Of a stretch of 64,000 nucleotides of DNA, positions 1-64,000 are shown piece by piece. The notes under the pieces were generated by a model. The model saw only the letters and a list, made by a program, of their open reading frames with translations, had not been told where the DNA came from and did not search any database. The stretch covers positions 1-64,000 of the forward strand of contig LODT01000004.1 in the NCBI GenBank assembly GCA_001606155.1, written 5' to 3'. Made by a program: the position numbers and the translations under genes. Origin of the DNA: Tieghemostelium lacteum. Lineage: Eukaryota > Evosea > Eumycetozoa > Dictyosteliales > Raperosteliaceae. How positions within the stretch are numbered: position 1 is the first letter of the stretch; each line of letters starts with the position of its first letter.

Positions 1-70
1 ACCCTACCCTACCCTACCCTACCCTACCCTACCCTACCCTACCCTACCCTACCCTACCCTACCCTACCCT
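1..70. repeat. Telomere repeat tract, (ACCCT)14
   Basis: Fourteen perfect ACCCT units fill the first 70 bases. Read toward the chromosome end, the other strand is (AGGGT)n, so the G-rich strand points outward as a true telomere requires. The unit is five bases (TAGGG), one base shorter than the common TTAGGG. The repeat becomes irregular right after position 70. Confidence 0.93.
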
Positions 71-110
71 CAGTTAACCTCACCTAACCTACCCTACCCA
101 CCAATGTATT
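71..110. repeat. Degenerate telomere-like junction
   Basis: TTAACCT, CACCTAACCT and ACCCTACCC variants follow the perfect tract. They look like decayed telomere units and share the AACCT core with the 10-bp repeat farther in. Confidence 0.6.
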
Positions 111-237
111 TGCTTACCGACTAGAGTTACAGAGAATTTACCTTCTTCTTTCTCCATACGTTTGTAGAATACCATCAATTACTTATATTACTCCTATGTA
201 TGCAAACCTACCCAATACGTGCATAGAAAACCATCAA

Positions 238-756
238 TAACCTTCAACAACCTTCAACAACCTTCAATAACCTTCAATAACCTTCATTAACCTTCAATAA
301 CCTTCATTAACCTTCAATAACCTTCATTAACCTTCAATAACCTTCATTAACCTTCAACAACCTTCATCAACCTTCAATTAACCTTCATTAACCTTCATTA
401 ACCTTCAACAACCTTCATTAACCTTCATCAACCTTCAACATTCATCAACCTTCATCAACCTTCAACAACCTTCATTAACTTTCATTAACCCTCAAAACCT
501 TCAACAACCTTCATCAACCTTCAACAACCTTCAACAACCTTCAATAACCTTCAATAACCTTCATTAACCCTCAACAACCTTCATCAACCTTCAATAACCT
601 TCAATAACCTTCATTAACCTTCAATAACCTTCATCAACCTTCATTAACCTTCATTAACCTTCAACAAACTTCATTAACCTTCATTAACCTTCATTCACCT
701 TAAATAACCTTCATTCACCTTAAATAACCTTCATTAACCTTCAATAACCTTCCAAT
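238..756. repeat. Subtelomeric 10-bp minisatellite (CCTTCAWYAA)
   Basis: About fifty tandem copies of a 10-base unit are seen, mainly CCTTCAATAA, CCTTCATTAA, CCTTCAACAA and CCTTCATCAA. A few copies have an extra or missing base. Positions 7 to 9 vary while CCTTCA and the final AA are nearly fixed. The plus strand has no G at all here. Position 111-237, between junction and repeat, is unique AT-rich sequence with no gene. Confidence 0.9.
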
Positions 757-1618
757 AACCCATAAAACTTTCCAACAATCTCCAATACCATTTTCCAAAC
801 CCTCCAACAATATCCAATACCTTTTAATAATCTTCAATTCCAACATTACTACACTGCCTTTCATTAATAAGCAATTTCAATCAGATTCAACCTAATCAAA
901 CCAACATTATAATCCAAGATCATCAAAATATATTTGAAATCCTGCTACTCTTTCGTAATATGATATCTTTGTTATTTAATATCAATTTATATTAATGAAT
1001 ATATTCAATACATTAATACTATTAACTCTGATCACCCCACCCATTAATATTTGCTAAAATAACACCATCATAGTTTCAATCACCACAACTGATACATTGC
1101 TTTCAGGTGATAATGGAACAACTCAACTTGACTAAAATATACAATATCATCAATAAACAGTGTTGATCTTTTATTGAGGCCACTACTGAATTGATGATAA
1201 ACAATAGTGATCTAATGTGTTACTAGATATGTTGTTGAATTTAATCTCTGCTGTATTATATTGGAGGATTATTTCCACTATTCTAAGATGGGGTAATAAG
1301 ACATTGATTGTATTGTCATACAATCCTTTAGTCAATATATCTATTTATCAAATTTAATGGGATTAATGAACCAAGAATATAAAAAGTCTTTTTATATTCT
1401 CTATCAAAATCTAAAGAATATAAACACTTGATCTTTCATCTGTGGTGCTTGTGTTTAGTAATACTTCCACAGCAACTATACTTATAGTAAATAAATCATA
1501 GTTATTTATCAAAACAAATTAAAATTTTACCCATTTTTAACAGTGATTCATTAATAAAAATTTTTTTTTTTTAATTTTTCATTTTAAACTTCAACAGTTG
1601 AAGTAACAACATCACAAT
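757..1618. other. Subtelomeric gene-poor stretch
   Basis: No convincing reading frame is present. Positions 758-765 read ACCCATAA, identical to the upstream element of Dictyostelium small-RNA genes, but no recognisable RNA follows about 60 bases later. Positions 1374-1400 form a near-perfect inverted repeat, listed separately. The last 100 bases are the promoter and leader of the SLY1 gene. No transposable element was recognised. Confidence 0.6.
1374..1400. repeat. 27-bp inverted repeat (hairpin)
   Basis: AGAATATAAAAAG and its exact reverse complement CTTTTTATATTCT face each other across a single T. The 13-bp arms would form a very stable hairpin in DNA or RNA. It lies about 220 bases upstream of the first gene. 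Confidence 0.8.
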
Positions 1619-3586
1619 ATGAATACAAGCTCAACATCCTTTGGATTTGATTTTTCATTTTCAATCAGAGACAAACAGATTGAATCAATCAATAGAATGT
1701 TAAAATTAAAACAAAATGAAAATGATACTAGTACAAATTGGCAAGAAGTTTGGAAAATATTAGTATTCGACAGTTATTGTAGTTCAATTATTGCACCAAT
1801 TCTAACCAAAGGAGCATTAAGAAACCAAGGTGTTACATTACACTTACAATTACACTCAGATCGTCAACCTATTCAAGATGTACCAGCAATCTATTTTGTT
1901 TTACCAACATTAGATAACATTAAAAGAATAGCAGAGGTATATATTTATTTGCAGCATAATTATTATCAAAATGAGGAATACTAACACCAATTTATTATAG
2001 GACTGTAAAAATAAACTCTATGATAATATATATTTAAATTTTGCATCAAGATTATCAAATGAATTAATGGAAGAATTGGTAACATTGACAATTCAGAGTG
2101 ATACAGTTAATATGATTACCAAACTATACGATCAATTTATAAACTTTATATCATTAGAAAAAGATTTATTTGTTTTTAATCAACCAAAAAACAGTTATCA
2201 CGCGTTTAATGACCCAACTATAAAGGATACAGTAGCACAAGAACATATTAATACAGTAGTAGATAGTCTATTTTCAGTATTAGTTACTATGGGAGTAATA
2301 CCTATTATTAGATGTCCCAAAAATTCAACAGCAGAGATGATTAGTTTGGCTTTAGAAAAGAAAATAGCACAACATGTTCAACAAACAGGTAGTGGTGGTG
2401 CAAATTTATTTTCCAGTAACAATGAAATGGGATCACAACTCAGTTCATTTTATCGTCCTGTATTGGTGATATTAGATAGAAATATAGATTTATCAGTAAT
2501 GTTACATCACCCATGGACTTATCAGGCATTGGCACATGATATTCTATCAATGAATATGAATAAGGTTAAAGTAGATGTAAACTCATCTGGACAAACTACT
2601 AGACAAACCTATGATCTAGATTCGTCATTAGATACATTTTGGCAACAAAATAGTGGTGTTGCATTTCCATCGGTTGCAGGTGATATAAAAACCCACATTA
2701 ATGAATACACAGAGCAAACCAATCAGTTATCACAAATGACATCCTATAACATTGATGAAATTGATGATCTTAAACCACCAAAAGAAATTCAAACCAAAGG
2801 TCTAGGCGAGCTATTAACTCAAATTCGAGCCAAAAAGAGATCTATTGATCTTCACACCAATTTGGCAACAGCATTGATGAATCAGATTAAAGATAGACAA
2901 ATTGATTATTTCTTTGCAATGGAAGAGGCAATCATCACCAGGTCACTAGTAGATAAAAAAGAGTTAGCATCATTAATAACATCACCAATTCAAGGGGAAA
3001 GTGGTGGTAGAGGAACTCTGGAAGATAAAATTAGATTATTATTAATTTATTTCCTCTCAAGTAAATCCATTCCCACCTCAGAAATGGAACAATATGAAGA
3101 CAGTCTAAAGAAAATGGGTGCTGATCTATCAAGTTTGGATTATTTCAAAAAGACTAAAGCATTTAATGATAGTTTAGCCATAGTGAACAGTGGTCCATCA
3201 AGTGGTGCTGGTGGTTCAACATCAAAAACTACAGGTTTCATACAAATGATTACAGCCTACCAACCAGTTGAATCATTCACCAATATGTTTTCACAAGGTG
3301 TCAGATCTCTACTACCAAAATCTAAAGATCTTTTTGTTACCAGAATTGTTGAATCCATTATGGACCTAAAAAATTCACCACTGGAATCTGATTTTCACTA
3401 TCTAGATCCAAAAATTACAAACAAATCAAATATTCCAAAGAGAGCTACTCCATTTAAAGAGGCAATTGTATTTGTAGTTGGTGGTGGTAATTATGTTGAA
3501 TATCAAAATTTACAAGATTTCTCAAAGGTATGTATTTTGATAATCTAAACAAGACTTTTTGAATTTTATTCTAACTTTTTTATTTC

Positions 3587-3632
<46 letters not shown>

Positions 3633-3729
3633 GAAACATAATAAGAAAATAATTTATGGAAGTACAGAATTATTAACATCTAATGAGTTTTTACAACAAG
3701 TTAAATCGTTAAAGGAACATTTGAATTAA
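1619..3729 (+). CDS. sly1: SLY1/SCFD1, Sec1/Munc18-family SNARE regulator
   Basis: Cytosolic Sec1/Munc18-family protein that binds syntaxin-5-type SNAREs and drives fusion of ER-to-Golgi vesicles. The product has 646 residues, close to the family's usual length. Exons are 1619-1936, 2001-3527 and 3634-3729, all in phase 0. Donors are GTATAT and GTATGT. The family is recognised from DCKNKLYDN and LNFASRLS after the first splice, [19 protein letters not shown] in the middle, and the C-terminal block [11 protein letters not shown]. The second intron ends in a run of AAT units that abuts the acceptor. This is the gene nearest the telomere. Its stop codon faces that of the next gene across 50 bases, so the 3' ends of the two transcripts probably overlap. 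Confidence 0.93.
3587..3632. repeat. (AAT)15 array in SLY1 intron 2
   Basis: A perfect AAT run fills the last part of the intron. Its final TAG is the splice acceptor, so the array replaces the usual pyrimidine-rich tract. Confidence 0.85.
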
Positions 3730-3779
3730 ATATAATAATAATAAATAATGCATTTTTATTTCCATTGAAGGTTATAGTA

Positions 3780-4883
3780 CTATAGTTTTTGAGCTAAAAT
3801 TACTTGTATTGGTCTACCATCATCTAAAAATGTTTCATGATAGTGAATAACTTTAAAGATTGGTTCAGTGAAAATTTGTTTTAGTTCATTTACTTTAAGT
3901 AAAAATCTTTTTCTTTTTGGTTTACCATGTGAGGGTTCCATGAATGTATGATAAAGAATGAAACCATTCTTTCTAATAATATCAGTTAAAACTCTAAATA
4001 ATGGTCTATAAAGATATCTTGCAACATGAACTAAATCAAAACCATTTGGTTCCTTTAATAATAATAATTGTTTAATTTTATCTAAATGTTCTAATTGTTG
4101 AATATTTGGTTCTTTATCATTGAAATCATCTGGATTGAATGCCTCTAAATCCAATAAAAGTGAATGTATAGTAGATTGAGAATCAGTTACTAATCTATTT
4201 GCAGCCAATATCATTTTATTCAACAGAATTTCATCATTATCTACACCATAAATATTCCATCTTACTTGATTTTTTCTATTTAAAAGATAAAGACAATCCC
4301 TACCTGAACCACATGCAATATCAATAGCATTTAATAATTGAATTTTTTTTTTTTCTTCTATTTCTGATGTTGTTGTTGTTTTGTATTTTAAAAATAGACT
4401 ATTTTCAATAAAGTCAATTGATTCCTCCAGATATTTACATGCTTTCCATAAAATAATTGATTTTTCTATTCCAGATTCACATTGTAATTCTTCTAAAAGA
4501 TTATTACTATTATTATGACTAAATTGGTAAAGTAAAGATGATTGTTTGAAAATGATGAAATTATAGTTTTTCAATGAATCACTGATTTGTGATATTTGAA
4601 TATTTTTATCATTATCATTATAATAAATTGCTAAATTAGAAGATCTTGGTGGTAATTCATAAATTCTCTCTAGGAATTCAGTGTATGGTATATTTGTTGA
4701 GTGGGGAAAATGTGATTGTGAAAATTCCTCACTACTTCGTAAATCAATTAAATTGATATTTTGTGTCTGTGTTATTTCATTATTATTATTATTTTCTAAA
4801 AGTTTTAATAGTTTGTTATTTAATTCTTGATTGAATTGGTTTTTAATGACCCATTTAATGAGGAATAACGCTTCGTTGTTCAT
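3780..4883 (-). CDS. Rhodanese-like / SAM-dependent methyltransferase fusion
   Basis: Single-exon protein of 367 residues in two parts. Residues about 40-105 resemble a rhodanese fold (NLIDLRSSEEFSQSHFPHS), but the loop that normally holds the catalytic Cys has none, so sulfur transfer is unlikely. The second half has a methyltransferase motif I (AIDIACGSGRDCLYLL), an acidic residue for the SAM ribose (YGVDNDE) and the end of a TehB-like fold (GFILYHTFMEP). The substrate is unknown. The start is the first ATG in a good context, at 4883. It is divergent to COP1, with only 81 bases between the two start codons. Confidence 0.8.
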   Translation of the reverse strand: MNNEALFLIKWVIKNQFNQELNNKLLKLLENNNNNEITQTQNINLIDLRSSEEFSQSHFPHSTNIPYTEFLERIYELPPRSSNLAIYYNDNDKNIQISQISDSLKNYNFIIFKQSSLLYQFSHNNSNNLLEELQCESGIEKSIILWKACKYLEESIDFIENSLFLKYKTTTTSEIEEKKKIQLLNAIDIACGSGRDCLYLLNRKNQVRWNIYGVDNDEILLNKMILAANRLVTDSQSTIHSLLLDLEAFNPDDFNDKEPNIQQLEHLDKIKQLLLLKEPNGFDLVHVARYLYRPLFRVLTDIIRKNGFILYHTFMEPSHGKPKRKRFLLKVNELKQIFTEPIFKVIHYHETFLDDGRPIQVILAQKL

Positions 4884-4964
4884 ATTCTTTTTTTTTTTTG
4901 AATGAAAAACATTTTGTTTTTTTTTAATTTTAACACATACAGACCCTAATTTTTTTTGCAATAT

Positions 4965-5410
4965 ATGGATGACAACAACAATACAAGTAATAATAATATA
5001 AATTCTCCATTGTCCCCTTCTACCAATAATAACAACAGTAATAGTAATCAACACACTACTTCAAATAGCAGCAATAATTTAAATAATATCAGATTATCAG
5101 ATTCTATAAACTTAGATGAGATTGCACATATATCTTTAAACAGCAGTAATAATTTAAGTAATAGTTTATCTAGTAATAATATCAATAGTTCAACCCCTAG
5201 TTATTATACATCTATTCAAAAATTAAATAGGGCAAGAGTTTCAATTTCTACATATCAAAACAATAATTCAACAAATAATAACAACACAAACACCAACAAC
5301 AACAACAATAATACTAATATGGTGGATGTTAATTCACCTATGGATGTAGTTAATGATGATTCTGTGAATAACTCGACATCTACTACCTCAACATTATCCA
5401 ACAATAACTC

Positions 5411-5449
<39 letters not shown>

Positions 5450-6168
5450 CACTAGCACAACTACAACCACAACATCACAAAATTCATCAAATGTTAAACA
5501 ATTACCAAAAAGAAAATCAGAGGATGAAGATTTAGATGAACTTCAATGTCCTATATGTTTAGACATTATTAAAGAACCATTCATTTCAAAATGTGGTCAT
5601 TCATATTGTTATCATTGTATAACTATTCATCTACAAAAGAATCATGCATGCCCTCTATGTATGAGTTTCCTCACTAGAGATCAAATATTTCCAAATTTTG
5701 CCTGTAAATATTATAATATTTAATTGAACATATTAACCTATTAGTTCTAATATTGTTTTTTTTATAGTAAATAAATTCATAGAAAAAGTATCAGCACAAA
5801 CCAATTTAATACCAACACCAGCAGTTAAAAAGTTTAGATCAATTGCCAATGAGCAATTATCAATTCACGATATAAATATGATGGTATCCTCATTATTGGA
5901 AAAAAAGAAAATACTAGAATTACAAGATCAACAAGTAGAATTTGATATCCTTTTAGATTTCCTACAAAAAACAAAAGCTCAAAAAATGGATGCTTTTAAA
6001 CAATTAAAAAAACAGATATCCTATCTAGAATCTGATATCAAAGTAGTCGAATATCAAAAAGAATTAAGTGAGAGTTCTAAAGAGAATATGATATCAAATC
6101 CATCATCACCAACTACCTCAATGAACCTAAAAGGTTGGAGATCACCAAACAATAGTCCAAAGATTGCA

Positions 6169-6202
<34 letters not shown>

Positions 6203-6231
6203 GTAGTTCAAATAATTTATCAAATATACAA

Positions 6232-6298
<67 letters not shown>

Positions 6299-7533
6299 TT
6301 TTAAATTCCAAAAGAAGAATTGATTCTCATTTAGAAGATTTACAAGCATGTTATTTTACATCCTATTCAGAATTAGAAAACAAACAACAACAACAACAAC
6401 AACAACAACAAATGAATCAAATAGGAAAAGAAATATTAGGTAACAGTTCACAGAGTATAAATTTTAATGGTAGTATAAATATGCAAGTAGAAAGTAGTAT
6501 TGTAAATAATACTATTGGTCAAGGATTATTAAATTTCAGTAAGAATCTGTTAAAATTTACCAGATATAATGAATTTAAGGTGATAGCATCACTTAAATAT
6601 GGAGATTTATATAATACCTCATCGATTGTTAGCAGTATAGAATTTGATAGAGATGATGAATTTTTTGCAACAGCAGGTGTAACCAAAAAAATTAAAATAT
6701 TTGAATTTGCTCAGATTAGAGATCATGTAGAAGTTCATGCCCCAATGAAAGAAATGACCTGTCGATCAAAGATCAGTTGTCTTTCATGGAATACCTATGT
6801 TAAATCACAAATTGCATCGTCAGACTATGAAGGTATTATTAGTCTATGGGATGTGAATACTGGTCAGAATGTAGCTACACTGGAGGAACATGAAAAGAGA
6901 GTTTGGTCTGTAGATTTTTCAAAATCTGATCCAACACAATTGGCATCAGGATCCGATGATACCAAAGTTAAATTGTGGTCAACCAACTCTGACAGAGCAA
7001 TTACTACCATTGACAGCAAAGCCAATATTTGTTGTGTTAAATTTAATCCATCATCGGCACATTTAATTGCATTTGGATCAGCAGATCACCATATTCATTA
7101 TTATGATTTGAGGCAATATAAGGAGCCATTATTTATTTTTAAGGGTCACAGAAAGGCAGTTAGTTATGTAAAATTTATGAACAAAGATGAAATTATTTCA
7201 GCTTCCACTGATAGTACTCTAAAATTATGGAATGTAAATAAGACAGAGTGTGTACGTACTTTTACAGGTCATTCTAATGAAAAGAATTTTGTTGGTCTAA
7301 CTGTAAATGGTGATTATATTTGTTGTGGTTCTGAAAATAATGGTGTATATACCTACTATAAAACTCTATCTAAACCAATTGTTACTCATAGATTTGGTAC
7401 CAATTCTGGTGCTGGTGAAGAAACTGATGATGATGGTTCTCAATTTGTCAGTAGTGTGTGTTGGAAAAAAGATTCAAATATACTATTGGCTGCAAATAGT
7501 CAAGGTAATATTAAAGTTTTAGAATTACTTTAA
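4965..7533 (+). CDS. cop1: COP1-like RING / WD40 E3 ubiquitin ligase
   Basis: Homologue of COP1, an E3 ligase that with other adaptors targets regulators for degradation. Exons are 4965-5703 and 5768-7533 (intron with GTAAAT donor, phase 1), giving 834 residues. A low-complexity N-terminus is followed by a C3HC4 RING (CPICLD...CGHSYCYHC...CPLC, about 195-235). A coiled coil lies around 285-345, then long poly-Asn and poly-Gln runs. A seven-bladed WD40 propeller makes up the last 290 residues. The propeller has COP1-type hallmarks such as NEKNFVGLTVNGDYICCGSE and VYTYYKTLSKP. The spliced junction NFALNKFIEK restores the segment that follows the RING in COP1 of plants and animals. Confidence 0.93.
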
Positions 7534-7653
7534 TATAATAAACTTTACATTTGAAATTTAATTTCAAAATAATTTTTATTTAATTTCTATAATATAAATC
7601 TTTAACATTATCTATTTTTTTTTATTTTTTTGAAAATATTGATCATAACGATA

Positions 7654-9324
7654 ATGTTAAATATCTTTAATAAATGTTTAAATTTACAAATAACAAAAAA
7701 ATATTTAATAAATAATAATAGATATTATTCAACTATTAGTAGTAGTAGTAGTAGTAGTAGTAGTGGAAATATAAAAAGTGAAGAATTTAAAAATTCAGAT
7801 GCATATATAATATCAAAGAATAATAAAGCATGGGAAGTTATTATTGGTATTGAAGTACATGCACAAACTAAAAGTAAAGAAAAATTATTTTCAGATAGTG
7901 CAAATATAGGATCAATGGAAGGATTTAGAGCCAATTCTAGAGTTTCATTTACAGATGCAGCATTTCCAGGTACCTTACCAATACTGAATGAGAAATGTGT
8001 TGAACAAGCTATAAAGACTGGTTTAGCATTGGGTGCTAAAATTAATAAGTATTCTTATTTTGATAGAAAACATTATTTCTATCAAGATCTTCCACAAGGA
8101 TATCAGATTACACAATATAATGAACCAATTGTTAAAGGTGGTCAAATGTTATTGAATCTCAGTAATCAGAGGCAAAAACTAATAAGAATAAGTCATATAC
8201 AATTAGAACAAGATTCTGGTAAATCTATACACGATATTCATCCAACATTGTCATTTGTTGATCTAAATAGAGCAGGTATTGGTCTAATGGAGATTGTATC
8301 ACATGCTGATTTTAATAGTTCTGAACAAGTAGGTGCCTATATTAAACAACTACAACATTTACTAAAACATATTGGTTCAAGTGATGCTAATATGCAATTT
8401 GGTGAGATGCGTTGTGATGTTAATATAAGTGTACATGAACCAAATACACCACTAGGGACTAGGGTAGAGTTAAAGAATATGATTTCTGCCAAGGCAATTA
8501 TGGGTTCTATTGATGCTGAGGCACAAAGACAAATTGAGATACTAGAGAATGGTGGTAAAATTCAAAGAGAAACTAGAGGTTTCAATCAGGAAACTGGTCA
8601 GACTTTTCATCTAAGAACTAAACAAGATGAGGTTGATTATAGATTCTTCTCTGAACCAGATTTACCACCCCTTATTATTTCTGATAGTCAAATTAATAGA
8701 ATACGTGAGAATCTTGGTGAATTACCTCAAGATATGAAACAAAGAATTATTAGACAATATTCACTAAATGAATATGATGCATCTCTACTGATGGAAGATC
8801 AAAGAGTTGCTAAATATTTTGAAGAATCTATACATTTCAATTCACAAACGAAACCTAGAGAAATTAAAAAAATTCTACCATGGATACTAAAAGAAATGTT
8901 TTCGTGGATGAATCAACACAATCAATCATTCCAATCCATACCAATCAGTGTTAAGAGATTTTGTGAATTTTTAGATCTCATTGAGAGTGGTCTAATATCT
9001 ACTAGAGCTGGTAAAACCATCTTTGATAAAATGTTATCACAAGCAAATGAAGATAATAATTTTACATCTATGGATTTAGATCCAAAAGCTTTAGTTGATT
9101 CTTTGGGTTTATCACAGATTTCTGATGATGAATATCTAGATAAATTGTGCCATCGATTGGTTATTGATCACCCAACTCAAACTACAGAATATAAAAGTGG
9201 TAAAACAAGAGTTTATAAATTCTTTATTGGTGAAATTATGAAATTAACAAAAGGTCGTTCAAATCCTGAAAAGGTAAATTTATATCTTAAAAAATATTTA
9301 GATACTCCTAATGTACAAAAATAA
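7654..9324 (+). CDS. gatB: Glutamyl-tRNA(Gln) amidotransferase subunit B, mitochondrial
   Basis: GatB forms the GatCAB complex that converts Glu-tRNA(Gln) to Gln-tRNA(Gln) in mitochondria. The product has 556 residues in one exon. An N-terminal basic, hydroxylated leader (MLNIFNKCLNLQITKKYL...YYSTISSS) looks like a mitochondrial targeting peptide. Family motifs are clear: IIGIEVHAQ, FPGTLPILNE, YFYQDLPQGYQITQY, DLNRAGIGLMEIVS and MRCDVNISVHEP. The C-terminus carries the tail domain that contacts tRNA. Start chosen at the first ATG of the frame. A poly-Ser run (AGT)n sits between leader and enzyme. Confidence 0.95.
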   Translation: MLNIFNKCLNLQITKKYLINNNRYYSTISSSSSSSSSGNIKSEEFKNSDAYIISKNNKAWEVIIGIEVHAQTKSKEKLFSDSANIGSMEGFRANSRVSFTDAAFPGTLPILNEKCVEQAIKTGLALGAKINKYSYFDRKHYFYQDLPQGYQITQYNEPIVKGGQMLLNLSNQRQKLIRISHIQLEQDSGKSIHDIHPTLSFVDLNRAGIGLMEIVSHADFNSSEQVGAYIKQLQHLLKHIGSSDANMQFGEMRCDVNISVHEPNTPLGTRVELKNMISAKAIMGSIDAEAQRQIEILENGGKIQRETRGFNQETGQTFHLRTKQDEVDYRFFSEPDLPPLIISDSQINRIRENLGELPQDMKQRIIRQYSLNEYDASLLMEDQRVAKYFEESIHFNSQTKPREIKKILPWILKEMFSWMNQHNQSFQSIPISVKRFCEFLDLIESGLISTRAGKTIFDKMLSQANEDNNFTSMDLDPKALVDSLGLSQISDDEYLDKLCHRLVIDHPTQTTEYKSGKTRVYKFFIGEIMKLTKGRSNPEKVNLYLKKYLDTPNVQK

Positions 9325-9374
9325 ATAAATACATCTTATCATCAGTGAATATATAAATGATGAAAGATCTATTT

Positions 9375-9388
9375 GATTTCCGGAAATC
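9375..9388. promoter_or_regulatory. 14-bp perfect palindrome
   Basis: GATTTCCGGAAATC lies 72 bases upstream of the next start codon and 50 bases after the GatB stop. The GC-rich centre is unusual in this AT-rich spacer, so a dimeric factor could bind here. This is a guess from position and symmetry only. Confidence 0.35.
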
Positions 9389-9459
9389 GATTTTACCTTT
9401 TCAATCACTTTTTTTTTTTTAATTATTTCTATTCATTTCAATTTAGTATTGTGTTTCAA

Positions 9460-11301
9460 ATGTTTTTAGTAAACTTTGTAAAAGATTCTATTGATCTTTA
9501 CTTTAATAATTTTTATATTGATGAACACACAATTTCAAATGACAATAAACCGATAGAAGAATATGATAATCTACCAAGATTACCATTGTACCTTTTAAAA
9601 GATATATATTATAGATCATTGATTTTAGATAAAAAACAACTTATAAAGACATATAAACATTCAAATTTTATAAATAGTGATTTAAAATATCTAAACTTGA
9701 TATTAGTTAAATCTAAACTCATTAGTAAACAACTAGATCTACTAAGGAATTGTACTATAATATTAAATCAAAAAGTAAGCTATCAATCAAGTAGATTTAA
9801 AATTATTCAAAAATTGGTTAGAAACTTTTCAATTAGATTACAACAATTTATTGTTAATTTTGATAATTTTAATGAATCAATAGTAGAATCTGGTAAAATA
9901 TTATCAGATATCTATCCTTATGTAGATAAACTTGAATTAAAATTTGAACAATTAAAATACTTTACTCTAAATGACCTACATAGTCATTTTCCAAATCTAA
10001 AGAAAATTGTTTACTTGTTAGTAAATGCTAACAAAAACTGTAGATTTCCATTTGTTAGTACACTAATAGAGGGTGCAAATGATCACTATCAATTAGAACT
10101 TTCAATTGAAATTGATGATCCATCCAATACAATAATACTACCTATTGAAATGATAAATAACCTCCTCCTACAAAATAGTAATATTCAGAGACTATCATTA
10201 AAAAGTAATTATGTATTTCCAGTAAATAAAGCACTAGAGAATCTATTCAGTAAAATTAGATCACTATCTTTATTTAATCAGAAAAACCTAAAAAGTATAA
10301 TAGAAAATTGCCCACTGATTGAATACTTGAAAATATATAACCTCACTATGATGGACTCATTCCATAACTACTATAGGATTGAAAAGAATAAACCATCAAT
10401 AATGAATGATCTCTTTCATCATGTGTTTCCAAAGTTGAAACATCTAAGTCATCTATCACTAACTGATCATTATGAATGGGTAAAAATGAAAACTCTACTA
10501 GAGTTCATTGAAGAATCTCAGCAGAGTCTATGCAAATTAAAATTGTTTATTCCCCTTAAACCAACAACTAAACAATTATCAGTCAACTCCATAGCAAATA
10601 TCAGCCTAAGGAATCTAAAATTATCCTTTGCCAATGTACAATTTATAGGATACCCAAATGATATGTTTAGGAATCCTAAATATGATTTTAAAGTTCTCTT
10701 GGATAGTTGTCCAGGTTTACAAACATGTGCACTTAAAACTGTTAACGATAACTATTTTATTGACTTATGGGAATTTCAGAGCAGAAATATAAAAGTAACA
10801 CTCAGCTCTGTTGTCTATCCAGTTTATCTAAGTTCATCGTCTATCTTGCCACTGAATGCATTATACAACATGTCTAATCTATTATCTCTAAAAATTGTTG
10901 GTATGATTACGGGTATGGAAAAAGAAATGTTTGCTATATTTAATACAGATAACTTTCCACAATTAAAATGTGTTGAGTTATTATCAGATCAACTGAATAT
11001 AACTAGTAGAATTATTGGACAACTTGTAAAAAATCAAAATATTCAATCACTAAAACTGTCAAAAATTATAGATAAGAGAGTAAATAATGCATTCCTCTCT
11101 TCTGTTTTATCTAAAAATAGAACTTTACAATTCTTAGATTTCACTAATAACACTTTAGATTTTAATCAAAATCTAAATAGTATTTTAGAATCTAATACAG
11201 TATTACTCTCAATCTTTTTTGATTGCCCCAAACCTAATGATTTTATAATTGATAATCGTGTGCACTTTGAAAAGGAAAACGAAAATTTTTTTTATAAATG
11301 A
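9460..11301 (+). CDS. F-box/LRR-like protein
   Basis: Single-exon protein of 613 residues. An F-box-like segment (LPLYLLKDIYYRSLI) lies near residue 40. The remainder is irregular leucine-rich repeats, for example LFNQKNLKSIIENCPLIEYLK and LQFLDFTNNTLDF. Such proteins usually recruit substrates to SCF-type ubiquitin ligases and form a very large, fast-evolving family in dictyostelids. Two more members occur at 33031 and 53130 in this window, but they share architecture rather than obvious close identity. The first in-frame ATG at 9460 was chosen. A leader intron ending at the preceding TTTAG is possible. No target is predictable. Confidence 0.65.
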   Translation: MFLVNFVKDSIDLYFNNFYIDEHTISNDNKPIEEYDNLPRLPLYLLKDIYYRSLILDKKQLIKTYKHSNFINSDLKYLNLILVKSKLISKQLDLLRNCTIILNQKVSYQSSRFKIIQKLVRNFSIRLQQFIVNFDNFNESIVESGKILSDIYPYVDKLELKFEQLKYFTLNDLHSHFPNLKKIVYLLVNANKNCRFPFVSTLIEGANDHYQLELSIEIDDPSNTIILPIEMINNLLLQNSNIQRLSLKSNYVFPVNKALENLFSKIRSLSLFNQKNLKSIIENCPLIEYLKIYNLTMMDSFHNYYRIEKNKPSIMNDLFHHVFPKLKHLSHLSLTDHYEWVKMKTLLEFIEESQQSLCKLKLFIPLKPTTKQLSVNSIANISLRNLKLSFANVQFIGYPNDMFRNPKYDFKVLLDSCPGLQTCALKTVNDNYFIDLWEFQSRNIKVTLSSVVYPVYLSSSSILPLNALYNMSNLLSLKIVGMITGMEKEMFAIFNTDNFPQLKCVELLSDQLNITSRIIGQLVKNQNIQSLKLSKIIDKRVNNAFLSSVLSKNRTLQFLDFTNNTLDFNQNLNSILESNTVLLSIFFDCPKPNDFIIDNRVHFEKENENFFYK

Positions 11302-11525
11302 TAATATAATAAATATGTTAAACTATAATCATAGATTTTTATAACTCTTTTATCCTAAAGATTTGCTCTTACGCAACAATCAAAGAAATATTCTGTTTTT
11401 TTTTGTTTTTTTTTCTTTTGAAAAATATCTCACCATCAATCCCAGTGAAAGTATTATTACTTTTATTTTTTTTTTTTATTTATTTATTTCATTGAATTGT
11501 ACATGTATTAATAAATTATAATACA

Positions 11526-14328
11526 ATGGAGATCCAAGGAAAACTATTTGTTACTGGTATGTATTTGTATTGTTAAATATTTAAATAAACAATGTTCAAG
11601 TAAAATTAATGGATTGATGACGAAATTTATAAAAAAAAATCAACACACACACATAGTTATACAGGCACAAAATTTAGTTGTTAAATCAGAAAAGAGTAAT
11701 GCAGCAGAGATTGTAGGAGCACTATTTGATCCATTCTCACAATCATTAGAGAGGATTCAAAGTTTCTCATCAACACATATAAAGAAACTAGCACCTGTAT
11801 TTACAGTACCAGGAGCCATTGTAGGTGGTGTTGTTGGTGGTGTTGGTGGTGTAATTGGTGGTATTGCAGGCGGTATTACTTCTGGTGTAGGTGGAATTTT
11901 AGATACTATCACTCAAAAATCAAAAGATGGTAAAGAAGAAGAAGATGAGGAGAAAGAAAAAAAAGAACCTGGTATAGTTTGTACTATTACTATGGATGAT
12001 CAAGAATTTAAAAGTAATAGATCTATTGAAATTACTGAACCAAAATGGAATCAGTCACATTCCTTCAATATTTCAAATCCAATGGCAGAATTAAAATTCT
12101 CAGTCAGTTTGGCATCGGATGAGAAGGAATATGTAATTGGTACCTCATTGATGAATCTCATTGAGGAACCACATCTTTGGGAACAAAAACCAGTTGCCAA
12201 ATGGATAAATCTTACAAAGAAAATTATTAAAGATCAGAATAACAATCAACAGAATGACTCTAGTAATCAGAATGGAAACAGCCAACAAAAGGACAATGAT
12301 GAAGATGAAATTGTTGGTCGTGTAGAATTACAACTACAATATAAATACAGAAAAGTTTGGGATTCCATTTATTGTGGTAAAATGTTATTAATGGAGAATA
12401 AGTTTGAGGAGGCTATAGATCAATTCAATGAGGCAATTCAAAAGTACCCAACTATAGCTAAACTATACAGTTTGGTAGTAGATTGTTATATAGGATTGAG
12501 AATGTACACCAAAGCATTTGAAAATTCAATTCTATTTTTGCAATATGATACAGAATATCATGGCTATCTAAAAGCGGCCAATGTACTTATGGAATCTGGT
12601 CAATTGGATAAAGCACAAAATTTTATTGATAAAGCACGTCAGAAGGATCAATCAGAGAGTTCTGAAGATATTAAATATGCACAAATGCAACTGGATCATT
12701 TAATGTTGGTAAACAATGTAAATCGTCTATTGGAACAAGGTTATGAAGATTTTAAAAATCAAGATTATTCCTCTGCCATACAATCCTTTACATTGGCAAT
12801 TGAGAATAACAATCACTCTACTATATTCTATGAACTTCGTGCACTATGTTATGTAGCTGCAAAGAACTATACACAAGCAATAAATGACACTAATAGAATT
12901 CTGGAAATTGATCATAATTGGCCAAAAAAGGAACAATCTGTCAGTGGTTATCTCTGGAAAGATGGTCAAATCAATGTAATGGCAAAAAAGAGATGGTTTA
13001 CAATGAAATCACTCTTTTTGTTTTACTATGTTGATCAGAATGAACTAAATCCACAAGGTATCATTGTACTCAATGAATTTGGCATCGCACCAAAACCTAA
13101 CCAAAAAGTTAAATTTCAATTGGCAACTAAAGATCGTGCCTATTATTTGAAAGTGGATGCCAATCAACCCGAGGAATTTGACAAGTGGGTAGGTGCTCTT
13201 ACCAAACTGTCAAAGACCAAAGTACGTCTGCCACCAATTAAAGAATCACAAGATCGTATCATTTGGAAGACTAATTTCTCATTGAGAAAAAAAGAAAAAA
13301 CATCATTCATGTTACCAGATGTAATGTTACTACCAGAGCAATTATTTGTAGAATCTGGTAAATTGGCATTCTCTATTGGTGATAAGATTAAATCAAAATT
13401 GACAAGTATTCCACTCTCTGAATGTTCAATGACTGGTTGGGTATATAAAATGGGTCAAGTGAATAAAGATTGGCAGAGAAGATACTTTATGATCTCTGGT
13501 ACCAATTTATATTATGCAAAAATTAAGGATTTTGATGAGAAAACCACTATCAGTATCACACCAACTGGTACACTTCCATTAGAAAAAGCACGTATTGATC
13601 CAGCTCCAACTACCACTAATAAGGCAAATTCATTTGAAGTCATTACTCTATTGAGAAGAAGAATGCTTTTGGCTACCGATACACCAGAGTTAAGAGATGC
13701 ATGGATGAAAGCCATTGTAATTGCAAGTGGTGTACAAATTGCTGAAAAGGAAACTGAAACTCCAACACCAACCTCAGAGGAGTTATTCAAGAGTCGTGGT
13801 AGAAAGATTAAATCACTGAGAGCTGTACCAAATCTTGAACAACAACTAAAAGAACAACAACAAAAAGAACAACAACAAAAAGAACAACAAGAGATTGCCA
13901 ATAGAAAGATTACTAAAGGTGATGTTTCCGCAATTGAAAGTAAATATTTTACAAAATTCAATCTACCAGTAAGTCCTGTTGGTTCACAAGCTATTATTAC
14001 TTCAAAATCAAATTTGAATAATTCCACCAATTCCTCTCCTACTCTATCTTCATCTCCTTCAACTAATCCAACTTTAAATAATAATACAACAACAACTACT
14101 AGCACTAATAATAATAATAATAATAATAATAAGAATAATAACTCACCTAGTCCAACTGTTACTAGAAAAGAAAGTAGATCACCTCAAAATAGAAATAGTG
14201 CTAATATTTCAATTAACGATGATGATAACTCTAAAGAAAGTACTGGTTTATTATCTGGAAAAAACAAATCAACTGATCAAGTTGAAGATGGATCTGGCAA
14301 GAGATGTTGTAAATGTACAATTCAATAA
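11526..14328 (+). CDS. C2-TPR-PH-PH protein with C-terminal CaaX box
   Basis: Exons are 11526-11556 and 11657-14328 (GTATGT donor, phase 1), giving 900 residues. An N-terminal C2 domain is interrupted by a Gly-rich hydrophobic insert of glycine-zipper type (about residues 55-95). A TPR region follows (around 275-470), then two PH domains: the first from SGYLWKDGQ to DKWVGALTKL, the second from MTGWVYKMGQ to LRDAWMKAI. The tail is low complexity and ends in CCKCTIQ. The last four residues, CTIQ, fit a CaaX box for farnesylation, and neighbouring Cys could be palmitoylated. The combination suggests a membrane-bound scaffold sensing phosphoinositides. I do not recognise a named orthologue. Confidence 0.85.
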
Positions 14329-14436
14329 TATTATTATGATTATCATTTAGTTTCTTTTTAATGTTAATAAATTTTTAACTTTTAAAAGTAATTTAAATAA
14401 GAATTTATTGTATTTACTGTTTTTGTTTTTTTATTT

Positions 14437-14587
14437 TTAAAGATTACTATTACTATTTGTCATTGGAATATTTTCATTATTATTATTATTATTATTGTTA
14501 TTAATGGTATTAGTGGTAATTGGTGAAGAATTTGATGAAGATGATGAAGTTGATGTTATTAAATCACTAGAACTGTTTTGGTGGTGG

Positions 14588-14656
<69 letters not shown>

Positions 14657-17093
14657 GATGGTTTTAATTTTGATTTTTGACTCTTTGTAGAATTTTTTGA
14701 TTTTGATTTTTTAGAGTTATATTCACTAGAAGATGAGTAATCATCACCACTATCATCATATTCATTCTCAGAGTGTGAACTGTAATTGTTAAAATCAGTA
14801 CTTGATTCATAGGGATCAAACTCACTAGATTCATCTGGTTGCCAATCAGATGGACTTGTAGTTTGTGTCATCAATGCTTTTGGTGGTAATATAGATGTTG
14901 TATCTGCCTGCTGTTGATTTGACAAGTTATTAGTTGATACTGAAGAAACAATTGAAGTTTGTTGTTTCTTATGATCATCAGTACTCAATGAAATTGGAGT
15001 ATTTGTAGTTGAGTTGGTGGTTGAATTGGTTGGTGATGGTGGTGGTGGTAATGATGATAAATGTTCTGGTACCTCTTTTAGTGGTGTTAATTCATCTGGT
15101 ACCTTTATAGTATAGACAAGATTGGTATTAGCATACTCTGAAACATAACTTGGATGATTGGTTGAATCAAATTCCATAGAGGTTTCAAATCTATTCTCTG
15201 CTAATTTATCTTGCATCTTTTGGAATAATAGAATGAGTTGTGATCTCTTATCTTTAGAGAGATTACCAAATGCCTGATTCAATGTAAAATTTTGAATAAG
15301 AGTCGAGGTATAGGCACTGGCCAATGTTTTATGGAATACCAAATAGTTTAGGGTTCTATTGATATCAAATAGCAATGGTTGAGCAATTGAGGTTAATCCT
15401 GACATTCCAAATTGATTTTGATCAATATTCAAATACAATAATGTGCTATTGTTTCTTAACATTTCACCAATGATAGAAGCCATCTGATCAGTTAGAGCAT
15501 TCTCTGAGATATCCAACTCTTTCAGTGATTTGTTCTTTATGAGTGCCTCTAAAAGAGGTGTAATAGATTTACCTAGTGGATATCTACCACCACTAATATT
15601 AACAGTACGAATAGATGGGAATTGATTAATAAGATTAGCCAATTGAATACATAATTGATCACCCTCTGGACCTTGAACAAAGTAATTATTACCAATATTC
15701 AATTCATGTAGATTGAATTGATCGATATTCTTAATGGCAGAGAGAATTTCCATTAGTGATTTACAATTTAGTTTGTTAAAACTAATATCCAATGCCTCTA
15801 GATAACGACATCCAGAGATTGATTTACTCAAAAGAGTAGCCTCTCTAGAGGAGAGATTATTTCTGGATAGATTGATATTGAAATGAGCAATCTTTCTGTT
15901 TCTATTGAATGAAACAAATAGATCTTCCAAAGAATCTGCATTAAAATTACAACCAGATAAATTCAAATAAGTGAGACTGACAACACTATCCATAACATCA
16001 GATCCCAAGATTTTAGAGGAGGTTCTATCAATTTTGTTGTTGGAAAGATCCAATTTACCAACATCAACTACTCTCAGCGGTGGCCCCATAATGGTGAAAT
16101 TCAATTGACAATTACTGAGAAGCATGCATTCTAAACTGTGATAACCTTTAATTTTTGACATCCAAGATGCAAATGCCTGTGAACCAATATCAGCAAATTT
16201 GTTATGACTCAGATTGAGATAACGAATTTGTAGTGACATACCAAAGTTTCTCTCAAATGATTCAAAGAGAATGACAATGTTCTTTGGTTGTAATTCACAT
16301 TTTGATAGATTTAAACTAACTAAACCATGTGAGAGTTTAGAAAAACAATCACAAAGTGTTACCATAACTGGATAGGTAATAGTATTCTTTGATAAATCCA
16401 GTGATTGAATGGCATTATTTGCGTTCTTATTGAGACCATTGGCAATAGGTTGAAATGATTGTTCAATACGTAAATTTGATAGATTCAATTGAGTAAGTGT
16501 CTTGTTGGTTTCTAAACACATTGCTAATGCTGAAACAATATTGGCATGTGGAAGACCAGATAGATTTACTGATTTAAAATAGGTATTATGACGTAGTGAT
16601 GTTATAGCTGTAAATAGGTTGAATGACAATTCACTAGTTGGATCAATACCAGCACACTGAGTAAAATCTAATTCAGTTGTGTCATTACCAAATAGTGCTT
16701 GAATATATCTGATAAAATCCAAAGTTGAAATGGTTTTATAAAAATAACTGTGTGCAATATAACAATCAATGAAACCATTTGCTGCTGACATTTCCAATGC
16801 TTTATCAAATTCTAAAATTTTATCAGATGGTAAATTAAGTTTCATCATTGTCTCTGGTGAGAATCCAACTGTAATCTTTCTGTAGCTATTTCTAATTGCT
16901 CTAATTAAACCCTGTAATCTGTCAATTGATGATTTTATAGTGATACCTAATTGTTCATTTGTTTCATTGGAATATTTAATTATAATACAATCACTATCAT
17001 TTTCACATTGACAAATCTCTGTTATATTATACAAATGAAATTCTGCTTCAATCTATAATTTAATTTCGTATTAATATTAATATTTTGAGCACT

Positions 17094-17126
<33 letters not shown>

Positions 17127-17429
17127 TAAAAGATATTTTAATGAGTATGATCATACTGATTTACCAAATGTACCCTTTTTAATTGATATTAGTTTATAAC
17201 GACCAACAACAATACATCTTTTATTAAATCCTGATCCTGTTGGTGTTGGTGATTTATTGGCATCAACCCAAACAGTGTGTGTAATTTCTTCACCAAATAC
17301 ACCACCTACAACTCCTAAACTTTCTTCAATATATTCTATTTGAAAATATTAGTGATTGGTGATTTTATATTGATATAAATGATCTTAATAAATACTTGTT
17401 TCAATTTCTGGATCCGGAGTTGTTGTCAT
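14437..17429 (-). CDS. CARMIL-like leucine-rich-repeat protein
   Basis: Exons, read on the minus strand, are 17429-17396, 17335-17157 and 17052-14437, giving 942 residues. The first two exons plus the start of the third rebuild the CARMIL N-terminal PH-like domain (SLGVVGGVFGEEITHTVWV, then IEAEFHLYNITEIC after the last splice). About fifteen LRRs of the tropomodulin/CARMIL kind follow (LNLSHNKFADIGSQAFASW, LDISFNKLNCKSLMEIL). CARMILs regulate capping protein and actin assembly at the leading edge. I see no capping-protein-interaction motif in the tail. It is Ser/Thr-rich with a PPPP block, a poly-Gln run of over 20 residues and poly-Asn. It may be a CARMIL relative with altered function. Confidence 0.8.
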
Positions 17430-17504
17430 TGATTAGTTATGAGATGAAAAAAAAAAAAGGGTGATTTGATTTGAAAAAAATTATTAATTTGAAAAAATAA
17501 AAAT

Positions 17505-17536
<32 letters not shown>

Positions 17537-17773
17537 ATCTTCGGTTTAGTTCAAACACAACATAATCAAGAGATATTCTCTTTTTTTATAGTAATAGTAG
17601 TAATTAAATAATTTTTTTTCTTTTTTACAACATTAGAATCAAAGCAGTAGGAAATTTATAGTAAATACTAGGTTTTTTTAAAACTAGTAATATATACACA
17701 AAAAGAGATTAATAATCATAATAATAAAAACAAATAGATAGATAAATAATCAATAGAGATAGAAAAAAAGAAA
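17430..17773. promoter_or_regulatory. Divergent promoter region, CARMIL-like / ABCF3
   Basis: The 344-base gap between two start codons holds a T-run of about 24 bases near 17511, A-runs on either side and a purine-rich leader before the ABCF3 ATG. Long T and A tracts are usual in dictyostelid promoters. No specific binding site was recognised. Confidence 0.5.
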
Positions 17774-19906
17774 ATGTCAAATTCTAAACAGATTAAAGAA
17801 TTTTTATTAAAAAAGTTTAGTGAAACTGTTCAAGATTTAGATGAAACTATTATTGATTACGTTACTGGTGTTTTTGAAGATGAAACAGTAACAGGAGATG
17901 AAATTGAACTCATTGAAATTCTCTCACCAATTCTAATGGATATTGGTGTTTCTAACGATGAGAAAGAATCTAAACAACTAATTAACCAACTCATTGATGG
18001 ATTAGTTCAATTAAAACTCATTACTATCAAATTTAAACAAGCACATTTGACAACACTATCACAACCAGTTGCATTAAATAAATTAGATGACAGAGTTGAT
18101 GCTGCTGTTGGTTGGATGAAACCTGAAGAATCCATTTCTATTCTCAACAAGGATCAATTGGAAGCCAACGAAAAACGTTATAATGCCAGAAGAGATGCTA
18201 GAATTGCCAGAGAAGAGAGAAAGAAACTTCGTCAGAATGCAGCATTGGCAGCATTAAATAATCTCAAAGAACATCAAACTATGATGTCATCACTATTGAG
18301 AGGTAGTAATCAATCACGTGATATTCATGTTGAAGCATTCTCATTATCCTATGGTAAGAATGATCTCATTGTCAATACTGATCTACATCTCAACTATGGT
18401 AGAAAATATGGTTTCATTGGTAGAAATGGTATGGGTAAAACTACCTTGTTACGTCATATCGCCTCGAGAGAGTTGGGTATTGATAATAACCTTTCCATTC
18501 TTCACGTCGAACAAGAGGTAAATGGTGCTGATATCTCTGTTATAGATTGTGTTCTGGAAGCTGATATCGAAAGAGACCAACTACTAAAAGAGGTCAATCG
18601 TCTAAATGCACTACCTGACAATGAAAAGACCAATTTAGCAGCTAAATTCCAACATATTTACGATAGATTAAATGTTATTGATGCACACACAGCAGAAGCA
18701 CGTGCCAGTTCTATTCTCTGTGGTTTAGGATTCACTGAAGAGATGCAACAGTCACCAACTAAACAATTTTCTGGTGGTTGGAGAATGAGAGTATCTCTAG
18801 CCAGAGCATTGTTTATTCAACCTGATGTATTATTATTGGATGAACCTACCAATCATTTAGATCTCTTTGCCTGTTTGTGGTTAGAACAATATCTAATCAA
18901 TTGGGAGAAAACCTTAATGATAGTCAGCCATCAAAGAGAGTTCCTCAATGCAGTGTGCACTGATATCATTCATCTCAATAATAAGAAATTAGACTACTAC
19001 AAGGGTAACTATTCAGTATTTGAAAGAACCAGAACAGATCGTCTTAAATCTCAACAGAGAGTATTTGAGGCACAACAAAATCAGAGAAAACATGTACAGG
19101 CATTCATTGATAGATTTAGATACAACGCCAAAAGAGCAAAGATGGCTCAATCTCGTATAAAATTCCTAGAAAAGATGGATGTTGTCTCTGAAGTTAGTGA
19201 CGATCCAACTGTTACATTGCAATTTTTAGAACCAGAACCATTAAGTCCACCAATTCTACAATTTCAAGATGTCTCTTTTGGCTATCAAAAGGATAAACTG
19301 ATATTCAAAAATCTCAATATTGGTATTGATATGAATAGTCGTGTAGCACTCGTTGGTGCCAATGGTGTAGGTAAAACTACTCTATTGCAATTATTAGCAG
19401 GTGAACTAGAGGAAACAAGTGGTTTGGTATTGAGAAATGGTAAATTGAGATTCTCACGTTTCTCTCAACATTTTGTAGATCAATTAGATCTCACCAAATC
19501 ACCACTCGATAATTTCCTCACTAAATATCCGGGAACTAACAGTCAAACTGCAAGAGCACATCTTGGTAAATTTGGTCTCTCTGGTGATTTGGCATTACGT
19601 ACTGTAAATACTCTATCTGGTGGTCAAAAGAGTCGTGTCGTACTTTCTCAGATTGCTTGGACTAGACCACATGTATTACTACTCGATGAACCTTCAAATC
19701 ATTTGGATATTGATACTGTGGATGCTCTATGTCAGGCATTAAACGAATTTGAAGGTGGTATTTTGTTAGTATCTCACGACGAAAGATTAATTTCTTTAGT
19801 ATGTGATGAGATTTGGTACTTTGATGGTGAAGATAATGAACCAAAGGAAATTAAATCTTTTGATGGTGATTGGACTGATTATAAAAAACAAATTTGGAAT
19901 CTGTAA
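17774..19906 (+). CDS. abcF3: ABCF3/GCN20-type ABC ATPase
   Basis: Soluble ABC protein of 710 residues without membrane segments, the same length as human ABCF3. The N-terminal domain has the ABCF3/GCN20 signature IIDYVTGVF. Both nucleotide-binding domains are intact. Walker A is GRNGMGKTT and GANGVGKTT, the signatures are FSGGWRMRVSLARALF and LSGGQKSRVVLSQ, and Walker B is LLLDEPTNHLD and LLLDEPSNHLD. GCN20-type proteins act with GCN1 on ribosomes to sense amino-acid starvation. One exon. Codon use is more optimised than in the neighbours (many CTC, ACC and CGT codons), which suggests high expression. Confidence 0.93.
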   Translation: MSNSKQIKEFLLKKFSETVQDLDETIIDYVTGVFEDETVTGDEIELIEILSPILMDIGVSNDEKESKQLINQLIDGLVQLKLITIKFKQAHLTTLSQPVALNKLDDRVDAAVGWMKPEESISILNKDQLEANEKRYNARRDARIAREERKKLRQNAALAALNNLKEHQTMMSSLLRGSNQSRDIHVEAFSLSYGKNDLIVNTDLHLNYGRKYGFIGRNGMGKTTLLRHIASRELGIDNNLSILHVEQEVNGADISVIDCVLEADIERDQLLKEVNRLNALPDNEKTNLAAKFQHIYDRLNVIDAHTAEARASSILCGLGFTEEMQQSPTKQFSGGWRMRVSLARALFIQPDVLLLDEPTNHLDLFACLWLEQYLINWEKTLMIVSHQREFLNAVCTDIIHLNNKKLDYYKGNYSVFERTRTDRLKSQQRVFEAQQNQRKHVQAFIDRFRYNAKRAKMAQSRIKFLEKMDVVSEVSDDPTVTLQFLEPEPLSPPILQFQDVSFGYQKDKLIFKNLNIGIDMNSRVALVGANGVGKTTLLQLLAGELEETSGLVLRNGKLRFSRFSQHFVDQLDLTKSPLDNFLTKYPGTNSQTARAHLGKFGLSGDLALRTVNTLSGGQKSRVVLSQIAWTRPHVLLLDEPSNHLDIDTVDALCQALNEFEGGILLVSHDERLISLVCDEIWYFDGEDNEPKEIKSFDGDWTDYKKQIWNL

Positions 19907-20156
19907 TCATTTGTAATTCACCAATATGCAAAAAAACAAGAAAAGTTTTTTTTTTTTTTTTTTTTTTAATCAATTGCCAAAAATAGAAATCTCGATTTAG
20001 AAACATTTAGTTTCTATAAAATAAGATATCATATATTAAAAATATACCAAAACAAAATAATGTAAATTATATAATAAAATTTGTATAATTATATAAAATA
20101 TTATTGTTATCTTTTTTTTAATGTATTTACAAACTGGTCAGGTATTATCAATCGAA

Positions 20157-20645
20157 CTATTTATTATTATGTACAGAATTTTGATAAGAGGAAGAGGAAT
20201 TTGAAAATAAACGATCAGATTCTCTCCAACGTAGTTTTTTAAGAGCACCACTACCAGATATATAACTGTCCCAACCTCTAATTACATTTCCAATGTGATG
20301 TGTTTCTTCAAGATATCTGCCCTCTAGAGCATAAATTTGTTTTTCCAATGAAATTAATTTGGAATCTATAGATTTCTTTTCGTTATTTAATGACTCAATA
20401 TCAACTATAATCTCGGATTTGGTTCTTTTTTTGGGATTTTCTAAATTGTTGTCTGTAGTTGTACTACTATTATATGACTTTTTTTTATTTACAGCTGTGG
20501 AGGATGATGTTGTAGATCCAGTTTCTGTATCTTCCTCTTCTTCTTCCTCTTCTTCCTCCTCCTCTACATTTTCATCTTCTTCTTCTTCTTCCTCTTCATA
20601 ACCATCAGTGGAATCTAAATCAGATACCTTTGTTTCTTCACTCAT
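20157..20645 (-). CDS. eaf6: EAF6/MEAF6, histone acetyltransferase complex subunit
   Basis: Small nuclear subunit of NuA4 and MOZ/HBO1-type acetyltransferase complexes, 162 residues in one exon. The diagnostic block LEKQIYALEGRYLEETHH...NVIRGWD and the later RWRESDRLFSNSSSS match the EAF6 family closely. The N-terminus is unusual: an almost pure Glu/Asp stretch (about residues 17-40) encoded by a GAA/GAG run. It converges with ABCF3 and is divergent to the ribosomal protein gene downstream. Confidence 0.92.
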   Translation of the reverse strand: MSEETKVSDLDSTDGYEEEEEEEDENVEEEEEEEEEEEDTETGSTTSSSTAVNKKKSYNSSTTTDNNLENPKKRTKSEIIVDIESLNNEKKSIDSKLISLEKQIYALEGRYLEETHHIGNVIRGWDSYISGSGALKKLRWRESDRLFSNSSSSYQNSVHNNK

Positions 20646-21015
20646 TTTTTGCTGAATATAAAAAAAAAAACTGTAAAAAAATTAACAAAAATAAGATTTA
20701 TAAAATTAATATAATTCAAAATATTCATAAATATAATATAATCAAATTTTAAATAATTTGTATATTTAATTAATAATATTTATAAATAATTTTTAAAAAT
20801 TTTTTTGATAATTTTTTTTTTGATCAAAAAAAGATTCGTTTCGATAGAAATTTTATTTTTTTTGAATTAAAATTGATTTTTAAAAAAAAACTTTTTTTTT
20901 TATTGCCAAAATTGACGAGTTTAGTTTGTTTTTTTGCACCAACCCTAAGGTAACTATCCATATTATATTTTATGAGACTCTGTCAGTGAATCCATATATT
21001 AATATCATAATCTAG
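20646..21015. promoter_or_regulatory. Divergent promoter region, EAF6 / RPL17
   Basis: A 370-base AT-rich spacer with many T and A runs. The last part holds CACCAACCCTAAGGTAACT, which could be the leader exon and donor of a 5' UTR intron of RPL17 (see next entry). Nothing else was identified. Confidence 0.5.
20950..21015 (+). other. Possible 5' UTR intron of RPL17
   Basis: AAG|GTAACT at 20947-20955 resembles a donor, and ATAATCTAG directly before the RPL17 ATG resembles an acceptor. The enclosed 66 bases have the length and AT content of introns in this window. Placement of an intron at the start codon is common in ribosomal protein genes of dictyostelids. Not proven from sequence alone. Confidence 0.4.
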
Positions 21016-21614
21016 ATGACAAACAAGAATTACAGTAAAACACCAGCCAACCCAGAGAAATGTAGGTTGAAAAGGATTAGATTATAGATTAAACAGGATA
21101 GGATATTAATAATTGGATTTATAAACATATAGCCTGTAAAACTCGTGGATCAAACCTCAGAGTTCACTTTAAGAACACTCGTGAAACCGCCATGGCATTG
21201 AAAGGTATGTTCTTAGAAAGAGCTAAATCATACTTGTGGAATGTCTTGAAACACAGAGAATGTATCCCATTCCGTAGATTCCACGGAGGTGTTGGAAGAA
21301 CCGGTCAAGCTGCCGTTTTTGGTACCACTCAAGGTAGATGGCCAAAGAAATCAGTTGAACACGTCTTATCATTATTAAAAAATGCTGAAGCCAACGCTGA
21401 AGCTAAAGGTTTAAATGTTAAACAACTCAAAATTGTTCACGTTCAAGTCCAAAGAGCCCAACAACAAAGAAGACGTACCTACAGAGCTCACGGTAGAATT
21501 AACCCATACATGTGTTCTCCATCCACTGTTGAATTTATCTTATCCGAAATTGATGCTGCTGTCCCAATGCCAAAAGCTGTCGCCCCAAAAACCCGTATGG
21601 AAAAAGCTCTCTAA
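21016..21614 (+). CDS. rpl17: 60S ribosomal protein L17 (uL22)
   Basis: Large-subunit ribosomal protein uL22, which lines the peptide exit tunnel. Exons are 21016-21061 and 21133-21614 (GTAGGT donor, phase 1), giving 175 residues. The spliced start reads [18 protein letters not shown] and is followed by [17 protein letters not shown], both typical of L17. [34 protein letters not shown] and [15 protein letters not shown] are diagnostic. The codons are strongly biased toward C-ending forms, unlike most of the window, as expected for a highly expressed gene. Confidence 0.96.
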
Positions 21615-21702
21615 ATAAATATATAGGTAAATAATAATAAGTAAATATTATTGATCTGTATATTGTAATTTCATTTTTTTTTTGTCATTCATCAATTAAA
21701 CT

Positions 21703-21727
21703 TGAATTGAATTGAATTGAATTGAAT
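21703..21727. repeat. (GAATT)5 pentanucleotide repeat
   Basis: Five tandem GAATT units lie between the convergent RPL17 gene and the acidic-tailed unknown gene, in a short spacer expected to hold both polyadenylation sites. Confidence 0.7.
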
Positions 21728-21764
21728 AATTAATTGATTGACAAATTTTATTTAAATTAAAAGT

Positions 21765-22359
21765 TTAATCCTCCTCTTCATCGTCACTATCTTCAAAACT
21801 ATCTTCAATATTTATACCATTTTCATCATCATCATCATCTTGATCCTCCTCACCATCAACACCGTTTAATTTCTTTTTTGTACTATTTGAGGAGGATTTT
21901 GTATTCTTTTTAAATTTACTTTCAATTTGTTCCAAATCAATTTCTATATATACAAATGATAATTGATTAGTTTTAATGTCTAAATATGTATGGCTGATCA
22001 GAATGAATATTACTATATGTTTTTTCAGGATTATTAATAACAATTTTTAAAATATCTATTAAGGATTCAAATTTATCCATCTCTTTTACATCTGATATGA
22101 AAAGATTAGCATGTGAACCACCTATTAGTTTTAATTCTATTGTACATTTCCCGTCTTGAATATTATTTATATAGAGTTTACTTATTGATTCTTCTAGTTT
22201 AAATACGGTAGGTGCTGGTTTCTTGCTAAGTGTCTTTCCAATTGCAATACAAAGTTGTGATTGTGAATTCCTAAATAGTAAAATACCATTATTATTCTTT
22301 CTAGTCGGTTTTCGTTGTTGGTTAATATAGTCAACTAATGAAGAACATTCAATATGCAT
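21765..22359 (-). CDS. Unknown protein with acidic C-terminal tail
   Basis: Exons, minus strand, are 22359-22014 and 21943-21765 (GTAATA donor, phase 1), giving 174 residues. The first 115 residues look like a compact beta-rich domain (GILLFRNSQSQLCIAIG, CTIELKLIGGSHANLFIS, then a helix DKFESLIDILKIVI), perhaps PH-like. A Lys/Ser-rich linker and a very acidic tail (EDQDDDDDENG, DSFEDSDDEEED) follow. Acidic tails of this kind are common in nuclear chaperones and chromatin factors, but I do not recognise the family. The next gene upstream, SDR39U1, is on the same strand and starts 1 kb away. Confidence 0.65.
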
Positions 22360-22391
22360 TTTACAAAAAATAGTTATTATTGTATTGGTTG

Positions 22392-22407
22392 AAAAAGGCG
22401 CCTTTTT
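22392..22407. promoter_or_regulatory. 16-bp perfect palindrome with GGCGCC core
   Basis: AAAAAGGCGCCTTTTT lies 33-48 bases upstream of the start codon of the acidic-tailed gene. A GGCGCC core is rare in DNA of this composition. It may be a binding site for a dimeric factor or a core promoter element. Confidence 0.4.
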
Positions 22408-22495
22408 ACAATTAAAAAATAAAAATAAATTATTTAAATGTTCATGTTAAAAAGATAACAAAAGAGTTTTCACATTTATTGTACAGGTTTTTATA

Positions 22496-23416
22496 CTATT
22501 TTAGGGCATGTGAAAAATAATCATTTAAATTTGAATATTTAAATTTAAAACCATTATCTAATAGTTTTTTAGGATAGACATTGGCAGATGATAAAAAGAA
22601 TTGGGATGTCATTTCTTGACCTAATAGAGTTTTTAATAGAAAACTTGGAACTGGAAATATAGTTGGTCTATTTAATACATTTCCAAGTTCTTTTGTCATT
22701 TGAGTATTTGAAACTGCATTTGGACTTGTCATATTAACAGGACCTTGAATAGATGGGTGAGTTATAATATATTCAATAGCAGCAATCATATCTTCTAATG
22801 CAATCCAAGAGAATATTTGTTCACCACTTCCCAAACGACCACCTAACCCCAATTTAAAAGGTAACAAAATGGATTGAAGGAAACCACCACTTGGATCTAA
22901 AATGATACCACTTCTCATTGTAACCACTCTAGATAGTTGTTTTAATGGTTCAGTTTCTGATTCCCAATGTTTTACAACATCTGTAAAATATTCTAAACCA
23001 TCTTCTACTTGACTAGGTGAGGTTTCATCCACTCTATTATTTACATTACTGCCATAATAACTCATCCCAGATGCATTTATAAATAGTTCTGGTACTTTGA
23101 AACCTTCATCAATCTTTGATAGTGTAGTTGCTAATAATTTAGTACTATTTACACGACTGTACAATATTTCATCTTTTTTCTTTTGACTCCAATATCCCAT
23201 TGCAGATTCACCAGAGAGGTTTATAACAATATCTGGTTTCATTTGTTTTAGTTTTTGTTTATCAATTTTCATCTTGCTTGGGTCCCATTCTAATTCATTT
23301 TCATTGGTAGGTGTTCTTCTTACCAATTTATAAATTTGATATTTATCTTTTAGTAATTGTTTACAAAGATCTTTACCAACAAAACCACTAGCACCAGATA
23401 CCAATATTTTTTTCAT
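22496..23416 (-). CDS. sdr39u1: SDR39U1-type NAD(P)-binding epimerase family protein
   Basis: Atypical short-chain dehydrogenase of the SDR39U1/YfcH family, 306 residues in one exon. The Rossmann motif GASGFVG is at residues 7-13. DIVINLSGESAMGYWS, INASGMSYYGS, MRSGIILDPSGGFL and FSWIALEDMIAAIEYII are characteristic. The C-terminal part has the family's extra domain (PVPSFLLKTLLGQE). The natural substrate is not established for this family. There is no obvious targeting peptide. It shares its strand with the RhoGEF upstream and the unknown gene downstream. Confidence 0.92.
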   Translation of the reverse strand: MKKILVSGASGFVGKDLCKQLLKDKYQIYKLVRRTPTNENELEWDPSKMKIDKQKLKQMKPDIVINLSGESAMGYWSQKKKDEILYSRVNSTKLLATTLSKIDEGFKVPELFINASGMSYYGSNVNNRVDETSPSQVEDGLEYFTDVVKHWESETEPLKQLSRVVTMRSGIILDPSGGFLQSILLPFKLGLGGRLGSGEQIFSWIALEDMIAAIEYIITHPSIQGPVNMTSPNAVSNTQMTKELGNVLNRPTIFPVPSFLLKTLLGQEMTSQFFLSSANVYPKKLLDNGFKFKYSNLNDYFSHALK

Positions 23417-23587
23417 TTCTCTTTCTTTTACGCAAATTTTAACTTCAAAATTTAATTAAATTAAAAAAGAAAATTAATAAAAAATTATGATGTCATTATC
23501 ATTTATCAAAGTACTTGTGTTTACTTTAGTTTAAGTGATGACTAATGATTAAATATTTTGATAAATTTATAAATTTCTTAGAGTTTA

Positions 23588-25252
23588 TTAAAGGTTATAA
23601 TCTTCAGTACTATTTTGATTATTATTATTATTATTATTATTAGTATTAGTATTAATAGCACCATTACTAGAATTTAATTCAAATTTTGGACCCAAGAAAA
23701 AAGAAGAAGTAGTTGAAAAACTTGATTTCTTTACACCAGGCACCCACTCTTTATCTTCATTGTTTGGTGATTTTGATAATTGACCAGCACTCCCAGTACT
23801 TCCATTTAGTGGTATCGAATAAAATCTTTTTGGAGAGGTTGCATATGTTGGTGGTGGTGATGTTGATAATAGAAATGATGTTGTAACTTGCTGATTATTG
23901 TTGTTATTTGAGCTTCTAAGATAAGATTGACTACTATCAGGCGACTTTTGATAAAAATTAACATCACCTTCAAAAGAGTTACTAACTTTAATGTTACTTG
24001 ATACTGGTTGATCTACTGAGATGGATTTCCAAATTCCATCTTCATGTACAACAGTCCATTGTGCTCTTTGGGTTTTGTGCGAGGGATTAGATTCCACATG
24101 GGATAATATAGCATTTTGAATATCAAGCATCCATTGTAGACGCTGTTGTGTAGATTCACAAACTAGTTGATGTGTTTTTATCGGACTGATTAGATAGAAT
24201 GAACAATCGTCTTCATTGTCAAAGACAGTAGAAGCTGAAACTAATGGTATAATTTTATCCACTTTACTAATTGATTTACTCTGAATGAATACAGGTAGTG
24301 AGGTAACTGTAATGAGTATATCATTACACAGATAAACCATACGTGACTGTAACGACTGATTTCTAAATGATTTTTTTTGTAATTTCCCCTCTTTTATAAG
24401 TTTTCTGTGAGGTTCAACTAGAGTGGGATAACTCAATGGTCCAAGGAATTTAATGTGATTATCAAAAACAGATTGTAAGGCAATGAGTTTCTTTCTATTT
24501 TGATCCTCATTGATACCGTCATTTACAACCTGTACAACATTCTTTAGAAGATTACTAGCCTGTATACAACGTTTCTGATCAGCATGATCAGGATGTGTAG
24601 CCTTTGCCAGTGCATCTAATAACAAAATATATCTAGGTACTTTTTGAATTGGTGCAATCAATAGTGAAGGTAAATCTAAAAGTTTACAACGTGGATCCTT
24701 TTCCCTGACTCTCAACCAAGATGCAAATTGAGGTGACTGTAATTTTATTCTACTGAGTGTCTGTATACTGTTACTATAATTCTCTGAAAATTGTTTATAA
24801 CACCTAAAGAATGGTGATAAATCTACAAATATATCTGCAATCGATGAGGAGGCTTCCCAACTCTGTATACGTGGATCTAATCTCTCAAATAGCAGTTTAC
24901 TGAGACTGCATATATTCTCAATATGCGAGAATATAGAATGAACATCTACCTCTTTGTATCCCCATGAATTATCACTACTATCTTTTATCATCTGTAACAT
25001 TGGTTTAAAAAATAGATCTATAACTGTACATAATTGTTCTTTATAATATTTCTCTGTCGACCATATCTCTTTAATTATATCTTTTCTAAGTGATTCTGAT
25101 TTTACTGTATAATATTCTTATATTAAGATTTGGTTTTATTGATAAAATAGGGTGGGAGAGGTGTACATACATAATTTTGAATATTTCTTTCTCTGTATAA
25201 ATGCTAATGTTAATGATAATAATAAGTCTTCAAATTCCTTATTATCATCCAT
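23588..25252 (-). CDS. RhoGEF (DH-PH) protein
   Basis: Guanine-nucleotide exchange factor for Rho/Rac GTPases. Exons, minus strand, are 25252-25171 and 25104-23588 (GTATGT donor, phase 1), giving 532 residues. The spliced N-terminus restores DH helix 1 (RKDIIKEIWSTEKYYKEQL). The conserved DH core is present (LDLPSLLIAPIQKVPRYILL), with DH about residues 34-210. A PH domain follows (KEGKLQKKSF to RLQWMLDIQNAIL). The tail is Ser/Asn-rich and ends in poly-Asn. No localisation domain precedes the DH, so this is a minimal GEF. Likely substrates are the Rac proteins typical of amoebae. Confidence 0.9.
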
Positions 25253-25931
25253 TATGAAATAAGGATGGAGTGTAAATGGTTTCTGTTAAGTAGGGTAAGG
25301 ATAATTGTAATCTGTTTGTGTTGTTGTTGTTATTGTTATTGTTATTGTTATAGTTTGTGGATGAAAAGTTTTTGATTTAATCAAACACATATAATAAATA
25401 TAGTTGAAAAATTACACTATTAAATACAATTAAATAAATAGACGATAACTAATAATATATAAAAATTGAAAAAGAACTTTCAAACATCAAAATAACATTG
25501 CATAAATATCTAAAATAAAAACAAAAATTTAAAAAAAAAAGATTTATGAGGTGAGTTAAGAGGCATTATTTCAAATAATACTTTCATTCTCTTTTACCAA
25601 ATTTTAGTAGTTCAAATTGAAATTTACCATCTTAATTTGCTATAGAAGTAAGAATTTAATTATTTTTATCACCCGAAAAATAGTTACATGATTATTCATA
25701 ATTAAATTTCTATACTTAATTACTGAATAACAGGAGATAATAATAATCATAATAATTTTCTACAATGTAAATCCGATAAATTCAAGTTTCAACTAAACAA
25801 TGAACTCAAAATATCAAGAATTATTTTTTTTTTTTGAATTTTTTTTTTTTTTATTTTTTTTTTTAATTTCTCTTTATATTTGAATTATTTATTTTATATT
25901 TGTTGTTTCAATAATAACAAAAAACAAAAAG
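25253..25931. promoter_or_regulatory. Divergent promoter region, RhoGEF / PH protein
   Basis: A 679-base spacer between two start codons. It holds a GTT/ATT array at about 25319-25350, several A and T runs, and nothing resembling an additional gene. Confidence 0.5.
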
Positions 25932-27846
25932 ATGACATTTGGAGAAACATCATTATATCCATCATTAAATTCATTTAACAATGAAAACCCACAACTAATT
26001 GTATGTAATAAATTGAATAATTTTATTGAGTTTTTGTAATTGCTAGCAATTGTTATTGACCAAAAAGGTGCACATTCACTCAACAACAGGATAACTATAA
26101 TTATAGTGGTTGGCTACAAAAGAAAGGTGAATTAGGAGTTGTACAAACATGGAAAAGAAGATTTTTTGTAGTAGATTTAGAATCAATTAAATATTATGTA
26201 GACGAAAGCAGAAAAATTCAAAAAGGTTCTATACAATGGAGTTCTATTGAAACTGTTGATTTTACTACTTTTAAAATATCAACTGATACTAGATATTTTC
26301 AAATTAATACAGTATGTGTACATTTATTACTTTTTATAATTATGTGCACAATGAACTTAGTATTAATATATAAACCTAGAATAAAAATAACAGAATTTAT
26401 TATCTATTCGCAGAGGATCAAATGGTAGCTTTAGAATGGGTGAATAAATTAAAATCACTATGTGAAATGTACAGAATGAAACCAGTTATTGAGGAACAAT
26501 TACAACAACAACAACAGCAGCAACAGCAACAACAACAACAAGATAGTACTGCAGAATTTGAACCACATTATCCAGAGACAAATTATAGTAGTAATAATTC
26601 ACAATATAAGGATTTTTTAAATTATACTACACCATATTTCTCACATTTTGATTCAATTATGGGATCACCAATACACAGTCATTCAGATTCAATGTTGAAT
26701 ATTCCCTCACGTCCACCAGGACCATTAAGAGAGGTTTCAGTGGAAATAGCTAGAGATATCATTCCAACTGAAGGCAAAGATTTGGATATTTACTATCAAT
26801 CAACATTACATTTCAGTAATATTCTATTAATTAGTGGCCAGGATTACAGTATACTCTCATGTTATTTAATCTTGTCTATTTTGGATTGGGATAATAAGAA
26901 ATCACAACCATTACCATATCCATGTTCACCACCATATGAGAGTGACTTGGTATTCCAATATTTTCAATATTGTCTACAATTGGTAAGACAAGAGATTATA
27001 CAGAAATGGAAGTCAGAGGGACCAACCTATTGTACACAAATTGATAACTTTGCAAGAAAGAAGAGAAAGAACTATTCACTATTACTGGAGAATGAAGATC
27101 GTGAGACATTTCTCCAGAGAAATGTTGTACTTTTAAATTATATTCACAGAGAGCTCTTACAAGGCAGTCGTATGGCAGCTATTGAAGATGCAATTCTGGT
27201 GCTTATTGATAGATTCTTGGAGAACTTTGAATCACTACCCTCTGTAAAATTCTCAAATAGTCTCTTTAGAGAAACTGAGAGTGCAACCGCTCATCAACAA
27301 CAAACAATGATGACAGGTATTGTCTCTAGTGATATAAACCCAGAGTTAATTGTCTCTACTGCTGATGCTAATTTACTATCATCATCGGCTGATAAGATAC
27401 TGCTAAAGAATTTCCTATACTCCTATCTCCTCTACCAAAAACTGCACTTGGAAAAGAAACAAAATGAAAAGTTTCATATCGATCAACAATTGCAACAAAA
27501 GTACGAATTGGTTGGTATGAATCTCTCACAGATTCTACATCAACACACTCTCATTAGTAAATATCAAGGTCAAATTCAGAGATCAATGTATAAGGTATTT
27601 TTCCTCTGGCAAAAGGATTTACCATTGTGTGAAACCACATGCACTCAAGATATTGCCATGTACAGAAATTTTAAGGTTTTCTCTAGAATCTTGTCAAAAA
27701 TCAATCAACAAGCTTTCCCACAACTCTATTCCAGTATACAACAAGTTAGAGATTTACTTTATAAATCCATTGAGAAATTAATAGGTCAATTTGATTTAAA
27801 TAATATTGATTCCACTTCTTTAGATTCCATAATCAACCCATACTAA
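25932..27846 (+). CDS. PH-domain protein with unknown helical C-terminal region
   Basis: Exons are 25932-26000, 26090-26311 and 26416-27846, giving 573 residues. The donors are GTATGT. The last acceptor (GCAGAG) was chosen because it alone keeps the frame. The PH domain occupies about residues 27-115 (YSGWLQKKGELGVVQTWKR, FFVVDLESIKYYVD, MVALEWVNKLKSL). A poly-Gln run follows. The remaining 400 residues are mostly helical and unrecognised (LNYIHRELLQGSRMAAIED, LSCYLILSILDW). It is probably recruited to membranes through the PH domain. The N-terminal exon structure is the less certain part. Confidence 0.72.
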
Positions 27847-28241
27847 TAATACTAACACAAAAATAAAAAATATTTTTTTTTTCTAAAATATTATAGCCAC
27901 CACCTGTCCTTTATTTTTATTCATGTAGAAAATTGCCTTCATTTAATCAAACACAAATCCATTGCATATGATTTTATATTAAACTTTGAAAAATTTCTTA
28001 TTTTATTTTTCAAAGATTTTATCAAAAATAGATTCTCTAAAAATTCCTTGCACTTTATATCTGTACAAATTGTTTTTTTTTTTTTTTTTATTTTTTTTAT
28101 TATCATTTTCTAGAGTTCTGGAATTTACACTTCAGTATAAATTTATATATTTGTATTTTTAAAATTAAAATTTTTATTATATTATATAATTTAGTTTTCA
28201 TTATAACAAAGTAGATATATATATATATATATTATTTAACA
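27847..28241. other. Spacer before the E2 gene
   Basis: A 395-base AT-rich spacer with T runs near 28074 and a TA dinucleotide repeat at about 28213-28231 just upstream of the E2 start. No gene or RNA was seen. Confidence 0.5.
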
Positions 28242-28843
28242 ATGGCAACTTCAAACAAACGTTTACAAAAGGTATGATATATTTTGATGTTAGATAACAA
28301 CAAAAACAACAAACAATAAAAGTCTGTTTACAAAATAAAATTAAGCAATTGCTAACCAAATTCTTTAATGGGAATTTTCCAATAACTCAAAAACAATAAC
28401 AACAACAACAACAACAACAATAGGAAATTACAGATATTTTAAAGACACCACCAACATGGTGCACAGCACAAGTTGTAGGTGATAACTTACATAAATGGAA
28501 AGCTACAGTTATTGGACCAGAAAACTCACCATATGAAAAGGGTAATTTCGAAATTGAATTGGATATCCCAGTTGACTACCCATTCAAACCACCCGCATTA
28601 AAATTCACCACTAAAATCTATCACCCAAATATCAAATCAGACGGTACTGTTTGCTCTGAATTACTCTCTCAGAACTGGAGTCCACAATTAAAGATTTTTG
28701 ATGTCCTAACCACTATTCGTTTACTCTTACAAGAACCAAACCCAGAATCACCTTTAGAAGTCGAAATTGCACAACAATTCAAAAATGACCGTAATGCTTT
28801 TAACAAGGCTGCTAAGGAATACTGCAAAAAGTATGCTAAATAA
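28242..28843 (+). CDS. Ubiquitin-conjugating enzyme E2 (UBE2L3/UBC4-like)
   Basis: E2 enzyme of 149 residues carrying ubiquitin from E1 to an E3. Exons are 28242-28271 and 28424-28843 (GTATGA donor, phase 0). The UBC fold is complete. PENSPYEKG precedes the DYPFKPP stretch, the HPN motif is at residues 77-79, and the active-site Cys is residue 87 in SDGTVCSELL. The C-terminal FNKAAKEYCKKYAK resembles UBE2L3 (UbcH7) more than UBC4. The intron ends in a CAA repeat. A RING-finger gene begins 281 bases downstream on the same strand. Codon use is C-rich, indicating good expression. Confidence 0.93.
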
Positions 28844-29124
28844 TAATAGTACTTGATACTCTCTAACAATAGAATATAATATAGTTTAAACACCTCTCCC
28901 ACAACCCCACTCCCTCTCAACTCCACAGACTAGCAAATTTAAAACCAACCCACAATATATATATTTTTATAAATAAAAATTACTTTTTTAATTATAATGT
29001 AACACGAACATCAAATAATACTCTCTTTATTTTCTATTTCCTAAAGTGATGAATTTCTTTGAAATTTTTAGAAAAGAATTTATTTTTTTTTTAAACTCTA
29101 AAACATGCATATTTGTTAATATTT

Positions 29125-30248
29125 ATGGCAAATTCAAACATTAAAAAGCCATTGGAATTACCAAATTTGAATGAAGAGGTTAATGATTTTATTCTGGACT
29201 TATTCAACAATGGAACATCATCAACACTTCCAGATAACGAATCATCTATATATGAGAATAACATTATACCTCAACAATCACCTTCAAAAACTCAAAGTAT
29301 AAACGATAAATATCAGTTTTTTAGTAATAGTAACTCATTAGATAAAGATGATTCTATTCAAAATTATTCAATAACTAGCCAAAAGTCTAATAACTCAGTT
29401 ATTCAAGATATAAAATGTTTATATAAAACACCTCCTATTCTACATCCATATTCAAATTTAAGCCCGTCTATTGTGAATATAGATAAAATTTCACCGATTA
29501 CTTCACCATATACGAATAATTTATTAAACAAACCAGATGGTAATAATAATAATTGTATAAATATATCACCATTACCACAGAATATTATTAATAGTCCGCC
29601 CACTAGTAAAAATACGTCTAATAATGTCTCTGTAAATACATCTGCTAATGATTCATCTACTTCAACAACTAGAAATTTATTAAATGATTTCTCATTAGAG
29701 TTATTTACATCTGATAAGAATCCTAATGATATTAATAGCCGAACAAATACATCCAATATAAGTGATTCAACTGTTCTCGATATTAATATTGATGACATTT
29801 TAAATAATGTTAATAATTCACCTCCTAATAATAATAATAATAATAATAATATTAATAATAATAATAATATTAATAATAATAATTCACAATCTTCATTTCA
29901 GCCACTACCACCACCACCTCCACTGGCAGTAATAGCAAAAGATAATTTAACACCTAAAAATACTAGTCAGCCTAATAACAATGAAAAGAACACTAATAAC
30001 AATTTTGAATTTAATCAACCAGTAATTCAAAGTACATCAACAACTACAAAAAAAAGTAAATATACTTTAGACTTCATCATCGACTAAATCAATAATATTA
30101 ATATTATTAAAAATTAGAAACTAAAAGAATAGATTATGATTTGATCACTGGAAAACGAATACCAATGAAGATGGTAAAAGGTTATTTGACACCTATCAAA
30201 AAGTCACCTACAGATAATTGTAAACCAAATAATGTAACTTTTAATAAC

Positions 30249-30280
<32 letters not shown>

Positions 30281-30677
30281 ATATATACCACCACTTTTAC
30301 AACAAAAGAATATGAATAGTTTTTATAATTTTGAAGAAGAAGATGATATTATATCTACACAATACGCTGGTGATGATGATAGTAGGTCAAATATTCATCC
30401 ACCAGTAACACAATATAATATTAATGAGTTAGATAGTGGTGGTTCTGATGATGAACAAGATAATATAAAAAAAAAAATTAAAGCACTACCTCCTCGTCAA
30501 CACCATGAAGAAGATCTTTGTCCAATTTGTCAAAGTTCATTCACAAATCCCTATCAATCACAATGTAATCATACATGTTGTTATGAATGTTGGTTGCAAT
30601 GGCTTTCACTTAAACTAGAATGTCCAGTTTGTAGGGAAAGAACTAGAGTTAAACAACTAAAGAAAATATCCTCTTAA
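29125..30677 (+). CDS. RING-finger protein with long disordered N-terminus
   Basis: Exons are 29125-30055 and 30133-30677 (GTAAAT donor, phase 1), giving 491 residues. The joined segment reads TTKKNYDLITGKRIP. Most of the protein is Asn/Ser/Pro-rich and probably disordered. The only domain is a C-terminal C3HC4 RING (CPICQSSFTNPYQSQCNHTC, then CYECW and CPVCRERT) in the last 55 residues, so it is a likely E3 ubiquitin ligase. Its substrate is unknown. It follows the E2 gene on the same strand, though I would not claim co-function from this alone. Confidence 0.82.
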
Positions 30678-30793
30678 ATAGATTATCTATTGATTGTTGT
30701 TGTTGTTGTTGTTAATTACTTTACGAAATTATTCATTTATAGGAACTTTTTTCTCCTTAGCATGTATACATATTTATATCTATCAATATGGGT

Positions 30794-31457
30794 TTATTGA
30801 TTTTGGAATAAAGAATAATCTTTAACATTAAATGATTTCAATATATTTGAAAATAATAACTCGATATTTGCTTGATTGGTTGATGGTGTTGTTGTTTGTG
30901 TTACACGAAAACTGCTACTCTGTGGATGAACATAAATAGTTTCATTCAATGTAATTAGAATATCTGTTGCTGATCTATCTAATCTTATTAATGCTTGATA
31001 AATATTAACCTGTATAATTTTTACAAGAATTAAAACTGTGTTATTATTATATTATTATTATTATTATTATAATAAAGATGATCTTTACAATATTTTCATA
31101 GGTTTCATTGAATTTTGAAACTTGTTGTTGACCAAGTAAAATGAATTTTGGTACATTTGCTGCAAAATGTGGTAGTTCGTTACTTTGTAATTCTCTTTGT
31201 CTGACAATTTTTCTCTTATCTTGTGCAATCGATGATTCATCTGCAATGACATGGAAATGAAATTCTAATGCTTTGCTATCTTCGACTGGTTGTTTCTCTA
31301 AAAGTTCAATATATATGCTTTGATCTGTTTTCTCATCTGAGAAAACTTCTTGATGATCTGGTATCTGTCTGTAAGTTGTTACATCTATAAATCTCTTTGG
31401 TATGTTAACTTCAATAGCACCCCCATATAATTGTCTTTTTTGATATTCCTCAGTCAT
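30794..31457 (-). CDS. mog1: MOG1/RANGRF, Ran-binding nuclear import factor
   Basis: MOG1 binds Ran and stimulates release of nucleotide during nuclear import. Exons, minus strand, are 31457-31089 and 31009-30794 (GTAAAG donor, phase 0), giving 194 residues, a normal length. The N-terminal block LYGGAIEVNIPKRFIDV followed by YRQIPDHQEVFSDE is diagnostic. After the splice, VNIYQALIRLDRSATDILIT completes the domain. The intron carries an AAT-type run just inside the donor. It heads a set of three minus-strand genes with TFIIA-gamma and POLE3. Confidence 0.92.
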
Positions 31458-31880
31458 TTTGCTTTCTAATACTATTTTTGTTAATGAATAAAAAATAAAA
31501 AAATTATAAAAAGAGTTTATATAAGATTTAGATTCATTATCAAATTTTCTTCAATTAGCACTTGTGGTACTGACATGCTTACAAAACACTTTAAAAAAAG
31601 AGCGCAATTTTGAAAATTAAAAATTCTAGAGATTTTCCCAATTTTAGCTTTTAATAAAATAGTTAATTTAATTTTATTATTATCATTATTTTGAAACCAT
31701 ACAACAAAAAGTTCATATGGTTAAGGAAAATATATACAATCTTTGCGTAAAAAGAGATGTAGGTAATTTGTTTTTTGATTATACAATATAATTGAATGTT
31801 TAAAAGAATATGATATAAATAACAACAACAAAAAAGGGTTATAATGTTTAAGAAGGTGACATATTGAAGGATTAGCTATT
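31458..31880. other. Spacer between MOG1 and TFIIA-gamma
   Basis: 423 bases that must hold the MOG1 promoter and the TFIIA-gamma 3' end. A short open frame on the minus strand has no protein-like character. Nothing else was identified. Confidence 0.5.
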
Positions 31881-32298
31881 TTACTTGGGTGGTGGAGTTT
31901 CAGTGACATGAGCATCACATGCCACAATTTTAACCCTATCTACTCTAGTTGTCTCACTGTCAGATTTAAATTCAGCATTATCGATTATAAATGTCCAAAC
32001 ACTATCACAGAACCTGTAGGTGTGAAGTTTTCCTTTAATTACTGCTTTAGATTTCACACCAGTTGATAAGGCTTCATTGATAGACTTTATAAATTTTATT
32101 AATAACATTGTGTAGAAGCAATGTGTTATTGGTAAGAGCTCTTACCTTATCAAATTGTGTCAATATTTTAGTATAGACATTTTGATTTATATATTGATTT
32201 TGTAATAGTTCATCTAATGTATCAGTAAGAGCCTCACCAACTGTTGATCTTCTATATAATTCATAATAGTTTTGTTTTAGTGGAGTTGTGTTTGTCAT
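31881..32298 (-). CDS. gtf2a2: Transcription factor IIA gamma subunit (TOA2/GTF2A2)
   Basis: Small subunit of TFIIA, which stabilises TBP on TATA boxes. Exons, minus strand, are 32298-32146 and 32084-31881 (GTAAGA donor, phase 0), giving 118 residues. YYELYRRSTVGEALTDTLDE is the N-terminal four-helix part. After the splice, FDKSINEAL and KLHTYRFCDSVWTFIIDNAE form the beta-barrel, with VDRVKIVACD near the end. All match the family. The length is close to the human protein (109 residues). Confidence 0.95.
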
Positions 32299-32466
32299 GA
32301 GGCAATTTATAAAAAATAAAAAAAAAATATATAAAAAAATCTTTTATACCTTATGAAGCAGTTGCTGTTGGTAGATCTCTCAATTATTAAATAATGTGAA
32401 ATTCTCACAAATAAAGTTGAATTAGATGGTCCCAATTGGTGATACTATACAATTGATAATCTTAGT

Positions 32467-32943
32467 TTATTTATCAGTGTTATCTTTTTTATCTGTAGAA
32501 TCGTCTTTTGCTTTATTATCTTTATCCTTTTCTTTATCCTTTTCTTTTTCTTTTTCTTTTTCTTTTTCTTTTTCTTTATTATGTTCTTTTTCCTCTTTAT
32601 CTTTTTTCTTTGTATTAGTTATAGTAGCTAAAAATTCTTCTAATGATTCATTAAATTGACCAAATTCTAATTCTTCAATAGCACTTAATACATCTTTTGG
32701 ATATATTGTAGATCTGTTTGATGCCTGACTGAAATCAATTGCACTTGCTGTAACATAATGTATCCAAACTTTTGCTGCTTTTGCAATTGCTAATTTTGAT
32801 TCTTTTGATATCAGAATGTTGTCAGGTAACTATTTATATATTAGATACAGTGTGAACTTTATTGTTTAAAAATGTATAAAACCTACAGCTGACTTTATGA
32901 TTCTTGAGACAATAGCACCAGGTAATTCTGAGTTATCTGACAT
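32467..32943 (-). CDS. pole3: POLE3/DPB4, histone-fold subunit of DNA polymerase epsilon and CHRAC
   Basis: Histone-fold protein of 139 residues shared by DNA polymerase epsilon and chromatin-remodelling complexes. Exons, minus strand, are 32943-32887 and 32829-32467 (GTAGGT donor, phase 0). The joined sequence [19 protein letters not shown] plus [19 protein letters not shown] is a clear match, and [16 protein letters not shown] ends the fold. The tail is a charged Lys/Glu/Asp repeat made of GAAAAA hexamers. The same place is acidic in animals. It is divergent to an F-box gene, with 87 bases between the start codons. Confidence 0.92.
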
Positions 32944-33030
32944 TTTAACAAATCTCTCAGTAACTTCGAAGACAGAGAGGGAGTAAAAAACTTTTTGTTT
33001 TTTTTTTTGGAGGGATCATGTTATTCTTGC

Positions 33031-34566
33031 ATGTTACAACATTTATTATTGTCAAAAATATTTAATTATCTATTTTACGTTTATATTGACAGAGTTGGTT
33101 TATTTTTATATATTGTTGGTCAAATTAGGATTGTTTGCAAAGAATGGAGCGAATTAATACCAAGGCTAAATCTAAATATACCTATAGAAATGAATCAATT
33201 CTCAAATATGACTGGGTTTTTTCAATGCATTCTAAATTATTGTGATAGAGCAAATATATCACCAAGAATTACAACAGTATCACAGAATCTTGATTTTGGA
33301 ATAGGTGATAAATTGTATAAAAAGTTTTGTAATTCAATTGTATCTATTGTGTGGGACCCATATCTGATATCTTTTGATGTGCAATCTTTGACGAATCTAG
33401 AAAAACTAGATATTGTATTCAATGATCAATATGATAAAACTGAAATTTCACTTAGTCTACCAAATTTAAAGAGACTATCCATTGGTTTTCATGAGGAAAC
33501 AATTGAATTACCAAAAATTATCAATTCTTCTTTGGAAACTTTAGATATTTATTCAAGAAACATTCATTTTGATTATCTATATCCATGGAAACACTCATTA
33601 AAGGAGTTAATATATCGATCGAGTAATGATATTCCAGTGGAGACCTATCGATTAATTATTGGAGAATTAAAATCATTACAAACATTAGTAATTCCATTCC
33701 TCAGAGAAACTTCATTGAATGAAACAATAGAGTTATTATCCTCCGTTCACAATTCATTATCTACTATTGAGTTGTCAAACCCATTAGCACAACTAAAGCT
33801 GAATAAATCAGCTGAATTAGTAGATTATCTAAACAAATCAAAAACTATAAAATCTTTTACAATCTATGCCATTTTTCTTTGTACAAATGGATTAAAAATT
33901 ATAAATCAAACCCTTGAAAGTCTAATTGTACAGACAAAGGGTAGAGCTATATTAGATTTACATCAATTGTGGGTATGTAAATCTTCATTAACCACATTAC
34001 AGATAGAAATGGCAAATCATGACAATATAGAATCAATTTTTCATTACCACATTGGATCTCTAAAAAAAGTAACATTTAATAGAGGTACAACTAAACATTT
34101 GTTGGTAATTAAGAGAATGATATTGGAAAATATCCCTACATTGAATACTCTTGGATTATTTTCCTATGATGAGGATTCAATTAAAAAACTAGTTAATCCA
34201 TTATCATCAAATAGATATATTAGTAATCTAAATCTTTCAACTCTAACTGGCAAGATATTAATTGAAATCTTACAAAACTGTGTTAATATAGTAAATATTT
34301 ATATAGAATATTTATTTTCATTTGATCTTAAAAAATTTAGTAAAATAACATCAGTGTCAGTAAAACATCTTCATTCCTTAGTATCACTAAATACATGGAA
34401 TTCAACTAGTTATTCTAAAGAGAAAACTCATGATTATCTAATTCAGACATTTAAAAATAATATTAATCTTCATACTTTAAAATTTAGTAATTACAATATA
34501 TATTCATCACCTCAACTTGATAAAATACTATTATCTATCTCTCCAAACTTTTTAGAATGTAACTAA
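33031..34566 (+). CDS. F-box/LRR-like protein
   Basis: Single-exon protein of 511 residues. The N-terminus is a recognisable F-box (MLQHLLLSKIFNYL, then IRIVCKEWSELIPRLNL). The remainder consists of irregular leucine-rich repeats (LTNLEKLDIVFND, LPNLKRLSIGFHE, LKSLQTLVIPFL). It is likely a substrate adaptor of SCF ubiquitin ligases. It belongs to the same broad dictyostelid family as the genes at 9460 and 53130. The stop codon faces that of the phosphodiesterase gene across 81 bases. The start is the first ATG in the frame. A nearby ATG at 33018 is out of frame. Confidence 0.72.
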   Translation: MLQHLLLSKIFNYLFYVYIDRVGLFLYIVGQIRIVCKEWSELIPRLNLNIPIEMNQFSNMTGFFQCILNYCDRANISPRITTVSQNLDFGIGDKLYKKFCNSIVSIVWDPYLISFDVQSLTNLEKLDIVFNDQYDKTEISLSLPNLKRLSIGFHEETIELPKIINSSLETLDIYSRNIHFDYLYPWKHSLKELIYRSSNDIPVETYRLIIGELKSLQTLVIPFLRETSLNETIELLSSVHNSLSTIELSNPLAQLKLNKSAELVDYLNKSKTIKSFTIYAIFLCTNGLKIINQTLESLIVQTKGRAILDLHQLWVCKSSLTTLQIEMANHDNIESIFHYHIGSLKKVTFNRGTTKHLLVIKRMILENIPTLNTLGLFSYDEDSIKKLVNPLSSNRYISNLNLSTLTGKILIEILQNCVNIVNIYIEYLFSFDLKKFSKITSVSVKHLHSLVSLNTWNSTSYSKEKTHDYLIQTFKNNINLHTLKFSNYNIYSSPQLDKILLSISPNFLECN

Positions 34567-34647
34567 TTAATCTATTTGTTATGTTTTAATAAATAAATTA
34601 GGTTTGTTTTGGGGGGTGTTTTATTTTGGGATTTGTTTGTTTTTTTT

Positions 34648-35892
34648 TTATATACAAATAGGTTCACCTTGATCAGGTATAATTATATTTAGACCTAGAG
34701 TATTACTTTGACATAGTTCCTTGTAAATTATTCTTTTTTGTGGTAGATTTTGTGGAGTTGGACCTACTGCTGGTTTAATATGTTGAATGATTAATTTTAC
34801 TCCTTTTAGTGGATTCTTTATATTTTGTGGATTTTCTCTAGCAACAAGATCTTTCAGTAATGCCATAATGTCTTTAGGTCTCAAATGTCCATAGAGTAGA
34901 TTATCGGGTGTACTATTAGGGAAAGAACATTCAATAAAGATAGCCTGTACAGTGGTAATATTTACATCTCTCCATACATTGTAAATCTTTTGTTTCCAAT
35001 CACAGCCAAAGGTATTTGATGATGGTACACCAGTATCAGAGAAAAATACAATTTGTTGATTGGTTTGAGTATCTTGAAACAAGAATGCAGTAGACATTAT
35101 AGAGTCATGACACAGCTCATAGGATTTCAATTTGATATTATGAGGGAAATCATTTTTAATAATTTCTTTTTGAGATTCGTTTAAGAATATCAAATCAGAG
35201 AGATAATATTCACGATCAGCCTGAAGATTATAGTAATCATATCTTCCATATCCAGGTAGATTTGGCCAAATCAAATTATTAAATAAATGATTTTGAATTG
35301 CAATTAGAGTACTCTGTAGACCTACAATAGTTTTCTTTTGTAAGATGGCACTTTGAGTTGGAGCATCAGTGATACGTAATCTTAATAATAAACCCAATAA
35401 ACCACTGGAAATTGGTGGTTGTATATCAAATGCATTATTTGGTAAATAGTCTTCTGGACTAACATCAATTAGACCAGCAACATGGTCTAAATGTGGATGA
35501 CCAATAAAGTAACCAAGTATATGGTTCTTTATAAACCAAGCTGTCTTTTGTTCTGGTAAAATCGCCCAATTTGGATAGGTTATATTTAGATATTGAGAAT
35601 TGAATCGATAGGTTAAAAATTTTGAAATTCCTTTCCAAATGGTACCAGCATCCAGTGCAATAAATAAATTACTGCCTTTCTTGGTAATCAAGAATGACGA
35701 CAGATTACTCTCATCTAATCCACCAGCTGTACCCAGTGGAATTGTAATAAAGGAAGCGGATTTACATTCTTTTTCTGAAAATGATCCACTGTATATTGAT
35801 GATCCATAATCTGATATATCATCATCAATTAATGCATCTTCTGATTTTATATTATTAATTATAAGTATAAAAACTAAAATTATTCCAATTCT
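34648..35892 (-). CDS. Class II cyclic-nucleotide phosphodiesterase (PdsA/Pde7 type), N-terminus incomplete
   Basis: Secreted-type class II cAMP phosphodiesterase, which in D. discoideum clears extracellular cAMP so that waves can form. The main exon encodes 414 residues. The metal-binding signature GHPHLDHVAGL is intact. Other family blocks are LFIALDAGTIWKG, FFSDTGVP, FIECSFPN and LIIQHIKPAVG. A hydrophobic stretch (ILVFILII) followed by NNIKSED looks like the end of a signal peptide. The start is not resolved. ATG at 35969-35967 with a GTAAGT donor gives an 8-base exon that does not join in phase with the acceptor at 35893. It could be an assembly indel or another leader exon. Long upstream gap described separately. 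Confidence 0.88.
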   Translation of the reverse strand, partial: RIGIILVFILIINNIKSEDALIDDDISDYGSSIYSGSFSEKECKSASFITIPLGTAGGLDESNLSSFLITKKGSNLFIALDAGTIWKGISKFLTYRFNSQYLNITYPNWAILPEQKTAWFIKNHILGYFIGHPHLDHVAGLIDVSPEDYLPNNAFDIQPPISSGLLGLLLRLRITDAPTQSAILQKKTIVGLQSTLIAIQNHLFNNLIWPNLPGYGRYDYYNLQADREYYLSDLIFLNESQKEIIKNDFPHNIKLKSYELCHDSIMSTAFLFQDTQTNQQIVFFSDTGVPSSNTFGCDWKQKIYNVWRDVNITTVQAIFIECSFPNSTPDNLLYGHLRPKDIMALLKDLVARENPQNIKNPLKGVKLIIQHIKPAVGPTPQNLPQKRIIYKELCQSNTLGLNIIIPDQGEPICI

Positions 35893-35961
35893 ATATTATT
35901 TAAATATTGTTATAATTAGTTAGTAACCTAGTAATTTAGATATATTCACAAATAAACTTAC

Positions 35962-35969
35962 AATTTCAT
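35962..35969 (-). other. Candidate 8-base first exon of the phosphodiesterase gene
   Basis: ATGAAATT followed by a consensus GTAAGT donor lies where a first exon is expected. Joined to the acceptor at 35893 it runs one base out of frame, giving a stop after eight codons. Either the true first exon lies elsewhere or one base is wrong in the sequence. Confidence 0.35.
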
Positions 35970-38729
<2,760 letters not shown>

Positions 38730-38733
38730 TTAA

Positions 38734-39378
38734 TTAATATTTATATTTAGATCTATTTCTATCTCTATCTCTATCTCTACCCATACTACTACCAAGTGAA
38801 TGGGAATGGTGTGAATGTGAATTTTGATTGGATTTTGATGATCTATTTAATTTTATGATTGGACCTTTACCAACTGAACTATTGGTTATAAATGCCCAAT
38901 CGACAGACAACTTATTACCAGCTAATTCATAACCATTACCAGATTTGATTGCATCTTCAGCCTCAGATTTGGTTTCATACTCAATCAATGCATAACCTTT
39001 AATATAACCAGTTCTTCTATCTATATTTAAATGTATATTTTTTATAGGACCATACTCTGCGAAAACATCACGCAAATCTGGTTCTTGTACTTCTTCTTGA
39101 ATATTTCTAATGAATATAATCCAACCTTCAATAGATTTCTGTGGTGCACCATCTTCATCCATATGTATACCACCACTCATAGATGCACTACCACTCTCGG
39201 GATTCTTTAGTGTATGAAATTCACCACCTTTACCAGCATAACGTTCATCCGAATCTACATCCATAGAATCTACTGCTCCACGTCCCTTTATTTTATTTGG
39301 TAGTTTACCTTTTCTAAGATCTTCTGTAAATATCTTTTCTCTTTCATTTTCTGTGTTATCAATTTTGATATCTGTCAT
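38734..39378 (-). CDS. rbm8A: RBM8A/Y14, exon junction complex RNA-binding protein
   Basis: Y14 pairs with MAGOH in the exon junction complex, marking spliced mRNAs for export and decay. Single exon, 214 residues. The RRM (about 83-165) has RNP2-like WIIFIRNI and RNP1-like [12 protein letters not shown], followed by [23 protein letters not shown], which is typical of Y14. The N-terminal acidic half contains the usual [13 protein letters not shown] region. The tail is Ser/His-rich and ends in Arg-Asp repeats. The start is the ATG before TDIKIDN. An upstream poly-A leader gives no alternative ATG. Confidence 0.93.
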
Positions 39379-39622
39379 CTTATTAACTTTGATATAAAAA
39401 AAAAACAAAAAAAAATTAATCTGTTATAGAGAAAATTCGAAATTAAATGAAATTTCAGTTGACATTGTCATCATCATCATCATAATTAAATAATATCTAA
39501 CTGACTGAGTACAAACAAATGTATCATTTGAGAAGATTATTTTTTCGTTATTTAATTTCTTAGAAGATAAAATTGATATTTTTAATTTTTTTTTTATTAA
39601 TTTCAATTAAACATTATAAAAG

Positions 39623-40762
39623 ATGTCAAAACAAGATGAAGTGATGGATGATTTTAAAGTAAGATTTTACTCAGCAATGGTATTATCAGGAGTTGGTGAT
39701 GCAATGGGATATAAAAATGGTAGATGGGAATTTGGTAGTTTTCCACAGATTATCAAAGACTACAACGCATTAGGTGGTTACAAGAATATCAATATAAATA
39801 GACAAGAATGGAGAGTTTCAGATGATACTGTAATGCATATGGCAACTGCAATTGCCATCACCAGACATAAAGTAGATGAGAAAGTTTCTAATGAGAAACT
39901 ATGTGAAGAGATGGCATTAGCCTATGTAAGATCAATGGAAGATATGAATGGTAGAGCACCTGGTAGACAATCTATTGAGTCTACTAGTTATATGACACCA
40001 GGTGCAAAAAAGAAATGTTTGAAATGGAATGAAATTCCATATGGCACTCAAGGTGGTGGTTGTGGTGGTGCAATGAGATCTATGTGTATAGGTTTGAAAT
40101 ATAGTTCACCGGATCAATTAGAGACTCTAATCGAACTATCTATTGAGTCTGGTAGAATTACACATAATCATCCAGTTGGATTTTTAGGTGCAATGGTATC
40201 TGCACTATTTACATCTTATGCACTTCAAGAGATAGCAACTAAAGATTGGGGATCATTACTATTTGATAAAATTCAACCATTGGCAAGAGAATATCTTAAA
40301 AAAACTGAAAATCAAAGTAATCGTAAATGGGAAGACTATGAAAGAGGTTGGAATTATTTTTGGACTGCTTGGGAAAGTTATTTAAAACTCAGAAAGATAC
40401 CATTTAGTAAATATACACCACCTGGTGATATTCATTATCCAATATTCCCAGATCTCTATGATTTTAAAGAACGTGATGAATTTTATGCTAGTATTTCATT
40501 TTCAGGTTGGGGTGGTAGCAGTGGTCATGATAGTGTTATCATTGCCTATGATGCACTTTTAGGTGCTGGTGATTCTTGGGAAGAAATGATTAAACGTGCC
40601 ATTCTACATTCTGGCGATAATGATAGTACTGGTGCCATTGGTTGTTGTTGGTGGGGTGCTATCTATGGTTTCTATCAAGTACCTGCTTGTAATTATGATC
40701 ATTTAGAATATCGTTCAGTTATAGAAGGACTTGCTGCAAAACTCTATGAATTAAGATGTTAA
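39623..40762 (+). CDS. adprh: ADP-ribosylarginine hydrolase (ARH1)
   Basis: Enzyme that removes ADP-ribose from arginine residues, reversing mono-ADP-ribosylation. Single exon, 379 residues (human ARH1 357). Both halves of the metal site are present: SDDTVMHMATA near residue 73 and HSGDNDSTGAIGCCWWG near residue 330. Further family blocks are GVGDAMGYKNGRWEF, ESGRITHNHPVGFLGA and SGWGGSSGHDSVIIAYDALL. A small insertion around YFWTAWESYLKLRKIP is also found in ARH1. It is divergent to Y14 and followed by MRM2 on the same strand, 118 bases later. Confidence 0.95.
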   Translation: MSKQDEVMDDFKVRFYSAMVLSGVGDAMGYKNGRWEFGSFPQIIKDYNALGGYKNININRQEWRVSDDTVMHMATAIAITRHKVDEKVSNEKLCEEMALAYVRSMEDMNGRAPGRQSIESTSYMTPGAKKKCLKWNEIPYGTQGGGCGGAMRSMCIGLKYSSPDQLETLIELSIESGRITHNHPVGFLGAMVSALFTSYALQEIATKDWGSLLFDKIQPLAREYLKKTENQSNRKWEDYERGWNYFWTAWESYLKLRKIPFSKYTPPGDIHYPIFPDLYDFKERDEFYASISFSGWGGSSGHDSVIIAYDALLGAGDSWEEMIKRAILHSGDNDSTGAIGCCWWGAIYGFYQVPACNYDHLEYRSVIEGLAAKLYELRC

Positions 40763-40880
40763 ATTGCTAGTACTAATCATCCAATTCGAATAAATTAATC
40801 ATTTTAAATTTATTGTGTTATTATAATCCATAATAAATATTTGTATTATTTAAATTATTTATTACAAAATTTTTTTTGAA

Positions 40881-41463
40881 ATGAATCATATAAAAATGAT
40901 TCGTTTTTCAAGTAAAATTAAATTAATTAGTAACAATGTAAATAGATTATATAGCACAACAACAACAACAACATCTAATAATAATAACAATAGTAAAGTT
41001 AAAAAGAGCTTTTGGAGTAAAACCGAATCAAAAGATAATAAACCGATTGAAAAGAATGCACAACATTACCAAAATGAAATGGGTGGTATTTTACCAAAAT
41101 CAGTGGCCAACAGTACGATTAGTAATAATTGGTTAAAGAGACAAATGACAGATCCCTATGTATTAAAAGCACAATTATATAAATATGTCTCTAGAGCAGC
41201 ATTTAAATTATTAAATATAGATCAGCAATCTAAAATCTTAAAAAAGGGTGATATTGTTGTAGATTTAGGAGCAACACCAGGAAGTTGGACACAGGTTGCT
41301 AAAGAAAAAGTTGGTACCACTGGTAATGTTGTATCTATTGATATGAACATTGATGGTTTTCAATTAGAATTAGATAATTTTATTCAAGCTGATCTCAGAG
41401 ATATTGGCCATATAACTGATGAGATTACACTTTTATTAAATAAGAAGAAATCAAATAACATTA

Positions 41464-41505
<42 letters not shown>

Positions 41506-41876
41506 GTAAAATAGAAAAGAAAATAACTAAAGTTGATGTTGTAGTTTCAGATATGGCACCACATTATTGTGGTATTCCTAGTGTTGATCACGATAGACTT
41601 ATGGAATTAGCCAATAATTCATTGACTATTGCAAAAACACTTCTCAAGAATGGAGGTAATTTTGTAACTAAGGTCTCAAGAGGTGGAAATGAAAAAAAGT
41701 TTTTTAAAACATTACAAGATAATTTCTTACAAGTCAAATCAATTAAACCTGATGCATCTAGGGTTGAATCTTCTGAAATCTATTATGTTGCAAAACACTT
41801 TATAGATTATGAATCAAGAAAAGAAAAACAAGATTCAAATAAAGTTGAAAATACCAAAAAAGTAGAAGATGATTAA
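40881..41876 (+). CDS. mrm2: Mitochondrial rRNA 2'-O-methyltransferase (MRM2/FtsJ family)
   Basis: RrmJ/FtsJ-type enzyme expected to methylate the large mitochondrial rRNA. Single exon, 331 residues. The N-terminus is basic and rich in Ser/Thr (MIRFSSKIKLISNNVNRLYS), like a mitochondrial presequence. The catalytic K-D-K-E tetrad can be traced: Lys in YVSRAAFKLL, Asp in VVVSDMAPH, Lys in FVTKVSRGG and Glu in ASRVESSEIYYVA. Motif I is VDLGATPGSWTQVA. A poly-Asn run (about 13) interrupts the domain between beta strands without disturbing the motifs. Confidence 0.92.
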
Positions 41877-41960
41877 TCTTTTGTATAGTTATGTACATGG
41901 CAATGGGCCAGAGAACAAAAACAAATGGTATCGATATTTGTTATTGATTTATTATTATAA

Positions 41961-43195
41961 TTATTTTGATTTTTCTTTAGTTTTAAATACTGATGGTATA
42001 CTAATGAATTTCTTTACATATTTAAAATAACTTCCACTTCCTTCAATATTATTATTATTATGATTATTATTGGTATTAGTATTATTATTTAGTGAAAATG
42101 AGGTTGATAGAGATTGTGAGGAATATGATAAAGGTGATATTGGAGGTGATAGTATATTAGGTGATATTGTAACTGTTGGTGTTGAATTTGTAGAGTTGGA
42201 TAGATTTGAATTGGAATTTGAGAAGATAATAGACAGTAATCTACTTGGTAATGCTTGTTGGTTGTTTAATTGAGTTGGTGTTGTTATTGAATTTTCACTA
42301 GATGAAGGTGTTTCGTTTTTTCTTTTTAGATATTCAGTAGCTGAAATTGGGTTGTTTGTGTTGGCAGATGATGAACTATTTCTAAGTGGTCTTCTACTAC
42401 CATTACTATTACTACTATTACTACCAAGTTTAGTACCATGTCGGTTATTGGTAGTACCAGGATCATTATCATTGCTATTCGTTGTAAACATCTTATTAAA
42501 ACTGACTAAAAATTCAATCCATGCTGATTTTGATGTGGTTTCATGTCCACCCTTGTTTGGTGGTATAAATAACTGTATATAAGATTGTGCAATAAAGATG
42601 ATAAATACTATACGATAACATATCTTGAATGTATCATTTCTAAGGTAATTGGTATGTTGATAATAACCCATCAAATCAAATCTTGAAATTTCCAATATTC
42701 TAACAACAACTGGAAAACTTGAACTCATCAACAGTATAATACCAGTATTGATAATCATCTTTCTCAATGAAGTTGAATGAATCTTTGGTCTGATATTTGA
42801 AAAGTATCCAATTGTAAAAAAACCAACAAATGCCGATACCATCAGATACAGTATAATAGTAGTCTCAAATAGAGATTCCATATACCCTAACTGATTGGTA
42901 TATCTTAGAAAATCATATACGTTATCAACTTTGAATGATGCAGCTGATTTCACACCAAACAAATCGGTTACAATATCTAACAATCTCTTTGCTAAATGAA
43001 TGAATACCTTGAATACAACCCAACCAGTAATCAATAAATTCACCAATGTGAATAGTAGTGATAGTATTCTTCTCGCCAATACTGAATTGAAATATCTATT
43101 AGGTCTATGAATAGACTCTATAAAGACTCGTAATTGACTTTTTGTCAATTTTAATTTACTAATTTGGCTATTAATTTCAGAATTTGTACCATTAC

Positions 43196-43242
<47 letters not shown>

Positions 43243-44307
43243 GTTGTTAATTTCTTTAAATTTTGAATTTTATCTTTGATAATCTCAATTTCAAATAGAG
43301 CTGCTTTGATTTCATCATCTACTGGTTTGAGTACTCGAAAACTCATACCTTTACTAATTAATATATTAAATCCTCTTGGTACACAAACTATAAATTAAAT
43401 GATCAGTAACTAATTAACGTTAGATAAATATATAAAGTACATACATAGAACAAATATAGTTCCTGAAGTTGAAATTAAAGAGAATGAAAATGGTAAATAA
43501 TCAGAACTTATATACTCAAGACCAATACCATGTTGATCAAAGAATAGTTTATAAAGGATAAAAATAAAACCTATAAAAACTACATCTAACAGTACAATGA
43601 CTATTAATGCCTCCTTGATACGATTTAATATCGTTCTACCTTTGATTCCTTCGGCTTCATAATAAAAATAGGTAAATGGTAGAATAAGAAATAAGGATAT
43701 ATTCGCACCCCAAAATATCTTATTCCAAAATGCTAAAATATAAATGATAATAATTTAAATGTCAGTCAGGTGAATGTACCATTGTAAAATAACCAAATCC
43801 TAAAACCTACAAAATATTAAATTTCTATTTAACCATTGGGTATAATAACTAGTTGGCCATGTAGTTAATATCTCATTACTTATCAGAGTAATGGGTATCA
43901 ATAACATGCTTGCTAATGAAACTGAAAAACAAAGTGTACATAATATTCTCCTATTGTGTTGTTATTGTAGGTTGTAGTATTATTATTGGTATTAGTTAAA
44001 ACTCTACTAAATTATACACTGTAAATGTAACATACGGTATATAAACTCTTTTGAATTGATCTTTCTTCCTAATGAATCTTCTTAAAATAAAATGTGAAAT
44101 TATGAATAAAAGTAAAAGAAAAGTGCTAGCAACAATACCATCTCTCATTAAAATATATACATCGTCTAGAGGTGTTAATGCTACTGCTGTTGATCCTAAT
44201 CGATTAGAATCTACAATTTGACTATGAGTTGAGTCCTCATATATTTCTGTTGCTGTCACTGCTGATAGTGATGTTGGTGATAAATTTTGTAATTTATTCT
44301 TTGCCAT
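41961..44307 (-). CDS. LMBR1-family multi-pass membrane protein
   Basis: Exons, minus strand, are 44307-44036, 43950-43811, 43732-43445 and 43387-41961, giving 708 residues. All junctions are in phase. LMBR1/LIMR proteins have nine membrane segments and have been proposed as lipocalin or endocytic receptors. Matching blocks are LISNEILTTWPTSYYTQWLN, KIFWGANISLFLILPFTYFY, YYEAEGIKG, IILYLMVSAFVGFFT, then SNIRPKIHSTSLRKMI and SSSFPVVVRILEISRFDLM. A poly-Asn run sits in the cytoplasmic loop. An Asn/Ser-rich tail of about 190 residues replaces the short tail of animal members. The ligand is unknown. Confidence 0.88.
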
Positions 44308-44688
44308 TCTTTCAAATTACAATAAATACATGTTATCTATCTACAGAAAAATATTCATATGTACAACACTGGATAAAACTAAAAAATGTAAAAAAAACTC
44401 ATTTATTTTCTAAAAATCACACTTTTATATTTTCTTTCTAAACATTCAACATTAAATTTTTATAATCAATTAGTTCAATTAAAAAAGTACTAGTTATTTT
44501 AATTATCAAAAAGGTCTTAGATCATCAATGGTAAATAACGTAGATTTGGTCTTTGTGGTCTAGGATACAAATAGTAATACTTCCTCGATCCTATTGAATA
44601 CACAGAAATGATTTGTAAATTTTGGTCTACATTTAGAAGGGACTCTTTTTTAATATTAATAATTTAAAATAATTTATTTTGTAAATAT
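44308..44688. other. Spacer between the LMBR1 and transglutaminase-like genes
   Basis: A 381-base spacer that should contain the LMBR1 promoter and the 3' end of the next gene. On the minus strand, 44660-44517 stays open for about 45 codons and reads protein-like (VDQNLQIISVYSIGS, then YYLYPRPQRPNLRYL) but lacks an ATG. See findings. Confidence 0.5.
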
Positions 44689-46188
44689 TTAAGCAGTATT
44701 AACTATCCATTTTTCAGTTTGAGTGTGACCATTCCATGTACCATTAACATAGAATGGACAAGATTGTAAATAATGTTGTGTTGAAGTGTGGATAATAAAA
44801 TTAATATTTTCAAACTCACCAACATGGAATGATAAAAAGTTTCCACAATATTTTCCAAAACTATGATCAACACTGTGAATGAATCCTGAACCGTCATAGG
44901 GAATCCATCCAACTTGGTCACAGTAGAATTCACCTTTAACATGATTTTGACCATCATCTTTACCTGTGAATATCCATCTTCCAACTAAAGTTCGACAAGG
45001 GATACCATGATATCTCATAAATGTTGCAAAAAATGTTGTTAGAGATCCACAATCACCACGTTTAAGTTCAATAACTTTACTTGATGGAATTCCATTATCA
45101 GTACCAGAGTATTTAAAGTTTTTGTTAATGTGAGTTGCTACTCTATATCCATAGGTAAGAGTATGCTCTAACTGACCATCCTCCATTTGTCTTCTCTGTA
45201 GTCCATGTTGATTCATATAGTCAATGAAAACTTTTGAAGTAGTTTCAATCTTTTCAGTTGGTTTAGTAAAGAAATGGTATTCTTCATCAGTAAGTGTCTC
45301 GCATGGTATCAATGAGGAATTTGATGGTAGAGGTGACCCATTAGCCTCACGAAGTGTTATTGAATAGGTATCAGTTGAAACTAGATATCTATAAGAAATA
45401 CCATGTTGAACAATCTCATTATTGGTGACATAGGATCTAAAAGCCAATTGATGACCACATTGGATAACCTCACTAGTTTGAATATGACTTTGATTCTTTC
45501 CATCATAAACCTCAAAAGATGCATTTTTGATATCCTGTGTATGGAATGATGGTGGTACTGGTATAATAAATGACCATGCTGTAACTTTGGATTTTGAAGC
45601 ATCTTTCATAACAGTTAAAGATGTATCAACACTTGATACATATTTTCTCACCAATTCAAATCTCTTTGAACTAACTTGGTTATGATTACTATAATCAACT
45701 ACAAAACTACTTGTATTTTGATTAGTAATATTCATATTCTTCAAAAATGAACTTGAAAACATTTTGTTTAGTGGGTTACTTTGAACTAATGGTTTACTTG
45801 TTGTTGCTACTGGTTGCTTTTGTGGTTGTTGTAGTTGTGGAGGTTGTTGTTGTTGTATAGCAGCAGGTTTTGGTTGTTGTTGTGGTGGTCCTTTTGGAAC
45901 TAATGGTCTTGGGGGTTGTTGCTGTTGAATAATATTTGATTGTTGTAAACTGTTATTAACAGAATTGTTATTTAATTGAACTGAAGATGGTCTTTTTGAA
46001 AGTGTTGGTTGAGGTTGTGTTGGTTGTTGCTGTTGTTGTACTGCAGGTGGTTTTGATTGAGAAGGAGGTCCTTTCGGTACCATTGGTCTTGGTTGTTGTT
46101 GTTGATTAATACTATTATTTACAGTATTTGGGTTTAATTGACCTGATGATGGTCTTTTTGATAGTGAAGGTTGAGATTGTGTTGGTGG

Positions 46189-46247
<59 letters not shown>

Positions 46248-47113
46248 GGTTTATACTATTACTCATAGTATTTTGATTTAACTGCATTGATGTTGGTCTT
46301 AATTTAGCGCCAAATGGTGAAGGTTGAGGTTGTGAAGAAGGTTGTTGCTGTTGTGATTGTTGGTTTGCAGTAGATCTAAGTTGTGGTAAACTATTAACAG
46401 TTGGTAAAACTTTAACACCAAGGTTACTGGCATTACCACCAGGTGGTGGTGGAGGTAATGATCTATGACTATTAGTTGGTGATGTATTATTACTATTATT
46501 ACTATTACTTAAAATTGAAGATACAGGATTATAATAAGGAGGTTGTTGTTGTAAGAGTGATTGTGAAGCAGATTGATAACATAAACTGATATTCTGATAT
46601 AAATAAGATAATGAAATCTGTATATTATGTACAGGTACTATAAAATAAGAATTCTTATCTTCAAAAAACTGAGATAGTATCTGAGTGACATCAGTACCAT
46701 TTTGAAAAGCTAATTGAATTTCATTTATTCTCTGACAATAATAATGTAAACTATCACAATTCTCTCTAACACTTTCATACCAATCATTATAAATCTGTTT
46801 AAGATCTTTCTCTAACTGTTCATTGTATCCCAGTAATGGTTGATTATTCAAATACTCTGAATTTAAGTTTTGACCAACCAATAATTCTACATTTGCCCAA
46901 TTCAATGTCAGACAAGTCAAAAAAATAAAAAAAAGGCACAATATAATTAGTAATCTCATTATTGTTATTGTAGTTTTAGATTGCACATTGCTGGCTGTTT
47001 ACAATGGCGCCAATGAACTTACCTTTAATTCTGTCAATTTGTAAATTTTGAAATTGCTGAATACCTAAAATATTATATACTTCTTTATTGAATTCGACTA
47101 GTAAACTATCCAT
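44689..47113 (-). CDS. Transglutaminase-like domain protein
   Basis: Preferred model, minus strand: exons 47113-47023 and 46886-44689 (GTAAGT donor, TGTAG acceptor, phase 1), giving 762 residues. The C-terminal third is a transglutaminase-like fold. The catalytic Cys is in KRGDCGSLTTFFATFMRYHG, the His in NHVKGEFYCDQVGWIPYDG and the Asp in the same strand. An N-terminal helical region (NEQLEKDLKQIYNDWYESV) is followed by 250 residues rich in Gln, Pro and Ser, including a poly-Gln run of about 20. The reaction may be proteolysis or deamidation rather than cross-linking. An ATG inside the intron (46959) would instead give a signal-peptide-like start. See findings. Confidence 0.82.
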
Positions 47114-47752
47114 TGGAAATTTCTGAAGTACTTAATTAATGTAAAAAAAAAATTTCTATTGTGTTTATATGTTATTTCAACACACTGAACTTTGGTATAA
47201 AAATTAATAAAAAATCATTCAAGAAAGTTACTTTAGAGGAAAAATGCAAAAAAAAACTTTTTCATAGAAATTGAAAAATCGAGTTTGGGTCTACTTAGAA
47301 TTTTTAAATTTTTGTAATCATGATTACTTGGTCAAAGTGATGTACAATGATTGGTCTCTCAAATAACAGATTTAATAAATATTTGTGAAGTGAAATTACC
47401 AATCCATTTTTAAGTTTGAACTCCATGTTTATTTTATTTGAAATTTGGGAGCCCTCAATCCACTCATTATTTGATTTCAAAATAAAAAAAAATTAAAAAA
47501 AAAGTCACCTTATCAACCACCCACTTTTTTAAAAAAAAATAAATAATATCTGGTCGGTAATATCTTGTTTATAATACATTGTGGTAGTAGCATTTAATTG
47601 ATTAGTAATCAAATATTTGTACATATTTATTAAACTAAATCTGGTATAATATATAACCTGTATTATATTGGAAATTTCAAAAACACATCAAAATTTTTTT
47701 AACTATTTATTAAATTCTCAATATATTGTACAATACATATAACCAATACAAA
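47114..47752. promoter_or_regulatory. Divergent promoter region, transglutaminase-like / small unknown gene
   Basis: A 639-base AT-rich spacer between two start codons with A runs and short G-rich patches. No gene, RNA or repeat was recognised. Confidence 0.5.
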
Positions 47753-48308
47753 ATGTCAGATGCTGAACAAGAATCAACACCACCAAGTGTAAAAGTAAAG
47801 TGTTAACACCCTCTCTACCATGGTGTATTTATATATAGACTTGATTGATTAATTTTAGGATATATATATATAGAAATTATTAGGTAACTTTCAAAAAGAA
47901 GATAGTAAAACAAATGTAGGATCACCATCAACTGAGAGAAAGATTGGTGGTAGTGGAAGTAGTTTTAGAACATCATCTACCAATTCATTAGGTGGAAGCA
48001 GTGGAAGTATTGGTAAACCTACACATCAAAATATTACAGATACATCATCGATTACCAAAGAAAAAAGTGGTGCTGTTGTTGAAAAGTTTTTAAAAGAAGA
48101 GATTCTTCCAAGTGGACGTGCACCAGGTTCAGTTCACAGATCAGCAATCAATAAACCACCACCAAACGAAAACGACAACAAAGCTTCAAAAATTAATAAA
48201 TTCACTGGTAATCCACATCCAGTATATCAACTAATGTTGGCTGGAAAGAACTTTGAAAGTAGTACCACTAAAAAGAAGATTGTAATTCCACCTTCCTCTG
48301 CATATTAG
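47753..48308 (+). CDS. Small unknown protein, spliced
   Basis: Exons are 47753-47794 and 47874-48308 (GTAAAG donor, TATATAG acceptor, phase 0), giving 158 residues. The second exon has almost no internal ATG and is easily missed. The protein starts MSDAEQESTPPSVK and continues KLLGNFQKEDSKTN. A Ser/Gly-rich middle is followed by a more ordered block (VVEKFLKEEILPSGRAPGSV) and the C-terminal FTGNPHPVYQLMLAGKNFE. I recognise no family. Codon use and the unbroken 145-codon frame support a real gene. It precedes KIFBP on the same strand. Confidence 0.75.
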
Positions 48309-48545
48309 AATATTCAAATTTTAGTTTAATAGCAAAAAAATCAATCCCAAAAGAGTTGGATAATTTATATTTATATTAACAACAATAATAACAAACAAAT
48401 AATAACAATACCGTGTAATCTTATCTATTTAAAGTAAAGTAATCATAATAATAAAACAATAGAAACTACTCTTTTTTTTTTATTAACCCCTTGTTGTTGA
48501 TCAAATTGTTTTTAGTTTTTTTTTAAAAGTTGGTGAACATTGGAG

Positions 48546-50288
48546 ATGATTTCAGAGATATTTCAATTCATTCCAAAAGATAAAGATATTTGGAATGAAA
48601 ATTTAAAAGATATACAATCATTATTAGAGGTTGTGGATGATGATTCAACACCATATGCATCAAAATATAAAGCTATTGAAACAATTGTATGTTTTCTTAA
48701 TTGGAATATAGAAAGAGAAGTTTAGTAATATAGAGATTGGACTTATTAATTAATATAATAGAAATCTACAATTATAGATATTAATAATGAAAATGAAGAT
48801 AATGAAACATTGATTGGAATATTAGAATGTCAATTAGGTATTACCTATATAGATACTGAAGAAGAATCAATTGGATTTGATACCTTATTAAAAGGTACAG
48901 AGAAACTACAAGAGCATAAAAACCTCCTTATTTATATAAAAGCACTACAAAATATAGCTGTAGTTCACATCAATCGTAATGATTTCACAAATGGTGAAGA
49001 ATGTCTATTGGTTACTGAATCACTTATAAAAGAAAACAGACTAAAACAACAGCAACAAAAGGATACCAAACCTCTTCAATCTCTAGAGATTATGAACTAT
49101 TTCTATCAAGCTCAGGTATATGGATTAATGAAGAATGTTAAATTGTCTAGTGGATATTGTTTAAAGACATTGCAATTGCAGGTAAAGTTAAAAGAACAAT
49201 TTGTCTATAGAGAATGGTGTAAGAATGCTTTGTCTGTGGGTGACTACTATTTGGATCAATTTGATTTTGATAGATCTAAACAATGCTTTTTAGCAAGTTT
49301 TCAAGTATACAGACAAATGATTGCTGATAAATCAGAGAGCAATGAAAGTAGTGAAGAGGAACAACAAGAAACTGAAGCTAATATCTATTTGTTTATTGGC
49401 AAATACTTTTTAAGATTTTTAGATACACAAAGGGCTATATCACTAGCACTGAATAATCAAGATGTTAAAGTCACTGAAGAACTAAAGACGATGGTATCTC
49501 AGTTGAGATTTCAGAGAACCGATGTTGAGGATTTATTTCCTGATTTGGGTGACCTAAACCAAGTGTCTACTCATCTGGGTTACAAGGTGGACTTATTTAA
49601 AGTTCAGAATTTTGAACAGGCTAGAGATATATTTCTAAAATCACAACATTTTCTCAATAAGGCTAAGAAGTATTACCAATTGGATGGATTTGTTACAGAG
49701 TATGTGGATTTGATGGAGATGCATTCTGATTTGTATAAATCCTTATTAGCATTCGAAGGTAATCCAGGTAGACAAGTTTCCATACAGAAAAAGAGATTGG
49801 AGCTATTGGAGCCTTTGGTAAAGGAACTTAATCCCCAGTACTACTTTTCAGCATTACAAACCATCTATTTTAGATTGGCAGAAATCAATGGAGAGATTTC
49901 AAAAATCTATGAAATCAAATGTTCAGATATGAGAGAAATCACGGTATACAACGAATTTGTTTTCAAATCCATTCAATATTCTAAACAATTTCTTGCAAAT
50001 TATAATCAAAAAGGTCAGGATAAAGATGCTGCCATTAGAGATGATATCCAAGCTTATATAGTATGTAAACTTCAACTAGCTATAATGTATAGAAATGTTA
50101 AAGGTATGAATAAACTAGTTCATGATAATCTCACTATGGCACTGTCAGTATTCAAATCTGTCATTAAAGATATTGAGGATCATAACCAATACGGCGACCC
50201 CACCAGATTCTCAACCGAAATGAATCTTTGTAAAGAAATGATTAAACTGTTGCCTGAAAAAATCAATTTCCTTGCAAATAAAATATAA
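48546..50288 (+). CDS. kifbp: KIF-binding protein (KBP)
   Basis: KBP binds motor domains of certain kinesins and blocks their microtubule attachment. In animals it also affects mitochondrial and axonal transport. Exons are 48546-48686 and 48762-50288 (GTATGT donor, phase 0), giving 555 residues. The all-helical TPR-like protein is recognised from LGITYIDTEEESIGFDTLLK, FEQARDIFLKSQHFLNKAKK, YYQLDGFVTEYVDLMEMHSD, and especially RLELLEPLVKELNPQYY. The first exon holds YASKYKAIETI, which corresponds to KSKYSARALLE in the human protein. The stop lies only 11 bases from that of the gene on the opposite strand. Confidence 0.92.
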
Positions 50289-50299
50289 AACCTTTTTAT

Positions 50300-51509
50300 T
50301 TAATTTCGATATTCTTCGGGTATATATTGAGTGTACATTATATTGTTCCAGAAATAATCCCCTTTAGGTAAAGGTTCAGAATACCATTGTTCTTTAGTAT
50401 TCAAATTGATATATAAGAATTTTGCATCAAAAGAACCATTTGGGTTCTCAGTGGAATCAGATGCAAATACAGTATTTGTCTCTTCAATTATACTCCAACA
50501 GTATGCGAATGGAATATAGTTTTTATAAACTTGTTCTACAATTTCACCAGTTGTGTAATTTATACCAATTAGATATTGATTTATCATACCAATATCATAA
50601 GTAAATACATAAACCAAATCATCTTGTGGTGAGTAAATCAATTGCCATGGTATCCATTTCACTGGTAGAATTGATACATTATAGGAAACTGATGCACTTT
50701 CAACATTTATAGTAGTTAAATAATTTTGATGTTCATTATACATTGTAGATAATACAAACAATTGTTTATGGTATTTATCATATGTAGTACTTAATCGTTC
50801 ATTTCTAAAGTATGGTAATAAAGTCTATTATAATAATTTTAATAATACTTGTTAATTAACAAAAATTTCAAATAACAATAGTGGATTGTGTTAGTTTTTA
50901 TACATACTTGTCCAACAGGTAAAGATACAAGTGGTTTTCTTTGAATTTTACCAAATGGGTCAGGGAATACTAATATATTTAGAGTTGGAAACCACCAATC
51001 AGAATCAGGGTCATTATTAACATTAAAAGCATATACAATGCCAGTATCCATATCATAATCAAGTGAACGAATTGCCCAACCTCTAGTAGTAGCATTTACT
51101 AGTACCTCAGAGGTATTAACTTGAACAACCGTAACAATTTGTGGTGGTGTAAATATTTGATCATTTGATGATGCAAATATTCCAATTTTGTTAATATAGT
51201 CATATCTGACAAACCATCTAGAACCACCAAAATAACTTTCATCAGTATATAATGTTAAATCACCTGTATTATTATCAAATGATCCCATTGAACAATTGGT
51301 AATTGTAACTATCAAATCATATCAATATATTAACATCTATTACTTTATTCTCAACAGTTCTCAATAATATAAATATACATACAAGGTGGATATACCATTA
51401 TAAAGTAAGGAGCAGTTTCATTAAACTGATTGCTATTAATTACCTTTCCAGCATAAGATATTTGGTAAAATAAAAATGTTACAAATAAACTGATTAGAAT
51501 TTTATTCAT
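50300..51509 (-). CDS. Secreted protein of unknown function
   Basis: Exons, minus strand, are 51509-51383, 51308-50908 and 50824-50300, all in phase (GTATGT donors), giving 350 residues. The N-terminus MNKILISLFVTFLFYQISYA is a clear signal peptide. The mature part has repeated beta-strand segments with aromatic and Gly residues (YDMDTGIVYAFNV, YSPQDDLVYVFTYDIG) and several N-glycosylation sites, suggesting a small beta-propeller-like secreted or surface protein. No retention signal or membrane anchor is seen. I do not recognise a named family. Similar secreted families are common in dictyostelids. Confidence 0.8.
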
Positions 51510-51693
51510 ATTTTATTTCAACGAACCAATCGATAAGTTTTAGTTGAATAAAAAGTATTTGAAATCAATTTTAAAATTTAGTAAAATATCTTATGAATCT
51601 TCCATGCATAAAGTTTCATCAAAAAATCAGATATTTTTGAAAAAGGAATTGAATTACAACATTCGTATTTTTTTGTATATTTATTGGGTACAC

Positions 51694-52794
51694 TTAAGAA
51701 GATGATGTAACTGTACTATTAAGTGGTTCTTTATTTTTAAAAGAGTTTTGTCTTTTCAATTTCTCTTTGTTTGCCCAAGAGGAAATGAATTTTTTGAGTT
51801 GTGGTTTAATAGGTACTTCCATAGTTTCACCGTGTTTTAGTGACTCTGGTAATTGATATGGACCATAAGAGACTCTAATAAGTCTTAAAACTTTTACATT
51901 AAAATGTTCAAATATTGTTCTAATTTCTCTTTTTTTACCTTCATTTAGAGTCACTTTAATCCATGAATTGGATTCAGTTTCCGATTCAATTTCAATTTTT
52001 ACAGGACGATATTTAATTCCGTCAATAACTATACCACGTGTGAGTGCAGTTTTCATAGTATCTGTAACCTTACCAAATATTCTCACACGATACATTTTCT
52101 CAAATTGGTTATCAGGATGCTCTAAATGTCTACTTAGTTCACCATCGTTAGTCAGTAGCAATAACCCTTCTGAATAGTAATCTAATCGACCTACTGGTAT
52201 AATATGCTGTTTATCTAATATTTTCTTTAGAATTGGTAGTAGACATTCTCTACCCTCTGGATCACGTTCAGAAACCAATACTTTTATATTCTTATTGTGT
52301 AACCATATTTTTGGTATTTTTGAACTTATTAATTTACCATCAACCATTATCCTATTAATAGTTGGATCAACCAATAAATCATGATTAAAATCAACAACTT
52401 TACCATCAACAGTAACTCTACCATATCTAATTAAATTCTCAGCCGATCTTCTAGATGCTACACCAGCTCTAGCCAATACCTTTTGAAGTCTATCCTTTTT
52501 AACTTCAACTTGTTGTTCCTCTACATTCACATCATTTTCTATATTTTTATTATTATTATTATTATTTACATTATCACTCTTATTCTTCTTATATATATCT
52601 TTGTTGTAATCTATAATATTCAATTTAAAATCATTTCTATAATCTTTTTTTTTTGTTGATTTGGTAGGTATGGTTCTAGATGTATTCACATTATGTGTTG
52701 AATAAAATGTATAGTCATGTTTTATAATACTATTTATAGTGTGATTATATATTGTATTGCATTTTAAAAATGAATTTCTTAACCCTAATAACAT
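51694..52794 (-). CDS. Mitochondrial RsuA/RluB-type pseudouridine synthase
   Basis: Converts uridine to pseudouridine in rRNA, probably in mitochondria. Single exon, 366 residues. A basic presequence is followed by an S4 RNA-binding domain (RLQKVLARAGVASRRSAENL, then IRYGRVTVDGKVV). The catalytic domain has its nucleophile Asp in GRLDYYSEGLLLLTNDG. LNEGKKREIRTIFEHF and VLRLIRVSYGPYQL are further RsuA/RluB-family blocks. The N-terminal 95 residues contain poly-Asn and are poorly conserved. The exact target uridine cannot be told from sequence. Confidence 0.92.
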   Translation of the reverse strand: MLLGLRNSFLKCNTIYNHTINSIIKHDYTFYSTHNVNTSRTIPTKSTKKKDYRNDFKLNIIDYNKDIYKKNKSDNVNNNNNNKNIENDVNVEEQQVEVKKDRLQKVLARAGVASRRSAENLIRYGRVTVDGKVVDFNHDLLVDPTINRIMVDGKLISSKIPKIWLHNKNIKVLVSERDPEGRECLLPILKKILDKQHIIPVGRLDYYSEGLLLLTNDGELSRHLEHPDNQFEKMYRVRIFGKVTDTMKTALTRGIVIDGIKYRPVKIEIESETESNSWIKVTLNEGKKREIRTIFEHFNVKVLRLIRVSYGPYQLPESLKHGETMEVPIKPQLKKFISSWANKEKLKRQNSFKNKEPLNSTVTSSS

Positions 52795-53129
52795 CGTTGT
52801 TGTTGCAAGAGGGTTAAGGGAAAATAAATAAAAAATGAAATTTTTCGTTATTTAACAAAGCTATCTACGAAAGATGATTTGTATTTTTATTACTTTATTT
52901 AGATTAATTAACACAACTATTCTCACCACACATATGGCTACCAAACAAACATTTCATCAGATAAAAAAAATTACAAAATTTTATAATCATCATTTGTGGT
53001 TAATGTTCTTACAAAAAGTGTGGGTTATTTTACATGTATTATAATATTTGAAATTATTAATATTGGATTTGGTGTGATATAAAAATTTAAAATGTTATTA
53101 TTTCATTTGAATATTGGTGATTATTCGTA
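52795..53129. promoter_or_regulatory. Divergent promoter region, pseudouridine synthase / F-box gene
   Basis: A 335-base spacer between two start codons. A 36-codon open frame starting at 52935 is probably chance. No other signal was recognised. Confidence 0.5.
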
Positions 53130-54704
53130 ATGACAAGTTTTAGACTTCCAAATATTTGTTTATTTAAAATTTTAAATTTGATTTTAGATATTGAATATCT
53201 ACCTCTAAAATATAAGCTTTCATTGTGTAGTATTTCCAAAAGTGTTTTTCAATACATTTCCAAAAGTCAATTTACAACATTGAATTTACTAAAGTATCAG
53301 AATATTCAGTGCACAGAAGTGATAAGACATCTCAGTAGTCCACAATGTGCCATTCAATATATTTACGATTTGAAATTGAATATTGATACCTATTCATCAA
53401 CTGTAAAGGAGCATATAAGAGCTATAGATAAACTTAAAAACTATAAATTAAATTCACTGTACATCATTCAGAAAAACTATAATTTCACATTAAATCTATC
53501 AGATTTATCACCACTTGTAAATCTCAAGGAACTAACTATAAATGTAACTGATTTGATATCATGTCCATTTGTATATTTTGATCCAATGTACATACCAAAA
53601 ATCACCAAGTTAAATCTATTTTTTCTCAGAGTATCTGTAAACTCTCAATTGATACCTAATATAATTCAACTATTGAAACAAGTAGAACAATCTATAGAGG
53701 ATTTATATCTATTTCCAGGTATTAGGAATAATCAGTTATATCAATTCCTTAAAAGTTATGCAGTAGGTAGACTAGTTAAACTTAGAATGAATTCCTATGT
53801 TCCTTTAGATTTGTTACTCAATCAGAAGGAAACTCTTCAAGATTTGGACTTGGGATTTGTCTATCAATCATCTTTCACTATACAATCTAGTATACTGGAA
53901 TTTATAGACCAAAATCAGACACTTCACACTGTATCAGTTTCTATAGGTGACAGTAAAGCATTTAATGCAATGGTTAGAGTTATCAATAGTAAAAAGAATA
54001 TTTTACATTTGTCTATTAGATATCAAGGTAATGGACATAGCACTATATCCAGTCAAGACGGTGCAGGATATTTAGTAAATGGTAAAGAGGAATTTGAATT
54101 CACACATTTACATTCACTAGCATTGACATCAGATTACCATGTCATTGAGAGTTTCTTAATAAGTCTATCAAGACAAACACTATCCACACAAAGTACACTA
54201 AAACACATTGATTTAAAACACTTAAATTTTATCAATTGTTTTGTACTACCAACTTATTCACTAAACTATTTTCTAGCGAGAAATGGTACCATTACCAAAC
54301 TGGAATATGGTTTCAATACAAGTTATCTAACAGAATCTGAATCTGAAATTATCAGCCACTTCATTGCTAATAGTAAAGTCCTACAGGAGATTATATTCAA
54401 TATCTACCAATTTCAAAATAAATTGAGACCTAATAAACTATCTCCAAAACAAACTAAACTCTTTAGTAAACTACACGAATCACCTACCCTGCAATACATT
54501 GAAATCAAACTATATTCCCAGACTTCCAAACCATTAAACAAAATCAAGCATCTACCTAAACACCCATTCATCTTGGTAAAAAAAACGGATAAATCTCTAT
54601 GTTTTGATAGGTATGGTGTAGATTATGATCATAAACCATCAACCATACCAACATCAACAAATAATATATTTAAAAATATTAAAAATAAAATTTTAAAATG
54701 TTGA
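53130..54704 (+). CDS. F-box/LRR-like protein
   Basis: Single-exon protein of 524 residues. The N-terminal F-box-like segment is FRLPNICLFKILNLIL followed by LSLCSISKSVFQYISKS. LRR-like segments follow (LSPLVNLKELTINVTDL, KLVKLRMNSYVPLDLLL). It is a likely SCF adaptor of the same dictyostelid family as the genes at 9460 and 33031. A conserved-looking patch near the C-terminus (LHESPTLQYIEIKLYSQ) resembles an LRR cap. Substrates are unknown. Confidence 0.7.
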   Translation: MTSFRLPNICLFKILNLILDIEYLPLKYKLSLCSISKSVFQYISKSQFTTLNLLKYQNIQCTEVIRHLSSPQCAIQYIYDLKLNIDTYSSTVKEHIRAIDKLKNYKLNSLYIIQKNYNFTLNLSDLSPLVNLKELTINVTDLISCPFVYFDPMYIPKITKLNLFFLRVSVNSQLIPNIIQLLKQVEQSIEDLYLFPGIRNNQLYQFLKSYAVGRLVKLRMNSYVPLDLLLNQKETLQDLDLGFVYQSSFTIQSSILEFIDQNQTLHTVSVSIGDSKAFNAMVRVINSKKNILHLSIRYQGNGHSTISSQDGAGYLVNGKEEFEFTHLHSLALTSDYHVIESFLISLSRQTLSTQSTLKHIDLKHLNFINCFVLPTYSLNYFLARNGTITKLEYGFNTSYLTESESEIISHFIANSKVLQEIIFNIYQFQNKLRPNKLSPKQTKLFSKLHESPTLQYIEIKLYSQTSKPLNKIKHLPKHPFILVKKTDKSLCFDRYGVDYDHKPSTIPTSTNNIFKNIKNKILKC

Positions 54705-55143
54705 GTAATTTGTTGTGTCATAAGAAATATCTTAGATTTTTGATTAATTCAAAGAATAGAATACAATCAAAAAAAATTTTTTAAAAAATATATTATTTTC
54801 AAATTTCTAACAGTCAAAAAAAAAATCTTTCTTTCTTAATTATATTTTACATTATCTGCGAAAGTCATTTGATATAAATTTATGCATCAATAGACCCCCA
54901 TATTTAGATATTTACATTTAATATATTATTTTACAATTTTAAAAATTCAAGTATATACTCTACACATATATACTAGAATCTAAAAATAAAAATTTCAGAT
55001 TTCATCACAGATCTGAGTGGGTTTATAACAATAAGTTTTAACGATAAAAAAACTTAAAAAAAAAAGGAAACAACATCAAAACACAAAAAAACAAGAAGAA
55101 AAACAAATTATTATAGGGTGATTTATTTCTCATATCACTTGCA
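54705..55143. promoter_or_regulatory. Upstream region of the CRIB-gelsolin gene
   Basis: 439 bases of AT-rich DNA with long A and T runs and an A-rich leader before the ATG. It must also hold the 3' end of the F-box gene. Nothing else was recognised. Confidence 0.5.
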
Positions 55144-55210
55144 ATGAATAAATCACCAACTAAAAAAGGAGGTAAATCAAGTAAATCTTCACCTAATCTA
55201 GCATACCACA

Positions 55211-55280
<70 letters not shown>

Positions 55281-58200
55281 TAACAACAATAATAATCCAA
55301 TTATATCCAATGTTAAGAATAAAAGAGTATCAACTCCACCAAGTCCAGGTTCAAAATTAAAACATTTTTTACAGAGATCACTAAGAAGTAGTCCAAAATC
55401 AAAAACCCCATTAACTACTTCTCAACAACAACATTATATTAGTTCACCATTTGGTTTCATTCATCTTACTCATGTTGATTTTGATCCTGATAGTCAAGAG
55501 TTATGTGTATGTTTATGATTATAATATTTGACATATTTTTAAGGAACATCTAAAATTAATACATATTTATTTAATAGGGGTTACCTTTAGAATGGGGACA
55601 AACATTACAAAAATCAGTTGATAAGATGGTCACACATAGAAAAGATAGTACTGCAATGAGATCAATGGATGGTAGTATAGGTAATGGAAATGGTGATTTA
55701 ATACCACCTCCCTTCAAATTAGAACGTGAAGAAGAATCTTTTGAAAAGTTTAATACTATTCTACTAAATAAGGAAAAAGAAAAAGATAGAAAATCATCAC
55801 CTTTAGTAAATATAATATCTAGTATAGGTGGTAGTAGTAATTTAGTGAATAGTTTACAACAACAACAACAGAGTGGTACTAGAAAATCATCACCTATTAA
55901 ATTAATTGACACTCAAGGGTCACTTTCAACTAGTCATTTAATGGTACCTTCTAGTAATAATAATAATAGTCATAGTACTGGAAATAGTCCAAATAACAGT
56001 CCAAACACTCCAACATTTAGTAGTGTTCTAAATCAAAGTAGTACAATATCAAATAGTAGTGCATCAACATCACCAAATGCCTCACCATCAACCTCATTTA
56101 ATAAAGAGGACTTATTGATTTCTCATCCTACTTATATTAGACGTGAACTGCATATTGCATGGAACCAAGACACTGGTCAATTTGAAGGTGTTCCACAGGA
56201 ATGGGAACATTTAATGGCAGAAGTAACCACAGAGAAACAAAGAAAAAAGAATATGGAACAGCGTAAAAAATTAATTAGACAAGAGTCTTCTCAATACGAT
56301 AAAGAGGAGAAACAACGTCGTTTACAACGTGACAAACGTGAGAGATCACGTCTCATTAAAGATGAACGTAGAAAATCAGTTTATGTCGAACGTGGTAAAG
56401 GTGATCCTGTACCTATACAACTACCAACACCACAACAAAAACTCATTAATCAATTTGCTCCTTCACTCTGGCAAATCTCAGGTACACAAATTCTAAAAAC
56501 CAAAAGAATAGCACTCTCTTTGGAGGCAATCTGTAAAAATGATGTTTTTATATTAGATTCTGGTAAGATAATTTACGTGTGGTTCGGTGAGGATTCATCC
56601 CTACAAAAACAAGTTAGAGCATGTTCCATTTCCAATAAGATTAAGTATGATAATCAAACAGTTCTCCTACCAACAATTGAATTTGTAATGGAGAAAATTG
56701 ATTTGGATTTAGAAAAAGATTTCTTTTCCATTTTATATCAATATTCAAATTTAAATAATAATAATAATAATAATACGATACCTAGTGATTTTAAAGTTAC
56801 AAAAATTGGTAATTCAAATGATCAACAATTATCAGAAGAGGAATCATCAACTACTTGGTTGTATAGAGTAAATGAAAATGGTAAAATTAATGTAATTGAA
56901 GATAGACCAATTCTACCAACATTTTTAAATAGTAATACATGTTATATATTGGATTGTGAAACTGATATATTTGTATGGAATGGTAAATATGCACATCAAC
57001 TAAAACAAAAAGCTGCACTTATATTTGCTAGAGAGTTTTTAAATATATTCTCTGGTAGACCAAATTGGGCATCTATACACGTTGTACACCAATCTGAGGA
57101 ACCGTGGTTCTTTAAGGAACGTTTCTTGTATTGGTTAGAAGATGAATCTATTGTTGATAACACCAGACGTAATACAACTGCAATGAGACAAACTGGTGGA
57201 AGTGGTACACGTGCACTATTTTCCAACCCATTACCTATTCCACTTGACAATAACTTCCATGTTGGTGATCTTTTTAATATACCTGATGTATTTCAAAAAT
57301 CTATACAGTCTAGTAGTAACAGTCCTTTGATATCAATGATGCAACATGTCTCTTTAGACATTTGGAAATCTGAAGCAAACTCTTGGAAAAAAGTACCCAA
57401 TGAGATTTACGGTCACTTTGATAGCAATAGATGCTATGTATGTCACCATATTTTCCTAATTGGTGGAAAATATCAGAGTAAAGTTTACTTTTGGCAGGGT
57501 TGTAATGCACCTATTAGATGGTGGATTGTCTTTCAGTTTTTCCTTTACAAAGAGCTATCTGAACATATGAATCAATTAGATGCTCCACCTCCATCCACTG
57601 AATGTCTCACACAATCTAAAGAGTCTATAGAATTTTTAAAATTATTTAAACACATTTTTATTCATCAACATGCTAATCTAAGTAATAACATTAGTGATAC
57701 TGCAACTGATATGACTTCTACAACCGATCAGTCTTCATCACTAATGACTAGCTCATTTATACCTCAATCAATATCCAATTATTCCATGTCGTCAATTTCT
57801 ACAAGTTCATCATTTTCATCATCATCATTGTTGGCTCATGCTATTGGAAATAGTTCGAGTAGTAATCTATTGTTTTCAAACTCTAAATCCATTCTCTATC
57901 AATTGACTAGTATTGGAGGTGGTATAGCTAGTCGTTCTGTACAATTCCGTGAAGGATTTGAAATTTCTTGTCTAAACAGTCGAGATATTTTCATATTCTA
58001 CAGTTTTTCTGCAAAAACAATTTTTGTGTGGTATGGTAAAGGTTCTCCAAAAGACATAAGACCATTCACTAAAAAGATTGCAGAATCCATTCACCAATAC
58101 TACCAAAACATTGAGGAGATATCTAAACAAGATTCAGCACTCATTGTAGAATGTGAAGAAGGTCAAGAACCAACCATCTTTTGGAAACTCTTCTTATCAT

Positions 58201-59420
58201 GTTCGTGTCGTAACCATGAAATCTATCAAAGACTAATGAAATCTCCACATAAACGTGACCTCTATGTATCCAATAACTACTACACCAATTCAGAACTCAA
58301 CAGTACCCAACAAATTAGATTCTATCATGTATTTTATAACCCACGTATAAAAGGTTATGTAATTCTAAGAATCAATCCATTCTGTCAGAATGATCTATGT
58401 GAAGACGATGCATTTATCCTAGACTGTTTCTTTAAACTATTTGTATGGGTAGGTCCAAGCTGTTCAAAGAAAAAGAGAGAATGTGTTGAAAATCTAGCTC
58501 AACAGTATATTCAACATTCCAATGCAGAATCTGAAATTATAATAGTAGAGGCATATCAAGAACCACCTGAATTCAAATCCTACTTCCAAGGATGGTCAAA
58601 TGACCAAGTATTGGTATCCATGAGAAACAATCAACAATCAATCATTGGTGTTGAAGCTGATTATAGATTGATTAACTCTATTGTATCTACATCCAATCTA
58701 GAGGAAAACTATCACCAAGTGGATTCCAGTGACGAACTTGACAGTCCAATTAATTTATCACCTACATCATCACCACCAAATACCTCAATCCTCACACGTG
58801 TCAATACTAATGAAATTGAATCTATGGAACCTTGGGAACTTGACCTTTTACAACAAGTTGAAACCATCATTCCAAAAGAACGAAAAAGAGGTACTACCTC
58901 TCCAATCCTCGATAATAGTGGTAGTAACCATTCTCATCCTTTATCACCACTAAAATATTCAAGTACCATCGCAACAGCAGGTTCAGACGATTCATCAGAT
59001 CTCTCTACTACACCTAGTGATGCTGTTGTCTCTGACTATGAATCTGATGATGAGTATGATTTTGAACTAAGAAAACCCAGTAGAAAATCAATTAATCTCA
59101 GAAAGAAGTCATTCTCTAACTACCAATTCCAAGGTATTTCCATTTCACCAGTTTCCAAAAACAAACTATTAGAATTAGCTCATGTAAATAATGCCAAAGT
59201 CAGAAAAAGAGGTTCTAGTGTCATGGCTCATCATCATCATCTACTAAAACAAATTAAACATAAATCATCCATTTTCTCTCCAAATCACCCTCACAGTGGT
59301 TCAATTGATGCTAAATCAATTCAAGTGCTAAAAGAAGCAAAAGCCTATCAAGAACTAGATGATGAAATTCAAAAAATGGAAACTGAATTTTCAAAAGTAA
59401 TTGATAATGATCCTAATACC

Positions 59421-59464
<44 letters not shown>

Positions 59465-60326
59465 CAATAATAATAACAATAATAATAATAACAATAATAA
59501 TAATAATAGTACAACAACACCATTAACAAAGATAATAGAATCTCCAAAAGAAACAACTGTACAACTTGAAATTAAAACAGAAAAACCAACTAATATTAAT
59601 AAAAATAATAAAAATAATAATAGTAGTAATTGTACAAACAGTCAAGAACAAGAGAAACAACAAGAACAACAACAAGAACAGCAACAACAAAAACCTATAC
59701 CAAAACCAAATATTGTAAATAGAAACAATCAAAAGATTCCGGCAAAACCCAACCCATTATCATTAAAGAAAATTGTATCAAAAGCTAATGCAAAAGCATC
59801 ACCAAGATCATCACCATCAAATACCTCATCCCCTATTACCTCACCAGTTATATCACCAATGACATCTCCAAAACAATCTTCTGAATCTTTATTAATTACT
59901 TCTGATGATGATAATTGTAGTAATAGTGATAAAAGACCATCTTCACCAACTTCAATATCTACAACTTCTGCTACTAAAAATACAATAGTTACTAATCTTA
60001 GAGAGAGTAAAGATAACAATAATGGTAGTAATATATCACCAAAACTAGTTGGATCACCAATTACATCATCACCAACCATAAACTCTATAAAATCACCAAT
60101 TCAAATTCAGAGATCAATGTCAACTAAAGAACTGATTAATAATGCTGAAAAGAAAATTAGAGATATCTCAGAACAGGTTCAAAAAACAAATTCACCAAGA
60201 CAGTTACATAGATCAAATTCCAATCTTCCTATACAACCACAACCACAACAACCACCTCAACCACAACCAACCACTTCAAAATTTAAACCAATTTCCAATT
60301 CAACCTCAAGATCTTTTGATAGATAA
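55144..60326 (+). CDS. Large gelsolin/villin-family protein with two CRIB motifs
   Basis: Exons are 55144-55506 and 55578-60326 (GTATGT donor, phase 0), giving 1703 residues. After a poly-Asn run, residues 99-133 form a near-perfect CRIB motif (ISSPFGFIHLTHVDFD) continuing across the splice into GLPLEWGQTL. A second, weaker one lies at about 302-334 (ISHPTYIRRELHIAWNQD, then TGQFEGVPQEWEHLM). A basic helix and at least five gelsolin-like repeats follow (DVFILDSGKIIYVWFG, TCYILDCETDIFVWNG, IFIFYSFSAKTIFVWYG, AFILDCFFKLFVWVG). The last 500 residues are low complexity with poly-Asn. It likely links Rac/Cdc42-type GTPases to actin severing or capping. No villin headpiece was seen. Confidence 0.88.
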
Positions 60327-60840
60327 TGAGAAACCATCAACAACAAAAAACAATCGATAATCTTTAAAAAAATATAAAGTTTTTTTTTCCTAAAGTTGTA
60401 ATATAACAATTATACAAAATGATTTGAACTTCCCAAATTGAGTAACGTGTATTTTTTTTTTGCTGAAAAAACGAGTGATTTGAAAAAAAAAAAAATTTTT
60501 GAATATTTATGGCGAAACTTAATACCGACAACATGAGGTGTATTTATCTCTAGATGTATAGTGTTTTATTACCTCTCTTCCTATTGTAGGAGGAGATTGT
60601 TGTTGATAGTGTCATATTCGCCATAGATTAGAATATCTTTTAGTTATCTTCTATCTTTTATTTGGTTTCCAAGTAATTGATGGGTTCCTTGTTTTTTATT
60701 AAAGGGGAATTGGATGATTAAGGAAGACAACTCTAGATATATTTAACCTAAAAAGTGATATATCTTAATCTAATTTATTGTACTAGTTTACAATTAAATT
60801 ATTTTAAACTATATTGCTTTATTTAATAAAAGGTTTATAA
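60327..60840. other. Convergent spacer containing a possible structured RNA
   Basis: 514 bases between two converging genes, longer than other convergent gaps here (11-109 bases in most cases). The middle, 60508-60625, has strong secondary-structure potential and is listed separately. The outer parts are A/T-rich UTR-like sequence. Confidence 0.55.
60508..60625 (+). ncRNA. Candidate structured noncoding RNA, about 118 nt
   Basis: TATGGCGAA at 60508-60516 pairs with TTCGCCATA at 60617-60625. Inside, 60527-60533 (GACAACA) pairs with 60598-60604, and a 10-bp hairpin joins TCTCTTCCTA (60574-60583) to TAGGAGGAGA (60587-60596) with a TTG loop. The two imperfect pairs are G-U if the plus strand is transcribed but A-C if the minus strand is, which favours plus. 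Against this, an ACCCATCAA element lies 61 bases upstream on the minus strand. No known RNA family was matched. A small inverted-repeat element with TA ends is an alternative. Confidence 0.35.
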
Positions 60841-61715
60841 TTAAGAGAGAGAATAAACTTCATAATAGTCTAAAATACTATTAGAGCTACCTGTAAATGT
60901 TTCTTGACCTTTACCAGTGGTATCTTTGTAATGTTGTGGGAAACGGATTGACAGATGTGGCATTAAAATAATATCATTTCCAAAAAATGGACCAGAATGA
61001 GGGGAATAGGGGTTGGGATCCCGATTACTAACATACCATGATGGAGGAATATTATGGGGATTTACTAGTGTAAATATAAATTCAGAAATTCCAGTGGAAT
61101 TAGGAGAATTATTTCTTTCATCCCAGCTTTTAGCATTATAACCACCAAATAAATTTTTTTCACTTTTGATTATGGTTACAGTTGGACCTTTAAGTGAACA
61201 ATTCTCTCTGAATTTCTCAGATGAGTTAGAATGTGCCCTGGAGGAAAACAATAGTTTGATATTAGAAAACTTATTTCCAAGCCAACCTAATATTATTTTT
61301 TGGTGACCAAATTGTAATAAGGTACCCCCATGATGTGATGTAAAAACACTCTCATTAATCAATATTGTTAACTTATTTACCCCTAAAGATTTTGAATCCT
61401 CTAATAAATGTTGAATTGGTACACCACATTGATCTAAAGTTTTTTTATCAAATGTGTAACCTCTTAGATATCTTAAAATTACCTTAAAAACATCAGGATC
61501 CCTGTATATAAATAAATTAGTAAATTACAAAATAAAATTAAAATCAATATGTACTTATCAATAAATATTTCAGATGTACCATCAATAAATTCTGGATTTG
61601 AGGATCCGGATATCAAAGCATTAAAATAGCTACTACCACCACTCAGTATCTCCTTTTTGGTTATAAATAAGGTACCTCCAATATTTAATTTGATATGGTT
61701 TTGTTGAGCTATCAT
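60841..61715 (-). CDS. BTB/POZ-TLDc domain protein
   Basis: Exons, minus strand, are 61715-61555 and 61501-60841 (GTACAT donor, phase 2), giving 273 residues. Residues 8-100 form a T1/KCTD-type BTB domain (IKLNIGGTLFITKKEILSGG, then DPDVFKVILRYLRGYTFDKK). The rest is a TLDc domain (IKLLFSSRAHSNSSEKFREN, KGPTVTIIKSEKNLFGGYN, FFGNDIILMPHLSIRFPQHY). TLDc proteins bind the vacuolar H+-ATPase or protect against oxidative stress in other organisms. BTB-TLDc pairings are common in amoebae. The role here is not known. BTB domains can also join cullin-3 ligases. Confidence 0.87.
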
Positions 61716-61949
61716 ACAAATTAATTAGTAGAGGTTTAAATAAGATAATTACCTTATCTTACATACACAGCTTATATTCGCTTTTACTAGCAATAGGTAG
61801 GTCCATATTGAATTATTTATTATTAAATAAAATTAAAAATATCTTCAAGTGACAAGTTGAAAAGTTTGAAGGGTTTCTAGAAAAATCTTTCCCAAAAAAA
61901 AATAGTGATACGAATTTCCGGATTTTGGTAATTGATCATAAAGTTTATT

Positions 61950-64000
61950 TCAATCAATATTGTCAGTTTCAGTTATATCCAAAGGTACTGGTCTTTGTTT
62001 TGCAATTAAATTATATGCATTATGGTAATTACCTTTTCTCAACTCCACGTAGATCTTTATCATATTGAATTTATGAGTAATGTTAATGTTTAAATTGGTC
62101 AAATTATTAATAAACTGAATGGTTTTATCTGCATTTTCAAAATCATTCTTTAATAGATAGGCTATTGCTAAATTTATATAAAATACTCTATTGAATCAAG
62201 TTAGTGTTGTAAAAAACTATAATGTTTATACAAAGTACTTACTCTTTAAAATCATTTTGTACAATATTGTTATTTTGTTGAATAGAGTCAATAAAAGTAG
62301 GAGAAAGGAAATCTATTGCTTGAGTTGGTAGATTTAACATTATACAAGCTTCAGCAGCATACATGTGAGCATAATATTTAAATTTGGCAAAGTCAATTGG
62401 TTGTGTTTTTGAAGTTGTTTTACAATCATTCAATTCCAAATCCTCTTTTTCCAATGTGGAACATAATGCCAGAAGTTGTCTAGTAACTGTAATAGTAATA
62501 ACAGGATTCCATGTACACAATGATATATAAGCTTGTGATACCAATATTGAAAACATAAGTTCATTTGGATTATTTTGATACAAGTCGGTTGGTGTACCAT
62601 TACTACTACTATTATTTGTATTCATATTATTGTTTGTAGAGGTGGTACTGTTAATAGTATTATTAATATCATTATTTAATTGTTGTAATTGATTTTGTTG
62701 ATCTTTAGATTTCTTTAGAGAATGTAAAACTTTAGATTGAAGATAATTTGCATTTCTAAGACATTTGGCTGCAAATTCTAGAGATAGAGTACCAAGTTTA
62801 GATAAATCATCAGTTTCATCTAAACCAGAGTCCTCCATTAACTGTAAACCTTGATGTTTTGAAGAAGTCGTTGGTAGGATAAATCTAGCAGTACCTGTAG
62901 TTGGGTCACTTATATACTTAATTTGTTGATCAGATTGTGTATCTTGTTCTGATTTTAGTTTTGACAAATGGGTCAGTATGCAACATTCAGCCAGCCTCAA
63001 CCATATCAATGGTGATGAATACCAATGTAAACATGATTCCTGTAGACATGAAAATGCCAAATCTGGTTTACCAACTACCATTAATACCATTGCAATATTA
63101 TAAAATAGCTCTGTCTTTTTATCAACATTTTTAAATTGCTGCTGCGATTGCTGTTGTTGCTGGTTTTGATTTTCACAATCAAATGCCTTTGAAAAGTAGA
63201 ATAGTGAAGATGAAAATTTATCTAGATTGAAATGTAGTGATCCAAGGTTATTGTAATAGAATTGTGGTGTTATTTCTTCAAAATGTAAATCTATACCAAA
63301 TGATAAAGGTTTGGTTGTACTATTATTATTATTTTCATTATTATTATTGATAAGAGTTGATTTATTAAGATATTCGATAGTTTTATGATATTTAGTTGAT
63401 GAATAGTGGTTGTAATAGTTTGATTTTAATAGATAACAAGAGGGTAAAAGTGAGTGATTTATAGTGAGAGCTGTATCTATAGCATTTTTAATTTCGAACT
63501 TTGCTAGATGATAACTGTTTTCTGACAATAGATATAATTTTGATTTATAGAAATGAATCATAAATCTAAATTCTAATGGTGTCATTAATGTGTTGTTATT
63601 GTTGTTATTATTATTGCTGGTTTCATTATTAGTGTTACTATTTGACTCTTTTATATAGTATAAATGGGGAAATGTTTTCTCTAGATAGAAAAGAACACTA
63701 GTTGCTTTATCATAATATTGACTTGTCAAACAGACATTAATCAATAGAAAACATATTCTAATGGCTAAATAGTCATCTAGGAATAGTAGATTTTGATATA
63801 GTATATCTAAATTTGCATAACATGTCCCATATTGTTTAATTAAATACAATACAACAGACTGATTATACAGTATCAATGCTTGATCATTATCAATCTCTAC
63901 TATTGTTGTGTTTAATGGTAATAATGAATCAGATTGAATATTAGGTCCAATTGTTGAATTTGTTGATGGTGATAAAGGTGTATCTACCTTTTGGTTGGGT
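61950..64000 (-). CDS. cnot10: CCR4-NOT complex subunit 10 (CNOT10), 5' end outside the window
   Basis: Scaffold subunit that pairs with CNOT11 in the CCR4-NOT deadenylase. Minus-strand exons seen are 64000-62243 (continuing beyond the edge) and 62187-61950 (GTAAGT donor, phase 2). At least 664 residues are visible. TPR-like helices include ILYNQSVVLYLIKQYGTCYA, QFYYNNLGSLHFNLDKFSSS, TELFYNIAMVLMVVGKPDLA and LIWLRLAECCILTHLSKLKS, in the order found in CNOT10. The last exon adds VFYINLAIAYLLKNDFENAD. Poly-Asn and poly-Gln inserts separate the repeats. The frame stays open to the window edge without an ATG, so the start lies outside. Confidence 0.87.

Follow-up and report, generated by a model that had tools for sequence, protein, structure and literature searches.

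The R element of Kluyveromyces lactis lies in the distal subtelomere and shows a strong purine/pyrimidine bias between its strands. The human minisatellite CEB25 (10q26.3) is tabulated with an absolute GC strand bias (100%), and its effect on rearrangements in yeast is reported to depend on its orientation relative to the telomere (PMC3486850). Many human subtelomeres are reported to have positive GC skew immediately after predicted TERRA start sites, with hybrid formation at these places (PMC5286223). Among social amoebae, the ends of the rDNA palindrome of Dictyostelium discoideum are described as carrying tandem motifs of 28-29 and 81 bases just inside the G-rich end (PMC6759168). In the published assembly of Dictyostelium (Tieghemostelium) lacteum, 54 contigs amount to 23.4 Mb, and the chromosome ends are described as having ordinary telomeres (PMC4931340).

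The T. lacteum array considered here joins the subtelomeric minisatellites, an already known class: it consists of short tandem units with variants, adjoins telomere repeats, is common to a number of chromosome ends and varies in copy number. One of its strands lacks G over hundreds of bases, and such a striking asymmetry can follow from the copying of one G-less 10-base unit. The window, meaning the whole 64-kb stretch analyzed (the first 64,000 bases of contig LODT01000004.1), is the left end of contig C2 (C2L), and the genome searched comprised 43 contigs with 23,333,832 bases.

The G-free block and its surroundings

The original prediction, made from the letters of the window, was that the plus strand has no G at all from 227 to 855. 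This is exact. The 629 bases contain 228 A, 208 C and 193 T and form the longest G-free run of the window, the runner-up having only 107 bases; a first-order model of the window assigns a run like this, from a given start, a probability of 8e-41. Minisatellite makes up 532 bases of the block and the decayed inner edge of the array 95. The features of this end are:

1 to 99, plus strand: telomere tract (ACCCT)n, C-rich strand, perfect to about 70 with a degenerate inner edge at 71-99 (Tandem Repeats Finder and sequence)
100 to 228, plus strand: distal non-repetitive segment from telomere to array, with 15 G (composition and alignment)
229 to 760, plus strand: minisatellite with the 10-base unit AACCTTCAAT, 53.4 copies, 0 G (Tandem Repeats Finder and composition)
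761 to 867, plus strand: decayed inner array edge, G-free up to 855 and common to other ends (alignment to the repeating unit; shared strings)
868 to 1021, plus strand: remainder of the shared subtelomeric segment, G present (matches with other ends; composition of 856-1021)

Within 229-760 there are 85% matches between the 53.4 copies of 10 bases (Tandem Repeats Finder), and variation among copies of AACCTTCAAT is common at the last two unit positions. The stretch at 761-855 is best read as decayed array because alignment to the repeating unit runs on to 867. Further inside, several matches with other ends stop at query positions 1009-1025.

It had also been held that the telomere tract itself is G-free and that its asymmetry extends into the subtelomere with the same polarity. 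Positions 1-99 contain one G, the G-free run of the tract being 1-72, and between telomere and block come 127 bases (100-226) with 15 G, which break the G-free state. What survives of the claim is the polarity, which is the same at all 17 ends that carry the array.

In the first 1000 bases of this end, G-quadruplex motifs of the three-G type lie in the telomere tract, and one of the two-G type lies in 229-855. The G-rich strand of the first 300 array bases folds at -40.4 kcal/mol; the mean of 20 mononucleotide shuffles is -26.8, and both strands of one control stretch reach about -42. The C-rich strand of the same bases, taken as RNA, gives 0 kcal/mol, as do its mononucleotide shuffles. An Rfam scan of 1-1620 returned just two matches, far below gathering scores. 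Away from the end, the kilobases at 58001-60000 and 28001-30000 of the window have GC skews of -0.17 to -0.32 and consist in part of AAC/CAA repeats.

Array-bearing and array-less chromosome ends

We read 66 of the 86 contig ends. All 43 left ends are among them, at positions 1-6000 in C1-C40 and over less sequence in C41-C43; of the 23 right ends read, 12 were covered as 300 bases only. The remaining 20 right ends were covered by DNA similarity search and telomere patterns, among the matches listed (for the 20-base pattern to within C17 and for the 50-base pattern to within C27).

The array is present at 17 ends (C2L, C2R, C4L, C6R, C9L, C10R, C12L, C15R, C16L, C19L, C20L, C22R, C29L, C31R, C39R, C41R and C42L), and at 17 of 17 its C-rich strand has the polarity of the telomere. 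A telomere tract is found at 12 of these; C4L is cut at the telomere edge, and four contigs end or begin inside the array, which is therefore cut by the contig edge (C10R, C16L, C19L and C29L). Uncut arrays range from 284 to 999 bases, copy number differing between ends. At C39R, one of the 12 tract-bearing ends, the array begins 74 bases inside the last perfect telomere pair; at the other 11 this distance is 157-171 bases. The longest G-free runs are 858 (C9L), 783, 740, 629 (C2L), 546, 505, 497, 488, 488, 436, 391, 381, 346, 268, 245, 192 and 191 bases (C2R).

Six other ends have a telomere tract and no array (C7L, C8L, C30L, C17R, C23R and C27R). They carry a different shared element, outside the telomere tract none has a long G-free run, and G is present within 50 bases of the tract at each. 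The array-less ends, belonging to the same genome, act as a built-in control that speaks against a general end effect. The original prediction had proposed looking at the other chromosome ends for a G-free block of the same orientation, as a sign of a general mechanism, and had named ends lacking the skew as the outcome that would speak against one. Seventeen ends have the block and six telomere-bearing ends do not, and a rule for every end is given up on the prediction's own terms.

Skew leads to the same conclusion about a strand-biased domain common to all ends. In the majority sequence of the array-less element, skew is -0.33 in the first 200-base window, -0.32 in the second and +0.54 in the fourth; for the first two, comparison with 800 ordinary windows from 40 contig-start loci (beyond base 2000) gives one-sided values of 0.096 and 0.099, inside the ordinary spread. 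The distal 123 bases at four array ends have skews of -0.30 to -0.32. Neither the array-less element nor these distal bases give evidence of a compositional strand bias general to the ends; the skew of subtelomeric DNA outside the array falls inside the spread of ordinary windows. An end-wide G-free state is ruled out by the six telomere ends without the block and their ordinary skew.

C39R (L052) is a hybrid end, in which a telomeric junction of the array-less type is followed by the G-less array; it is likely a recombination product of the two end types. A second subtelomeric family adjoins the telomere at six ends (L015, L016, L038, L053, L054 and L055), with about 450-600 bases matched; it contains short inverted matches, and its alignment has G>A above C>T. 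Long repeat arrays also occur near the contig starts of L035 (1-1204) and L043 (12-4181), with periods mostly divisible by three, and are coding-like. An internal match at C17:535464 was judged by eye to be a different repeat.

The unit, its variants and the place of G in the arrays

A founder unit without G would be unremarkable, because 25.9% of the 10-mers of the window (from 1101 on) have no G and 47.9% lack G or C; 27.1% have no C, and 17.3% lack one of the two while holding at least 3 of the other. As to where the unit came from, the genome holds 7 copies of CCTTCACTAACCTACC, one unit joined to telomere-like letters, and all 7 lie in degenerate telomeric junctions, those of the six array-less ends and of C39R. 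A wider pattern around it has 28 matches, one of them (in C21) away from these ends. The edge motif of the telomere tract at 1-99 is found at 12 places genome-wide at no more than 3 mismatches, two of these overlapping in C20. Shuffling the 37-base telomeric junction 200,000 times yields the unit motif CCTTCANNAACC in 220 cases, and both strands of 222 kb of control DNA have none (160 kb of loci and 62 kb of the window, 4 kb being counted twice). The confinement of CCTTCACTAACCTACC to the junctions of seven ends, and the rarity of CCTTCANNAACC in shuffles and its absence from controls, favor birth at the telomere edge. They suggest that a junction gave rise to the array, a direction that could also have been the reverse. 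With its single junction unit, this minisatellite is a specific example of one that may have arisen at the edge of a telomere.

Derivation from telomere repeats, one of the explanations put forward earlier, gains support in this form: the lone unit copy in degenerate telomere sequence at 7 ends suggests a telomere-edge source, although the unit is no close variant of the 5-base telomere repeat. Nor is the array a degenerate part of the telomere tract, Tandem Repeats Finder giving separate arrays for ACCCT (period 5) and AACCTTCAAT (period 10). That the unit might be two degenerate 5-base telomere units was set aside on reasoning alone.

The arrays contain 116 non-consensus unit strings (counted by overlapping matches, phase-shifted strings included), of which 59 are private to one end and the others shared, and two early positions are occupied by G in six of the arrays. 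On the inner side, C2R/C22R/C39R, C19L/C41R and the main group each join a different sequence, which makes at least three kinds of border, and C31R rejoins the main-group sequence; C10R and C29L, anchored on a distant motif, were left out of this assessment. Shared and private variants together with differing inner borders are the pattern expected of local amplification and recombination between ends. Over 12 ends (C39R dropped), identity to the consensus is 98.5% in the 130 bases preceding the array. The segment at 100-228 of the window and its counterparts at 11 other ends are near-identical while the arrays differ in length and units; this near-identity would reflect either recent exchange or constraint.

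Pooled over the 17 arrays, 60 G are present in 10,726 bases. When arrays were simulated at this pooled, uniform G rate (5,000 simulations), the longest G-free run over 17 arrays had a median of 605 bases; runs of at least 629 appeared in 42% of simulations and of 858, the length seen at C9L, in 1.4% (P=0.014). G variants can arise and be multiplied, since C4L has four copies of the G-bearing unit AACCTTCAGC and C2R has one. Strict exclusion of G is ruled out by the 60 G and by this multiplied unit. In C4L (L012) the G-bearing unit CCTTCAGCAACC has been multiplied locally, at about 546-690.

A milder depletion was sought in the 586 changes from the unit, 53 of which are to G, including 19 at one two-state position that was left out of the comparison of observed with expected numbers. 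The latter came from the substitution spectrum of the array-less ends. Counted by copies, 34 changes to G were observed at the other positions vs. 63-78 expected; counted once per array, position and base, 29 vs. 30-38; and by distinct one-change units, 5 vs. 5.6-7.0. What depletion is left may be anything from none to about two-fold, because the count by copies is inflated by copying while the other two saturate for common changes, and the saturation of the once-per-array count (29 vs. 30-38) favors the conclusion of simple copying.

Copying, its rivals and known systems

We consider the G-free block to be part of an ordinary subtelomeric minisatellite family, in which a G-less unit was multiplied and spread among ends, and would give this reading a probability of roughly 0.8. 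The 10-base unit was probably taken from degenerate telomere-edge sequence and would have been multiplied through slippage or unequal exchange, mechanisms that we infer from the pattern of variants and borders. The array would then have spread between chromosome ends through end-to-end recombination, which preserves its orientation relative to the telomere. A unit without G, once copied, gives a G-free run with no bar against G being needed. Copying accounts for most or all of the run, with room left for a mild bias beside it. All 17 arrays presumably go back to one founder, in which case their agreement in polarity counts once. Against simple copying stand the lower frequency of A>G than of T>C in the arrays, the 34 changes to G by copies where 63-78 were expected, the excess of G>A over C>T and of G>C over C>G at the array-less ends, and the run of 858 at C9L (P=0.014).

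The first of these points is also what would be seen if strand-biased mutation or repair near ends, for example with one-way replication towards the end, depleted G on the C-rich strand, as had been proposed earlier. In the arrays, A>G is rarer than T>C both by copies (18/3,192 vs. 97/2,122) and per array and position (14/51 vs. 31/34), and the decayed inner edge is still G-free up to 855. The array-less ends have more G>A than C>T (39/81 vs. 27/107 sites, p=0.0013) and likewise more G>C than C>G (11/81 vs. 3/107, p=0.009), both pointing to G loss on the C-rich strand; these tests take the majority consensus of six sequences as ancestor, with p values per single test. The same ends, however, show no difference between A>G and T>C (30/260 vs. 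41/307, p=0.53), and the pairs T>G/A>C (p=0.30) and G>T/C>A (p=0.37) do not differ either. Over the first 500 columns, which are nearest the telomere and best aligned (alignment being poor beyond), G>A no longer differs from C>T (11/42 vs. 13/83, p=0.23), nor A>G from T>C (p=0.54). The distal segment at 12 array ends, nearer the telomere than the array, has G>A at 0/15 vs. C>T at 3/31 and A>G at 2/39 vs. T>C at 0/43. The deficit of A>G in the arrays arises in part because A positions there change little to any base (87/3,192); G makes up 21% of those changes, compared with 33% (30/90) at the array-less ends or 24% (4/17) in their first 500 columns. Six telomere-bearing ends, moreover, have no G-free block, with G within 50 bases of the tract. 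Two strand asymmetries are left over, A>G below T>C in the arrays and G>A above C>T at the array-less ends; they are a reason to keep biased mutation in view, not proof of such a bias, and as the cause of the block we hold it to be improbable.

Selection has been invoked for the opposite strand, as keeping a C-free, G-rich, telomere-directed putative transcript of the TERRA kind, or a strand that forms R-loops. TERRA corresponds to the G-rich strand and runs toward the telomere, and the G-rich strand of the array has this polarity. The GC skew and DNA:RNA hybrids reported for human subtelomeres (PMC5286223) are also in its favor. Yet six ends manage without the array, the length of uncut arrays varies from 284 to 999 bases, and shared descent, if we are right about it, reduces the agreement in polarity to a single event, so that selection of this kind seems very unlikely. 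A different role for the G-rich strand can be imagined if the telomere-edge motif was turned into a telomere-polarized reserve: ATTGAAGGTT could still bind telomere single-strand proteins (a putative binding) or prime telomerase, broken ends could heal inside the array, and G on the C-rich strand would for that reason be mildly counter-selected. We regard this as quite improbable. An artefact of assembly or sequencing is extremely unlikely, the array being found at 17 ends with differing lengths, variants and flanks, even if four arrays break at a contig edge (C10R, C16L, C19L and C29L) and some copy numbers are accordingly uncertain.

Among known systems, the R element of K. lactis is similar in its general description, although organism and unit differ. 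The rDNA palindrome ends of D. discoideum are alike in having tandem motifs just inside the end, and in a social amoeba; they have other units and A(G)n ends, and no G-free minisatellite is described in the parts of that account bearing on the comparison (PMC6759168). In the literature searched (titles and the starts of abstracts, among the matches listed), we found no description of the array, which may already be drawn in a supplementary figure on D. lacteum chromosome ends (PMC4931340). The likeness to CEB25 is that of a minisatellite with complete GC strand bias; CEB25, as described, has a 52-base unit with Cdc13 binding sites and lies 1.4 Mb from its telomere (PMC3486850), whereas the T. 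lacteum unit has 10 bases, is AT-rich and lies about 160 bases inside the perfect telomere tract. We class the array among the subtelomeric minisatellites; a minisatellite with complete GC strand bias has a precedent in CEB25 (PMC3486850), and GC skew with DNA:RNA hybrids has been reported for human subtelomeres (PMC5286223).
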